Below, piece after piece: positions 1-64,000 of a stretch of 64,000 nucleotides of DNA. The notes below the pieces were generated by a model. The model saw only the letters and a list, made by a program, of their open reading frames with translations, had not been told where the DNA came from and made no database searches. The position numbers were made by a program, and so were the translations under genes. The stretch spans positions 67,192-131,191 of the forward strand of contig JAJZPG010000003.1 in NCBI GenBank assembly GCA_021811235.1. Reading direction: 5' to 3'. Source of the stretch: Pseudomonadota bacterium. GTDB lineage: Bacteria; Pseudomonadota; Gammaproteobacteria; Burkholderiales; Thiobacillaceae. The stretch's first letter is position 1. Every line of letters begins with the position of its first letter.

Positions 1-97
1 ACTGGGCCGCAAATTGCTGGCCGAATCGGGGCTGGCGATCCTCGCGGCCGAAAGCCTCACCCACGCAGCCAAACTCGCCGTGGAGAAGGCGGCATGA
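1..97 (+). CDS. sucC: succinyl-CoA ligase beta subunit, C-terminal end (partial)
   Basis: Frame reads ...[31 protein letters not shown] with stop overlapping the sucD start (ATGA). Confidence 0.85.
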
Positions 98-969
98 GCA
101 TCCTCGTCAACCAAAACACCAAGGTCATCTGCCAGGGCTTCACCGGCAAGCAGGGCAGCTTCCATTCCGAACAGGCGATCGCCTACGGCACGCGGATGGT
201 CGGCGGCGTGACGCCAGGCAAGGGCGGACAGACGCATCTCGATCTGCCCGTGTTCAACACCGTGCGCGACGCGGTGCGCCAGACCGGCGCCAGCGCGACC
301 ATGATCTACGTGCCGGCCGCGTTCGCCGCCGACTCGATCCTCGAAGCGGCCGACGCCGGCATCGAGGTGATCGTCTGCATCACCGAGGGCATCCCGGTGC
401 TCGACATGCTGAACGTGAAGGCGGCGCTGCGTGCCAACGGCGCGAAGCTGATCGGCCCCAACTGCCCCGGCGTCATCACCTCGGGCGAGTGCAAAATCGG
501 CATCATGCCCGGCGTCATCCACCAGAAAGGCAGGATCGGCATCGTCTCGCGCTCCGGCACGCTGACCTACGAAGCGGTCCACCAGACCACGCAGTTGGGG
601 CTGGGCCAGTCGACCTGCGTCGGCATCGGCGGCGACCCGATCAAGGGGCTGGATTTCATCGATTGTCTCGCGATGTTCGAAGCCGATTCGCAGACCGAGG
701 CGGTGATCCTGGTCGGCGAAATCGGCGGCAGCCGCGAGGAAGAAGCGGCCGAATACATCCGCTCCCACATGAAGAAACCGGTCGCCGCCTACATCGCCGG
801 ACGCACCGCACCCAAGGGCAAGCGCATGGGCCATGCGGGCGCGATCATCGCCGGCGGTGCCGGCACGGCCGACGCCAAGATCCGCGCGCTTGAAGCCGCC
901 GGCGTCGTCGTCGCGCAGAGCCCGGCTGGCCTCGGTGAAGCCGTGCAGCTGGCGCTGGGTGCACGATAG
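94..969 (+). CDS. sucD: succinyl-CoA ligase alpha subunit
   Basis: [45 protein letters not shown]...; typical SucD. Confidence 0.97.
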
Positions 970-972
970 AAG

Positions 973-1398
973 ATGAATGATGCGGGTGCGCTTGCTGGAC
1001 GTATGGGCCGAGGTGTTGCGCTGATTCGACTTTTATTACTGGTTCTTGCTGGTCTTATGGCTTGGTGGTTGGGCCAAAGGCAGACGGAATTCGGTGAACT
1101 GTATGCTGAGGCAGTAATAGGAAAACGCCCAGATTTGAAATTGGGATATGTCGATTTTGAAGAGCAGATTGCGCAGGTCGAATTTCAATTGATCAAGGTG
1201 CCCGAAAGTGTGATGACCGAAGCTCGATTTGTCTCTGGGTTGGGCAACGATTTGAAATCCATATTCTGTGCTTTTGTGAGCAAGGGTGAGTTCGGAGAGG
1301 ATCTAAAGGTGCCTTTGCTTAACGTTGGTGTGCGTTACGATTCGGGCTGGGTTCTGAGTCACGCATATTCCGTTAAAACTTGTTCTATCCAGAGTTGA
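973..1398 (+). CDS. hypothetical protein with N-terminal transmembrane segment
   Basis: 141 aa ORF; hydrophobic [20 protein letters not shown]-richer than its neighbours; stop overlaps nadE start (TGATG). Confidence 0.6.
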
Positions 1399-3005
1399 TG
1401 AAACTCGCCATCGCCCAACTCAACCTCACGGTCGGCGACATCGCCGGCAACGCGGCCAAACTGCTGGCCGCGGCGAAGGAGGCACATGCCGCCGGCGCCG
1501 AACTCTTGCTTACCCCCGAAATGTCGATCTGCGGCTACCCGGCCGAGGATCTGGTGCTGCGGCGCGATTTTGCCGTGGCGTGCGCAGCGGCGGTGCAGCA
1601 ACTGGCCGCCGGGGCGCCGGCCGAACTGATGCTCATCGTCGGCTATCCCGAACGCAGCGAAGACGGTTTGTTCAACGCCGCCGCCCTGCTGCGCGGCGGG
1701 AAAATCGAAAAGGTATACCGCAAGCATCACCTTCCGAACCATTCCGTGTTCGACGAGCAGCGCGTGTTCGACAGCGGCGACGCGCCTTGCGTGTTCGCCT
1801 GTGGCGGCGTGAAGTTCGGGATCAACATCTGCGGCGACATCTGGGAACCGGGGCCGGCGACGCGCGCGATGGAAGCCGGCGCCGACTGGCTGCTGGTGCC
1901 GAATGCCTCGCCCTATCACCTCAACAAGGAGCGCGAACGCGTCGCCGTGGCGCGCTCGCGGCAGGTCGAAAGCGGTTTGCCCATCGTCTATGCCAACCTG
2001 GTCGGCGGGCAGGACGAGCTGGTGTTCGACGGTGCGTCGTTCATGTTGAATGCCGACGGCGAGGTGGTGGCGCAGTGCCCGGCCTGGCAGGAGGGCGTGT
2101 TCTACTTCGAGCTCGACCGCGACACCTGCAGCGGCCCGCAGAACACCCTGCCGGACGAGGACGCCGCCGTCTACGACGCACTGGTACTGGCGGTGCGCGA
2201 CTACGTCGGCAAGAACGGATTCAAGGGCGTGCACCTGGGCCTGTCGGGCGGCATCGATTCGGCGCTGACGCTGGCGATCGCCGCCGACGCCATCGGCCCC
2301 GACAAGGTGCACGCGGTGATGATGCCGTCGGACTACACGGCATCGATCAGCGTCGAGGACTCGCGGGACATGGTGAAGCGTCTCGGCGTGCGCTATTCGG
2401 AGATTGCCATCCGGCCGATCTACGAGGCCTTTGTCGGCCAGCTGGCGGGCGAATTCGCCGGCCTGGCCGCCGACACCACCGAAGAAAACCTGCAGGCGCG
2501 CACGCGCGGCACGCTCTTGATGGCGCTGTCCAACAAGTTCGGCACCCTGGTGCTGACCACCGGCAACAAGAGCGAGATGGGAACCGGCTACGCCACGCTT
2601 TACGGCGACATGGCCGGCGGTTTCGCGGTACTGAAGGACGTGGCGAAGACCCGCGTGTACAAGTTGGCGAACTACCGCAACCGCGTGTCCGAGGCGATCC
2701 CGCAGCGCATCATCGACCGCCCGCCGTCGGCCGAACTGCGCCCCGACCAGACCGACCAGGACAGCCTGCCGCCGTATGACATTCTCGATGCCATCCTCGC
2801 AGCCTACGTCGAGCGCGACCTGCCGGCGCGCGACATCGTCGCGCTGGGCTACGACGCCGCCACGGTGAAGAAAGTCATCCGCCTGGTCGACCTCGCCGAA
2901 TACAAACGCCGCCAGGCCCCGCCCGGACCCCGTATCACGCCGCGCAATTTCGGCAAGGACCGCCGCTACCCGATCACCTCGAAATACCGACCCGACCTCG
3001 CCTAG
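1398..3005 (+). CDS. nadE: glutamine-dependent NAD+ synthetase
   Basis: N-terminal nitrilase-like domain ([18 protein letters not shown]) plus synthetase domain (LGLSGGIDSALTLAIA). Start taken at the internal ATG. Confidence 0.95.
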   Translation: MKLAIAQLNLTVGDIAGNAAKLLAAAKEAHAAGAELLLTPEMSICGYPAEDLVLRRDFAVACAAAVQQLAAGAPAELMLIVGYPERSEDGLFNAAALLRGGKIEKVYRKHHLPNHSVFDEQRVFDSGDAPCVFACGGVKFGINICGDIWEPGPATRAMEAGADWLLVPNASPYHLNKERERVAVARSRQVESGLPIVYANLVGGQDELVFDGASFMLNADGEVVAQCPAWQEGVFYFELDRDTCSGPQNTLPDEDAAVYDALVLAVRDYVGKNGFKGVHLGLSGGIDSALTLAIAADAIGPDKVHAVMMPSDYTASISVEDSRDMVKRLGVRYSEIAIRPIYEAFVGQLAGEFAGLAADTTEENLQARTRGTLLMALSNKFGTLVLTTGNKSEMGTGYATLYGDMAGGFAVLKDVAKTRVYKLANYRNRVSEAIPQRIIDRPPSAELRPDQTDQDSLPPYDILDAILAAYVERDLPARDIVALGYDAATVKKVIRLVDLAEYKRRQAPPGPRITPRNFGKDRRYPITSKYRPDLA

Positions 3006-3055
3006 CGACAATGGCTGCCATGACGACATCCGTGCCAGGCGAATTTCCCCCTCCC

Positions 3056-3084
3056 CAATCCTCCCCCGCATGCGGGAGAGGGAG
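3056..3084. repeat. short imperfect palindrome (CCTCCCCCGCATGCGGGAGAGG)
   Basis: Intergenic inverted repeat between nadE and glnB. Confidence 0.5.
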
Positions 3085-3127
3085 AAAACGTAATGCCTTT
3101 ATGCCCGCAAGGGTGCAACCCGATTAA

Positions 3128-3478
<351 letters not shown>

Positions 3479-3773
3479 ATCCGTGCAGCGTGTGCTGCCT
3501 TGACAGCGAATGTCTGCTGACAGCCTCCACGACCGCCCAAGCTGACGGCCGAGGTGTGCCTGTCGGTTCGCTCGGCGTTCGCTTATGAGGGGTTTGAACC
3601 AGCCAGGAAGAGACGTTCAGGTTGAGGGGCGCGACCGTCTCTTATTCGGCCTTTGCAGCCGGTGAGGCTGATAATCAATATGTCCGGTTCTCGGTGTTGA
3701 CCTGACATGTGGTGACATGCTGAGTAATGCTGGCTAGTAGTAGTGAATTCGACCCTGGCCCCTTTGATTCCGC

Positions 3774-3803
3774 TCGGGGTGTCGCTCATCTCGAAAACGT
3801 TAG
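3774..3803. repeat. 30-bp direct repeat, left copy (TCGGGGTGTCGCTCATCTCGAAAACGTTAG)
   Basis: Exact match to 7170-7199; ends in the GTTAG of a cassette junction. Confidence 0.95.
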
Positions 3804-3811
3804 GTTTCTCT

Positions 3812-4495
3812 ATGGGACTCGACTGGAATCCAATCGGTAAATCGCAAGCCGGACACGAAGAAGAGTTTGAAAAGCTCTTCAATCTGCTTGGCGACAATCC
3901 TGTTGCTGGAAGCTTGCTTGGCAAATTCAGACAGCTATTCCATCGCTTTGATCGTGATGAAGCGACTAAGCGTTGGTTTGAAATTCAAATCTCACCCTTC
4001 GTCACGGTCCAGGCACCACAAGTCGGAATCGATCCAAGAGCCGACGAGTGGGCAAAAGCCCGCTACCGAGAAAATCCTCCAGAGGACAAGACCGAAGTCC
4101 AGTTTCTTGAAGAGCTCAAGGGTTACTACGTTGTGGCACTTGCCCCACAATGCGATGGCATACCTTATTACTCAAACGGGTCGGCTGGTTACGTTGAGCT
4201 TTACAGCTTTCGTGCCGAGTTCATAACGAATGACTGTAAAGATATTGTTGGAAAAGAACTGCTTGAAAAGTGCTACCACAGTTGCCTTGCGCCGGGTCTG
4301 GCATCACTTGGCACAGAGTTAAGGGCTTGCGCGAATAATTTCGCATCTAAGCATGACGTATCACATGTTGAATCAGTTCGTGAACTCGATGCACCTGAAG
4401 GTAGCCCAGAGTCAAAGGCACACATTCTTTTCGCTGCTGCCAAATGGTGTGAGTATTGGTCAAGCCGAGGGCATGGACTTGAAGCCTATTTCTAA
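3812..4495 (+). CDS. cassette 1: hypothetical protein
   Basis: ORF begins MGLDWNPIGKSQAGHEEEFEKLF shortly after the GTTAGGT junction and ends just before attC1. Confidence 0.75.
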   Translation: MGLDWNPIGKSQAGHEEEFEKLFNLLGDNPVAGSLLGKFRQLFHRFDRDEATKRWFEIQISPFVTVQAPQVGIDPRADEWAKARYRENPPEDKTEVQFLEELKGYYVVALAPQCDGIPYYSNGSAGYVELYSFRAEFITNDCKDIVGKELLEKCYHSCLAPGLASLGTELRACANNFASKHDVSHVESVRELDAPEGSPESKAHILFAAAKWCEYWSSRGHGLEAYF

Positions 4496-4507
4496 GCCGA
4501 CGGCGAA

Positions 4508-4585
4508 ACCTAACCCTGCGCTCAACACGGACGCCCTACATGCCGCTTCGCGGCATTCCGGGCGCCGGTTAGCTCCACGTTATGC
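4508..4585 (+). repeat. attC1 site
   Basis: ACCTAAC...CGGTTAGCTCCACGTTATGC imperfect palindrome following the cassette 1 ORF. Confidence 0.92.
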
Positions 4586-4609
4586 AGTTTCAACAAACAT
4601 GCCGCAACA

Positions 4610-5005
4610 ATGAATATCCCAATCGACACCATCAACTCTGCCATGACGCTTGCTGGTGGCTTGCTGGCGCTGTCAGCAGCTATTGTTGCAGCGGTCGCAA
4701 CCACACTACCGAAAGATAAAACCGCCGCCGCAATAGCGAGCATTCGCGCCAAAACCATCAGTTTTATTTCGGTTTCATCGGCCATCGCCTCAGCAGTTTC
4801 CATCTCTGTTTTTGACGCTCCACGCTTGGCAATCTTTTTTGTGTTCATTTGCGCCTCCTTAGCATCTGTTCAGTTTTTGCGCGGTCAAGGAAATGCAACG
4901 CGAGCGGAAACATTTATGCTCATCATCCAAATTGCCATTGTTTTGGCATTTGTCTTTTTGTATCTGGGCTCGCGCATCCTTTCTGTGCTTGAGCGGCTTG
5001 CATAA
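4610..5005 (+). CDS. cassette 2: multi-pass membrane protein, unknown function
   Basis: 131 aa with several hydrophobic helices; bounded by attC1 and attC2. Confidence 0.75.
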   Translation: MNIPIDTINSAMTLAGGLLALSAAIVAAVATTLPKDKTAAAIASIRAKTISFISVSSAIASAVSISVFDAPRLAIFFVFICASLASVQFLRGQGNATRAETFMLIIQIAIVLAFVFLYLGSRILSVLERLA

Positions 5006-5077
5006 CATGGCGCTCAACCTCGCTCCCTCCGGTCGCTGGACGGCGCTAAAGCGCCGCCGGTTAGCTCTACGTTAGGG
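5000..5077 (+). repeat. attC2 site
   Basis: GCATAAC...CCGGTTAGCTCTACGTTAGGG. Confidence 0.92.
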
Positions 5078-5083
5078 ATAATC

Positions 5084-5599
5084 ATGATGAAGTTTCTTGC
5101 GGCAATAACTGCTCTCTTGTCCACTAACGCCATGGCTGAATCGCCCATTCAATTTATTGACGCTGCCCGCGAAGGGCTGAGAATCCAAACAAGTTCCCAT
5201 AAAGCAACTTGGCATCTTGGCGAGGAAGAAAATTGGGCAGCCGATCTCGATGCAGGAACAATCACTTTTAAGTTCTCGAATGGCGTTAAAGCCACCGCAC
5301 CAATTCAAGTCATAGGCACCTACAATCTTGCTGACGGCACTTTTTTGTGGGGATGGGATCACCCATCCGTACCCGAAGCTCTGCGTAAACACGCTATTCT
5401 GGCAAGGCAATGGGGTGAGAAGAACAAAGTGGATCACTTTATTTCTCGCAAGGTTCAATGCAGTGAAGAGGAAGCATGGGGCTTTTCTGCGGTAGCAAAC
5501 CGACTTGCAAATGCCAACGGTGTTTACCGAGGCCCAGCTGGTACGGCACTTGTGTTTATGACTTTCGGGGAAATGAAGCTTGAGAAAACCAAGCCCTAA
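5084..5599 (+). CDS. cassette 3: predicted secreted protein, unknown function
   Basis: Signal-peptide-like MMKFLAAITALLSTNAMAES; bounded by attC2 and attC3. Confidence 0.75.
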   Translation: MMKFLAAITALLSTNAMAESPIQFIDAAREGLRIQTSSHKATWHLGEEENWAADLDAGTITFKFSNGVKATAPIQVIGTYNLADGTFLWGWDHPSVPEALRKHAILARQWGEKNKVDHFISRKVQCSEEEAWGFSAVANRLANANGVYRGPAGTALVFMTFGEMKLEKTKP

Positions 5600-5656
5600 C
5601 CCGTCGTTCAAGCGGGACGCCGCGCAAGCGCGGCGCCCCTTAACTTTACGTTAGGT
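5594..5656 (+). repeat. attC3 site
   Basis: CCCTAAC...CCCCTTAACTTTACGTTAGGT. Confidence 0.92.
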
Positions 5657-5666
5657 ACTGTTCCCG

Positions 5667-5978
5667 ATGGAAATCGAAACCGGCCTCTTCTACAACAGCC
5701 TGCTGTGGGGCGCCCCCGTCCTTTGGCTCGTCGTAGCCGCTATTGCTTTTGCTCGTGGCTTGCGTGTTTCGGCTGCTCTCGTGGTCGTGTCAGCTGTCGC
5801 CTCGTTAGCCCAGCCAATCCTATTCTTCGCTGGCTATTCACTCCCCACCGACTGGCAAACCAATCCTGGCCCACTGCTGCCGGCTCAAAGGGTCGCTTGG
5901 GTTGCTGAGTACGTTCTGCCAGTTGTCAGTTTGCTTGGGTTTTTGTTGGGTTACGTCTATGCCATGCGCCGTACCTAA
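5667..5978 (+). CDS. cassette 4: small membrane protein, unknown function
   Basis: 103 aa with about three hydrophobic segments; bounded by attC3 and attC4. Confidence 0.75.
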   Translation: MEIETGLFYNSLLWGAPVLWLVVAAIAFARGLRVSAALVVVSAVASLAQPILFFAGYSLPTDWQTNPGPLLPAQRVAWVAEYVLPVVSLLGFLLGYVYAMRRT

Positions 5979-6054
5979 CATTGCGTTTAAGTTCGCTCCC
6001 TTCGGTCGCTGGGACGCGCCGCAAGCGGCGCGCCCCTTAACTTAAACGTTAGGG
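5973..6054 (+). repeat. attC4 site
   Basis: ACCTAAC...CCCCTTAACTTAAACGTTAGGG. Confidence 0.92.
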
Positions 6055-6120
6055 GTAAAGAGAATATCTCCTCCCCATATCTTGCCGCGAGATAAAACCC
6101 AGATCGCTCACCTTGTAAAC

Positions 6121-6348
6121 ATGCTCAACAAACCCCTTCTCCTTGCTATTGCCGTTCTTGTTATTCTCATCTTTGTTGGGGGCGAGGGTCTTTCGCGTTG
6201 GGCGTTCGCCTTCTTGTGGCTTCTTGTTGCGGGTGTCGTTGTTACAACCTGGCTCCGCATGTTCCAAAACACGAAAAAAGAAACTCAAGAGCTAGAAGCT
6301 GTACGAAAATCATATCGAGAGGGAGACAGTGAACCGCCGCACCCCTAA
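6121..6348 (+). CDS. cassette 5: small membrane protein, unknown function
   Basis: MLNKPLLLAIAVLVILIFVGGEGLSRWAFAFLWLLVAGVVVTTW; begins after attC4 and ends in the R'' box of the interrupted attC5. Confidence 0.65.
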   Translation: MLNKPLLLAIAVLVILIFVGGEGLSRWAFAFLWLLVAGVVVTTWLRMFQNTKKETQELEAVRKSYREGDSEPPHP

Positions 6349-6356
6349 CACTTCAT
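6343..6356 (+). repeat. attC5, 5' end only (interrupted)
   Basis: CCCTAAC matches the reverse complement of this cassette's GTTAGGG junction at 6048; the rest of the attC palindrome is absent and IS-like DNA follows. Confidence 0.75.
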
Positions 6357-7165
6357 ATATGGACTCCCCCCAATAGCAAGAGACCGGATCGATAGTTCTG
6401 GCTGGTTGGAATTGCGTGCAGTCGTATATCCGGCATCTTGAGTGGGTTCTGTGTGACCCGTGCCGACATGGAATCTGCTCACGGCGCGCCAATCGGTACA
6501 AGCGGCAGCTTGGGTGCCGGAAGAGTTACCGGCGTCAGTCCGTGATGATGCAATCGTTTGAGCCATGATGGGCGATCAGTCTCTTCGCAAACGCTGGGTG
6601 GTGATTTTCTTGCTCAAATCGCCACGGCGTACGCCGTGCGGTTCGTCTTCCTGTTCTCCTCCCGGACACTGAGCTTGCCGTAGGGTTCGTGATCCCGCAG
6701 CACCGCATAGCAGATGCGCGCGAGCTTGTTGGCCAGCGCACAGGCGGCCTTGTTGTGGTTGGTCCGGCTCTGCACCCTGAGCGCCCAGTCCTTGAGGCCG
6801 TCAACCTGTCGGCCTGCCTGCTTCGCCACGACGGCCGATCGCAGCACTGCCCGCGCGCCGTGGGTCAGCAGCATCCGCAGATAGCGGTCGCCGCGTTTGG
6901 AGATGCGCCCCAGCCGTCGGGTGCTGCCCGAGGAGAATTCCTTGGGCGTGAGACCGAACCAGCTGGCGAAGTGGCGGGCGTCGCGGTAGTGGCCGACTTC
7001 GCCCGAGGTGGCTGCCACCATGGCGGTGGCGGTCAACAGGCCGATGCCGGGCACGGTCAGCAGTTCCTGGCAGGCCGGGCTTTGTTTGACCAGTGCGGAC
7101 AGTTCCAGCTCAAGGTGGGCGATGCGCTGTTCCAGAAGCCGGATCGCTTCGCTCACGCCTTACGC
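6357..7165 (-). mobile_element. truncated IS110-family (IS1111-group-like) insertion sequence remnant
   Basis: C-terminal half of an IS110-type transposase plus ~255 bp of non-coding sequence running to the attC5 fragment. Exact ends not determined. Confidence 0.75.
6614..7156 (-). pseudogene. IS110-family transposase, N-terminally truncated
   Basis: ...QELLTVPGIGLLTATAMVAATSGEVGHYRDARHFASWFGLTPKEFSSGSTRRLGRISKRGDRYLRMLLTHGARAVLR (Transposase_20-type C-terminal region). The N-terminal DEDD domain is missing. Confidence 0.9.
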
Positions 7166-7169
7166 CCCT

Positions 7170-7199
7170 TCGGGGTGTCGCTCATCTCGAAAACGTTAG
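7170..7199. repeat. 30-bp direct repeat, right copy
   Basis: Exact match to 3774-3803. Confidence 0.95.
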
Positions 7200-7205
7200 C
7201 TGTAA

Positions 7206-7400
7206 TCGGAGACCGTCGAGCAAATCATCTCGTGGGGTGACCTTCTAAAAGTCGAATTGCGTGTTGGGTGCGTGGTAAGTGCGGAATTATTTCGCGAAAC
7301 ACGTAAGCCAGAATACGTTTTACATGTGGATTTTGGCGAAGAAGTAGGCTTGAGGAAGTCGAGCGCTCAGATCACTCACCTCTATCTCAAGCGGGCGTTG
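7206..7400 (+). pseudogene. csaA: CsaA/tRNA-binding-domain protein fragment (start codon missing, C-terminus diverged)
   Basis: Open frame SETVEQIISWGDLLKVELRVGCVVSAELFRETRKPEYVLHVDFGEEVGLRKSSAQITHLY resembles CsaA, followed by unrelated residues. A TAA codon and the repeat precede it. Confidence 0.75.
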
Positions 7401-7567
7401 CGCGGTTGGATTGGCGCCTCCTGTCTCGGCCGTTGCTGCCCGTCGGAATCGGTTTCATTGAATAAAACCAAGCTCCGATTATGCTGATCCAAGAGGGTCG
7501 TTACGCGGGGATCGAATGCGGGTAGCGGGTGGCGGCACGCCGCGTGAACTTGTCTGAGGTCAAATTT

Positions 7568-8752
7568 ATGTCAAACATGATTCTGCTCGGTACGCGCAAG
7601 GGTACCGTCATTTTTGATCGTTCGAATTCCAGCTGGAATCCTCGGCCTATCGCGCATGCGGGCATACCGGTGTGCTACGCGGCGCGCGACCCGCGTAACG
7701 GTACTTTGTGGGCTTCGCTGGATCACGGCCACTGGGGGCCCAAGTTGTCACGTTCGCGCGACGGCGGCACGACGTGGGAGGACGTGCTGTCCTTGAAATA
7801 TCCGGAAGGCGCGCGCTACATCGTCAAGTACCTGCCTGGCCCGGATTTTGACCCGGAGGCGCCCGTGGGACAGCCCGAGTACAAGGACGCGACCGTTTTC
7901 AAGATCTGGAACCTGGCGTTTGGCACCGCCGGGCAGCCCGGCCGGCTGTATGCCGGCACGATCCCCGGCGGCCTGTTCGTCAGCGAGGATGACGGAGACA
8001 GCTGGGCGCTCAACCGGCCACTCTGGAACCATGAAAGCCGGGGCGGCGACCTGTTCGCGGGCGAGGCGACCAGCGAGAACCGGTGGAGCGGTACGCCGGC
8101 CAGCATCGACTATGGTGTGTTCGAGCCCGGCATTCATTCCATCGTCATCGACCCGCGCGATCCGCTGCACATGCACGTCGCGGTGTCGTCGGCCGGCGTG
8201 CTGGAGACCACCGATGGAGGCCAGTCCTGGACGGGGCGCAATCGCGGCATGTTGAACGATTACATGCCGAATCCGGAATCGGAGTGGGGGCACGATCCGC
8301 ATTGCGTGGCCAGATGTCCGGGGCAGCCGACGCATCTCTGGCAGCAGAACCACTGCGGCGTGTTTTATAGCGATGACGGCGCGATGACATGGAAAAAAGT
8401 CAGCCTGCCCGATGCCGGCGTGCATTTCGGCTTCCCCATCGCGGTCGACGCACAGGACGGGCGTACGGCGTGGGTCGTGCCGGCGCGCGCGGACATGGAG
8501 CGCATGGCGATCGGCGGCGGCTTGTTCGTCGCGCGGACCACGGACGGCGGGCAATCGTGGCAATCCTTCCGCAGCGGCCTGCCGCAGGAAAACGCCTATG
8601 ACATCGTGTTGAGGCATGGCCTCGACGTATGCGGCGACAGCCTGTGTTTCGGCAGCACGACAGGCAACGTCTACCTGTCGGAAGACCGCGGCGAAACCTG
8701 GCGATGCCTGGGCTACCACTTTCCGCCGGTGTATTCGGTCCGGTTCGGCTGA
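7568..8752 (+). CDS. BNR/sialidase-like beta-propeller repeat protein
   Basis: MSNMILLGTRKGTVIFDRSNSSW with repeated SxDGGxTW motifs (SRDGGTTWEDV, SEDDGDSWALN, TTDGGQSWTGR, SDDGAMTWKKV, TTDGGQSWQSF, SEDRGETWRCL). Confidence 0.9.
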   Translation: MSNMILLGTRKGTVIFDRSNSSWNPRPIAHAGIPVCYAARDPRNGTLWASLDHGHWGPKLSRSRDGGTTWEDVLSLKYPEGARYIVKYLPGPDFDPEAPVGQPEYKDATVFKIWNLAFGTAGQPGRLYAGTIPGGLFVSEDDGDSWALNRPLWNHESRGGDLFAGEATSENRWSGTPASIDYGVFEPGIHSIVIDPRDPLHMHVAVSSAGVLETTDGGQSWTGRNRGMLNDYMPNPESEWGHDPHCVARCPGQPTHLWQQNHCGVFYSDDGAMTWKKVSLPDAGVHFGFPIAVDAQDGRTAWVVPARADMERMAIGGGLFVARTTDGGQSWQSFRSGLPQENAYDIVLRHGLDVCGDSLCFGSTTGNVYLSEDRGETWRCLGYHFPPVYSVRFG

Positions 8753-8757
8753 GCGAC

Positions 8758-9036
8758 ATGCCCACGGTGGAAGTGACCCGGCATCTGTACCGCTTCTTTC
8801 CGGCGCTCGAGAACCGCACGATACGGGTGCCGGCCGGCTCGGTGGCAGACGTCCTGCGCGCGGTCGACGAGCTGGCTCCGGGATTCTCCGATTACGTGCT
8901 CGACGAACATGGCGCGCTGCGCCGGCACGTCAATATCAGCCTCAACGACACCGTGGTGATCGATCGAAAGAAGCTCTCCGATCGCGTGCCTGAGGATGCG
9001 ACCCTCTACATATTCCAGGCGCTGAGTGGGGGGTAG
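8758..9036 (+). CDS. MoaD/ThiS family (ubiquitin-like fold) protein
   Basis: MPTVEVTRHLYRFFPALENRTIRVPAGSVADVLRAVDELAPGF...LYIFQALSGG*; C-terminal GG. Confidence 0.88.
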   Translation: MPTVEVTRHLYRFFPALENRTIRVPAGSVADVLRAVDELAPGFSDYVLDEHGALRRHVNISLNDTVVIDRKKLSDRVPEDATLYIFQALSGG

Positions 9037-9154
9037 GGTCTTGGGGCGGCGATTGATGGATAGGGAATGACCCGGGACCCGACGCGCTTTGTAACCGGCG
9101 CGAGCGACCGTCAGGGTCGAGAACGGTTCTACCGGGTTGTCTGGAAGCGGACAC

Positions 9155-9270
9155 TAGGGAGGCGCTGAACAAGTCCTTCGACAGGCTCAGGACGAACGGC
9201 AAGTTGTTGATTCCGTTCGTGGTGAGCTTGTCGAACCATGAAAGGAATCAACTTGTTCAGCGCTTCCCTA
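9155..9270. repeat. nested inverted-repeat element (MITE/REPIN-like)
   Basis: 20-bp outer arms TAGGGAGGCGCTGAACAAGT / ACTTGTTCAGCGCTTCCCTA (19/20). Inner 25-bp arms CCTTCGACAGGCTCAGGACGAACGG and CCGTTCGTGGTGAGCTTGTCGAACC (20/25). Confidence 0.85.
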
Positions 9271-9473
9271 AGGCGCGCCTGAACAAATCGTCACCCAAGC
9301 GGTGCGCGGTTGCTACAGCTTGGCTGCTTTACAAGCGCGGTCTGTCCCGTGCGGGTGAACGCCGGGGGACAGATGCTTGATTGGACTGGATTCCGGCGTG
9401 CGCCGGACTGACACCGTGGACGTGTTCGGGGTTTCCCCGATGAATGTCCGCCACCGCCCAGGCGGACGCCCGA

Positions 9474-10331
9474 TTACCAGAACCTGTACCAGGCCTTGCC
9501 TTCGGTGTTCACGCCCTTGGCGTACTTGCTGTTGGGGTAGTTGAGCTGCAGCACGCGCTGGGCGTCGTCGCGCAGGTCGGTGAGCTTCAGCTTGTCGTAG
9601 GCCACCACCATGACCGCGAGGGCCTCTTCCACCGCGGGGGCTTCCGGGTAGGTCTTCAGCACTTCCTTGGCGCGGTTGGCGGCGGCGACCCAGGCTTCGC
9701 GCTTGATGTAGTACTTGGCGACGTGGACTTCGTGGCTGGCCAGTGCGTTGACCAGATACTTCATGCGCGCGGTCGAGTCCTCGGCGTACTTGCTCTCCGG
9801 GAAGCGGGTGACGAGTTCCTTGAACGACAGGAAGGCGTCGCGCGCCGCCTTGGGATCGCGCTCGGACAGGTCCTGGTCGACCAGATTGCCCAGCAGGCCG
9901 AGATCGTCGTTAAAATTCGCCAGGCCCTTCAGATAGTAGGCGTAATCGACGTTAGGGTGGTTGGGGTGCAACTTGATGAAGCGGTCGCATGCTGCGATGG
10001 CGGAAATCGGCTCGTTGTCCTTGTAATAGGCGTAGGCGACTTCGAGCTGCGCCTGCTGCGCATAGCGGCCGAAGGGATAGCGCGCTTCCAGCGTCTCGAA
10101 CAGCTTGACCGCGCGTTCGTAATTGCCGTCGTTGAGATTATCCTTGGCTTCGGAGTAGAGTTTCTGTGCCGACCAGCCCGCGGTCTCGTCCTTGACCTCG
10201 GGCAGCAGGCCGCAGCCGCCCAGGGTGAGCACAGCGGCCAACAGGGCGCTGCCCACCACCCGATTGAGGCCAGGCGCCCGATTGAAAGCTTTAAAACCCG
10301 ACTGACATTGCTTAAGCATGGGAAAAGACAC
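9474..10331 (-). CDS. bamD: outer membrane assembly lipoprotein BamD
   Basis: Lipobox LTLGGCGLLPE; TPR-like LYSEAKDNLNDGNYERAVKLFETLEARYPFGRYAQQAQLEVAYAYY. A later start (~10316) is possible. Confidence 0.93.
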   Translation of the reverse strand: MSFPMLKQCQSGFKAFNRAPGLNRVVGSALLAAVLTLGGCGLLPEVKDETAGWSAQKLYSEAKDNLNDGNYERAVKLFETLEARYPFGRYAQQAQLEVAYAYYKDNEPISAIAACDRFIKLHPNHPNVDYAYYLKGLANFNDDLGLLGNLVDQDLSERDPKAARDAFLSFKELVTRFPESKYAEDSTARMKYLVNALASHEVHVAKYYIKREAWVAAANRAKEVLKTYPEAPAVEEALAVMVVAYDKLKLTDLRDDAQRVLQLNYPNSKYAKGVNTEGKAWYRFW

Positions 10332-11298
10332 AGAAAATTCGTCGACTGATTATAAGGGAAATCCGGAGGGCGGCGTCCGCGAACTGGTGATCCCCGACGC
10401 CCAGGGCGGCCAGCGCCTGGACCAGGCCTTGTCGGCCCTGCTGCCCGAGTTTTCGCGCAATCGCATCCAGAACTGGATCCGGGCGCGCAAGATCTCGGTG
10501 GACGAGTCCTGGGGCACGACCAAGATGAAGGTCAGCGGCGGCGAGGCGGTACGGGTCGAGATCGAGCCCGTACGCGGTGCCACGTCCGATTCGCCCGAGG
10601 CGATTCCGCTCGACGTGGTATTCGAGGACCAGGTGCTGTTGGTGATCAACAAGCCGGTGGGGCTGGTGGTGCATCCCGGCAGCGGCAATCCGCGCGGGAC
10701 GCTGCTGAATGCGCTGCTGCACCGCGTGCCGCAGGTGGCCGAGTTGCCGCGCGCCGGCATCGTGCACCGGCTCGACAAGGACACCTCGGGCCTGCTGGTC
10801 GTCGCCAAGACCCTGACCGCGCACACCGACCTGGTCCGCCAGCTGCAGGCGCGCACCGTCAAGCGCGAATACCTCGCTCTGGTCTACGGCGAGGTCGACC
10901 GCACCGGCACCGTCGACGCACCGCTGGCGCGCGATCCGCACAACCGCACCAAGCGCGGCGTCCACCCCATGGGCAAGCCGGCGGTCACGCATTACGAACC
11001 GGTCGAGCGTTTCCCCGGCGGCGTGACCCTGTTGCGCTGCAAGCTCGAAACCGGCCGCACCCACCAGATCCGCGTGCACATGCAGCACATCGGCCATCCG
11101 CTGGTCGGCGAGCAGGTCTACAGCGCCAGCCGCCGCAGCCATCTCAAGATCCCGTTCCCGCGCCAGGCGCTGCACGCCGAGCGGCTGGGCCTGATCCATC
11201 CCATCACCCACGAGTACATGCAGTGGGAATGCCCGTTGCCGCCCGACTTCGCCTCGCTGCTCGACGCCCTGCGTGAAAACACCGTCTGGGGAGGATGA
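10318..11298 (+). CDS. rluD: 23S rRNA pseudouridine synthase RluD
   Basis: S4-like N-terminus and catalytic HRLDKDTSGLLVVAKT. Confidence 0.95.
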   Translation: MGKDTENSSTDYKGNPEGGVRELVIPDAQGGQRLDQALSALLPEFSRNRIQNWIRARKISVDESWGTTKMKVSGGEAVRVEIEPVRGATSDSPEAIPLDVVFEDQVLLVINKPVGLVVHPGSGNPRGTLLNALLHRVPQVAELPRAGIVHRLDKDTSGLLVVAKTLTAHTDLVRQLQARTVKREYLALVYGEVDRTGTVDAPLARDPHNRTKRGVHPMGKPAVTHYEPVERFPGGVTLLRCKLETGRTHQIRVHMQHIGHPLVGEQVYSASRRSHLKIPFPRQALHAERLGLIHPITHEYMQWECPLPPDFASLLDALRENTVWGG

Positions 11299-11302
11299 GC
11301 CG

Positions 11303-12019
11303 GTGATCCTGCCCGACTGGCCGGCGCCGCCGCAGGTGCGGGGCCTGATGACCACGCGCGCGGGCGGCGTAAGCCATGCCCCCTGGGCCAGCCTCAACCT
11401 CGGAGACCACGTCGGCGACGATCCCGCCCATGTCGCAGCCAACCGTGCGCATCTGCGCCAGCAGCTGCCGGCCGAACCGGGCTGGCTCAAGCAGGTGCAC
11501 AGCGCGCGGGTCGTCGAGCTTGGGCGCGACGACCATTTCGAGGCCGATGCCGCGTTCACCCGCGAGCCGGGGCGGGTGTGCGCGGTACTCACCGCCGATT
11601 GCCTGCCGGTGCTGTTCTGCGACCGCGCCGGCAGCGTGGTCGCCGCCGCGCACGCCGGCTGGCGCGGGCTGGCGGGCGGCGTGCTGGAGGCGGCGGTGGC
11701 GGCGATGCAGGTGCCGCCGGGCGAGGTCCTTGCCTGGATGGGCGCCGCCATCGGCCCGCAGGCCTTCGAGGTGGGCGACGACGTGCGCGAGGCCTTCGTC
11801 GCGCAGCATGCGGAAGCCGCGGCCGCCTTCGTGTCCCAGCCGGTTCCGGGCAAGTGGCTCGCCGACATCTACCGGCTCGCCCGCATCCGCCTCGCCCGCG
11901 TCGGCGTGCACGCCGTCTACGGCGGCGGCCGCTGCACCTTCAACGAGACGGACCGCTTCTTTTCCTACCGCCGCGACGGCGTGACCGGGCGTATGGCCTC
12001 GCTGGTCTGGCTCGCGTAA
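11303..12019 (+). CDS. pgeF: laccase-domain / purine nucleoside phosphorylase (YfiH family)
   Basis: MTTRAGGVSHAPWASLNLGDHVGDDP..., DCLPVLFCDRAGSVVAAAHAGWRGLAGGVLE. GTG start proposed inside the ORF. Confidence 0.92.
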   Translation: MILPDWPAPPQVRGLMTTRAGGVSHAPWASLNLGDHVGDDPAHVAANRAHLRQQLPAEPGWLKQVHSARVVELGRDDHFEADAAFTREPGRVCAVLTADCLPVLFCDRAGSVVAAAHAGWRGLAGGVLEAAVAAMQVPPGEVLAWMGAAIGPQAFEVGDDVREAFVAQHAEAAAAFVSQPVPGKWLADIYRLARIRLARVGVHAVYGGGRCTFNETDRFFSYRRDGVTGRMASLVWLA

Positions 12020-12110
12020 GCGCTGGCGGCCCTGGCGGGCCTGATCTATCGTTCGCGCACGGCTGGCGCCTTCGCCACGATGCGGAAATGGCCGGGGGAC
12101 GGGAGAGGAT

Positions 12111-12695
12111 ATGGGAAAAAACAGATTCGAAGCCTTCAGCGACGGTGTCCTGGCCATCATCATCACCATCATGGTGCTGGAGCTGAAGGTGCCCCATGGC
12201 GAGACGCTGGACGCCTTGCTGCCGCTTGTGCCGACCTTTCTCAGCTACGTGCTGAGCTTCGTTTACCTCGGCATCTACTGGAACAACCACCATCACATGC
12301 TGCATGCCGCCACCCGGGTCACCGGGCCCATGCTGTGGGCGAATCTTCATCTGCTCTTCTGGCTGTCGCTGTTTCCGTTTGCCACCGGCTGGATGGGCGA
12401 GAATCACTTCGCGCCCATGCCTTCGGCGCTGTACGGGCTGGTGCTGCTGATGGCGGCGATTGCGTACTGGCTGCTGGAGCAGGCGATCATCGCGTCCGAA
12501 GGGCCCGCATCGGTGCTCAAGCGTGCCGTGGGGCGGGACTGGAAGGGCAAGCTGTCGCCCGTTCTCTACGGCGTCGCCATCGCCGCAACCTTCCTGGTTC
12601 CCTGGGTGGCGCAGGCGATCTATGTATTCGTGGCGATCCTCTGGCTGGTGCCCGACCCCCGCATCGAACGCGCGTTGCACCAGGGGAAATCCTGA
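12111..12695 (+). CDS. TMEM175-family potassium channel-like protein (DUF1211)
   Basis: MGKNRFEAFSDGVLAIIITIMVLELKVP (FSD motif) and hydrophobic helices. Confidence 0.9.
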   Translation: MGKNRFEAFSDGVLAIIITIMVLELKVPHGETLDALLPLVPTFLSYVLSFVYLGIYWNNHHHMLHAATRVTGPMLWANLHLLFWLSLFPFATGWMGENHFAPMPSALYGLVLLMAAIAYWLLEQAIIASEGPASVLKRAVGRDWKGKLSPVLYGVAIAATFLVPWVAQAIYVFVAILWLVPDPRIERALHQGKS

Positions 12696-12745
12696 GATGA
12701 GTGTAATAGAATACTTCTTTATCTTGATAGCCCGAATAAGGAACG

Positions 12746-13150
12746 ATGGCGGATAACTACGACGATTTGCAGCAGAGTTACGGACGCTGCCTGCGGGGGA
12801 AGAACTTCATCGAGCGTTTCTACGAGATATTTCTGGCCAGTCACCCGGACATCGCCCCGATGTTTGCAGAAACCGACTTTCAAAAGCAGCGCATGGCCTT
12901 GCGCCGGGGGATCAGCGCGGCGATCTCGCATGCGGCCGGCAGTACGCTTGCCAAGCGCACGATCGACCAGATGGCCGACACACACTCGCGCAGGGGCCAC
13001 GCACCGGTACCGCCCGCGCTCTATCGCTACTGGGTGGACAGCCTTGCACAGGCAGTCAGTGAAATGGACCCCGAGGCGACTCCGCAGCTGATCGCGCGCT
13101 GGCGTCAGGGCATGGGGGCCGTGGTCGACACCTTCGTCAAGCATCACTGA
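12746..13150 (+). CDS. globin-family protein
   Basis: FIERFYEIFLASHPDIAPMFAETDFQKQRMALRRGISAAISHAAGS...; single-domain globin-like. Confidence 0.8.
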   Translation: MADNYDDLQQSYGRCLRGKNFIERFYEIFLASHPDIAPMFAETDFQKQRMALRRGISAAISHAAGSTLAKRTIDQMADTHSRRGHAPVPPALYRYWVDSLAQAVSEMDPEATPQLIARWRQGMGAVVDTFVKHH

Positions 13151-14040
13151 ACGACGCTTGATTCTTTAACCTGGATTCCCTGGAAGTCATCCCGCACGCG
13201 CAGGTAGCGCGGAAAGCGCGGCACCCCCTTTTTCGTCAGGTGCTGATAGCGATAGGTGATGCGCGTGCCGAGGGGCGGCGGCTGGCGACGCAATGAATCA
13301 GTGAGGCCGCTGCCGAGGCGGAAGCGTCTGCCGTCCGGCATGGCCATCAGGAGCGCGCCGGTCATGCCCTGGTATTTGCCCTTGCCGTGGACGTGTCCGA
13401 CGACGACCGCTTCGGCGTCCAGCCAGGGTTTCAGCTTCAGCAGCACGTCGCTGCGGCCGGTGAGATAGGGCGCGTCGGCGCGGTGCAGCATCAGGCCTTC
13501 GCCGCCTGCGCGCACCACGGCATCGAGCTGCTTCATCAGCGCGGCGCGGTCGGCCACGCGCACCTGCTCGACGGCCTGCAGCCAGGGCACCGAGGCTTGC
13601 GCGACGATCGTCCGCATCTGCAGGACGCGTGCGCTGAAGTCGCCCGCCGCGCCGGGCAGTTCGAAAACCAGATAACGCACCTGTCGCCATTCGGCATCCA
13701 CGGGTTCGAGTTTACGCACCGTGCCCGACAGCGCATCGAAGCGGCCGCGCCCGATCCAGAGTTCGCCGTCCAGCGGCACGTCCGGGAAGTCTGCGGTGAA
13801 CCACGCCGGCGCGGGAACGCGACCCCCGCCGCGAAAGCGCAGGGCGTGGCCGTCCCACTGGGCACGCACGCCGTCGAATTTCTCGCTGACCCAGTACTGC
13901 GTGACGTCGACATCGGCGGCGTAGACCTCGGCCAGCAGCATGGCGGGCGCGGCCGGCGGTGCATCGCTCCATGCCGGATGCGGCAGCCAGGCGGCCCACG
14001 CCAGCGTCAGTGCAAGCAGCGCGTGCTTCAGTCCAGCCAT
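13144..14040 (-). CDS. ligE: ATP-dependent DNA ligase with signal peptide (LigE-type)
   Basis: Signal sequence LLALTLAWAAWLPHPAWS; ligase motif EKFDGVRAQWDG; minimal ligase length. Confidence 0.85.
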   Translation of the reverse strand: MAGLKHALLALTLAWAAWLPHPAWSDAPPAAPAMLLAEVYAADVDVTQYWVSEKFDGVRAQWDGHALRFRGGGRVPAPAWFTADFPDVPLDGELWIGRGRFDALSGTVRKLEPVDAEWRQVRYLVFELPGAAGDFSARVLQMRTIVAQASVPWLQAVEQVRVADRAALMKQLDAVVRAGGEGLMLHRADAPYLTGRSDVLLKLKPWLDAEAVVVGHVHGKGKYQGMTGALLMAMPDGRRFRLGSGLTDSLRRQPPPLGTRITYRYQHLTKKGVPRFPRYLRVRDDFQGIQVKESSVVQ

Positions 14041-14525
14041 TTCTGCATGAACTGCGCGTGGCCCATGGCGGGGTCGAGCCGGTAGGCGGCGAATCCCAGC
14101 CGCTGGTACAGGTTTCGTGCGGACGCATTGCCGTCCAGCACTTCGAGCGTGAGCTTGCAGGCGCCGCGTTCGCGGGCGATGGCCTCGACCTCGGCGAACA
14201 GTTGCGCCGCAATGCCGCGGCCGCGATGGCTGGGCAGCACGACGACATCGTGCACGTTGATCAGCGGGCGGCAGGCAAACGTGGAAAAGCCCTCGATGGC
14301 GTTGACGAGACCGATCGGGGTAGCCCCGTCGAACGCCAGCACGCTGAAGATGAAAGGCCGCGCGGCGAGCTGGCTGACCAGATGGTCACGCGTAAAATCG
14401 CTGAGCGGTTCGCCGCCGCCTGCCGGATCGCGCGCGTAGGCGTCCAGCAACTCGACCAGCGCAGCGGCATGCGCCGGATCGCCGTAGTCCGCTCGGACGA
14501 TGTCGATCAAGGACGGTTCGATCAC
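14028..14525 (-). CDS. GNAT family N-acetyltransferase
   Basis: DVVVLPSHRGRGIAAQLFAEVEAIARERGACKLTLEVLDGNASARNLYQRLGF. Confidence 0.9.
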   Translation of the reverse strand: MIEPSLIDIVRADYGDPAHAAALVELLDAYARDPAGGGEPLSDFTRDHLVSQLAARPFIFSVLAFDGATPIGLVNAIEGFSTFACRPLINVHDVVVLPSHRGRGIAAQLFAEVEAIARERGACKLTLEVLDGNASARNLYQRLGFAAYRLDPAMGHAQFMQKWLD

Positions 14526-15364
14526 TGGGTGTCGATGCGCATCGACAGATCGACCGCGCGGATGTGCTTGGTCAATGCGCCGATGGAAATGCGGTCGACC
14601 CCGGTTTCGGCCACCGTGCGCACCGTTTCCAGCGTGATGTTGCCGGACGCCTCCAGCAGGGCGCGGCCGTGGGCGATCTGCACCGCGTGGCGCATGTCGT
14701 CAAGGCTGAAGTTGTCGAGCAGGATCAGGTTGGCGCCGGCGGCGAGCGCCTGCCCCAGCTCGTCGAGGGTCTCCACCTCGATCTGCACGCTCACCTGGCC
14801 TTCGGCCAGCCTGAAGGCGGCGTCGAGCACCTGGGCGATGCCGCCGGCCGCCGCGATGTGGTTCTCCTTGATCAGGATGCCGTCGTACAGGCCGGTGCGC
14901 TGGTTCTGCCCACCGCCGACGCGCACCGCGTACTTCTGCGCCAGGCGCAGGCCGGGCAGCGTCTTGCGCGTGTCCAGGATCGCCGCGTGGGTGCCGCGCA
15001 CCGCCTCGACGTAGGGCCGGGTCGCGGTCGCCACCGCCGACAGCGTCTGCAGGAAGTTCAGCGCCGGGCGTTCGGCGGTCAGGAGCGCGCGGGCGTTGCC
15101 GCGCAGTTCGACCAGGGTGTCGCCGGGCGCGACCGCGTCGCCCTCGGCGACCTTCCAGTCGATCACGCTGGCGAGGTCGAGCGCCCGGAAGCAGGCGTCG
15201 AACCACGGCCGGCCGGCGACCACCGCGGACTCGCGGGTGATCACGCGGGCAAAGGCGGTCTGGGCGGCGGGGATGAGGCGGGCGGTCAGGTCGCCGCTGC
15301 CGACATCCTCGGCGAGGGCGCGGGCGACATCGGATTCGACGGCGGAATCAAGCAAATCGGACAT
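14522..15364 (-). CDS. nadC: nicotinate-nucleotide pyrophosphorylase (carboxylating)
   Basis: ILDTRKTLPGLRLAQKYAVRVGGGQNQRTGLYDGILIKENHI. Confidence 0.96.
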   Translation of the reverse strand: MSDLLDSAVESDVARALAEDVGSGDLTARLIPAAQTAFARVITRESAVVAGRPWFDACFRALDLASVIDWKVAEGDAVAPGDTLVELRGNARALLTAERPALNFLQTLSAVATATRPYVEAVRGTHAAILDTRKTLPGLRLAQKYAVRVGGGQNQRTGLYDGILIKENHIAAAGGIAQVLDAAFRLAEGQVSVQIEVETLDELGQALAAGANLILLDNFSLDDMRHAVQIAHGRALLEASGNITLETVRTVAETGVDRISIGALTKHIRAVDLSMRIDTQ

Positions 15365-15455
15365 GGCGGGCCTTAATTAGGACACGACGGGTTGAAATCG
15401 GCGGAATCGCCTCTACTTGGGTGGCATTGAATATACCTTAAGCCCGAGGTCACCC

Positions 15456-18032
<2,577 letters not shown>

Positions 18033-18063
18033 TCGAAGCCGGGCGGGTAGAACTGTCGGTGTG

Positions 18064-18093
18064 AAAGAGGGCGGGGTTCCGCCCTCTTTTTTT
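18064..18093 (+). terminator. Rho-independent terminator after clpB
   Basis: GAGGGCGG-GGTT-CCGCCCTC followed by seven T. Confidence 0.92.
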
Positions 18094-18110
18094 GGCGGGC
18101 GCCGTGCGGC

Positions 18111-18698
18111 TCAGACGCGCGGTCGCGTGTCGGCTGCCTGCACCGGCGGACCTTCTGCCCGGAAGGCCTCGTGGAAGCTGACGCTGCCTTGGGGGAGCGA
18201 TCCGTCGAAGGACAGCGCGAAGAACACCTCCGGCGGCACGCCGTCGAGCACCAGCCCCGGCGCGTTCTCGAAGCCGAATCGCCGGTAGTAGCCCGGATGC
18301 CCGACGAGGCAACAGCCGCGGGCCCCCATGCGCTTCAGTCGCGCCAGGCCTGCCTCGACCAGCGCCGTGCCGATGCCCTGGCGCTGGTATTCAGGCAGTA
18401 CCGAAACCGGGCCGAGTCCGTACCAGCCCTCGGTACCGTCGGACAGCGTCACCGGCGAAAACGCAAGGTGCCCGACGACGCGGCCGCCGATCTCCGCGAC
18501 CAGCGAGACGCTCAGCGCCCTGGCGGCGCGCAGGGCGTCGATGATGAACTGCTCGGCGTGCTGGCTGATCGCGAGAGTCTGGAAGGCGGCGACCGTCACT
18601 GCGGCGATGGCCTCGATGTCCGCGGGTGTTTCGTCTCGGATGGCGGGTTCCGGGGGCATGGTTATGCGTTCATTATCCTTGCTGACGTTTGAATTCAC
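18111..18698 (-). CDS. GNAT family N-acetyltransferase
   Basis: IGGRVVGHLAFSPVTLSDGTEGWYGLGPVSVLPEYQRQGIGTALVEAGL. Confidence 0.88.
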   Translation of the reverse strand: MNSNVSKDNERITMPPEPAIRDETPADIEAIAAVTVAAFQTLAISQHAEQFIIDALRAARALSVSLVAEIGGRVVGHLAFSPVTLSDGTEGWYGLGPVSVLPEYQRQGIGTALVEAGLARLKRMGARGCCLVGHPGYYRRFGFENAPGLVLDGVPPEVFFALSFDGSLPQGSVSFHEAFRAEGPPVQAADTRPRV

Positions 18699-18755
18699 CG
18701 GCCTGCACGGCTTTTCGCGCAGGTCCGGTGGAATGAGAGGGTAGACGACGAATTT

Positions 18756-19337
18756 TCATTGGTAGATCAGAGTGACAAGATAGAAATAATCCCCAAATTT
18801 CCTCACCCGTGTAGTTCCGCCTTCCACCTTTTCCCCATCCTTGAGCATGACTTGATCGCTTTCATCATAAGTTAGTGAGTAGAAGACATTTACTGCTGCG
18901 GCACCTCCGGTAGAGTCCCAATCCCACGAGTGGTGAATAGGGTGAGTGCCACCAAGCTTTCGAACAGTTTCTTCGTAGCCCGGTTTGTTGAATTGGAAGC
19001 GTACCCAATGTGAATCGAATCCTGTGCGTAGCAATAGGAACAGAAGGGGCCATACCATCAGGGGAGCAGCGACAACCGACGCGAGCCTTAACCATCGCCT
19101 TTGGGCAAGGCTTCTAACAATTCCCCCAATCCAAATCATTCCAACGATGATCGTCGGAATGCCAATGATAGGAACCAGTGCAAACCAAAGATTGAATATT
19201 CGATCCAGTTCATTGGCGGAATAGAAGAGGATTGCGAGAAGCAGTTGAAGCGCGATATGAAATGGCGAGAACAAGCGGCCAAAACCGTGTGGTGGACGAA
19301 AGTTTGCAACGGCGGCTTGGCTATTGGGAGGCTGCAT
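18756..19337 (-). CDS. hypothetical membrane protein
   Basis: 193 aa, AT-richer than neighbours, about three hydrophobic segments. Confidence 0.6.
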   Translation of the reverse strand: MQPPNSQAAVANFRPPHGFGRLFSPFHIALQLLLAILFYSANELDRIFNLWFALVPIIGIPTIIVGMIWIGGIVRSLAQRRWLRLASVVAAPLMVWPLLFLLLRTGFDSHWVRFQFNKPGYEETVRKLGGTHPIHHSWDWDSTGGAAAVNVFYSLTYDESDQVMLKDGEKVEGGTTRVRKFGDYFYLVTLIYQ

Positions 19338-19350
19338 CGTCGCCTAACAG

Positions 19351-19563
19351 TTATTCGAGAGACCCATGGGTCGGGGCGGCCTTATAATTATGGAGGCAAT
19401 GCTTTCTGGCTTCTTCGTGCGGGATGGTGCGGCCTTCGTCGACGGCTTTCAGGCCGGCTTCGATGTTTTGTCGCACGTAAAACTCGTACACGATGTCGTC
19501 GAATGTCGCCGTGTCGGGAAGACGTTCGATCAGTTGGCGGGCCATTTCCTTGGCGGTTTGCAT
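19351..19563 (-). CDS. small antitoxin-like protein (no adjacent toxin seen)
   Basis: MQTAKEMARQLIERLPDTATFDDIVYEFYVRQNIEAGLKAVDEGRTIPHEEARKHC; resembles RelE/ParE-partner antitoxins. Confidence 0.6.
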   Translation of the reverse strand: MQTAKEMARQLIERLPDTATFDDIVYEFYVRQNIEAGLKAVDEGRTIPHEEARKHCLHNYKAAPTHGSLE

Positions 19564-19711
19564 GGCGGTGCTCCGCGAAAACCTTGCTAAATCTTACACT
19601 GCGCCCGGAGGGAAGGCGGGTGCCAGGTCCGGAAGGCTTGCATTGCGCGGCTTTGCCCGACTCCACCCCACCCCCTAGAATGACCTGACGACCGTTTCCG
19701 TCCGGATTGTC

Positions 19712-21448
19712 TTGCCCGTTCACCTTTGCAAACTCTTGCTCTTCCTTGCCGCGCTCGCCGCGCTGCCGGCGCACGCGCTGACGGTGGAGGTGCAGGCGTC
19801 CGATGAACTGAAGGCGCTGCTGGAGCAGCACCTGGAAACGGCGCGCGCGGCGCGGCTGGGCGACAAGCCGGATGCGGAGGAAATCGCGCGGCTGCAGCGG
19901 CAGAGCGAGCAGACGGCGCGCGACCTGCTGGCGACCGAGGGGTATTTCTCGCCGCGCATCGAGAGCAAGGTGGAGCCGGCGGGCGACGACTGGCGGGTGA
20001 CGTATCGGGTCGACGCCGGGCCGCGCGCCACGGTGCGCAGCGTGAAGTTCGCGTTCGCCGGCGAGCTCGCCACGCGCGAAAACGCAGCGGGCCTGCGCGG
20101 CCGCATCGAGCGCAACTTCGCTTTGCAGCCGGGCATGCCGTTCCGCCAGGCCGACTGGAATACGGCCAAACTGGGGGCGCTGCAGGCTTTGTTGCTGGCG
20201 CGTTACCCGGCGGCGCGCCTGGCGGCGAGCGAGGCGCGCGTCGATCCCGAGGCGCATGCCGCGGACCTGGCGCTGACGATCGACAGCGGACCGGCGTTCT
20301 TCTACGGCGCGCCGGTGATCAGCGGCAGCGAGCGCTATCCCGAATCGCTTATCCGCAACCTCAATCCGGCGAAGCCCGGCCGGCCCTATCGTCAGCAGGA
20401 TCTGATCGACTACCAGATGGCGCTGGAGGCGAGCGGCTATTACGCGCAGGCGACTGTGCGCATCGATCCTGATCCGGCCCAGGCGGCGGCGGTGCCGGTT
20501 CGCGTGGAGGTGATCGAGCGTCCTGAAAAGCGCTTCAGCGTGGGGGCGGGCATCAGCACCGACACGGGCGCGCGGGTGCAGGCGTCGTGGCTGCACCGCG
20601 ACATCCTCGACGAGGGCATGCGGCTGAAGCTCGAGACGCGGCTGGAAACCAAGAAGCAGACCGGGCTGGCGGAGCTGGCCTGGCCGCGCAACGCCAAGGG
20701 CTACGAAAACAGCCTCGGCGTGCAGCTGAAGCACGAGGACATCGAAGGCCAGGAGACGCGTTCCACGGTGCTCGCCGCCAAACGCAATCGCACGCGCGGG
20801 CAGATCGAGACGACGCTCACGCTGCAGTACCAGACCGAAGAGCAGACCGTCGGTGACGTGCTGAGCGCGCGCAACCAGGCGCTGTCCGCCAACTATGCGT
20901 GGACCCAGCGCACCATCGGGCGCGCGTTCTATCCGCGTCGCGGCTACGTGCTGACGCTGCAAGGCGGCGGTGCGGCCGCGGCGCTGCTGTCGGACACCAG
21001 CTTCATCCGCCTGTATGGCCGCCACACCCACTATTTCCGCGCCGGTGACAACGGCCGGCTGGTGCTGCGCGGCGAACTCGGCAGCGTGCTCGCCGACACG
21101 CGCGACGGCATTCCCACCGATTTCCTGTTCCGCGCCGGCGGCGACAATTCGGTGCGCGGCTACGCCTACCAGAGCCTGGGGAGAACGCTGGAAGGCGGGG
21201 TGGCGTCGGTGCGCTACCTCGCCACCGGCAGCGTCGAGTACAACTATTTCTTCAACCGCGACTGGGGCATGGCGCTGTTCGTCGACGCCGGCGACGCGGC
21301 CGACAGCCCGGGCGCGCTGTCGCCGGTGTTCGGCTATGGCGTCGGCGCGCGCTACCGTTCGCCGGTGGGGCCGGTCAACCTCGATCTCGCCTACGGCGAA
21401 GCCACCGACGAATTCCGCCTGCATTTCTCGCTCGGGGTGTCGTTTTGA
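19712..21448 (+). CDS. tamA: translocation and assembly module TamA (Omp85 family)
   Basis: POTRA-like N-terminus and C-terminal surface-antigen barrel (FLFRAGGDNSVRGYAYQSLG ... LHFSLGVSF). Confidence 0.92.
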   Translation: MPVHLCKLLLFLAALAALPAHALTVEVQASDELKALLEQHLETARAARLGDKPDAEEIARLQRQSEQTARDLLATEGYFSPRIESKVEPAGDDWRVTYRVDAGPRATVRSVKFAFAGELATRENAAGLRGRIERNFALQPGMPFRQADWNTAKLGALQALLLARYPAARLAASEARVDPEAHAADLALTIDSGPAFFYGAPVISGSERYPESLIRNLNPAKPGRPYRQQDLIDYQMALEASGYYAQATVRIDPDPAQAAAVPVRVEVIERPEKRFSVGAGISTDTGARVQASWLHRDILDEGMRLKLETRLETKKQTGLAELAWPRNAKGYENSLGVQLKHEDIEGQETRSTVLAAKRNRTRGQIETTLTLQYQTEEQTVGDVLSARNQALSANYAWTQRTIGRAFYPRRGYVLTLQGGGAAAALLSDTSFIRLYGRHTHYFRAGDNGRLVLRGELGSVLADTRDGIPTDFLFRAGGDNSVRGYAYQSLGRTLEGGVASVRYLATGSVEYNYFFNRDWGMALFVDAGDAADSPGALSPVFGYGVGARYRSPVGPVNLDLAYGEATDEFRLHFSLGVSF

Positions 21449-24400
21449 GGCGCGCCATCCGGACGCTGGCCGGCGTGGTCGCCGTGCTGGGCGCGCTCGT
21501 CGCCGCAGGCGTTTTCCTGGCGGGCACGGCGACCGGTTTCCGCTGGCTGACCGATGCGGCGGCGACGCTGAGCGGACAGCGCGTGCAGTTCGACGGCGTC
21601 GACGGCCATCTCGGCGCGCCGCTGTCCATCCGCAAGCTGACGCTCGCCAGTGAGATGCGGCGCATCGAGATCGACGACCTCCGCCTGGAATGGCGGCCGC
21701 GCGCACTGTGGCAGCGGCGGCTGGAGGTCGACCTGCTCGCCGCACGCAGCCTGCGGGTGACGGTGCTGAAAAAGGACACCACGCCGCCGACGCTGCCGGC
21801 GAGCCTGCGCCTGCCGCTCGACGTGCAGGTGCACGCCGTCGACCTGGCGCGGCTGGAGGTCGTCGACGCCGGCAGCACACTCGTGTTCACGGACCTGCGC
21901 GGCCGGCTCGACGACGACGGCACGCGCTATCGCGTGACGCTGGCGAATGCGGGCACGTCGTGGGCCGAGCTGCAGGGACAGGCCGAAATCGGCAAGGACG
22001 CGCCGTTCGCCGTGCAGGGGCGCATCGACGCCGCGCGCAGCGAGCCGGTGCCGGTTGTCGCGCAGTTGGGGCTCGACGGCACGCTGGCGGCGTTGCAGTT
22101 CCGCCTCGACGCCCGCGCCGAGGCGATGATGCTGATGGCGAGCGGCGAGGCCGCGCCGTTCGCCAAGGTGCGCCTGCCCAGGCTGCTGGTGGCGGGCGAG
22201 GGCATCGACCCGCGCTTGTTCGTGGCGGGCGCGCCGGCCGCCGACCTGGCGTTTTCCGGCGTGTTCGAAGGACGCGCGGGCGAACGCCTGCTCGGCACCT
22301 TCAGCGTCAGCAACCGCCTGGCCGGCCGGTTCGACCAGCAGCGCCTGCCACTCGCCAACCTGACCGGGGCGGTGGCGGGCGATCTCGCGCAGGCCGATTT
22401 CAGCGCGCTCCTGATCGACCTCGGCGCGGCCGGCCAACTGACGGGCCGCGGCCAATGGCGCGACGGGCGTTTCGCGCTGCATCTCGCCAGCCCGCGTCTC
22501 GATCTTGCGGGGCTGCACCGCGATCTCCACGCCACGCGCCTCGCCACGACGCTGAAGCTCAGCGGCGACGCGGCCAGCCAGTCGCTCGACGCCGAGGTGA
22601 GCGAGGCCTGGGGGCAGGGCCGCTTCACGCTGACGCATAGCGCCGCCGCACTGCAACTGGTCGCGGCGAATTTCAGCGGGCAGGCCGGGCACCTGGAGGC
22701 CACAGGCATCTTGAAGCTCGACGCCAGCCGCGCGTTCGTTGCCAGCTTCGATGCCGCTCAGATCAACCCGGCGCGCTTCGGCAGCTTCCCGCGCGGGCGG
22801 CTGAATGCGCGCGGCGAGGCGAGCGGCGCGCTGGCGCCGGAACTGCGGCTGCAGGCGCAGTTCACCCTGCCGCCGGGCGAGCTCGAAGGGCGTCCGGTGA
22901 AGGGGCAGGGCCGTCTGCGCATCGAACAGCGCCATCTGGCCGATGCCGACGTCGACCTGGACCTGGCCGGCAACCAGGCGAAGCTGAAAGGCGCATACGG
23001 GCGTGCCGGCGATCGCCTGACCTGGGATGTCGACGCGCCGGCGCTGGCGCGCCTGAACCTCGGCCTCGCCGGCCGGCTCACCAGCACCGGCAGCGTCAGC
23101 GGCGACCCCCGGCAGCCGCAGATCAAGGCACAGCTGGCCGCCAGCGGCCTGCGTCTGCCGGGCGAGATCGCGGCAGACAGCGTGGCTTTGCAGCTCGACC
23201 TGCAGGCCGTTGCGAACGGCGCGTTCAACGGCACGCTCGACGCCCGAGGCGTGCGTCTCGCCGGGCAATCCCTGCAGGCGCTGCACGCGGACCTGCAGGG
23301 CCGCCGCAACGCGCATGCGCTGGCGCTCGACGCGCGCCTGCCCGACTGGCGGATGACGGCGAATCTGGCGGGCGGGCTCGACGAGAATCTGGTCTGGCGC
23401 GGGCAGCTGCGGCAGGCCGCAGTCGACGGCGCGTGGCCGATGCGGCTGAGCGCGCCGGCCACGCTGCTGCTGTCGCGCGAGCGGCAGCAGGTGGAAGGGC
23501 TTGCGGCGACGCTCGCCGGCGGCCAGATCAGCGTGGCGCAGTTCGACCGCCAGGGCGCGCAGCTGACCACGCGCGGCAGCCTCGCCAGCCTGCCGCTGGC
23601 GCCGCTGCTCGGCCTGCTGGAACAGGCGCCGCCGTTCAGCACCGACCTGCGGATCAACGGCGACTGGGCGTTGCGCGCCGGCAGTGCGCTCGACGGCACA
23701 CTGCGGCTGCGCCGCCAGAGTGGCGACGTGCGCCTGAAGGACCCGGCGATGAATGTGGGGCTGACTGCGCTGGTGCTGGAAGCGCGCGCCGAGGGCAGCC
23801 GGGTGACTGCGCATCTCGAAGTGGATACCCGCGAGGCCGGCCAGGTGCGTGCGGATGGGCAGGCGACGCTGGTGCGGGAAGGCGCGGGCTTCATCCTGCC
23901 GCGCAGTGCGCCGCTGGGCTGGACGGCGCGGGTCGACGTGCCCGACCTGCGCCTGGCCCGGGCGTTCCTGCCGCTTGGCGTGCGCGCCGACGCGCGCCTG
24001 GCCGCCCGGCTGAGTGGCAGCGGCAGCCTGGCGGCGCCGCGCATCGACGGGCGGATCGACGCCGACAGGATCCGCTTCGCCATGCCGCAGGAGGGCATCG
24101 CGATCACCGGCGGTACGCTCGCTCTGGTCCTGGCCGATGACCGGGTGCGGGTGCAGGCAGGCGAATTGAAGGGCAGCAGCGGGCGCGTCGTGGTGAGCGG
24201 CGAGGCGCAGCTGAGGAATCCGCAGGCGGGGTTGCTGCTGACGTTCGAAAAGTTCGCCGCCAGCAACCGCAGCGATCGTCGCGTGATCGTGTCCGGCGTC
24301 ACCCGCCTCAATCTCGACCCCCGGCGACTGCAGCTTACCGGCGAACTCACGGCCGACCGGGCCCGTCTCGAAATGCCCGAGGCGAGCCGCCCCCGGTTGT

Positions 24401-25221
24401 CGGACGACGTGGTGGTCGTCGGCCGGGCGCCACGCGAAAAACCGGCGGCGCAGCGTTTTCCGCTGGCGCTCGATCTGCAACTCGGGCTGGGCGACGATTT
24501 CCTGTTCAAGGGCGCCGGGCTCGACGTGAGGCTGGGCGGCAAGCTGCGCGTGTTCACCGTGGATCAGGCGCTCCCTCCGGACCGCCCGCAGGGCGGGCGT
24601 CCGGCCTACCCTTCGCAGACGCTGCGCGGCGAGGGCACGATCCAGGTGGAAGAAGGACGCTATGCCGCCTATGCGCAGAGGCTCGACATCGAGCGCGGCG
24701 TGCTGCGATTCACCGGGCCGCTCGACAATCCTGGACTCGACGTGCTGGCCGTGCGCACCACGCCGAGTGTCAAGGTGGGCGTGCTGGTCGGCGGCACGGT
24801 CCAGCATCCGGTGGTCAAGCTCTATTCCGATCCGCCGCTGCCCGACACCGAAAAGCTCGCCTGGCTGGTGCTGGGACATGGGCTGGAAAACAGCGGACAG
24901 CAGGAATTCGTGCTGCTGCAGGTGGCGGCCGGTGCGCTGCTGTCCCAGGCCGAGTCGGTGAATCTCCAGGCGAAACTGGCCGACTCGCTGGGCATCGACA
25001 GCTTCGATGTGCGCTCGGGCGGCGGGGAAGACCTCACCAGCACCGTGGTCAGCGTCGGCAAGCGCCTTTCCTCCCGCGCGACCCTCTCGTATGAGCAAAG
25101 CCTCGACGGCCTGAGCCAGGTGGTCAAGGTGTTGTACCAGCTGACGCCGCATGTGCGGCTGGAGGCGCAGGCGGGGCAGCAAAGCAGCTTCGATGCGTTC
25201 TATACGCTGGAGTACGACTGA
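21445..25221 (+). CDS. tamB: translocation and assembly module TamB (DUF490)
   Basis: 1258 aa, N-terminal TM helix, C-terminal DUF490-like region (LPDTEKLAWLVLGHGLENSG); overlaps the tamA stop. Confidence 0.92.
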   Translation: MRRAIRTLAGVVAVLGALVAAGVFLAGTATGFRWLTDAAATLSGQRVQFDGVDGHLGAPLSIRKLTLASEMRRIEIDDLRLEWRPRALWQRRLEVDLLAARSLRVTVLKKDTTPPTLPASLRLPLDVQVHAVDLARLEVVDAGSTLVFTDLRGRLDDDGTRYRVTLANAGTSWAELQGQAEIGKDAPFAVQGRIDAARSEPVPVVAQLGLDGTLAALQFRLDARAEAMMLMASGEAAPFAKVRLPRLLVAGEGIDPRLFVAGAPAADLAFSGVFEGRAGERLLGTFSVSNRLAGRFDQQRLPLANLTGAVAGDLAQADFSALLIDLGAAGQLTGRGQWRDGRFALHLASPRLDLAGLHRDLHATRLATTLKLSGDAASQSLDAEVSEAWGQGRFTLTHSAAALQLVAANFSGQAGHLEATGILKLDASRAFVASFDAAQINPARFGSFPRGRLNARGEASGALAPELRLQAQFTLPPGELEGRPVKGQGRLRIEQRHLADADVDLDLAGNQAKLKGAYGRAGDRLTWDVDAPALARLNLGLAGRLTSTGSVSGDPRQPQIKAQLAASGLRLPGEIAADSVALQLDLQAVANGAFNGTLDARGVRLAGQSLQALHADLQGRRNAHALALDARLPDWRMTANLAGGLDENLVWRGQLRQAAVDGAWPMRLSAPATLLLSRERQQVEGLAATLAGGQISVAQFDRQGAQLTTRGSLASLPLAPLLGLLEQAPPFSTDLRINGDWALRAGSALDGTLRLRRQSGDVRLKDPAMNVGLTALVLEARAEGSRVTAHLEVDTREAGQVRADGQATLVREGAGFILPRSAPLGWTARVDVPDLRLARAFLPLGVRADARLAARLSGSGSLAAPRIDGRIDADRIRFAMPQEGIAITGGTLALVLADDRVRVQAGELKGSSGRVVVSGEAQLRNPQAGLLLTFEKFAASNRSDRRVIVSGVTRLNLDPRRLQLTGELTADRARLEMPEASRPRLSDDVVVVGRAPREKPAAQRFPLALDLQLGLGDDFLFKGAGLDVRLGGKLRVFTVDQALPPDRPQGGRPAYPSQTLRGEGTIQVEEGRYAAYAQRLDIERGVLRFTGPLDNPGLDVLAVRTTPSVKVGVLVGGTVQHPVVKLYSDPPLPDTEKLAWLVLGHGLENSGQQEFVLLQVAAGALLSQAESVNLQAKLADSLGIDSFDVRSGGGEDLTSTVVSVGKRLSSRATLSYEQSLDGLSQVVKVLYQLTPHVRLEAQAGQQSSFDAFYTLEYD

Positions 25222-25450
25222 CCAAAGCCGGTCCCCGAAGGACGCGAAGCGAATGAAATCGTGCCGGATGTGGCCTGGCCCGCAGTCTTGCGCGACGGAT
25301 TTCGGGTTCTTCGTGCCCTTCGTGCGCCAATTGCGCGTTGTGGCTGAATCGGCCAAATCCCGATGTTAGAATCCGGCGCATGTCCGAACTTCGCATCACC
25401 GCCCTGAATGTTCCGCGCCGGCTGACTGCCCTGTCCGGAGGCGCTCGCTG

Positions 25451-26194
25451 ATGCGCATCCTGCTGTCCAACGACGATGGGTATTTCGCGCCCGGCCTCGC
25501 TGCGCTGGCGCAGGCGCTGGCGCCGCTCGCCGACATCACCGTGGTGGCACCCGAGCGTGATCGCAGTGGCGCCTCCAATTCGCTTACCCTCGACCGGCCC
25601 TTGATGCTGCGCCAGGCACCGAGCGGTTTCCACTACGTCAACGGCACGCCGACGGATTGCGTACATCTGGCTGTCACCGGCATGCTCGACCATATGCCCG
25701 ACATGGTGATTTCCGGCATCAATCATGGCGCCAACATGGGCGACGACACCATCTATTCGGGCACCGTCGCCGCCGCCACCGAAGGCTATCTGCTGGGCAT
25801 CCCGTCGATCGCGGTGTCGCTCGCCAACCATAACGCGCTGCACTTCGGCACCGCCGCGCGGGTGGTGGTCGATCTGGTGCAGCGCATCCAGGCCAGTCCG
25901 CCCACCGAGCCGATGCTGCTCAACGTCAACGTGCCGGACCGTGCGTGGGATGAGCTGGCCGGCCTCAGCGTGACCCGCCTGGGCAAGCGTCACAAGGCCG
26001 AGTCGGTGGTGAAGACCACCAACCCGCGCGGCCAGGTCGTCTACTGGGTGGGTGCCGCCGGCGCCGCGCAGGACGCGGGCGAGGGCACCGATTTCCACGC
26101 CGTGGCCAACGGCTTCGTTTCGATTACTCCGCTGCAAATGGACTTGACCCGTTTCAGCCAGATGGACAGTGTCAACAAATGGTTGAAACCATGA
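25451..26194 (+). CDS. surE: 5'/3'-nucleotidase SurE
   Basis: [23 protein letters not shown]...[22 protein letters not shown]. Confidence 0.97.
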
Positions 26195-26859
26195 ATTCCC
26201 GCGCCGGCATCGGCATGACCTCGGCGCGCACGCGTGGCCGCATGGTCGAGCGCCTGCGCGAGCAGGGCATCAAGGACGAGATCGTGCTGGCGGCGATGGG
26301 CGCGGTGCCACGCCACTTGTTCGTCGACCAGGCGCTGGAGTCGCGCGCCTACGAGGACACCGCGCTGCCGATCGGCTTCGGCCAGACGATCTCCAACCCC
26401 TACATCGTCGCGCGCATGGCCGAATTGGCGCGCCACGGCGAGAACGGCCAGGGCCGCGCGCTCGGCCGTGTGCTCGAGATCGGTCTGGGCTGCGGCTACC
26501 AGGCAGCCGTGCTGGGCAAGCTCGCGCGCGAGGTGGTGTCGATGGAGCGCATCGCCCAGCTGGTCGGCAAGACCCGGGCGCGCCTGCGCGAACTGCGGGT
26601 CAACAACGTCAAGCCCAAGCACGGCGACGGCATGCACGGGGCCAGGGATTTCGCGCCGTTCGACGCCATCGTGATCGCGGCCGCGTTCGCCGAGGTGCCG
26701 CAGGAATTGCTGGCCCAGCTGGCTGACGGCGGGCGGCTGGTGATGCCGCTCGGCAACGCCACCCAGACGCTGTGCGTGGTCGAGCGTCAGGGCGAGGCCT
26801 TCAACGAACGCCTGCTCGAAGGGGTGAAGTTCGTCCCCCTGTTGCCGGGGGTCGCATGA
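26191..26859 (+). CDS. pcm: protein-L-isoaspartate O-methyltransferase
   Basis: [29 protein letters not shown]; gene order surE-pcm-nlpD-rpoS. Confidence 0.94.
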
Positions 26860-27764
26860 CGGGAGCGGCAGCCGGCTACTTCAGGGGGCTGGGGCTCGGC
26901 ATGCTGCTGCTGGGGCTGGCGGGCTGCACCACGTCCGTCCCCGCGCCGGTGAGCGATCGCACTTCGGCGCGCACCGCCGGCAAAACCGATGCGCGTCCGG
27001 TCACGCCGCAGATCGCGCCGTCGACCAACGGCCTGCATACCGTGCAGCGCGGCGACACCTTGTACGCCATCGCCTTCGCCAACGGCCTCGATCACCGCGA
27101 GATCGCCATCTGGAACCGGCTCGAATCGCCCGACCTGATCCTGGTCGGCCAGGTGCTGCGGCTGACGCCGCCGCCGGGCGCGGTCGAGATCAGGCCGCTC
27201 GACGACGAGCCGGCGCCGAGCGCGCAGCCGCTCGCCGAGCCGGTCGTGCTGCGCGAGCCGCAGGCGGTGCTGCTGCCGTATTCCGAAGCCAACTGGGCGC
27301 AGGTTTCGGGCGCCCGCCCGGCGGTGGCGGCGGCGCCCAAGCCGGCATCGCCTGCTCCCGCTCCCGCCGTGGCGGCGCCCGCCGCCGGCGCATCCTTCGA
27401 CGGCTGGCTGTGGCCGGCCGACGGCACCCTGGCGGGCCGTTTCGGCGCAGCCGGCGGCAAGGGCATCGACATCGCCGGGACGCGCAATGCGCCGGTGAAA
27501 GCGGTGGCGCCCGGCAAGGTGGTCTACAGCGGCAGCGGCCTGCGCGGCTACGGGCGGCTGCTCATCGTCAAGCATGCGGGCGAATATCTGTCCGCCTACG
27601 CACACAACGAAACGATCCTGGTGAAGGAAGGCGACACGGTGACGGCCGGCCAGAGGATCGCCCTGATGGGCGACAGCGATGCCGACCGGGTGAAACTGCA
27701 TTTCGAGATCCGCCGATACGGCAAACCGCTTGACCCCCTGAACTATCTGCCGGAGCGTTCATGA
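26856..27764 (+). CDS. nlpD: LysM/M23 peptidase-domain lipoprotein, NlpD-like
   Basis: Lipobox [10 protein letters not shown], Lys[21 protein letters not shown]23 domain [38 protein letters not shown]. Confidence 0.93.
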
Positions 27765-28717
27765 GCCGCGAACCCAGCGATGAATCGGATGACCTGAGAC
27801 CCGACGAGGAAGCCGAAAACGAGGCCGAAGCCGAACAGCAGGCGGGCGACAGCAACGAGGACCTGGCGTCGGCCATCCTCGACGAACCGCAGGTCGACGT
27901 CACCCAGCTGTATCTCAACGAGATCGGCCAGGCGCCGTTGCTGACCGCGGAAGAGGAAGTCGCGCTGGCGCGGCGCACCGTGCAGGGCGATTTCGAGGCG
28001 CGCCAGACCATGATCGAGCGCAACCTGCGCCTGGTGGTCAACATCGCCAAGCACTACGCCAACCGCGGGCTGACCCTGCTCGACCTGGTGGAGGAGGGCA
28101 ACCTCGGCCTGATCCACGCGCTGGAAAAATTCGACCCCGAGCGCGGCTTCCGCTTTTCCACCTACGCCACCTGGTGGATCCGCCAGAACATCGAGCGCGC
28201 GATCATGAACCAGTCGCGCACCATTCGCCTGCCGGTGCACATCATCAAGGAACTCAACATCTACCTGCGCGCGCAGCGCCACCTGGAAACGCACGGCGTC
28301 ACCGACCCCACGTCGGACGACATCGCCGCGCTGACCGGGCATCCGGTCGAGGACGTGCGCCGCATCATGCAGCTGAACGAGCGGGTCGCCTCGCTCGACG
28401 CGCCGCTCGACGTCGATCCCACGCTGTCGCTGGGCGAGGCGATCGCCGACGACAACGCGCACCTGCCGGACGAGATGCTGCAGCTGGAGGAAATCGAGCA
28501 CCACGTCCACGAATGGCTGGGCCAGCTCAACGACAAGCAGCGTTGGGTGATCGAGCGCCGTTTCGGCTTGAACGGCTGCGAGTCCTGCACGCTGGAGGAC
28601 CTGGCGCTGGAATTGCAGGTGACCCGCGAGCGGGTGCGGCAGATCCAGATGGAATCCCTGCGCGTGTTGCGGCAACTGCTGCGGCGGCGCGGCGTGTCCA
28701 AGGACGAGCTGTTCTGA
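27761..28717 (+). CDS. rpoS: RNA polymerase sigma factor RpoS
   Basis: LYLNEIGQAPLLTAEEEVALARRTVQGD...FRFSTYATWWIRQNIERAIMNQSRTIRLPVHIIKELN. Confidence 0.95.
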   Translation: MSREPSDESDDLRPDEEAENEAEAEQQAGDSNEDLASAILDEPQVDVTQLYLNEIGQAPLLTAEEEVALARRTVQGDFEARQTMIERNLRLVVNIAKHYANRGLTLLDLVEEGNLGLIHALEKFDPERGFRFSTYATWWIRQNIERAIMNQSRTIRLPVHIIKELNIYLRAQRHLETHGVTDPTSDDIAALTGHPVEDVRRIMQLNERVASLDAPLDVDPTLSLGEAIADDNAHLPDEMLQLEEIEHHVHEWLGQLNDKQRWVIERRFGLNGCESCTLEDLALELQVTRERVRQIQMESLRVLRQLLRRRGVSKDELF

Positions 28718-28736
28718 CCCCTCGCCGGGGCGTGCC

Positions 28737-29399
28737 ATGGCCGACATCGACTGGTCGCAGATCGACACCGTCTTCCTCGACATGGACGGCACCCTGCTCG
28801 ATCTTCATTTCGACAACCATTTCTGGCGCGAGCACATGCCGCGCCGCTACGCCGAATACCACGGGCTCGACGAAGCGGCGGCGCGCGCGCACCTCGACGC
28901 GCATTACGAACGCCACGCCGGCACGCTCAACTGGTACTGCCTCGATTTCTGGAGCAGCGAGCTCGCGCTCGACATCGTGCAGCTGAAGGAGGAGGTGGCT
29001 CACCTGATCGCGGTGCGCCCCGACGTGCCGGCTTTCCTGCAGGCGGTGCGCGCATCCGGCCGGCGCGTGGTGATGGTGACCAACGCCCACCCCAAGAGCC
29101 TCGGCCTGAAGATGCGCGAGACCGGCATCGAGCGCTATTTCGACGCGCTGATCTCGTCGCACCAGGTTGGTCTGCCCAAGGAGCATCCGGACTTCTGGCA
29201 GGCGCTGCAGGCGATCGAGCCGTTCGACAAGACGCGCACCCTGTTCGTCGACGACAGCCTGCCGGTGCTGGAGAGCGCCCAGGCCTACGGCATTACGCAG
29301 CTGCTGGCGGTGTGCAATCCGGATTCGCGGCAGCCGCACAAGGATTGCGGAGAGTTCATGGCGATCACGAGTTTCGGGCAGGTGATGCCGGTGGCGTGA
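28737..29399 (+). CDS. HAD-family hydrolase (GMP/IMP nucleotidase YrfG-like)
   Basis: FLDMDGTLLDLHFDNHFWREHMPRRYAEYHGL; HAD motifs. Confidence 0.9.
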   Translation: MADIDWSQIDTVFLDMDGTLLDLHFDNHFWREHMPRRYAEYHGLDEAAARAHLDAHYERHAGTLNWYCLDFWSSELALDIVQLKEEVAHLIAVRPDVPAFLQAVRASGRRVVMVTNAHPKSLGLKMRETGIERYFDALISSHQVGLPKEHPDFWQALQAIEPFDKTRTLFVDDSLPVLESAQAYGITQLLAVCNPDSRQPHKDCGEFMAITSFGQVMPVA

Positions 29400-29493
29400 G
29401 CCGTCATTGCGAGGCGCGTAGCGCCGAAGCAATCCAGTTGGGGGCAGCCGCGAAGCACGTCCGAGTAGCCAGGCTTTCTGTAACCTGAGATTC

Positions 29494-29518
29494 GTTGGCC
29501 GGGCTACCCCCGGCCAAC
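29494..29518. repeat. perfect 10-bp inverted repeat, 5-nt loop
   Basis: GTTGGCCGGG-CTACC-CCCGGCCAAC. Confidence 0.9.
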
Positions 29519-29641
29519 GGTCAGCAGTCTTGCGAGCGTCCCAACTACAACGATCAGCCCTTCGACAGCGCCCGCAAGGGGTACGCCGGTGGGTCCCCGC
29601 CTTTGCGCGGCGACCCTTCCGCAGGCTCAGTGCGAATGAGA

Positions 29642-30025
29642 CTAGCCCGCCGGCTCGATCAACACCGCCGCCCCGACCTTGCGGCCCTCGCTGGCGAGGA
29701 TGTTGTAGGTGCGGCAGAGCGCGCCGAGGTCCATCACTTCCAGACCGATGCGCGCGTCCACCAGCGAACGCGTGAGCGAGGGGTGGGGGAAACGCAGGCG
29801 GGCGCCGGTTCCCAGCAGCAGGATGTCGAGTTCACGGCGCGCCACCCATTCGAAATGGGCGGCGGTGAGGGCGCCGAAATCGAGGCCGGCCCACGGCGCG
29901 ACCTCGACGCCGGCGGCGGTCAGCAGCAGGCTGGCTTCATGGCGCTGGCCGTTGATGAGGACGTGGTCGGTGCCGTAGCCGGTGAACAGCAGCAGGCTGG
30001 CGTCGGAGTTCAGGTGCAGCTTCAT
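29642..30025 (-). CDS. Mth938-like domain (DUF498) protein
   Basis: MKLHLNSDASLLLFTGYGTDHVLINGQRHEASLLLTAAGVEVAPW. Confidence 0.85.
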   Translation of the reverse strand: MKLHLNSDASLLLFTGYGTDHVLINGQRHEASLLLTAAGVEVAPWAGLDFGALTAAHFEWVARRELDILLLGTGARLRFPHPSLTRSLVDARIGLEVMDLGALCRTYNILASEGRKVGAAVLIEPAG

Positions 30026-30204
30026 GATCGAACCTTAGCAGATTCCCCGGTGGCGGGAACGGGCCCGCGCATGGCCGGGATGCGCGCCATGACGCCCTTT
30101 CTGTTTGCCGGGTCCGGGCGCCTCCGGTAAAATCAGCCCTTTTCCAAGGCCTTGTTTTGCCTTGATTGTTGCCCCAATTTTCTTCTGCCCACCGGGAAAT
30201 CACT

Positions 30205-31449
30205 GTGACGGCTGACACCAAGCCACGCTTACGCACCATCCATAAATCGTCCAAGCTCGACAACGTCTGCTACGACATCCGCGGGCCCGTGATGGCGCGC
30301 GCACGGCAGATGGAGGAGGAAGGCCATCGCATCATCAAGCTGAACATCGGCAATCCCGCGCCGTTCGGCTTCGAGGCGCCCGAGGAGATCGTGCAGGACG
30401 TGATCCTGAACCTGCCGAACGCCTCTGGCTACAGCGATTCCAAGGGCCTGTTCTCGGCGCGCAAGGCGATCATGCACGAGACGCAGCGCAAGGGCGTCGC
30501 CGGGGTGACGATCGACGACATCTTCGTCGGCAACGGCGTTTCCGAGCTGATCGTGATGTCGATGCAGGCGCTGCTCAACAACGGCGACGAGGTGCTGGTG
30601 CCGGCGCCGGACTATCCGCTGTGGACCGCGGCGGTGAGCCTGGGCGGCGGCAAGCCGCGCCATTACCTGTGCGACGAGGGCGCCGGCTGGCTGCCCGACC
30701 TCGACGACGTCCGCGCCAAGATCACGCCCAACACGCGCGCCATCGTCATCATCAACCCGAACAATCCGACCGGCGCGCTGTATCCGACCGACCTGCTGCT
30801 GGAGATCCTGGAGATTGCCCGCCAGCATCAGCTGATCGTGTACGCCGACGAGATCTACGACAAGGTGCTGTACGACGGCGTGCAGCACACCTCGCTCGCC
30901 TCGCTCGCCGACGACGTGCTGATCGTCACCTTCAACGGCCTGTCGAAGAACTACCGCGCCTGTGGCTATCGCTCGGGCTGGCTGATCGTGTCGGGCGACA
31001 AGCGCCACGCCAAGGACTATCTGGAAGGCCTCAACATGCTGGCGTCGATGCGCCTGTGCTCCAACGTGCCGGGGCAGTATGCGATCCAGACCGCGCTCGG
31101 CGGCTACCAGAGCATCAACGACCTGGTCGCGCCGAGCGGGCGGCTGACGCGCCAGCGCGACCTGGCGCACGAACTGCTGACCCTGATCCCCGGGGTGACG
31201 TGCGTGAAGCCGAAGGCGGCGATGTATTTGTTCCCGAAGCTCGACCCCAAGCTTTATCACATTCACGACGACCAGAAGTTCATCCTCAACCTGCTGGAAG
31301 AGGAACGCGTGCTGGTGGTGCAGGGCAGCGGCTTCAACTGGCCGCACCCGGACCATATCCGCGTGGTGTTCCTGCCGCACGAGGAAGACCTGACCGAAGC
31401 GATCGGGCGCATGAGCCGGTTCCTCGACCGCCAGCGCGCGCATCGCTGA
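30205..31449 (+). CDS. alaA: alanine transaminase (class I/II aminotransferase)
   Basis: YDIRGPVMARARQMEEEGHRIIKLNIGNPAPFGFEAP...NGLSKNYRACGYRSGW. GTG start proposed. Confidence 0.9.
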   Translation: MTADTKPRLRTIHKSSKLDNVCYDIRGPVMARARQMEEEGHRIIKLNIGNPAPFGFEAPEEIVQDVILNLPNASGYSDSKGLFSARKAIMHETQRKGVAGVTIDDIFVGNGVSELIVMSMQALLNNGDEVLVPAPDYPLWTAAVSLGGGKPRHYLCDEGAGWLPDLDDVRAKITPNTRAIVIINPNNPTGALYPTDLLLEILEIARQHQLIVYADEIYDKVLYDGVQHTSLASLADDVLIVTFNGLSKNYRACGYRSGWLIVSGDKRHAKDYLEGLNMLASMRLCSNVPGQYAIQTALGGYQSINDLVAPSGRLTRQRDLAHELLTLIPGVTCVKPKAAMYLFPKLDPKLYHIHDDQKFILNLLEEERVLVVQGSGFNWPHPDHIRVVFLPHEEDLTEAIGRMSRFLDRQRAHR

Positions 31450-31474
31450 TTTTCATTTGACCGAGACCAAAGCA

Positions 31475-32788
31475 ATGAAACCCATCCACGTCGGCCTGCT
31501 GGGCCTGGGCACCGTCGGGGGCGGCACGCTCACCGTGCTGCGCCGCAATGCCGAAGAAATCACCCGCCGCGCCGGGCGCGAAATCCGCGTCGTGCGCGCG
31601 GCGGTGCGCAATCTCGACAAGGCGAAGGCGCTGGCGGGCGATCTGCCGCTGACGACCAACCCGTTCGACGTGGTCGACGACCCCGCGATCGATATTGTTG
31701 TTGAATTGATCGGCGGCCTGGAACCGGCACGCGAGCTGGTGATGCAGGCGATCGCCAACGGCAAGCACGTGGTCACCGCCAACAAGCACCTGGTCGCCAA
31801 GTACGGCAACGAGATCTTCGCCGCGGCGCAGGCCAAGGGTGTGATGGTCGCGTTCGAGGCGGCGGTGGCCGGCGGCATCCCCATCATCAAGGCGCTGCGC
31901 GAAGGCCTCACCGCCAACCGCATCGAGTGGCTGGCCGGCATCATCAACGGCACCAGCAACTTCATCCTCACCGAAATGCGCGACAAGGGCGCGGCCTTCG
32001 AGGACGTGCTGAAGGAGGCGCAGCGCCTGGGCTATGCCGAGGCCGACCCGACCTTCGACATCGAGGGCATCGACGCCGCGCACAAGCTCACCATCCTGTC
32101 GGCGATCGCCTTCGGCATCCCGATGCAGTTCGAGCGCGCCTACACCGAGGGCATCTCCAAGCTCACCCGCGAGGACGTGCAGTACGCCGAGGAGCTCGGT
32201 TACCGCATCAAGCTCCTGGGCATCGCGCGCCGCGCCGAAAACGGCATCGAGCTGCGCGTGCATCCGACGCTGATTCCCGAGCGCCGCCTGATCGCCAACG
32301 TCGACGGCGCGATGAACGCCGTGCTGGTGCTGGGCGACGCCGTCGGCCCGACGCTGTATTACGGCGCCGGCGCCGGCGCCGAGCCGACCGCGTCCGCGGT
32401 GGTCGCCGATCTGGTCGACGTCACCCGCCTGCACACCGCCGACCCGCACCACCGCGTGCCGCATCTGGCGTTCCAGCCCGACCAGCTCGCCGCCACGCCG
32501 ATCCTGCCGATGGACGAGGTGCGCACCGCCTACTACCTGCGCCTGCGCGCATTCGACCGCCCCGGCGTGCTGGCCGACATCACCCGCATCCTGGCCGACA
32601 GCCACATCTCGATCGACGCCATGGTGCAGAAGGAACCCGCCGAGGGCGAGGAGCAGGTCAACATCATCCTCCTGACCCACGTCACGCTGGAAAAGAACGT
32701 CAACGCCGCCATCGCCAAGATCGAGGCGCTCGACACCGTGGCCGGGCAGGTGATGCGCATCCGCCTCGAAGAGCTGGCGTCGCGTTGA
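31475..32788 (+). CDS. hom: homoserine dehydrogenase
   Basis: MKPIHVGLLGLGTVGGGTLTVLRRN...AGIINGTSNFILTEM; C-terminal ACT domain. Confidence 0.96.
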   Translation: MKPIHVGLLGLGTVGGGTLTVLRRNAEEITRRAGREIRVVRAAVRNLDKAKALAGDLPLTTNPFDVVDDPAIDIVVELIGGLEPARELVMQAIANGKHVVTANKHLVAKYGNEIFAAAQAKGVMVAFEAAVAGGIPIIKALREGLTANRIEWLAGIINGTSNFILTEMRDKGAAFEDVLKEAQRLGYAEADPTFDIEGIDAAHKLTILSAIAFGIPMQFERAYTEGISKLTREDVQYAEELGYRIKLLGIARRAENGIELRVHPTLIPERRLIANVDGAMNAVLVLGDAVGPTLYYGAGAGAEPTASAVVADLVDVTRLHTADPHHRVPHLAFQPDQLAATPILPMDEVRTAYYLRLRAFDRPGVLADITRILADSHISIDAMVQKEPAEGEEQVNIILLTHVTLEKNVNAAIAKIEALDTVAGQVMRIRLEELASR

Positions 32789-32873
32789 GGCCCGCGGATT
32801 GCGAAACCGGCATGAGAGGCCTCGCAATGACGGGGCGACGTAAACCGCTCCGGAATATCCAATTAGGACAAGC

Positions 32874-34298
32874 ATGAACTACCTCAGCACCCGCGGCCTG
32901 GCTCCGCAACTCCGCTTCTCCGAAATCCTGCTCGGCGGGCTGGCCAGCGACGGCGGCCTCTACGTGCCCGAGGCCTACCCGCGCTTCAGTGCCGCCGAAC
33001 TCGATGCGATGCGCGGGATGAATTACCGCGAGCTGGCGTTCGCCGTGCTGTCGCGCCTGATCGACGACATTCCGCACGACGACCTGCGCCGCCTGATCGA
33101 CAAGACCTACACCGCCGACGTCTACCGCTACACCGGCAACGGCGAGAATGCCGAAGACATCACGCCGCTGAAAACCCTGGAGCCCGGCCTGCACGTGCTG
33201 GCGCTGTCGAACGGCCCGACGCTGGCGTTCAAGGACATGGCGATGCAGCTCCTGGGCAACCTGTTCGAGTATGTGCTCGACAAGACCCACGGCGAGCTGA
33301 ACATCCTCGGCGCGACCTCGGGCGACACCGGCTCCGCCGCCGAATATGCGATGCGCGGCAAGCGCGGCATCCGCGTCTTCATGCTGTCGCCGGAGCACGG
33401 CATGACGCGTTTCCAGCAGGCGCAGATGTATGCCCTGCAGGACGCCAACATCCACAACCTCGTCATTCGCGGCGTGTTCGACCAGTGCCAGGACATCGTC
33501 AAGGCGGTGTCGAACGATCTCGATTTCAAGACGAAGCACCACATCGGCGCGGTCAACTCGATCAACTGGGCGCGCGTCGCGGCGCAGAGCGTGTACTACT
33601 TCAAGGCCTATTTCGCCGCCACCCACGACAACGGTCAGCAGGTCTCGTTCTCGGTGCCGTCGGGCAACTTCGGCAACGTCTGCGCCGGCCACATCGCGCG
33701 CCAGATGGGCCTGCCGATCGACAAGCTGATCGTCGCCACCAACGAGAACGACGTGCTCGACGAGTTCTTCAAGACCGGCGTGTACCGTCCGCGCCCGGAG
33801 ACGAAACATACATCGAGCCCGTCGATGGACATCTCCAAGGCGTCCAACTTCGAGCGCTTCGTGTTCGATCTGGCCGGACGCGATGCCGCCAAGGTCCGCA
33901 GCCTGTGGGCCGCCGTGGAATCCGGCGGCAGCTTCGATCTGAACGCTGACGGCCTGTTCGGGCGTGTCGGGGAGTTCGGCATGGTCTCGGGGTCAAGCAA
34001 TCATGCCAACCGCATCGACACCATCCGCACGGTGTACGAGGTGTACGGCACGATGATCGACCCGCACACCGCCGACGGCCTGAAAGTAGGGCTGGAGCAC
34101 CGCGAGCCCGGCGTACCGCTGATCTGCATGGAGACTGCGCAGCCCGCCAAGTTCGAGGACGCGATCCGCGAAGCGCTCGGCATCGAACCGGTGCGCCCGG
34201 CCGAACTGTCCAATCTGGAAGCGCTGCCGCAGAAGAAGCACGTCATGGACGCCGACGTGAATTCGGTCAAGCGGTTCATCGTCGACCACGCCGGCTGA
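32874..34298 (+). CDS. thrC: threonine synthase
   Basis: MNYLSTRGLAPQLRFSEILLGGLASDGGLYVPEAYP; LAFKDMAMQLLGNLFEY. Confidence 0.96.
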   Translation: MNYLSTRGLAPQLRFSEILLGGLASDGGLYVPEAYPRFSAAELDAMRGMNYRELAFAVLSRLIDDIPHDDLRRLIDKTYTADVYRYTGNGENAEDITPLKTLEPGLHVLALSNGPTLAFKDMAMQLLGNLFEYVLDKTHGELNILGATSGDTGSAAEYAMRGKRGIRVFMLSPEHGMTRFQQAQMYALQDANIHNLVIRGVFDQCQDIVKAVSNDLDFKTKHHIGAVNSINWARVAAQSVYYFKAYFAATHDNGQQVSFSVPSGNFGNVCAGHIARQMGLPIDKLIVATNENDVLDEFFKTGVYRPRPETKHTSSPSMDISKASNFERFVFDLAGRDAAKVRSLWAAVESGGSFDLNADGLFGRVGEFGMVSGSSNHANRIDTIRTVYEVYGTMIDPHTADGLKVGLEHREPGVPLICMETAQPAKFEDAIREALGIEPVRPAELSNLEALPQKKHVMDADVNSVKRFIVDHAG

Positions 34299-34315
34299 TC
34301 GGCTCGCCGGGGGCG

Positions 34316-34948
34316 ATGAAGAAACCGGCCGACGCCAGTCCACCCCGTGATTTTGCTGCGCTGCTGGCACGGGTGCAGGCCTGCACCGTCTGCGCCGCCA
34401 ACCTGCCGCACGCCCCGCGGCCCATCCTGCGCGTCTCGCCCACTGCGCGCCTGCTGATCGTCGGCCAGGCGCCGGGGCGGCGCGTGCACGAAACCGGCAT
34501 CCCGTGGAACGACCCCTCGGGCGATCGGCTGCGGGAATGGCTGGGGATGACGCGCGAGCAGTTCTACGACGTCTCGCGCATCGCCATCGTCCCCACCGGC
34601 CTCTGTTATCCCGGCACGGTCAAGGGCAGCGACCTGGCGCCGCGGCCGGAATGCGCGCCGCTGTGGCATCCGCCGCTGCGGGCAGCCATGCCGGATATCC
34701 GCCTCACCCTGCTGATCGGCGCCTATGCGCAGGCGTATTACCTGGGCAAACGCCGTGGCCGCACGCTGGCCGACACGGTGCGCGCCTGGCGCGATTGCGC
34801 GCCCGAGTACTTTCCGCTGCCGCATCCCAGCCCGCGCAATCGCCTGTGGCTGAAGCGCAACCCCTGGTTCGAAACCGAGGTGCTGCCGGCTTTGCGCGAA
34901 CGGGTTGGAGCGCTGCTTGCGGCAGGCGATAATGGCGGCCATCGATAA
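34316..34948 (+). CDS. uracil-DNA glycosylase family protein
   Basis: LLIVGQAPGRRVHETGIPWNDPSGDRLREWLGM...FPLPHPSPRN. Confidence 0.88.
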   Translation: MKKPADASPPRDFAALLARVQACTVCAANLPHAPRPILRVSPTARLLIVGQAPGRRVHETGIPWNDPSGDRLREWLGMTREQFYDVSRIAIVPTGLCYPGTVKGSDLAPRPECAPLWHPPLRAAMPDIRLTLLIGAYAQAYYLGKRRGRTLADTVRAWRDCAPEYFPLPHPSPRNRLWLKRNPWFETEVLPALRERVGALLAAGDNGGHR

Positions 34949-34978
34949 CCAGACCAAGATGTACTTCAGGGAAACTGC

Positions 34979-35587
34979 ATGAAACTCGTCACCTCGCTTA
35001 CCAGCCCCTACGGCCGCAAGGTCCGTGTGGTGCTGGCCGAAAAGAAAATTCCGTTCCAGCTCCAGGTCGAGAACCCGTGGCTGCCCGACAGCACCGTTTC
35101 CAAGGTCAACCCGCTCGGCAAGGTGCCGGTGCTGGTGCTGGAAGACGGCGTGTCGGTGTTCGATTCGCGCGTCATCGTCGAATACCTCGATCACGTCAGT
35201 CCGGTCGCCCACCTCATTCCGTCCGAGCCGAAAAGCCGCATGGTGGTGCGTGGCGTCGAGGCGCTGGCCGACGGCGTGACCGACGCCGCGGTGGCGGTGT
35301 ATCTGGAGAAGAAACGTCCGGCCGACAAGCAGAGCGCCGACTGGCTGACCCTGCAGGAGAAGACCCTGTTCCGCGGCCTTGAAGCCCTGTCCGAAGCCCT
35401 GGGCGAGAAACCCTGGTATCTCGGCAACGGCATGACGCTCGCCGACGTCGCCTGCGGCTGCATGCTCGGCTACCTGGGCTTGCGCTTCCCCGAAATCGAC
35501 TGGCGCACCGCGCATCCCAATCTGGCGAAGCTCTTCGACAAGCTGATGACGCGCGCGTCGTTTCAGGAAACCGTGCCGGTCGTCTGA
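34979..35587 (+). CDS. glutathione S-transferase family protein
   Basis: MKLVTSLTSPYGRKVRVVLAEKKIPFQLQVENPW...DSRVIVEYLDHVSP. Confidence 0.92.
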   Translation: MKLVTSLTSPYGRKVRVVLAEKKIPFQLQVENPWLPDSTVSKVNPLGKVPVLVLEDGVSVFDSRVIVEYLDHVSPVAHLIPSEPKSRMVVRGVEALADGVTDAAVAVYLEKKRPADKQSADWLTLQEKTLFRGLEALSEALGEKPWYLGNGMTLADVACGCMLGYLGLRFPEIDWRTAHPNLAKLFDKLMTRASFQETVPVV

Positions 35588-35735
35588 CGGTCATTGCGGG
35601 GCGCGCAGAGGCGCGGCTATGATCCCACACGCGCATGAGTGCGTAGCGGATCGGAGTCCTTAGGGGCAATCCAGAATGCTCGCGCCCTTCGAAGTCGTGG
35701 ATCGCCCCGTCCTGCGGGCTCGCGATGACGGAATA
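35588..35735. repeat. REP-like degenerate intergenic inverted repeat
   Basis: CGGTCATTGCGGGGCGCG ... CTCGCGATGACGG; related tracts at 29402-29437 (CGTCATTGCGAGGCGCGTAGCGCCGAAGCAATCCAG) and ~32820-32835 (CTCGCAATGACGG). Confidence 0.6.
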
Positions 35736-35761
35736 AGCGCATTTCCAAAACGGAGGAGCCT

Positions 35762-36295
35762 ATGTCACACGCGTTAGCAACCCTCGCAGGCGGCTGCTTC
35801 TGGTGCATCGAAACCGTGTTCAACCGGCTGCGCGGCGTCGAGTCCGCGATCTCCGGCTACATGGGCGGCCATACGCCGAACCCCACCTACCGGGACGTCT
35901 GCAACGGCGACACCGGCCACGCCGAAGTCGTGCAGATCGCGTTCGACCCGGACGTGATCAGCTACCGCGACCTGCTCGACGTCTTCTTCACCCTGCACGA
36001 TCCCACCCAGCTCAACCGCCAGGGCAACGACGTCGGCACACAATACCGCTCGGCGATCTTCTGGCACACGCCGGAGCAGAAGGCCGAGGCGGAAGCGGTG
36101 ATCGCCGAACTCAGCGCATCCAAGCAGTTCGCCGCGCCGATCGTGACGGAAGTGACCGAGGCGACGGCCTTCCATCCCGCCGAGACCTACCACCAGCGCT
36201 ACTACGAGCAGAACCCGCATCAGCCTTACTGCCAGTTCGTGGTGGCGCCCAAAGTCGCAAAAGCCCAGGCCAAGTTTCCCGGCCGGCTCAAGTAA
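35762..36295 (+). CDS. msrA: peptide methionine-(S)-S-oxide reductase
   Basis: LAGGCFWCIETVFNRLRGVESAISGYMGG. Confidence 0.96.
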   Translation: MSHALATLAGGCFWCIETVFNRLRGVESAISGYMGGHTPNPTYRDVCNGDTGHAEVVQIAFDPDVISYRDLLDVFFTLHDPTQLNRQGNDVGTQYRSAIFWHTPEQKAEAEAVIAELSASKQFAAPIVTEVTEATAFHPAETYHQRYYEQNPHQPYCQFVVAPKVAKAQAKFPGRLK

Positions 36296-36430
36296 TCGCC
36301 GGCACTGATAGCGGGTTGCGAGGGGCCGCCCGACCCCGGGCAGACCTTCGCGATTGGATATGCCAACGTCTGTTCGGGCGGCGAAAGAACCCACGGTCCC
36401 ATCGTCCCGCCCGCTCCCTTCCTCAAGTGG

Positions 36431-37498
36431 TCAGCGCCGCGCTTCGAGTATCAGGTTGAAGGGCGTCTCGGCCGCGCGCCGGAAGTGCGTGAACCCCGCC
36501 TTGCGGAACACCTCGGCAAGGCGCGCCTCGCCCGCCTGTGCGCCGAGGACGAGGTGCCCGCCCTCCGAGATCGCGTGCGCGCAGCACAGCGTGGTCGAAG
36601 CGGCGTAGTAAATCCGCGCAACCGGCGACATGTTGTCCTCGACCCGGTCGTTGGCGAACGGCTCGATCAGCATCACCGTGCCGTCGGGCGCCAGGGCCCG
36701 GGCCGCGTGGCGGGCCGCGGCGACCGGGTCGCCCATGTCGTGCAGGCAGTCGAAGAAACAGATGAGCCCATAGTGCTTGTCCGGGTAGTCCGTGGCCCGG
36801 GCCACGTCGAACGTGACCCGTTCGCTCAGGCCCGCGTCGGCGGCGTTGCGTCGCGCTTCCTCGATCGAGGCGGCATGCGCATCGAAGCCGTGAAAGCGCG
36901 AGTTCGGGAAGGCCTCGCCCATCAGCAGGGTCGAGTGGCCGTGGCCGCAGCCCACGTCGGCCACGTCGATGCCGGCCTCGAGCCGCGCCACCACGCCATC
37001 GAGCGCCGGCAGCCACTCCGGCACCAGGCTGCCGCGATAGGCATTGCGGTAGAAGGCCGCCACGCCGCAGTAGAGGCGGCCGTCGTGGTCTCCCCACGCC
37101 ACGCCCTTGCCGGTGCGGAAAGCTTCGATCGCCTTGTCCTCGTCGAACCACATCGACGCCGGCACCTGCCACGCGTTGGGAATGAACACCGGACTGTCTT
37201 CGTCGGCCAGCACCATCGCCTGCTCGGGTGAAAGCTCGTAGGTATCGCTGATGGCGTGATAGCCGACATAGCCGCCCGCGGCCTGCGCGTTCAGCCACTC
37301 GTTCACGTAGCGCTCCGCGCAGCCCGCCCGCGCCGCCAGCTCCTTCGGGCTGATCGGGCCCGCGCCGGCCATCGCCTTGTAGAGTCCGAGCTTCATGCCC
37401 AGGCTCACCATCACGCCACCGTAGCCGGCGGACAGGTCGCCGATGGCACGCGCGATAAAAGCATCCAGTTTCGTTCGATCGATCACGGGGGTATCCAT
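36431..37498 (-). CDS. SAM-dependent methyltransferase with N-terminal winged-helix-like region
   Basis: VADVGCGHGHSTLLMGEAFPNSRFHGFDAH; N-terminal KELAARAGCAERYVNEWL. Confidence 0.88.
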   Translation of the reverse strand: MDTPVIDRTKLDAFIARAIGDLSAGYGGVMVSLGMKLGLYKAMAGAGPISPKELAARAGCAERYVNEWLNAQAAGGYVGYHAISDTYELSPEQAMVLADEDSPVFIPNAWQVPASMWFDEDKAIEAFRTGKGVAWGDHDGRLYCGVAAFYRNAYRGSLVPEWLPALDGVVARLEAGIDVADVGCGHGHSTLLMGEAFPNSRFHGFDAHAASIEEARRNAADAGLSERVTFDVARATDYPDKHYGLICFFDCLHDMGDPVAAARHAARALAPDGTVMLIEPFANDRVEDNMSPVARIYYAASTTLCCAHAISEGGHLVLGAQAGEARLAEVFRKAGFTHFRRAAETPFNLILEARR

Positions 37499-37687
37499 GG
37501 TTTTCGCCTCCTTTGTGCGGTTTCAAGGGTTCCAAACGAGGCGTACAGGATCGCAGGAAGGCCGGCGCGGACCCAGAGCCGGAATCGCCCTGTATCGGTC
37601 CTTTCGTGCCAAATCCGGTGTGATTGGGGGCGGCGGGCGTGGCACCGCAAGACGGTTCACGCTAACATCCCGCCCAGGCCTGCCCGC

Positions 37688-38764
37688 GTGCCTGTAACCA
37701 GCGGGTCTTCAGGAGGAGCACACGCCATCGCCCCGCCATCGGACCTCTCCGGATCGATTTCCCGCCACGTCAGCCTCGTCGCCCTGCCCGACGCGGTGGT
37801 ATCCACGCTGGCCGGCATCTACGATGTCATGAGTGCGTTCGCGTTCATGGAGGTGTCCAATGCGGGAGCGGGCGCACGCGTCCCGTTTCGCGTCGAAATC
37901 GTGGGCGAGGCGGCGGGGCCGCTAGAACTGGCGAGCGGCGTCCCGATCAACGTGCAGCGGGTCATCGCCGATATCGAAACGACGGATATCGTGATCGTCC
38001 CCTCGGTGCTGCTGCGACCCGAAGGCTGGGTGCAGGGACGCTATCCCCGCCTGGTCGAGTGGCTGCGCGCGATGCACGACCGCGGAGCGGTGCTCTGCTC
38101 GGCCTGCTCGGGAATCTTCTTGTTGGCCGAAACGGGCCTCTTCGACGGCAAGGACGCCACGGTCCACTTTGCCTATGCGCGCGCGTTCGCCGCCACCTAT
38201 CCGGCCGTTCCGATCCACCCGGAGCGCGTGCTCGTCATCTCGGGCGTGCGCGAAGCGCTGGTGAGTTCGGGCGCATCGATGGCCTGGCACGACCTGGTGC
38301 TCTACCTCATCGCACGTTACGCCGGCGCGACCGCCGCGCAGGAGGTCGCACGCCTTTTTGCGCTGCAATGGCACCAGGATGGACTCGCCCCCTATATCGT
38401 TTTCGAGGGCAGGCGCGACCATGGCGATGGCGACATCGAAGGCGCGCAGCAATGGCTGGGCGCCCATTTCTCCGTCGCCAACCCCGTGGAGGAGATGATC
38501 AAGCGCTCGCGGCTCGCCGAACGCACCTTCAAACGGCGCTTCACGAGCGCGACCGGCCTCACCCCGATCGCCTATGTCCAGCGCCTGCGGATCGAAGATG
38601 CGAAGCGCAGGCTCGAGCGCACCGAGGCAAGCATCGACGAGATCAGTTGGCAGGTCGGCTACGAGGATCCGGCCTTCTTCCGGCGACTGTTCAAGCGCAC
38701 GACCGGGCTGGCGCCGGGCGCCTACCGCAAGCGCTTTCGCATCCCGGAATTCGCCCGGCCGTAG
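37688..38764 (+). CDS. GlxA/AraC-family transcriptional regulator (DJ-1/PfpI plus HTH_18)
   Basis: DJ-1/PfpI-like N-terminus with GAVLCSACSGIFLLAETGLFDG; C-terminal AraC HTH (RLAERTFKRRFTSATGLTPIAYVQRLRIEDAKRRLE). Start uncertain. Confidence 0.88.
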   Translation: MPVTSGSSGGAHAIAPPSDLSGSISRHVSLVALPDAVVSTLAGIYDVMSAFAFMEVSNAGAGARVPFRVEIVGEAAGPLELASGVPINVQRVIADIETTDIVIVPSVLLRPEGWVQGRYPRLVEWLRAMHDRGAVLCSACSGIFLLAETGLFDGKDATVHFAYARAFAATYPAVPIHPERVLVISGVREALVSSGASMAWHDLVLYLIARYAGATAAQEVARLFALQWHQDGLAPYIVFEGRRDHGDGDIEGAQQWLGAHFSVANPVEEMIKRSRLAERTFKRRFTSATGLTPIAYVQRLRIEDAKRRLERTEASIDEISWQVGYEDPAFFRRLFKRTTGLAPGAYRKRFRIPEFARP

Positions 38765-38931
38765 CGGGGAGGCTGGTGGCGGGAGGCCAGGCTGCCCACA
38801 AGCGCCCGGCTGCATATGTGCTCGAAAGCCGTGTCAAAGGGATCCGGTTCGGAGTAGTTTCAATAAACCATAAGCGCCAGCCAAGCCTTGCTGTTCGTGA
38901 AATATGTAGAGCCTGGAACCTTTAATTCTGA

Positions 38932-39411
38932 TCAGCCGAAAACCACGGCGGTGCGTTTGAGATAACCGAGGAAGCCGACCCACTTCACGTCGACCGTGTG
39001 GAAACTACAGACCGCGGGGATTTTGTAGTTGTGTTTGAGCTTGGGCAGCTTCGCCTGAAACGCTTCGTCCGTCACCAATTCCAGTTCATGCAGCTTGGCC
39101 GTGGAGATGATGAGCAAGTCGTTTTCGTCGACACCGCCGCCATACCGGTCCTCTCCGATTTCCAGTAGTCCCTTGATGCGTAGCGACTCCAACAGGATCG
39201 CCTCGGTGACGGGCAGCTTCTCGATGCCGGCTTCGTTGAGCCAGTCCACGCATTCTGGCGCTTTGTGGCCGACTTCCTCGACCGCGACCACCGACATTCG
39301 GATCATCCCTTGTGCTACCCGGTCCGCCATCCACGCCCAGAGTCCCGGAAATTGTGCGACGGGGTAGTTATCCCACGCATAGAGCATTGAAGACGCATCA
39401 AACATTTGCAT
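38932..39411 (-). CDS. DUF4411-family, PIN-domain-like putative toxin
   Basis: MQMFDASSMLYAWDNYPVAQFPGLWAWM...GGGVDENDLLIISTAKLHELELVTDEAFQ. Confidence 0.82.
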   Translation of the reverse strand: MQMFDASSMLYAWDNYPVAQFPGLWAWMADRVAQGMIRMSVVAVEEVGHKAPECVDWLNEAGIEKLPVTEAILLESLRIKGLLEIGEDRYGGGVDENDLLIISTAKLHELELVTDEAFQAKLPKLKHNYKIPAVCSFHTVDVKWVGFLGYLKRTAVVFG

Positions 39412-40546
39412 AGTGTTGTTCGAGCTTGTGCAGGTCCGCGATCTTCAGGTTATCCAGGTAGCTGCTCGCCTTGGCCAGCGTAATTCGGCGCGAATTCAGA
39501 GCGTCCAGCACGACGCGCACGTAGCCGTCGCCGAAGATATGCTTGGGCTCGCGGTTGCGGTGTTCGCGGGTGCCGCCTTCCTTCTCCGGGGGGGGGTATT
39601 TCGCATTCCATTGCCGGTAGGCCGCATACGCCGCCGGAGGCAGGCGACCCGCGTCCAGCAGGCGGCGCAGGATCACTTCGCCGCTTACGCCCCAAGCCTT
39701 GCGTTGCGGTTTCAGCCAGTCGTCGAACGCCGCCGCCTCGACGGGGCGCTGGTCATCGCGAATATCTGCGAGGAAGGCATCGGGTACCAGCAGATGCCCG
39801 GCGAAGGCGTTCGCCTCGCGTTCTTCGCCTTCCTGCGAATGAATGTCGCTGTCGTCGTCGATCGAGCTGGCGCGGTGCAATAGCAGGTGCCCAAGCTCGT
39901 GCATGAGCGTGAAGCTCTGGCGCGTGTCGGCGTCTTGCTTCTTCACCACAATGACCGGACATTCCGGGTCGTAGAGCGAAAAACCGAGGATCGGGCTTTC
40001 CTTTGCGATCTGCCACTTGCCCGCATAACCGTTGCTACGAAAGACCAGCAGGCCGCGTGCCTCGATGGCTTGTCGGTAGCTGTCGAAGCCGTTGCGTTCA
40101 TCCAGGCCCAGCCATGCCCGGACGCGGGCGGCCGCGTCAGGAATGTTCAGGCCCGCCAAGTCGGGCGCTTCGAAGCGCGTCACGTCCGCCGGATCGAGTT
40201 CGTCGCGTAGGGCGAGGAAAATCGCGCGCTGGCGCTCAACCCGCTCGATCAGAAGCTTTAACCTGGGCGACAGTTCGGGCTTCTGGTTGCTGAGGGTGCG
40301 GAACTGCGTGCTGTGAACCCTGGTCTCGTCGACAGGCCCGGGCTCCAGAAAAAACAGCGTGCCGCGACCGAAGAACTCGGCTAGCTTGCGCAACTGGTTG
40401 AACGTCAGCCCCGATTCGCCCGCCATGAGTTTGTCGAAACTAGTGGGCGCAATGTCGATTTCCTGCACGAGCTCGTCCCGCGTCATGCCGCGATCGGCAC
40501 AACACCAGTCTATACGGGCAAGGTTGATCGATTGGATGCGTTCCAC
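39398..40546 (-). CDS. XRE-HTH / ImmA-IrrE metallopeptidase protein
   Basis: N-terminal HTH (RGMTRDELVQEIDIAPTSFDKLMAGE) and zinc protease motif HELGHLLLH. Confidence 0.9.
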   Translation of the reverse strand: MERIQSINLARIDWCCADRGMTRDELVQEIDIAPTSFDKLMAGESGLTFNQLRKLAEFFGRGTLFFLEPGPVDETRVHSTQFRTLSNQKPELSPRLKLLIERVERQRAIFLALRDELDPADVTRFEAPDLAGLNIPDAAARVRAWLGLDERNGFDSYRQAIEARGLLVFRSNGYAGKWQIAKESPILGFSLYDPECPVIVVKKQDADTRQSFTLMHELGHLLLHRASSIDDDSDIHSQEGEEREANAFAGHLLVPDAFLADIRDDQRPVEAAAFDDWLKPQRKAWGVSGEVILRRLLDAGRLPPAAYAAYRQWNAKYPPPEKEGGTREHRNREPKHIFGDGYVRVVLDALNSRRITLAKASSYLDNLKIADLHKLEQHYANV

Positions 40547-40584
40547 AGCTTGATTATATCGGCGAGCTGTTGCTTCCTGTTGAT

Positions 40585-40638
40585 TGATCGCAGGGCTTCA
40601 GAATAATCAGGGACTCGATGACATATAGCCTGCGATCA
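40585..40638. promoter_or_regulatory. candidate operator: perfect 10-bp inverted repeat TGATCGCAGG-N34-CCTGCGATCA
   Basis: Lies just upstream of the XRE-ImmA start (40546, minus strand). Confidence 0.45.
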
Positions 40639-40662
40639 TGCATCTTGGTTCATATTCCAGCC

Positions 40663-42357
<1,695 letters not shown>

Positions 42358-42396
42358 GATGGAATGGAAAGCTGGGATGCGTGGATTGTAGCGGGT

Positions 42397-43473
42397 TCAG
42401 TTGATGATGCCGCCGCCGAGGCACACCTCGCCGTCGTACAGGACGACAGACTGGCCCGGCGTGACCGCCCATTGCGGGGCGTCGAAGGCGAGCTCCAGCG
42501 TGTCGGCGTCGAGCTTGGTGATGCGGCAGGGCGCGTCGGTCTGGCGGTAGCGCGTCTTCGCGGTATAGGGTTTGGCAGGATCGGGGGCGACGCCGGCGAT
42601 CCAGTTGAGCTGGTCGGCAGTCAGCGTCGAGCGCTTGAGCAGCGGATGGTCGTGGCCCTGCACGACGATGAGCGTGTTGCTGGCCATGTCCTTGGCGGCA
42701 ACGAACCAGGGCTCGGTGCTGCCGTCCTTCTGCCCGCCGATGCCGAGGCCCTGGCGTTGGCCGAGGGTGTAGTACATCAGCCCCTGATGCCGGCCGACGA
42801 CGCGGCCTTCGGGCGTTTTCATGTCGCCGGGGTCGCGCGGCAGGTAGCGTTCGAGGAATTCGCGGAAGTTGCGTTCGCCGATGAAGCAGATGCCGGTGCT
42901 GTCCTTCTTGGCGGCGTTGGGCAGGCCGATCTTGTGGGCGATTTGGCGCACTTCTGGCTTGGGCAGCTGGGCGAGCGGGAACAGGGCGGGGGCGAGCTGC
43001 GCCTGGCTGAGACGATAGAGGAAGTAGCTCTGGTCCTTGTTGACGTCTGATGCGCGCAGCAGCGTGGCGCGGCCGGCGGCGTCCGCGCCCTTGCCGACGT
43101 AGTGGCCGGTGGCGATGTACTCGGCGCCGCGCGCGATGGCGTCGTCGAGGAAGGCCTTGAACTTGATCTCGGCGTTGCACAGCACGTCGGGGTTGGGTGT
43201 GCGGCCGGCCTGGTATTCGGCGAGGAAGTAGCTGAAGACGCGTTCCTTGTATTCGGCGGCGAAGTTGACCGCCTCGACCTCGATGCCGAGCACGTCGGCG
43301 ACCGCCAGCACGTCGAGAAAATCCTGCCGCGCGGTGCAGTGTTCGGTGTTGTCGTCGTCGTCCCAGTTCTTCATGAAGACGCCGAGCACGTCGTAGCCCT
43401 GCTGCTTCAGCAGATGGGCGGCGACAGCGGAATCGACGCCGCCCGACATGCCGACGACGACGCGCGTGCTCAT
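42397..43473 (-). CDS. mnmA: tRNA-specific 2-thiouridylase
   Basis: [41 protein letters not shown]. Confidence 0.96.
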
Positions 43474-43934
43474 GAATGGCTCACGAAATCGAGCGGGAAG
43501 CGCCGCCCGGCGAGGTAGTCCTGCACGCAGCGCATCACCAGCGGGCTGCGGTGCGGCGTCGGATGGGACGCGAGTTCGTCGGGCGTCAGCCACACGGCAC
43601 GCACGATGCCGTCGTCGAGCGCGCGGCCCGCGTCGAAGCCGGTGACATTGCAGATGTAGGCGAAGCGCAGGTAGGTGATGTCGCGCCGTGGGTAATGCGT
43701 GCTGTAGCAGCCGAGCAGGGCGATCGGCTCGACGTGGTGCGCGGTCTCTTCGAGCGCTTCGCGGCGCACCGCCTCGATCAGCGTCTCGCCGCGTTCCCAG
43801 TGGCCGGCCGGCTGGTTGAGGCGTAGGCCTTCTGCGGTGTGCTCCTCCACCAGCAGGAATGTGCCGTCGCGTTCGACGATGGCAGCGGCCACCACGTGCG
43901 GCAGCCACTGTGAATTCTTGTTGGGTTCAGACAT
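43470..43934 (-). CDS. NUDIX hydrolase (NudJ-like)
   Basis: [28 protein letters not shown] Nudix box; start chosen at [10 protein letters not shown]. Confidence 0.92.
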
Positions 43935-44481
43935 GCAGTTCTTTCCATTCTCCGGGCTGAAGACCACCCAGGGTCCATTCGCCGACGGCGGCGCGGATCA
44001 GCCGCAGCGTCGGAAAGCCGATCTTCGCCGTCATGCGCCGCACCTGGCGGTTCTTGCCCTCGCTGATCGTGAGCTCGATCCAGGCGGTGGGGATGCTGGC
44101 GCGAAAGCGGATCGGCGGGTTGCGCGGCCACAGGCCGGCGGGCTCGTCGGTCAGGCGCGCCCGGGCCGGGCGGGTGACGAAGTCGCCGAGGTCGACGCCG
44201 CGGCGCAGCGGTTCGAGGTCGGCGTCGGTCGGCGCGCCCTCGACCTGCGCCCAGTAGGTTTTGGGCAGCTTGTGCTTCGGATCGGCGATGCGGCTCTGGG
44301 TCGGGCCGTCATCGGTTAAAATCAGCAGTCCTTCGCTGTCGGCGTCGAGCCGTCCGGCCGCATACACGCCGGGCACGGCAAGGTGGTCGCGCAGGCCCTG
44401 CCAGCGCCCCTCGGGGGTGAACTGGCTCAGCACGCCGTAGGGTTTGTTGAACAGGATCAATCGCGCCACGCTGAGAGACAA
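43927..44481 (-). CDS. rluE: 23S rRNA pseudouridine synthase (RluE-like)
   Basis: [52 protein letters not shown]. Confidence 0.9.
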
Positions 44482-44539
44482 ACTTCGTAAAGACGCCCAT
44501 TTTAACGTTACCGAGCCGCCACCTTTAATTTATCCCGCC

Positions 44540-45796
<1,257 letters not shown>

Positions 45797-45810
45797 ACCG
45801 CGCGACAGGC

Positions 45811-45882
45811 AATAAAAAACCCCGCCTGGGCGGGGTGACGCTTCCAAAAGTAACCCCGCCGAGGCGGGGTTACTTGTTTTCA
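45811..45882. terminator. back-to-back terminators between convergent icd and cspA-like genes
   Basis: AAAAAACCCCGCC-TG-GGCGGGG and GTAACCCCGCC-GA-GGCGGGGTTAC. Confidence 0.85.
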
Positions 45883-45892
45883 GCTCAACAAC

Positions 45893-46099
45893 TCAACCCT
45901 GCGGCTGGATGTTGGAAGCCTGCTTGCCCTTGGGGCCCTGGCTGACTTCGAAGCTGACTTTCTGGCCTTCTTTCAGCGTCTTGAAGCCGCTGGTCTGAAT
46001 GGCGGAGAAATGCGCGAACACATCCTCGCCGCCGTCATCGGGGGTGATGAACCCGAAGCCCTTGGCATCGCTGAACCACTTGACAGTACCTGTTGCCAT
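45893..46099 (-). CDS. cspA: cold-shock domain protein
   Basis: [35 protein letters not shown]. Confidence 0.96.
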
Positions 46100-46384
46100 T
46101 AAAAACTCCCTCCTTGGCGTGACACTAAACACAACCGCGATAAGCGCAATGCTCTGGCGGATGACAGGACGGCATGATTTTTATGGCCGTCGGTCTGAAT
46201 TCAAGCGCGCTACCCGGTGATGCCCTGCGGTAATGCCAAACCTGCACGGTTCTTGAAACCAAACTTTTGGCTTTTTACTACCGTGCATCGGTTTTTACAA
46301 GGGGAACGCGCGAAAAAGCAGGGGCCAGGGCCGGACTGTGGTTTCCATTCAACTTGGCGGGAACGATGGGGTAGGATGCGCGCC

Positions 46385-47530
46385 ATGCGTGCGTCCTGGG
46401 ATATTTTCTGCAACGTCATCGACAACTATGGCGATATCGGCGTCGCCTGGCGGCTGGCGCGCGGGCTGGCCAGCGAGCATGGCCTGGCGGTGCGGCTGTG
46501 GGTGGACGACCTGCACGCGTTCCAGCGCATCTGGCCGGCGGTCGATCCGGATGCCGAAACCCAGCGCTGCGCAGGGGTGGACGTGTGCGCATGGCGCACG
46601 CCGTTTGCGGATGTCGCGCCAGCACACGTGGTGATCGAGGCTTTCGGCTGCGCGCTGCCCGACTCCTATCTGGAGGCGATGGCCAGCCAGTCGCTCCCGC
46701 CGGCTTGGATCAATCTCGAATACCTGAGCGCCGAATCCTGGGTGGCTGCGCATCATGGCCTGCCGTCGCCTCACCCGCGGCTGCCGCTGACCAAATATTT
46801 CTTCTTTCCCGGCTATACGCCGGAAACCGGCGGCCTGCTGATCGAGCCCGGTCTGCCTGCCTGCCGCGATGCGTTCCGGCACGGCGCGACCACGCCGTTC
46901 TGGCGCCAGCTGGGGCTGGAGCCGCCGATGCCGGACGAATTGCGGGTGTCGCTGTTCGCCTACGAAAACCCGGCCTTGCCGGCGCTGCTCGACGCCTGGG
47001 CGGCGGAGGCGCGTCCGCTCACCTGCCTGGTGCCGGAAGGGCGGGTGATCCCGCAGTTGAAGGCATGGCTGAAGGAGCCGGACTTGCAGGCGGGCGATGT
47101 TGCCGAGCGTGGCGCGCTGCGGCTGCGCATCCTGCCGTTTTCCGACCAGGACGCCTACGACCGCCTGCTGTGGGCATGCGACCTCAATTTCGTGCGCGGC
47201 GAGGATTCCTGCGTGCGTGCACAGGCGGCCGCGCGCCCGCTGGTATGGCAGGCCTATCCGCAGGCCGGACGCGCGCACTGGGACAAGTTGGACGCACTGC
47301 TGGCGCGCTATGCCGACGGCCTGGATCGGGACGTGGCGCAGGCAGTGGGGGATCTGTGGCGTGGCTGGAATGGCGTGCCCGGCGCGCCGACCTTGGCGCA
47401 CAGTTGGTCAGCGTGGCGTTGCCGGCAGGGCGGGATCGACGCGCATGCCCGCGCCTGGGCGGCGCATCTCGGCACGCTCGGCCGCCTCACCGACACGCTG
47501 GTGGATTTCGCGGAAAATAAGATAAAATAG
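46385..47530 (+). CDS. earP: EF-P arginine rhamnosyltransferase EarP (DUF2331)
   Basis: [39 protein letters not shown]...[29 protein letters not shown]; directly upstream of efp. Confidence 0.94.
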
Positions 47531-47574
47531 CGAGTTTTCTCAACCCCTTAGCTCTCTCCGCAGGACACACACCC

Positions 47575-48135
47575 ATGAAAACCGCAATGGAACTCCGCGC
47601 CGGCAACGTCGTGATGATCGGCAAAGACCCGATGGTGGTGCAAAAGGCCGAATTCTCGAAATCGGGCCGCAACGCCTCCGTCGTCAAGATGAAACTCAAG
47701 AACCTGCTCACCGGCGCCGGCATGGAGAGTGTCTATCGTGCCGACGACAAGTTCGACACCGTGACGCTGGATCGCAAGGAGTGCACCTATTCCTATTTCG
47801 CCGATCCGCTCTATGTGTTCATGGACAGCGACTACAACCAGTACGAAGTCGAAGGCGACAACCTCGGCGACGCGCTGAACTACCTCGACGACGGCATGCC
47901 GGTCGAAGTGGTGTTCTACGACGGCAAGGCGATCTCGGTCGAGATGCCGACCACGGTCATTCGCGAAGTCGAGTACACCGAGCCGGCCGTGCGCGGCGAC
48001 ACCTCGGGCAAGGTCATGAAGCCCGCCCGCATCAAGCCCACCGGGTTCGAACTGCCGGTGGCGGCTTTCGTCGAAATCGGCGACATGATCGAGATCGACA
48101 CCCGCACCAACGAATTCAAGCGCCGCGCGAACTAA
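47575..48135 (+). CDS. efp: elongation factor P
   Basis: [44 protein letters not shown]; Arg at position 32. Confidence 0.97.
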
Positions 48136-48154
48136 GCCCGACGCAGATTCGAAC

Positions 48155-48185
48155 AAAAAGGCAGCCTCGGCTGCCTTTTTGTTTT
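48155..48185 (+). terminator. Rho-independent terminator after efp
   Basis: AAAAAGGCAG-CCTCGG-CTGCCTTTTTG. Confidence 0.88.
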
Positions 48186-48240
48186 TCGGCACATCCGTCC
48201 GCGGCGTTAAAATGACGGCCTGCTTTTCCGTTGCCTCCCC

Positions 48241-51672
<3,432 letters not shown>

Positions 51673-51723
51673 GGGAGCGCGGGGGATGTACGAAATGACT
51701 AAGTCATGACAGTGATAAATGTG

Positions 51724-51752
51724 TTGACATGCATTTCGTTATATTAGAAAAT
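51724..51752 (+). promoter_or_regulatory. candidate sigma-70 promoter (TTGACA-N17-GAAAAT)
   Basis: TTGACA at 51724-51729, -10-like GAAAAT at 51747-51752. Confidence 0.55.
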
Positions 51753-51759
51753 TCTTATC

Positions 51760-51856
51760 AACACTGAGGCGCCGCAATGGCACTTGGTGTTGTCTCCTCC
51801 AATCCTCCTCCTTTGGTGGATACTCTGCCCGACTCTCGCGAGTCGGGCATTTTTTT
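51760..51856 (+). ncRNA. candidate trans-acting small RNA with CCUCC-rich hairpin loop
   Basis: Intergenic; promoter-like sequence upstream, CAACAC/GTGTTG stem, CCTCCAA-TCCTCCTCCT-TTGGTGG hairpin, terminator at the 3' end. Confidence 0.65.
51827..51856 (+). terminator. Rho-independent terminator of candidate sRNA
   Basis: GCCCGACTC-TCGC-GAGTCGGGC followed by A and seven T. Confidence 0.93.
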
Positions 51857-51898
51857 GCCTGAATTCCGCGCAGAAGGGCCGACCGGCCGGGTTGGGCC

Positions 51899-52174
51899 TT
51901 AATCGACCCGTTTCACGAACCCCTGGAACGGCGCCTGCCACTGCGCCTCGCCGATCTCGACGCGTTCGACCCGCGCCAGTGGCGGACCGTTGCGCGCCCA
52001 CGCGATCATGGCGTCGACCGCTTCGGCCGTCCCCTGGACCACCGCTTCGACCGTGCCGTCCGGCGTGTTGCGCACCCAACCGGCCACGTTCAGCCTTTCG
52101 GCCTCGATCCGCATCGACTCGCGGAACCACACGCCCTGCACGCGGCCATGGATGCGCAGGTGATGCGTCTTCAC
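51899..52174 (-). CDS. acylphosphatase
   Basis: [45 protein letters not shown]. Confidence 0.95.
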
Positions 52175-52181
52175 TGCGGGC

Positions 52182-54236
52182 TCACTTCACCTTCATGCCC
52201 GGCTGCGCACCGCTGTCGGGCGACAGGATGAACAGGCCGGGCGCGTCCCCGGAGGCGGCCAGCACCATGCCTTCGCTCATGCCGAACTTCATCTTGCGCG
52301 GGGCGAGGTTGGCGACCATCACGGTCAGCCGGCCCACCAGCGCCTCCGGCGCGTAGGCCGACTTGATGCCGGCGAACACCTGGCGGGTGCCGAGCTCGCC
52401 GAGGTCGAGCGTCAGGCGCAACAGCTTGTCGGCCCCCTCGACGTGCTCGGCGCTGGCGATGCGTGCGATGCGCAGGTCGATCTTGGCGAAGTCGTCGATC
52501 GAGATCGTTTCGGCCACGGGGGCCGCAGCCGGCTGTGCGGCGTGGGCCTGCGCTTCGGCGTGGCGCACCGGCGCGGGGGCGGGCGTGGGTTCGAGGTTCT
52601 GCTTGTTGGCGTCTACCATGGCTTCGATGGCTTTGGGGTCGATGCGGGTCATGAGGTGGCTGTATTCGTTGATGCGGTGGCGGATGAACAGGCTTTGCGC
52701 GTCGTCCCACCCGAGCGGCTCGATGGCGAGGAAGGCCTCGACCTGCTCCGCCAGTTTCGGCAGCACCGGCTTCAGGTACAGGGTCAGCAGACGGAACAGG
52801 TTGAGCGCGACGGTGCAGACCTCGTGCAGTCGGTAGACCGCGGCGTCCTGCTTGGCCAGTTCCCAGGGCTTCTCGTCGGCGACGTACTGGTTGGCGCGAT
52901 CGGCCAAGGCCATGATCTCGCGCAAGGCCTTGGCGTAGTCGCGCGCCTCGTAGTGCGCGGCGATCGACTCGGCGGCGGCCTGGAATTCGCCGACCAGTTC
53001 GATGTTCGCCACGCCGTCGGCGAGCTTGCCGTCGAACTTCTTGTGGATGAAGCCGGCGGTGCGGCTGGCGATGTTGATGAACTTGCCGACCAGGTCCGAA
53101 TTCACCCGCGCGACGAAGTCGTCGAGATTCAGGTCGATGTCCTCCATCGAACCGTTGAGCTTGGCGGCGTAGTAGTAGCGCAGCCACTCGGGGTTGAGGC
53201 CCTGTTCGAGGTAGCTGGCCGCGGTGATGAAGGTGCCGCGCGATTTCGACATCTTCTGGCCGTTGACGGTGAGGAAGCCGTGCGCATAGACCGCGGTCGG
53301 CAGGCGGTGGCCGGAGAATTTGAGCATCGCCGGCCAGAACAGGGCATGGAAATAGAGGATGTCCTTGCCGATGAAGTGCACCAGTTCGGTCCTGGAATCC
53401 TTGCCCCACCATGCGTCGAAGTCGAGGCCATTGTCCGCCGCGTACTTGGCGAAGCTCGCCATGTAGCCCACCGGCGCGTCGAGCCAGACGTAGAAATACT
53501 TGCCCGGCGCGCCGGGGATCTCGAAACCGAAGTAGGGCGCATCGCGGCTGATGTCCCAGTTGGACAGGCCCGAGGCGAACCATTCCTGCATCTTGTTGGC
53601 GGCCTCGTCCTGCAGGCTGCCCGACTTGGTCCACTCGCGCAGGAAGGCCTCGCAATCGCCGAGCCTGAAGAAGTAGTGCTCGGAGTCCTTGTGCACCGGC
53701 GTCGCGCCCGACACCGCCGACACCGGGTTCTTCAGTTCGGTCGGGCTGTAGGTCGCGCCGCACACTTCGCAGTTGTCGCCGTACTGGTCGGCCGCGCCGC
53801 ACTTGGGGCATTCGCCCTTGATGAAGCGGTCCGGCAGGAAGAGATTCTTCACCGGGTCGTACATCTGCGCGATGGTCTTCACCTCGATCAGCCCGGCGTC
53901 CTTCAGCGCGAGATAGATCTTCGACGCCAGCGCGCGGTTCTCGTCCGAGTGCGTCGAATAGTAGTGATCGAAACCGATGTGGAAACCGGCGAAGTCGCGT
54001 GTGTGCTCGTCCCACACCCGGCCGATCAGCGTCTCCGGGGTGATGCCTTCCTTCTCCGCGCGCAGCATGATTGCAGTGCCGTGGGTGTCGTCGGCGCACA
54101 TGTAGCGGCAGTCATGTCCGCGCATCTTCTGGAAGCGCACCCAGACGTCGGTCTGGATGTATTCGACCAGGTGGCCGAGGTGGATGCTGCCGTTGGCGTA
54201 GGGCAGGGCGGAGGTGACGAGGATCTGGCGGGACAT
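52182..54236 (-). CDS. metG: methionyl-tRNA synthetase
   Basis: [47 protein letters not shown]-terminal tRNA-binding domain. Confidence 0.97.
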
Positions 54237-54303
54237 GAACGGGCCGGAAGGCGAAAAACGGCCATTTTAACGCGTGCCGTGCGGCGTCGTCGTTCCAGGC
54301 GAG

Positions 54304-54903
54304 CTAAAAACGCGAGCCGGGCTGCTTCAGGAACTCGATTTCGTCGGGCGTGGAGGCGCGTCCCAGGATCGCATTGCGGTGCGGAAAACGGCCGAAGCGC
54401 GCGACGACGTCACGATGCCGGCGGGCGTACTCGAGGAAGTCGTCGAACAGGGCGCGTTCATCGGCGGCGGCTGCGCGCGCCAGTTTCTCGTACAGCGAAA
54501 CGGATTGCTCCTGCATGCCGATCGACTCGGCATGTTCCAGCGGCAGATAGAGGAATACCCGTTCGATTGGCGCCAGCTGCCTGTCCTCGCCGGCATCCAG
54601 TGCAGCGAGGCTCAGCGCCAGCGCCTGCGGATCGGTCGCGAAGGCCTGCGGCCGGTCGCGATGGATGTGGTGCGGGAACTGGTCGAGCACGATCACCAGG
54701 GCCAGCCGCCCGCGCGGCGTATTGGCCCAACGATCGAGTTGGCCTGCCGTTGCGGCAGCGAGCGTGGCGGAGAAACGCGCGGCCACCGCTCGGTCGTTGT
54801 CGGGCGATTTGCCGAACCAGAGCTTGCCCTGCCGCCCGGCGACCTCGGCCGCGCTGCCGGGTGGGCCGAACCAGAAGGCAAGCACGCTTTCGGAATCAGT
54901 CAT
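54304..54903 (-). CDS. DUF924 family protein
   Basis: VLAFWFGPPGSAAEVAGRQGKLWFGKSPDNDRAVAARF...LVIVLDQFPHHIHRD. Confidence 0.9.
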   Translation of the reverse strand: MTDSESVLAFWFGPPGSAAEVAGRQGKLWFGKSPDNDRAVAARFSATLAAATAGQLDRWANTPRGRLALVIVLDQFPHHIHRDRPQAFATDPQALALSLAALDAGEDRQLAPIERVFLYLPLEHAESIGMQEQSVSLYEKLARAAAADERALFDDFLEYARRHRDVVARFGRFPHRNAILGRASTPDEIEFLKQPGSRF

Positions 54904-54919
54904 GGCTGCTCGGCAGAGG

Positions 54920-55171
54920 TCAGAACGCGTCTTCGGGCAGATCGTTGTGGGTGCCGTCGCAGAACGGCTTGTCCTTGGTGTGCTTGCAGTTGCACAGCCA
55001 CACCGTGGTTTTTTCCTTGATGACGAAAGGCACGGGCTCGAGGCCGCTGCCTTCATGCGAGCCGTCGCAAAACGGCTGCGTCATCGAGCGGCCGCACGAG
55101 CACCACCAGTATTCACCGGGTTCGAGTTCCAGTTCGGCGGGATTGCGGTCGTACACAACGGGTTCGGACAT
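54920..55171 (-). CDS. CDGSH iron-sulfur domain protein (two CDGSH-type motifs)
   Basis: CSCGRSMTQPFCDGSH and CNCKHTKDKPFCDGTH. Confidence 0.92.
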   Translation of the reverse strand: MSEPVVYDRNPAELELEPGEYWWCSCGRSMTQPFCDGSHEGSGLEPVPFVIKEKTTVWLCNCKHTKDKPFCDGTHNDLPEDAF

Positions 55172-55313
55172 GGGGACTCCAGCGCAAAAAGCGCCATTCT
55201 AGACGCAATGCGCGCCGGCAAATCCGTATGCTTGATGGGGCGATTGGGCAAGCGATCCGTGCCTTGCACGGTGCCTGTGTCGCGCTTGCACGATCGGAAC
55301 CGATCAAGAAGCG

Positions 55314-55390
<77 letters not shown>

Positions 55391-55450
55391 AGGCAGATGG
55401 CGGGTTCCCGAGGAACCCCGATTTGAGAACTACCGGGAATTTTCTGGCGG

Positions 55451-56419
55451 TCAAAAACTACGGTCAACCGCGAAAGCCGCTAATTGTAGCAAAGCTGATT
55501 TGAATTTTGAATCAGGAAGTACAGAAATTGCTGCATTCGCGATTTGCATTTCGCGTTGCGCCTGCTCGCGGGTGTACTGCAGCGCGTGGGTGTCCTTGAT
55601 CGCAGCGAGCACGCTCTGGAACTCGGTGAGGCCGCCGTGCTCGATCGCCTGGCGAATGCTGGCGGCCTGTTCCGGCGTGCCGTGCTTCATCGCGTACAGC
55701 AGCGGCAGGGTGGGCTTGCCCTCGGCGAGGTCGTCGCCGATGTTCTTGCCGGTCTTGAGGAAGTCGCCGGAATAATCGAGCACGTCGTCGATCAACTGGA
55801 ACGCGGTGCCGAGGTGCATGCCGTAGCGCGCCAGCGCGTCCTTCTGCTCCTCGGTGCCGCCGCCGATGACGGCGCCGAGCCGGCCCGCGGCCTCGAACAG
55901 CTTGGCGGTCTTGTAGCGGATGACGCGCAGGTAGTTCTCTTCGTCGATGTCGGGGTCGTGGCAATTGAGCAGCTGCAGCACTTCGCCCTCGGCGATGGTG
56001 TTGGTGGCGTCGGACAGGATGCGCATGACTTCCATGTTGTCGACGCCGACCATCATCTGGAAGGCGCGCGAGTACAGGAAGTCGCCGACCAGCACGCTGG
56101 CGGCGTTGCCGAACAGGGCATTGGCGGTCTCACGGCCGCGCCGCAGCTCGGATTCGTCCACGACGTCGTCGTGCAGCAGGGTGGCGGTATGGATGAACTC
56201 GACCACGGCGGCGAGTTCGTAGTGTGCCTCGCCCTTGTAATCGAAGCAGCCGGCCGACAGCAGCACCAGCGCAGGGCGGAGGCGTTTGCCGCCGCTGTTG
56301 ATGATGTATTCGGACACCTGGCGGATGAGAACCACGTCGGAATACAGGCGCTCACGGATGACGCGGTCGACGGCGCGCATGTCGTCGGCCAAAAAGGATT
56401 GCAGGCTCTCCAGAGACAC
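55451..56419 (-). CDS. ispB: octaprenyl diphosphate synthase (polyprenyl synthetase)
   Basis: Motifs LLHDDVVDESELRRGRETAN and LIDDVLDYSGD. Confidence 0.93.
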   Translation of the reverse strand: MSLESLQSFLADDMRAVDRVIRERLYSDVVLIRQVSEYIINSGGKRLRPALVLLSAGCFDYKGEAHYELAAVVEFIHTATLLHDDVVDESELRRGRETANALFGNAASVLVGDFLYSRAFQMMVGVDNMEVMRILSDATNTIAEGEVLQLLNCHDPDIDEENYLRVIRYKTAKLFEAAGRLGAVIGGGTEEQKDALARYGMHLGTAFQLIDDVLDYSGDFLKTGKNIGDDLAEGKPTLPLLYAMKHGTPEQAASIRQAIEHGGLTEFQSVLAAIKDTHALQYTREQAQREMQIANAAISVLPDSKFKSALLQLAAFAVDRSF

Positions 56420-56587
56420 GATAGGGGCTTGTTATTGGAAAATCCTGCAATGGTAGCAGTCCGGCTGCGGTTTTTCATCGCCCGGGGCGTAGAATCTCGC
56501 CGACAGGCGCGTTAAATGTTTGACTCGCCAGACGTTCGCCGCTAGAATCTCGCCCTTTCCTGGGTTCGTAATGGTTGGAGACCCCCC

Positions 56588-56899
56588 ATGTACGCAGTCA
56601 TCAAAACCGGCGGCAAGCAGTATCGCGTGAGCGCCGGCGACAAACTGAAAATCGAAAAACTCGAGGCCGACGTCGGCAGCGAAATCACCTTTGACCAGGT
56701 CCTGATGGTGGGCGACGGCGCCGACATCAAGATGGGCGCGCCCCTGCTGCGCGGCGCCACGGTCAAGGCCACGGTCCTGAACCAGGCCCGCGGCGACAAG
56801 ATCAAGATTTTCAAGATGCGCCGCCGCAAGCACTATCGCAAGAGCCAAGGCCATCGCCAGTACTACACCGAAGTGCAGATCGCCGGCATTTCCGCATAA
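56588..56899 (+). CDS. rplU: 50S ribosomal protein L21
   Basis: [30 protein letters not shown]. Confidence 0.98.
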
Positions 56900-56911
56900 G
56901 GAGCACACAAC

Positions 56912-57175
56912 ATGGCACACAAGAAAGCAGGCGGCAGCTCGCGTAACGGCCGCGACTCGGAATCGAAACGCCTCGGCGTCAAGCGCTACGGCGACCAGCT
57001 GGTCTCGGCCGGCAACATCATCGTGCGTCAGCGCGGCACCCAGTTCCACCCGGGCGACAACGTCGGCATCGGCAAGGATCACACCCTGTTCGCCAAGATC
57101 GACGGCACCGTCAAGTTCGAGGTCAAGGGCGCTGCCCGTCGCAAGACGGTACGCATCGAACCGGTCGCGGCCTGA
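56912..57175 (+). CDS. rpmA: 50S ribosomal protein L27
   Basis: [29 protein letters not shown]. Confidence 0.98.
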
Positions 57176-57189
57176 TCGATTTGATCTGA

Positions 57190-58585
<1,396 letters not shown>

Positions 58586-58589
<4 letters not shown>

Positions 58590-60706
58590 GTCGTGATGCG
58601 GCGGTAGATGTCGGTGACTTTCACCGGCAATTGTCGCACGTCGTCCAGGATGATGTAACGCGCCGCGCCGTACATGTGCGGCAGGTAGTCGCGCGCGTCG
58701 CGGTCGAGGGTGATGCAGAAGGGATGGATGCCGGTGCGGCTGGCTTCGAGGAGCGCCATGCGCGTGTCCTCGAAGCCGTATTGGCCGCGGTAGACGTCGA
58801 AATAATCGTCCGGCCGGCCGTCGGAAAGCGTCACCAGCACGCGGGTCCTGGCGTCGACCCGGTTCAGCAGCTTGGTCATGTGGCGCAGCGCGAAGCCCAT
58901 GCGCGTGTATTCCTGCGGGCGGATGCCGGCAATGCGCGCCCTTACCTCGTCGTCGTAGGCGTCGTCGAAGGTCTTGATGCGGAACAGCTCGCACCGCTTG
59001 CGCGTGGTGCCGGAGAAGCCGTAGATCGCGTAGCGGTCGCCGAGCAGCTCAAGCGCTTCACACAAGAGGATCAGGGCTTCGCGCTCGGCCTCGTTGATCC
59101 AGCCCTTGGTCGAGCCGCTCATGTCGACCAGGAACGCCACCGCGATGTTGCGCTCGGCGCGGTGCAGGCGCACGAACAGGCGGTCGCTCATTTCGCGGCC
59201 GTCCTTCGCGTCGGCGAGCGCCTCGACCAGCGCGTCGAGGTCGATCTCGTCGCCCTGGGTCTGCCGTTTCTCGAAGCGGTTCTCGTCGCGCAGCGCCTCG
59301 AACTTGCGGCGCAGATGCCTCACCACGCCGGCGTGGCGGGCGAGCGTGTCGCGCACGAAATCGTCGTATATCGGCGGCACCGCCTTCTCGCGCATCACGC
59401 ACCAGTTCTTGCGGTAATGCTGACGACCGTGGTCCCACTCGGGATAGAGCTCCGCGCCCTTCTCGTGGTAGGTGCCGAGCCACACCGCGTCGGGGTCTTC
59501 CGGCTGGTCGAAGACGAGATTGGGGTCGTACTCGCCCTCGCCGGCGGGAGTGAGGTATTCCGGCGGGATCTCGCCGAAATCGAGATACACCGAGGTGAGG
59601 AGTTGTCGGACGTCGTCGGGCGGGGCGAGCGGGGCGCCGTCGAGCGTGATCTCGAAATCGAGCGCGCCGTTCTCGTCGCGAGGACTCACCTCGATGTCGT
59701 GGCGGTCGACGGGGCCCGGCTTCTGAGCGGCTTCGCTGGCAGCGTGCTCCTCCAGCAATCCCGCGAGCTTGATCCGCAGCCGCGCCTTCTCCTTTTCCAG
59801 GCGGGCGGCGCGTGCATGGGCGATGGCGTCCGGACGTAGCAGGCCTTGATCGGCCCAGTGTGGACAGTCGTCGAGGGCGTAGGCTTCATCAAGCAGGGCA
59901 AGGCTGGCCTCCAGCGGCGCATCCGGCGAGTCGAAGCGGGTGGCGAACTGCTGCCAGGCCTCGGACAGCTCGGGGGCCAGCATCCCGCGCAATCGCTGCA
60001 TCTCGCGATGGAGACCGGGCAGTTCGCGCGCAATGCGCGCGGAAAGCCGCAGTGTCTCCAGCGCATGCAGGCGCGCCAGTGCGCGGTCGGGGTCATCGTA
60101 CCGGTTTCCGATGGCGGCGAAATCGATGCGCAGCGTGCCGAAGCGCGTCTGCGCCCACAGCAGCGCGACCGTCACCTTGGCGAGCTGGAAGTTGTCGTTT
60201 TCGACCGGCAGCGCCGCAACCAGCGGAGGCAGCACGATGCGCTCGCCATCGGTCCAGGCGGCGTCGCCTTCCTCCAGCTTGAGGCGTCGCCCCGACAGCC
60301 CGCAGACGAAATTGCCGAGCACCGGTGCGATCTCCTCGAACAGCGCGCCCGCGGCGTCGTTCTGGTGCTGGCGTGCGTCGAAGCTGTCGGCCTCCTCCAT
60401 CACCCGCAGCGCGGTCTGCAGGCCGGTGCGGTCGAACACGTCGCAGGTGTGCACTGCCCAGGCCTCGAGCAGGCGCCGCTCCATGCGTGGCAGCAAGGCG
60501 GGCGCACGGCGTCCGAACTGCCAGGCAAGCGTGATGTGGGTGGAGGCGATGCGACGAATCCAGCCGAGGATGAAGTCCTGCTCGTCGCGCGCGAGCGTGG
60601 CGAGGTCGGCGGCGAGTTCGTCGACTTTATAAAAGGTGAATTCGGTGTCCAGCCACACGTGCAGGCTGGATTCCATTTCGGCGGCAGTAAGGGGCGGCTG
60701 CGCCAT
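58586..60706 (-). CDS. cbbO: RuBisCO activase-type VWA protein CbbO
   Basis: VWA/MIDAS region AFLVDMSGSTKGWINEAEREALILLCEALELLGD; adjacent to CbbQ. Start taken at [14 protein letters not shown]. Confidence 0.88.
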
Positions 60707-61518
60707 CAGAAGATGGAGGAGGAGAGCTCCTGGATCGCCTTCAGCATGTCGGCGTCGTCGGTGACGGCCTGAGCGACCGCCGACTTGCACGCCGACACGG
60801 GGCTCACGCCGTCGGCGATGAGCTTGCCGGCATGCACCAGCAGGCGGGTCGAGGCGCCTTCCTCGAGGCCGCTGCCCTTGAGGTTGCGCGTCATCTGCGC
60901 GAAGCGCACCAAGTTGGCCGCGATCGCTTCGGATACGCCCGATTCGCTGGCGACGATGCGGCGCTCGAGATCGGCCGACGGGTAATCGAATTCCAGCGCG
61001 ACGAAGCGCTGCCGGGTCGACTGCTTCAGGTCCTTCAGCACGCTCTGGTAGCCGGGATTGTAGGAAATCGCGAGGCAGAACTCGGGCGGCGCCTCGACGA
61101 TCTGGCCAAGTTTTTCCATCGGCAGCGTGCGGCGGTCGTCGGCCAGCGGGTGGATCACCACCATGGTGTCCTTGCGCGCCTCGACGATCTCATCCAGATA
61201 GCAGATGCCGCCGCAACGCACCGCGCGGGTGAGCGGGCCGTCGACCCACACGGTCTCGCCGCCCTTGACCAGGTAGCGTCCCACGAGATCGGACGCAGTG
61301 AGGTCGTCGTGGCAGGAGACCGTGATCAGCGGGCGCTTCAGTCGCCACGCCATGTGTTCCATGAAGCGCGTCTTGCCGCAGCCGGTCGGACCTTTCAGCA
61401 GCACCGGGATCTGCTGCCGGTAGGCAGCTTCGAACAGCTGGATTTCGTCGCCGACCGCCTCGTAATACGGTTCGGTTTCGATGAGGTGGTGCGCGGGATC
61501 GAGGGTGCGGGCGTTCAT
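60706..61518 (-). CDS. cbbQ: RuBisCO activase-type AAA+ ATPase CbbQ
   Basis: [63 protein letters not shown]. Confidence 0.92.
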
Positions 61519-61541
61519 GGCGGGGGTGGGTTGACGACCGG

Positions 61542-62003
61542 TCAGAAGCAGCCGGCCTGCTGTTTCTTGCGTTCGAGCGCCCGGATCTGCTCATTCCAGG
61601 CGTTCACCTGTTCCTGCGTGTACCCCTTGCGGCGCGCCTGGTCCATCTTGTCCAGCACGTTGCCCAGCTTGTCGGCAATTGCGTCGCATTGGCGCTTCGG
61701 TGCGCGTGCGGCCGGCTTGCCGGACGCACGCTGGGTGTCGAGACGCAGGGTGGAGGATTCGGCGCGTGCAGCAGCTTCCTGCTTGGTGGCAGTGACCGGT
61801 TTGGCGGCCGGTGCCCGCGCGGGCACCGGGGACGGCGGCGTGGGGTCGATCTCGACCGTGCGGACTTCCTGCGCATTGCGGCAGGGCAGATTGGAATAGG
61901 TTATCTTGCCCTGCGCGTCGATGCACTTGTTGAGCGTGGCGGCTTCCGCGCTGGTCGCCAGAGCCAGAGCGAGCATGCCTGCCAGTGCGATCAGCCCCCG
62001 CAT
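61542..62003 (-). CDS. DUF4124 domain-containing secreted protein
   Basis: Signal peptide; [27 protein letters not shown]. Confidence 0.88.
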
Positions 62004-62007
62004 CGGC

Positions 62008-62949
62008 TCAGTGTTCGCCCGAATATTTGTCGTCCTCCAGCGCCATCTTCTGCTGGAACTCGGCTTCCTGCTGCTGCTCGGTCAGGGCGCGGCGGCGGGC
62101 CAGGCGCTTCTCGTAGGCGTCCGGCCGCTCTTCGACGAATTTCTCGCCGAACAGCGCGTGGCGCAGGAAGTTGAGGCCGAAGTCGAGCAGCGCCTCGTCG
62201 TCGGCGATCAGCGTGGCCATCACCTCCACCGGGATATCGTAGGTGTCGTTGAAGCTCGGGCTCATGACGAAGGCACGGAAGCGGTCGACGTCGTAGCTCG
62301 CCATGAAGAACAGCTGGTTCGACACCGGCGTCGGCTTGCCGATGGCGGGACCGGCCGATTTGCGCTTGACCACCAGCTGACGCCACGCATGCGCCTTCTG
62401 GTCGTATTCGTCGACGCCCTGTTCGCGGCGGTATTCCTCGATGGTCTGGACCTTGTCCTCGAAGTGGCCGAGGCAGTGCGGCTCCTTCACCAGCGCGTAG
62501 GCGCTGCGGTCGAAGTATTCGTCCGAGCGGCGCATGGTCAGGAGCGCCACCGGATAGTAGCGGCAGGCGGTGGGGCGGTCCTCGTAGACGCCGCAGCCTT
62601 CCGGCGTCATGAACTGGCAGGCGGTGCCGCCTTCGACCGGCTTCAGCTTGATGCCGGGCATGCCGTCCTTGTCCATCTCGAACGGCATCGAGTATTGCTT
62701 GAGGAATTCGCCCGACGGCAGGTCGAGCCGCTTCTTCAGGCGCAGCACGTCGTAGGGGGTAAGCGGAATGTCGATGTTGGAACAGCAGGCGTTCCAGCAC
62801 TTGACGTTGCGGTGGCAGCGGAACTGCAGTTTTGCGTCCTCTGTCAGCATGACGGGTTTGACCGGGCTGCCCGCGAAGGGCGAGTCGGCGATCATGTCCT
62901 TGAATTCGGCTTCGTTCATTTCACTACCTTCCGGGGGCGGCCCCCTCAC
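62008..62949 (-). CDS. YkgJ family cysteine-cluster protein
   Basis: FRCHRNVKCWNACCSNIDIPLTPYDVLRLKKRLDL...CQFMTPEGCGVYEDRPTACRYYPV. Confidence 0.9.
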   Translation of the reverse strand: MRGPPPEGSEMNEAEFKDMIADSPFAGSPVKPVMLTEDAKLQFRCHRNVKCWNACCSNIDIPLTPYDVLRLKKRLDLPSGEFLKQYSMPFEMDKDGMPGIKLKPVEGGTACQFMTPEGCGVYEDRPTACRYYPVALLTMRRSDEYFDRSAYALVKEPHCLGHFEDKVQTIEEYRREQGVDEYDQKAHAWRQLVVKRKSAGPAIGKPTPVSNQLFFMASYDVDRFRAFVMSPSFNDTYDIPVEVMATLIADDEALLDFGLNFLRHALFGEKFVEERPDAYEKRLARRRALTEQQQEAEFQQKMALEDDKYSGEH

Positions 62950-63035
62950 TTCAACATACAGACGGGAGCACGTAGGGTACGCGCTTTCGGCTGGATGCTG
63001 AACAACCTTGTTGGTCTCGATGGTATCGAGGCCGG

Positions 63036-63069
63036 AAAAAAACCGGGCGCCTGTGGCGCCCGGTTTTTT
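63036..63069 (-). terminator. strong hairpin terminator between aprA and the ykgJ-like gene
   Basis: AAAAAACCGGGCGCC-TGT-GGCGCCCGGTTTTTT. Confidence 0.9.
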
Positions 63070-63123
63070 GAGGCGCCGCCTGATTAACTCGGCGGCGTCC
63101 GGGGTTCACTGCAAACTAACGGA

Positions 63124-64000
63124 TCAGTGAGCAGCGGGCTTGAACAGCTTGGACTTGTCGACCAGATCCACGTGGGCGCGCTTGAAGCAGTTCCACTGTT
63201 TGGAGTTCTTGTCGTACACCGAGTTCACGAAGCAGTGCCAGTTCTCCTCGTCGACGAAGTTCTTGTCGGCGCGGTAGTAGAAGCCGGGGTAACGGCTTTC
63301 CTGACGGAACTGGATGTGCTTCATGTGGGCTTCCGCCGTGAGGATACGGTGGTAGTTCTCCCAGGCGCGGAGCAGTTCGTGCAGATCCTTCGCACGCATC
63401 TTCTCGGCGTCTTCCTTCAGCATGTTGAGCTTGTCCTCGGCCACCGCCAGCATCTTGTCGTTGGTGGTGTAGTAGGTCGCGACACCGGCAACGTACTCGT
63501 CCATGATCTTCTGCAGGCGGAACTGCAGCATCTTGGGCGTGATGTAGTTGGGGTTGACGTCGATCGCCGTGGTGTAGTCCTTGAACTCGAGGAAGGTACG
63601 CACCGGCTTGTAGATCTCTTCCACCAGCTGCTCGACCGGGGTGTCGAGCTCGGGCTTCAGGTCCTTGTTGTCGATGCAGTACTTGACCATGGACTTGGCG
63701 CACATGCGGCCTTCGGCGTGCGAGCCGGAGGAGAACTTGTGGCCGGAGGCGCCCACGCCGTCGCCGGCGGTGAACAGGCCCTTGACCGTGGTCATCGAGC
63801 GGTAGCCCCAGCTCCAGCCCTTGGGCAGGTGGGCCGGGATCTTGTCCTTGTCGGCGTGGGTTTCGTCGGTCGGCGCGCCCAGATCGGTCGGACCCGACAC
63901 CCAGATGCCGCAGCAGCCGGAGTGCGAGCCGAGCAGGTAGGGCTCGGTCGGCATCAGTTCGGAGTTCTTCTTCTCCGGCTCGATGTTCTCGCCCACCCAG
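63124..64000 (-). CDS. aprA: adenylylsulfate reductase alpha subunit, C-terminal part (truncated by window end)
   Basis: EPYLLGSHSGCCGIWVSGPTDLGAP...GYRSMTTVKGLFTAGDGVGASGHKFSSGSHAEGRMCAKSMVKY. Confidence 0.95.
   Translation of the reverse strand, partial: WVGENIEPEKKNSELMPTEPYLLGSHSGCCGIWVSGPTDLGAPTDETHADKDKIPAHLPKGWSWGYRSMTTVKGLFTAGDGVGASGHKFSSGSHAEGRMCAKSMVKYCIDNKDLKPELDTPVEQLVEEIYKPVRTFLEFKDYTTAIDVNPNYITPKMLQFRLQKIMDEYVAGVATYYTTNDKMLAVAEDKLNMLKEDAEKMRAKDLHELLRAWENYHRILTAEAHMKHIQFRQESRYPGFYYRADKNFVDEENWHCFVNSVYDKNSKQWNCFKRAHVDLVDKSKLFKPAAH

What the first reader, a model, noticed from the sequence alone, without database searches (positions are those of the whole stretch)
51760..51856. 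Candidate small RNA exposing an anti-Shine-Dalgarno (UCCUCCUCCU) loop
Between dnaE and an acylphosphatase gene a complete free-standing transcription unit is visible. TTGACA-N17-GAAAAT is followed by a CAACAC/GTGTTG stem, then a hairpin with CC-CCAA/TTGG-GG pairing and a 10-nt loop TCCTCCTCCT. It ends in a perfect 9-bp GCCCGACTC/GAGTCGGGC terminator with a T7 tract. CCUCC-loop sRNAs that bind ribosome-binding sites are a known design in several proteobacteria, but I cannot assign this one to a named family. It is AT-rich at its promoter and unlike the coding flanks.
Basis: partly seen in the sequence, partly recalled or inferred. Interest (0 to 1): 0.75.

Follow-up and report, generated by a model that had tools for sequence, protein, structure and literature searches.

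The report
Anti-Shine-Dalgarno sRNA after dnaE, Thiobacillus
This is a real small regulatory RNA of a known family (Rfam RF02278, 'toxic' double-hairpin RNAs that cover the ribosome-binding sites of messenger RNAs); what looks new is a conserved repressor-like site on its promoter that it shares with sulfur-handling genes, which suggests that sulfur-oxidising bacteria switch it on when reactive sulfur builds up.

Summary
Between dnaE and a convergent acylphosphatase gene lies a complete sRNA unit: TTGACA-N17-GAAAAT, start near 51760, three hairpins, terminator ending near 51856. It is Rfam RF02278, 'Betaproteobacteria toxic sRNA' (59 bits, gathering score 50): the B. cenocepacia double-hairpin RNAs and B. 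pertussis S17, with the plan of Neisseria NmsR. The window is a Thiobacillus genome. The sRNA sits behind dnaE throughout the genus; its folding is supported by compensatory changes. New here: a palindrome ATTAGA-N4-TCTAAT covers the -10. It occurs at only four places in the genome: this promoter, a BigR-like arsR with an RND pump, rhodanese-tusA-dsrE2, and a DUF302 gene. The palindrome-sRNA pair recurs in 35 of 399 genomes of the order, in 8 families. Best reading: an anti-SD sRNA held off by a BigR/SqrR-type sulfane-sulfur repressor. Transcription, repressor binding and targets are inferred, not shown.

The parts
51724..51729 (+). -35 TTGACA
   Evidence: invariant in 24 of 24 aligned Thiobacillus loci
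51747..51752 (+). -10 GAAAAT (GANNAT in most relatives), 17-nt spacer
51743..51758 (.). palindrome ATTAGA-N4-TCTTAT (consensus ATTAGA-N4-TCTAAT) over the -10: putative operator of a BigR/SqrR-type ArsR repressor
51760..51856 (+). small RNA, about 97 nt; 51791-51856 is the part covered by the Rfam model RF02278
   Evidence: 5' end inferred from the promoter, 3' end from the terminator
51760..51791 (+). 5' hairpin (AACACUGAG...CUUGGUGUU with inner GCC-GCAAU-GGC), outside the Rfam model
   Evidence: compensatory changes
51792..51800 (+). anti-SD 1: single-stranded linker GUCUCCUCC, invariant in 38 of 38
51802..51821 (+). middle hairpin AUCC/GGAU with inner CC/GG; carries anti-SD 2 (CCUCCUCC, 51804-51811)
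51826..51856 (+). intrinsic terminator, 10-bp stem, UCGC loop, U7
48241..51672 (+). dnaE (DNA polymerase III alpha), upstream neighbour throughout the genus
51899..52174 (-). acylphosphatase gene, convergent neighbour
   Evidence: matches NCBIfam acylphosphatase models, each below its own cut-off

Best explanation
A trans-acting small RNA of the RF02278 family. It is transcribed from its own sigma-70-type promoter behind dnaE, folds into a 5' hairpin, a short anti-SD hairpin and an intrinsic terminator, and carries two CU-rich anti-Shine-Dalgarno stretches: the invariant linker GUCUCCUCC and the loop of hairpin 2. It most likely pairs with the ribosome-binding sites of several mRNAs and blocks their translation; this step is shown for relatives and inferred here. 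In Thiobacillus and related lineages its -10 is overlapped by a palindrome (ATTAGA-N4-TCTAAT) shared with rhodanese-tusA-dsrE2, an RND pump behind a BigR-like arsR gene, and a DUF302 gene. The most likely wiring is repression by that two-cysteine ArsR protein and release by sulfane sulfur (inferred). The confidence given is for the sRNA and its mode of action; for the sulfur wiring it is about 0.6.
For: RF02278 at 59 bits against a gathering score of 50; a match in 32 of 35 genus relatives, the three without being 75-83% complete. dnaE-sRNA-acyP-metG order kept in the genus. TTGACA invariant, second A and last T of the -10 kept. 38 distinct genus sequences: 95.1% of cells paired, 8 pairs with changes on both sides; covariation score above all 500 shuffles and all slides. 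The AUG in the 5' hairpin is lost in 18 of 38, so a coding RNA is unlikely. Palindrome: 4 sites with at most 1 mismatch in the genome, 0 for the reversed control; 0.008 exact sites expected by base composition, 3 seen. In one locus from each of 30 genus genomes: sRNA 10, rhodanese-tusA-dsrE2 7, arsR-RND 5, DUF302 4, other 4. Palindrome plus sRNA in 35 of 399 order genomes, 11 genera, 8 families, control 0. ArsR protein: best PDB hit BigR, E 3e-17; Cys38 and Cys104, 66 apart as in SoxR Cys50/Cys116 (PMC10451225) and at the positions HlyU has (PMC4330345); both kept in all close orthologues read.
Against: No transcript data for this organism. The repressor falls below the NCBIfam BigR equivalog cut-off (76 bits against 155). 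The published RcSqrR consensus ATTC-N8-GAAT (PMC9774250) is not this palindrome. The window's own copy has one mismatch. There is no direct evidence that this ArsR binds the palindrome; the link is gene neighbourhood, co-occurrence and regulon content. The two conformers of hairpin 2 are nearly equal in energy, so which anti-SD is exposed is uncertain.
Confidence: 0.82

Rival explanations
1. Only the dnaE 3' UTR and its terminator, without a start of its own.
For: No other terminator was found between the dnaE stop and the sRNA, so the hairpin probably also ends dnaE read-through. B. pertussis S17S is a processed product of a longer transcript (PMC11722255).
Against: TTGACA, the -10 and the palindrome are kept in all aligned genus loci while the rest of the dnaE-sRNA spacer varies. 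The same unit occurs at places where no dnaE is detected nearby in other families.
Confidence: 0.06
2. The sRNA is real but not under sulfur control: the palindrome belongs to another regulator (for example an Rrf2/NsrR-type or peroxide sensor).
For: One palindrome (L176) lies between two divergent genes that read by eye as a flavohaemoglobin and an Rrf2/NsrR-like regulator. The BigR equivalog cut-off is not met.
Against: The other recurrent sites sit on rhodanese-tusA-dsrE2, a BigR-like arsR-RND locus, a second rhodanese-like gene and DUF302. A related inverted repeat follows arsR in several other genera.
Confidence: 0.25
3. A true toxin-like RNA whose main job is to stop growth, as the family name suggests.
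For: Members stop or slow growth when over-expressed (reported in PMC4603805 and PMC5688073). nmsRB plasmids could not be put into E. coli (PMC5362039).
Against: B. [quoted passage not shown] coli (PMC11722255). Single conserved chromosomal copy, no antitoxin partner seen.
Confidence: 0.07

Closest known systems
RF02278 'Betaproteobacteria toxic sRNA' / double-hairpin RNAs ncS03, ncS05, ncS27, ncS62 of B. cenocepacia
   Same: Model match above gathering score; anti-SD linker, small hairpin with CU-rich loop, terminator
   Different: One copy instead of three to five; an extra covarying 5' hairpin; palindrome on the -10
S17 of Bordetella pertussis
   Same: The conserved linker and loop serve as Sites 1 and 2 against RBSs
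   Different: S17S is cut from a precursor of about 190 nt and is Bvg-linked; here an own promoter lies directly upstream of the 5' hairpin
NmsRA/NmsRB (RcoF) of Neisseria
   Same: Three stem-loops, anti-SD1 between SL1 and SL2, anti-SD2 in SL2
   Different: 30.2 bits against a gathering score of 52: not a member; tandem copies in Neisseria
BigR/SqrR/SoxR/YgaV/HlyU sulfide- and persulfide-responsive ArsR proteins
   Same: The putative repressor has BigR as best PDB hit and the same two cysteines
   Different: Below the BigR equivalog cut-off; predicted to control an sRNA, which I found reported for none of them in the library searched

Membership tests
RF02278 Betaproteobacteria toxic sRNA | covariance-model score at or above the gathering score, full length | tested here: met
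   59 bits against 50, model 1-64
RF02278 Betaproteobacteria toxic sRNA | UGUCUCCUCCA linker, small hairpin, intrinsic terminator | tested here: met
RF02278 Betaproteobacteria toxic sRNA | expressed; slows growth when over-expressed | not testable with these tools
   needs bench work
NmsR (RF02877) | score at or above gathering score | tested here: not met
   30.2 bits against 52
NmsR (RF02877) | three stem-loops with anti-SDs in the SL1-SL2 linker and in SL2 | tested here: met
   searches compared: works like, not a member
anti-hemB (RF02837) | score at or above gathering score | tested here: not met
   25 bits against 49.5
BigR (putative regulator, NF040642 equivalog) | score at or above curated cut-off | tested here: not met
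   76.1 bits against 155
BigR/SqrR-type sulfane-sulfur sensors (wider group) | ArsR fold with two cysteines about 66 residues apart | tested here: met
   Cys38/Cys104, kept in close orthologues; spacing as in SoxR
BigR/SqrR-type sulfane-sulfur sensors (wider group) | release of DNA by sulfane sulfur | not testable with these tools
   needs EMSA with persulfide

The most novel reading that the evidence does not exclude
In Thiobacillus and other lineages of its order, an anti-Shine-Dalgarno sRNA is a member of a small sulfane-sulfur regulon: a BigR/SqrR-type repressor holds it off at the -10 palindrome, and reactive sulfur releases it together with rhodanese-TusA-DsrE2, so that sulfur load is turned into translational repression of many mRNAs.
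Probability: 0.6. Interest if true: 0.65.

Novelty: new member of a known kind. Interest (0 to 1): 0.45.

Why it matters
The signal that drives the RF02278 RNAs is unclear in most species. The shared palindrome gives a concrete, testable regulator and signal for a whole branch of sulfur-metabolising betaproteobacteria, and would add a post-transcriptional arm to sulfane-sulfur sensing.

Tried and rejected
(1) Whole-genome target search: GGAGGAGA-N2-11-ATG gives 17 sites against 3 for the reversed control, but SD enrichment alone can explain that. The best gene start, prsR (TGGAGGAGAC, 10-nt match to the linker; TIGR02915), keeps at least 9 nt in only about half of 30 species, and the site lies in what reads as the end of the upstream gene, so coding constraint confounds it: candidate only. 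(2) Coding RNA: the AUG is not conserved. (3) Membership of NmsR or anti-hemB: scores below threshold. (4) Palindromes close to ATTAGA-N4-WCTWAT near arsR in other genera: none; a looser TATTAG-N6-CTAATA-like repeat is there in several, judged by eye. (5) The plasmid search hit only the acylphosphatase gene.

Full report
What is there. Reading 51673-51900 confirms the finding: dnaE ends at 51672, a lone sigma-70-type promoter TTGACA-N17-GAAAAT lies at 51724-51752, and a 10-bp intrinsic terminator with T7 ends at 51856; both are the only ones in the kilobase scanned. The intergenic stretch 51673-51758 is 38% G+C in a window of 65%. The strand 51759-51857 folds at -43.8 kcal/mol, z -5.6.

Identity. 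cmscan puts 51791-51856 in RF02278, Betaproteobacteria toxic small RNA, 59 bits against a gathering score of 50, the only copy in the genome. Titles of contigs with the nearest acylphosphatase relatives name Thiobacillus. 32 of 35 genus relatives have a match, the three without being incomplete; elsewhere in the order it is patchy, with up to nine copies in one genome. In nearly all genus loci the order dnaE-sRNA-acyP-metG is kept.

Structure. In 38 distinct genus sequences (alignment A1) the stretch GUGUUGUCUCCUCCAAUCC is invariant. A structure of 5' hairpin, inner hairpin, middle hairpin and terminator pairs in 95.1% of cells, with 8 pairs changed on both sides and a covariation score (0.178) above every shuffle and every slid control. 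The inner GCC/GGC helix has changes on both sides in all three pairs. Across the order the 5' hairpin keeps its ends while its inside is replaced (by eye). Relatives keep the first (38 of 38 for its four outer pairs) and break parts of the second. In either fold at least one anti-SD is exposed.

How it most likely works. Relatives are shown to act on ribosome-binding sites: S17S directly represses a sigma-54 activator in B. pertussis, and its two sites are conserved in betaproteobacteria (PMC11722255); ncS27 over-expression slows, and silencing speeds, growth of B. cenocepacia (PMC5688073); NmsRs use two anti-SDs with the same layout (PMC5362039). The same action here is inferred.

Control of the promoter. 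The alignment of upstream regions shows, besides TTGACA, a palindrome ATTAGA-N4-TCTAAT across the -10. In the whole genome only four sites match with at most one mismatch, and none for the reversed control. The other three lie before an RND adaptor gene directly behind a BigR-like arsR, before rhodanese-tusA-dsrE2, and before a DUF302 gene. In 40 genus genomes 38 have a site and none a control site; in the 30 loci examined 26 fall in the same four contexts, and of the other four two read by eye as peroxiredoxin and one as a rhodanese. Palindrome and sRNA occur together in 35 of 399 genomes of the order, 11 genera, 8 families, control 0.

The likely repressor. The arsR product has BigR as best solved relative (E 3e-17) and cysteines at 38 and 104, the spacing of SoxR and the positions in HlyU. 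It is 82-91% identical in all 13 palindrome-bearing genomes tested, while three genomes with an RF02278 match but no palindrome there have at most 31%; three others without it have 67-86%, so co-occurrence is not strict. It fails the BigR equivalog cut-off. YgaV, a homologue, binds over the promoter elements of its own gene and is released by sulfide (PMC9774250), the arrangement expected here. No binding has been shown for this protein or this site.

Verdict. The sRNA is a new member of a known family and in itself ordinary. The predicted link to sulfane-sulfur sensing was not found in the literature I could search and is directly testable.

Noticed in passing
window 45846-46275 (-): cspA thermoregulator (RF01766), 92.9 bits, in the same window.
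   Followed up: no
L132 2212-2538 (G000:C8:60211-60537): BigR-like ArsR protein, 82-91% identical across several families of the order, followed by an RND adaptor gene.
   Followed up: partly
L020, L146-L149 (G042): One genome of the order carries nine RF02278 matches, two of them about 380 bases apart.
   Followed up: no
L176 1501: The palindrome also lies between two divergent genes that read by eye as a flavohaemoglobin and an Rrf2/NsrR-like regulator.
   Followed up: no
L127 1500-1515: Ribosome-binding site of prsR (PEP-CTERM response regulator) matches 10 nt of the sRNA linker; candidate target only.
   Followed up: partly
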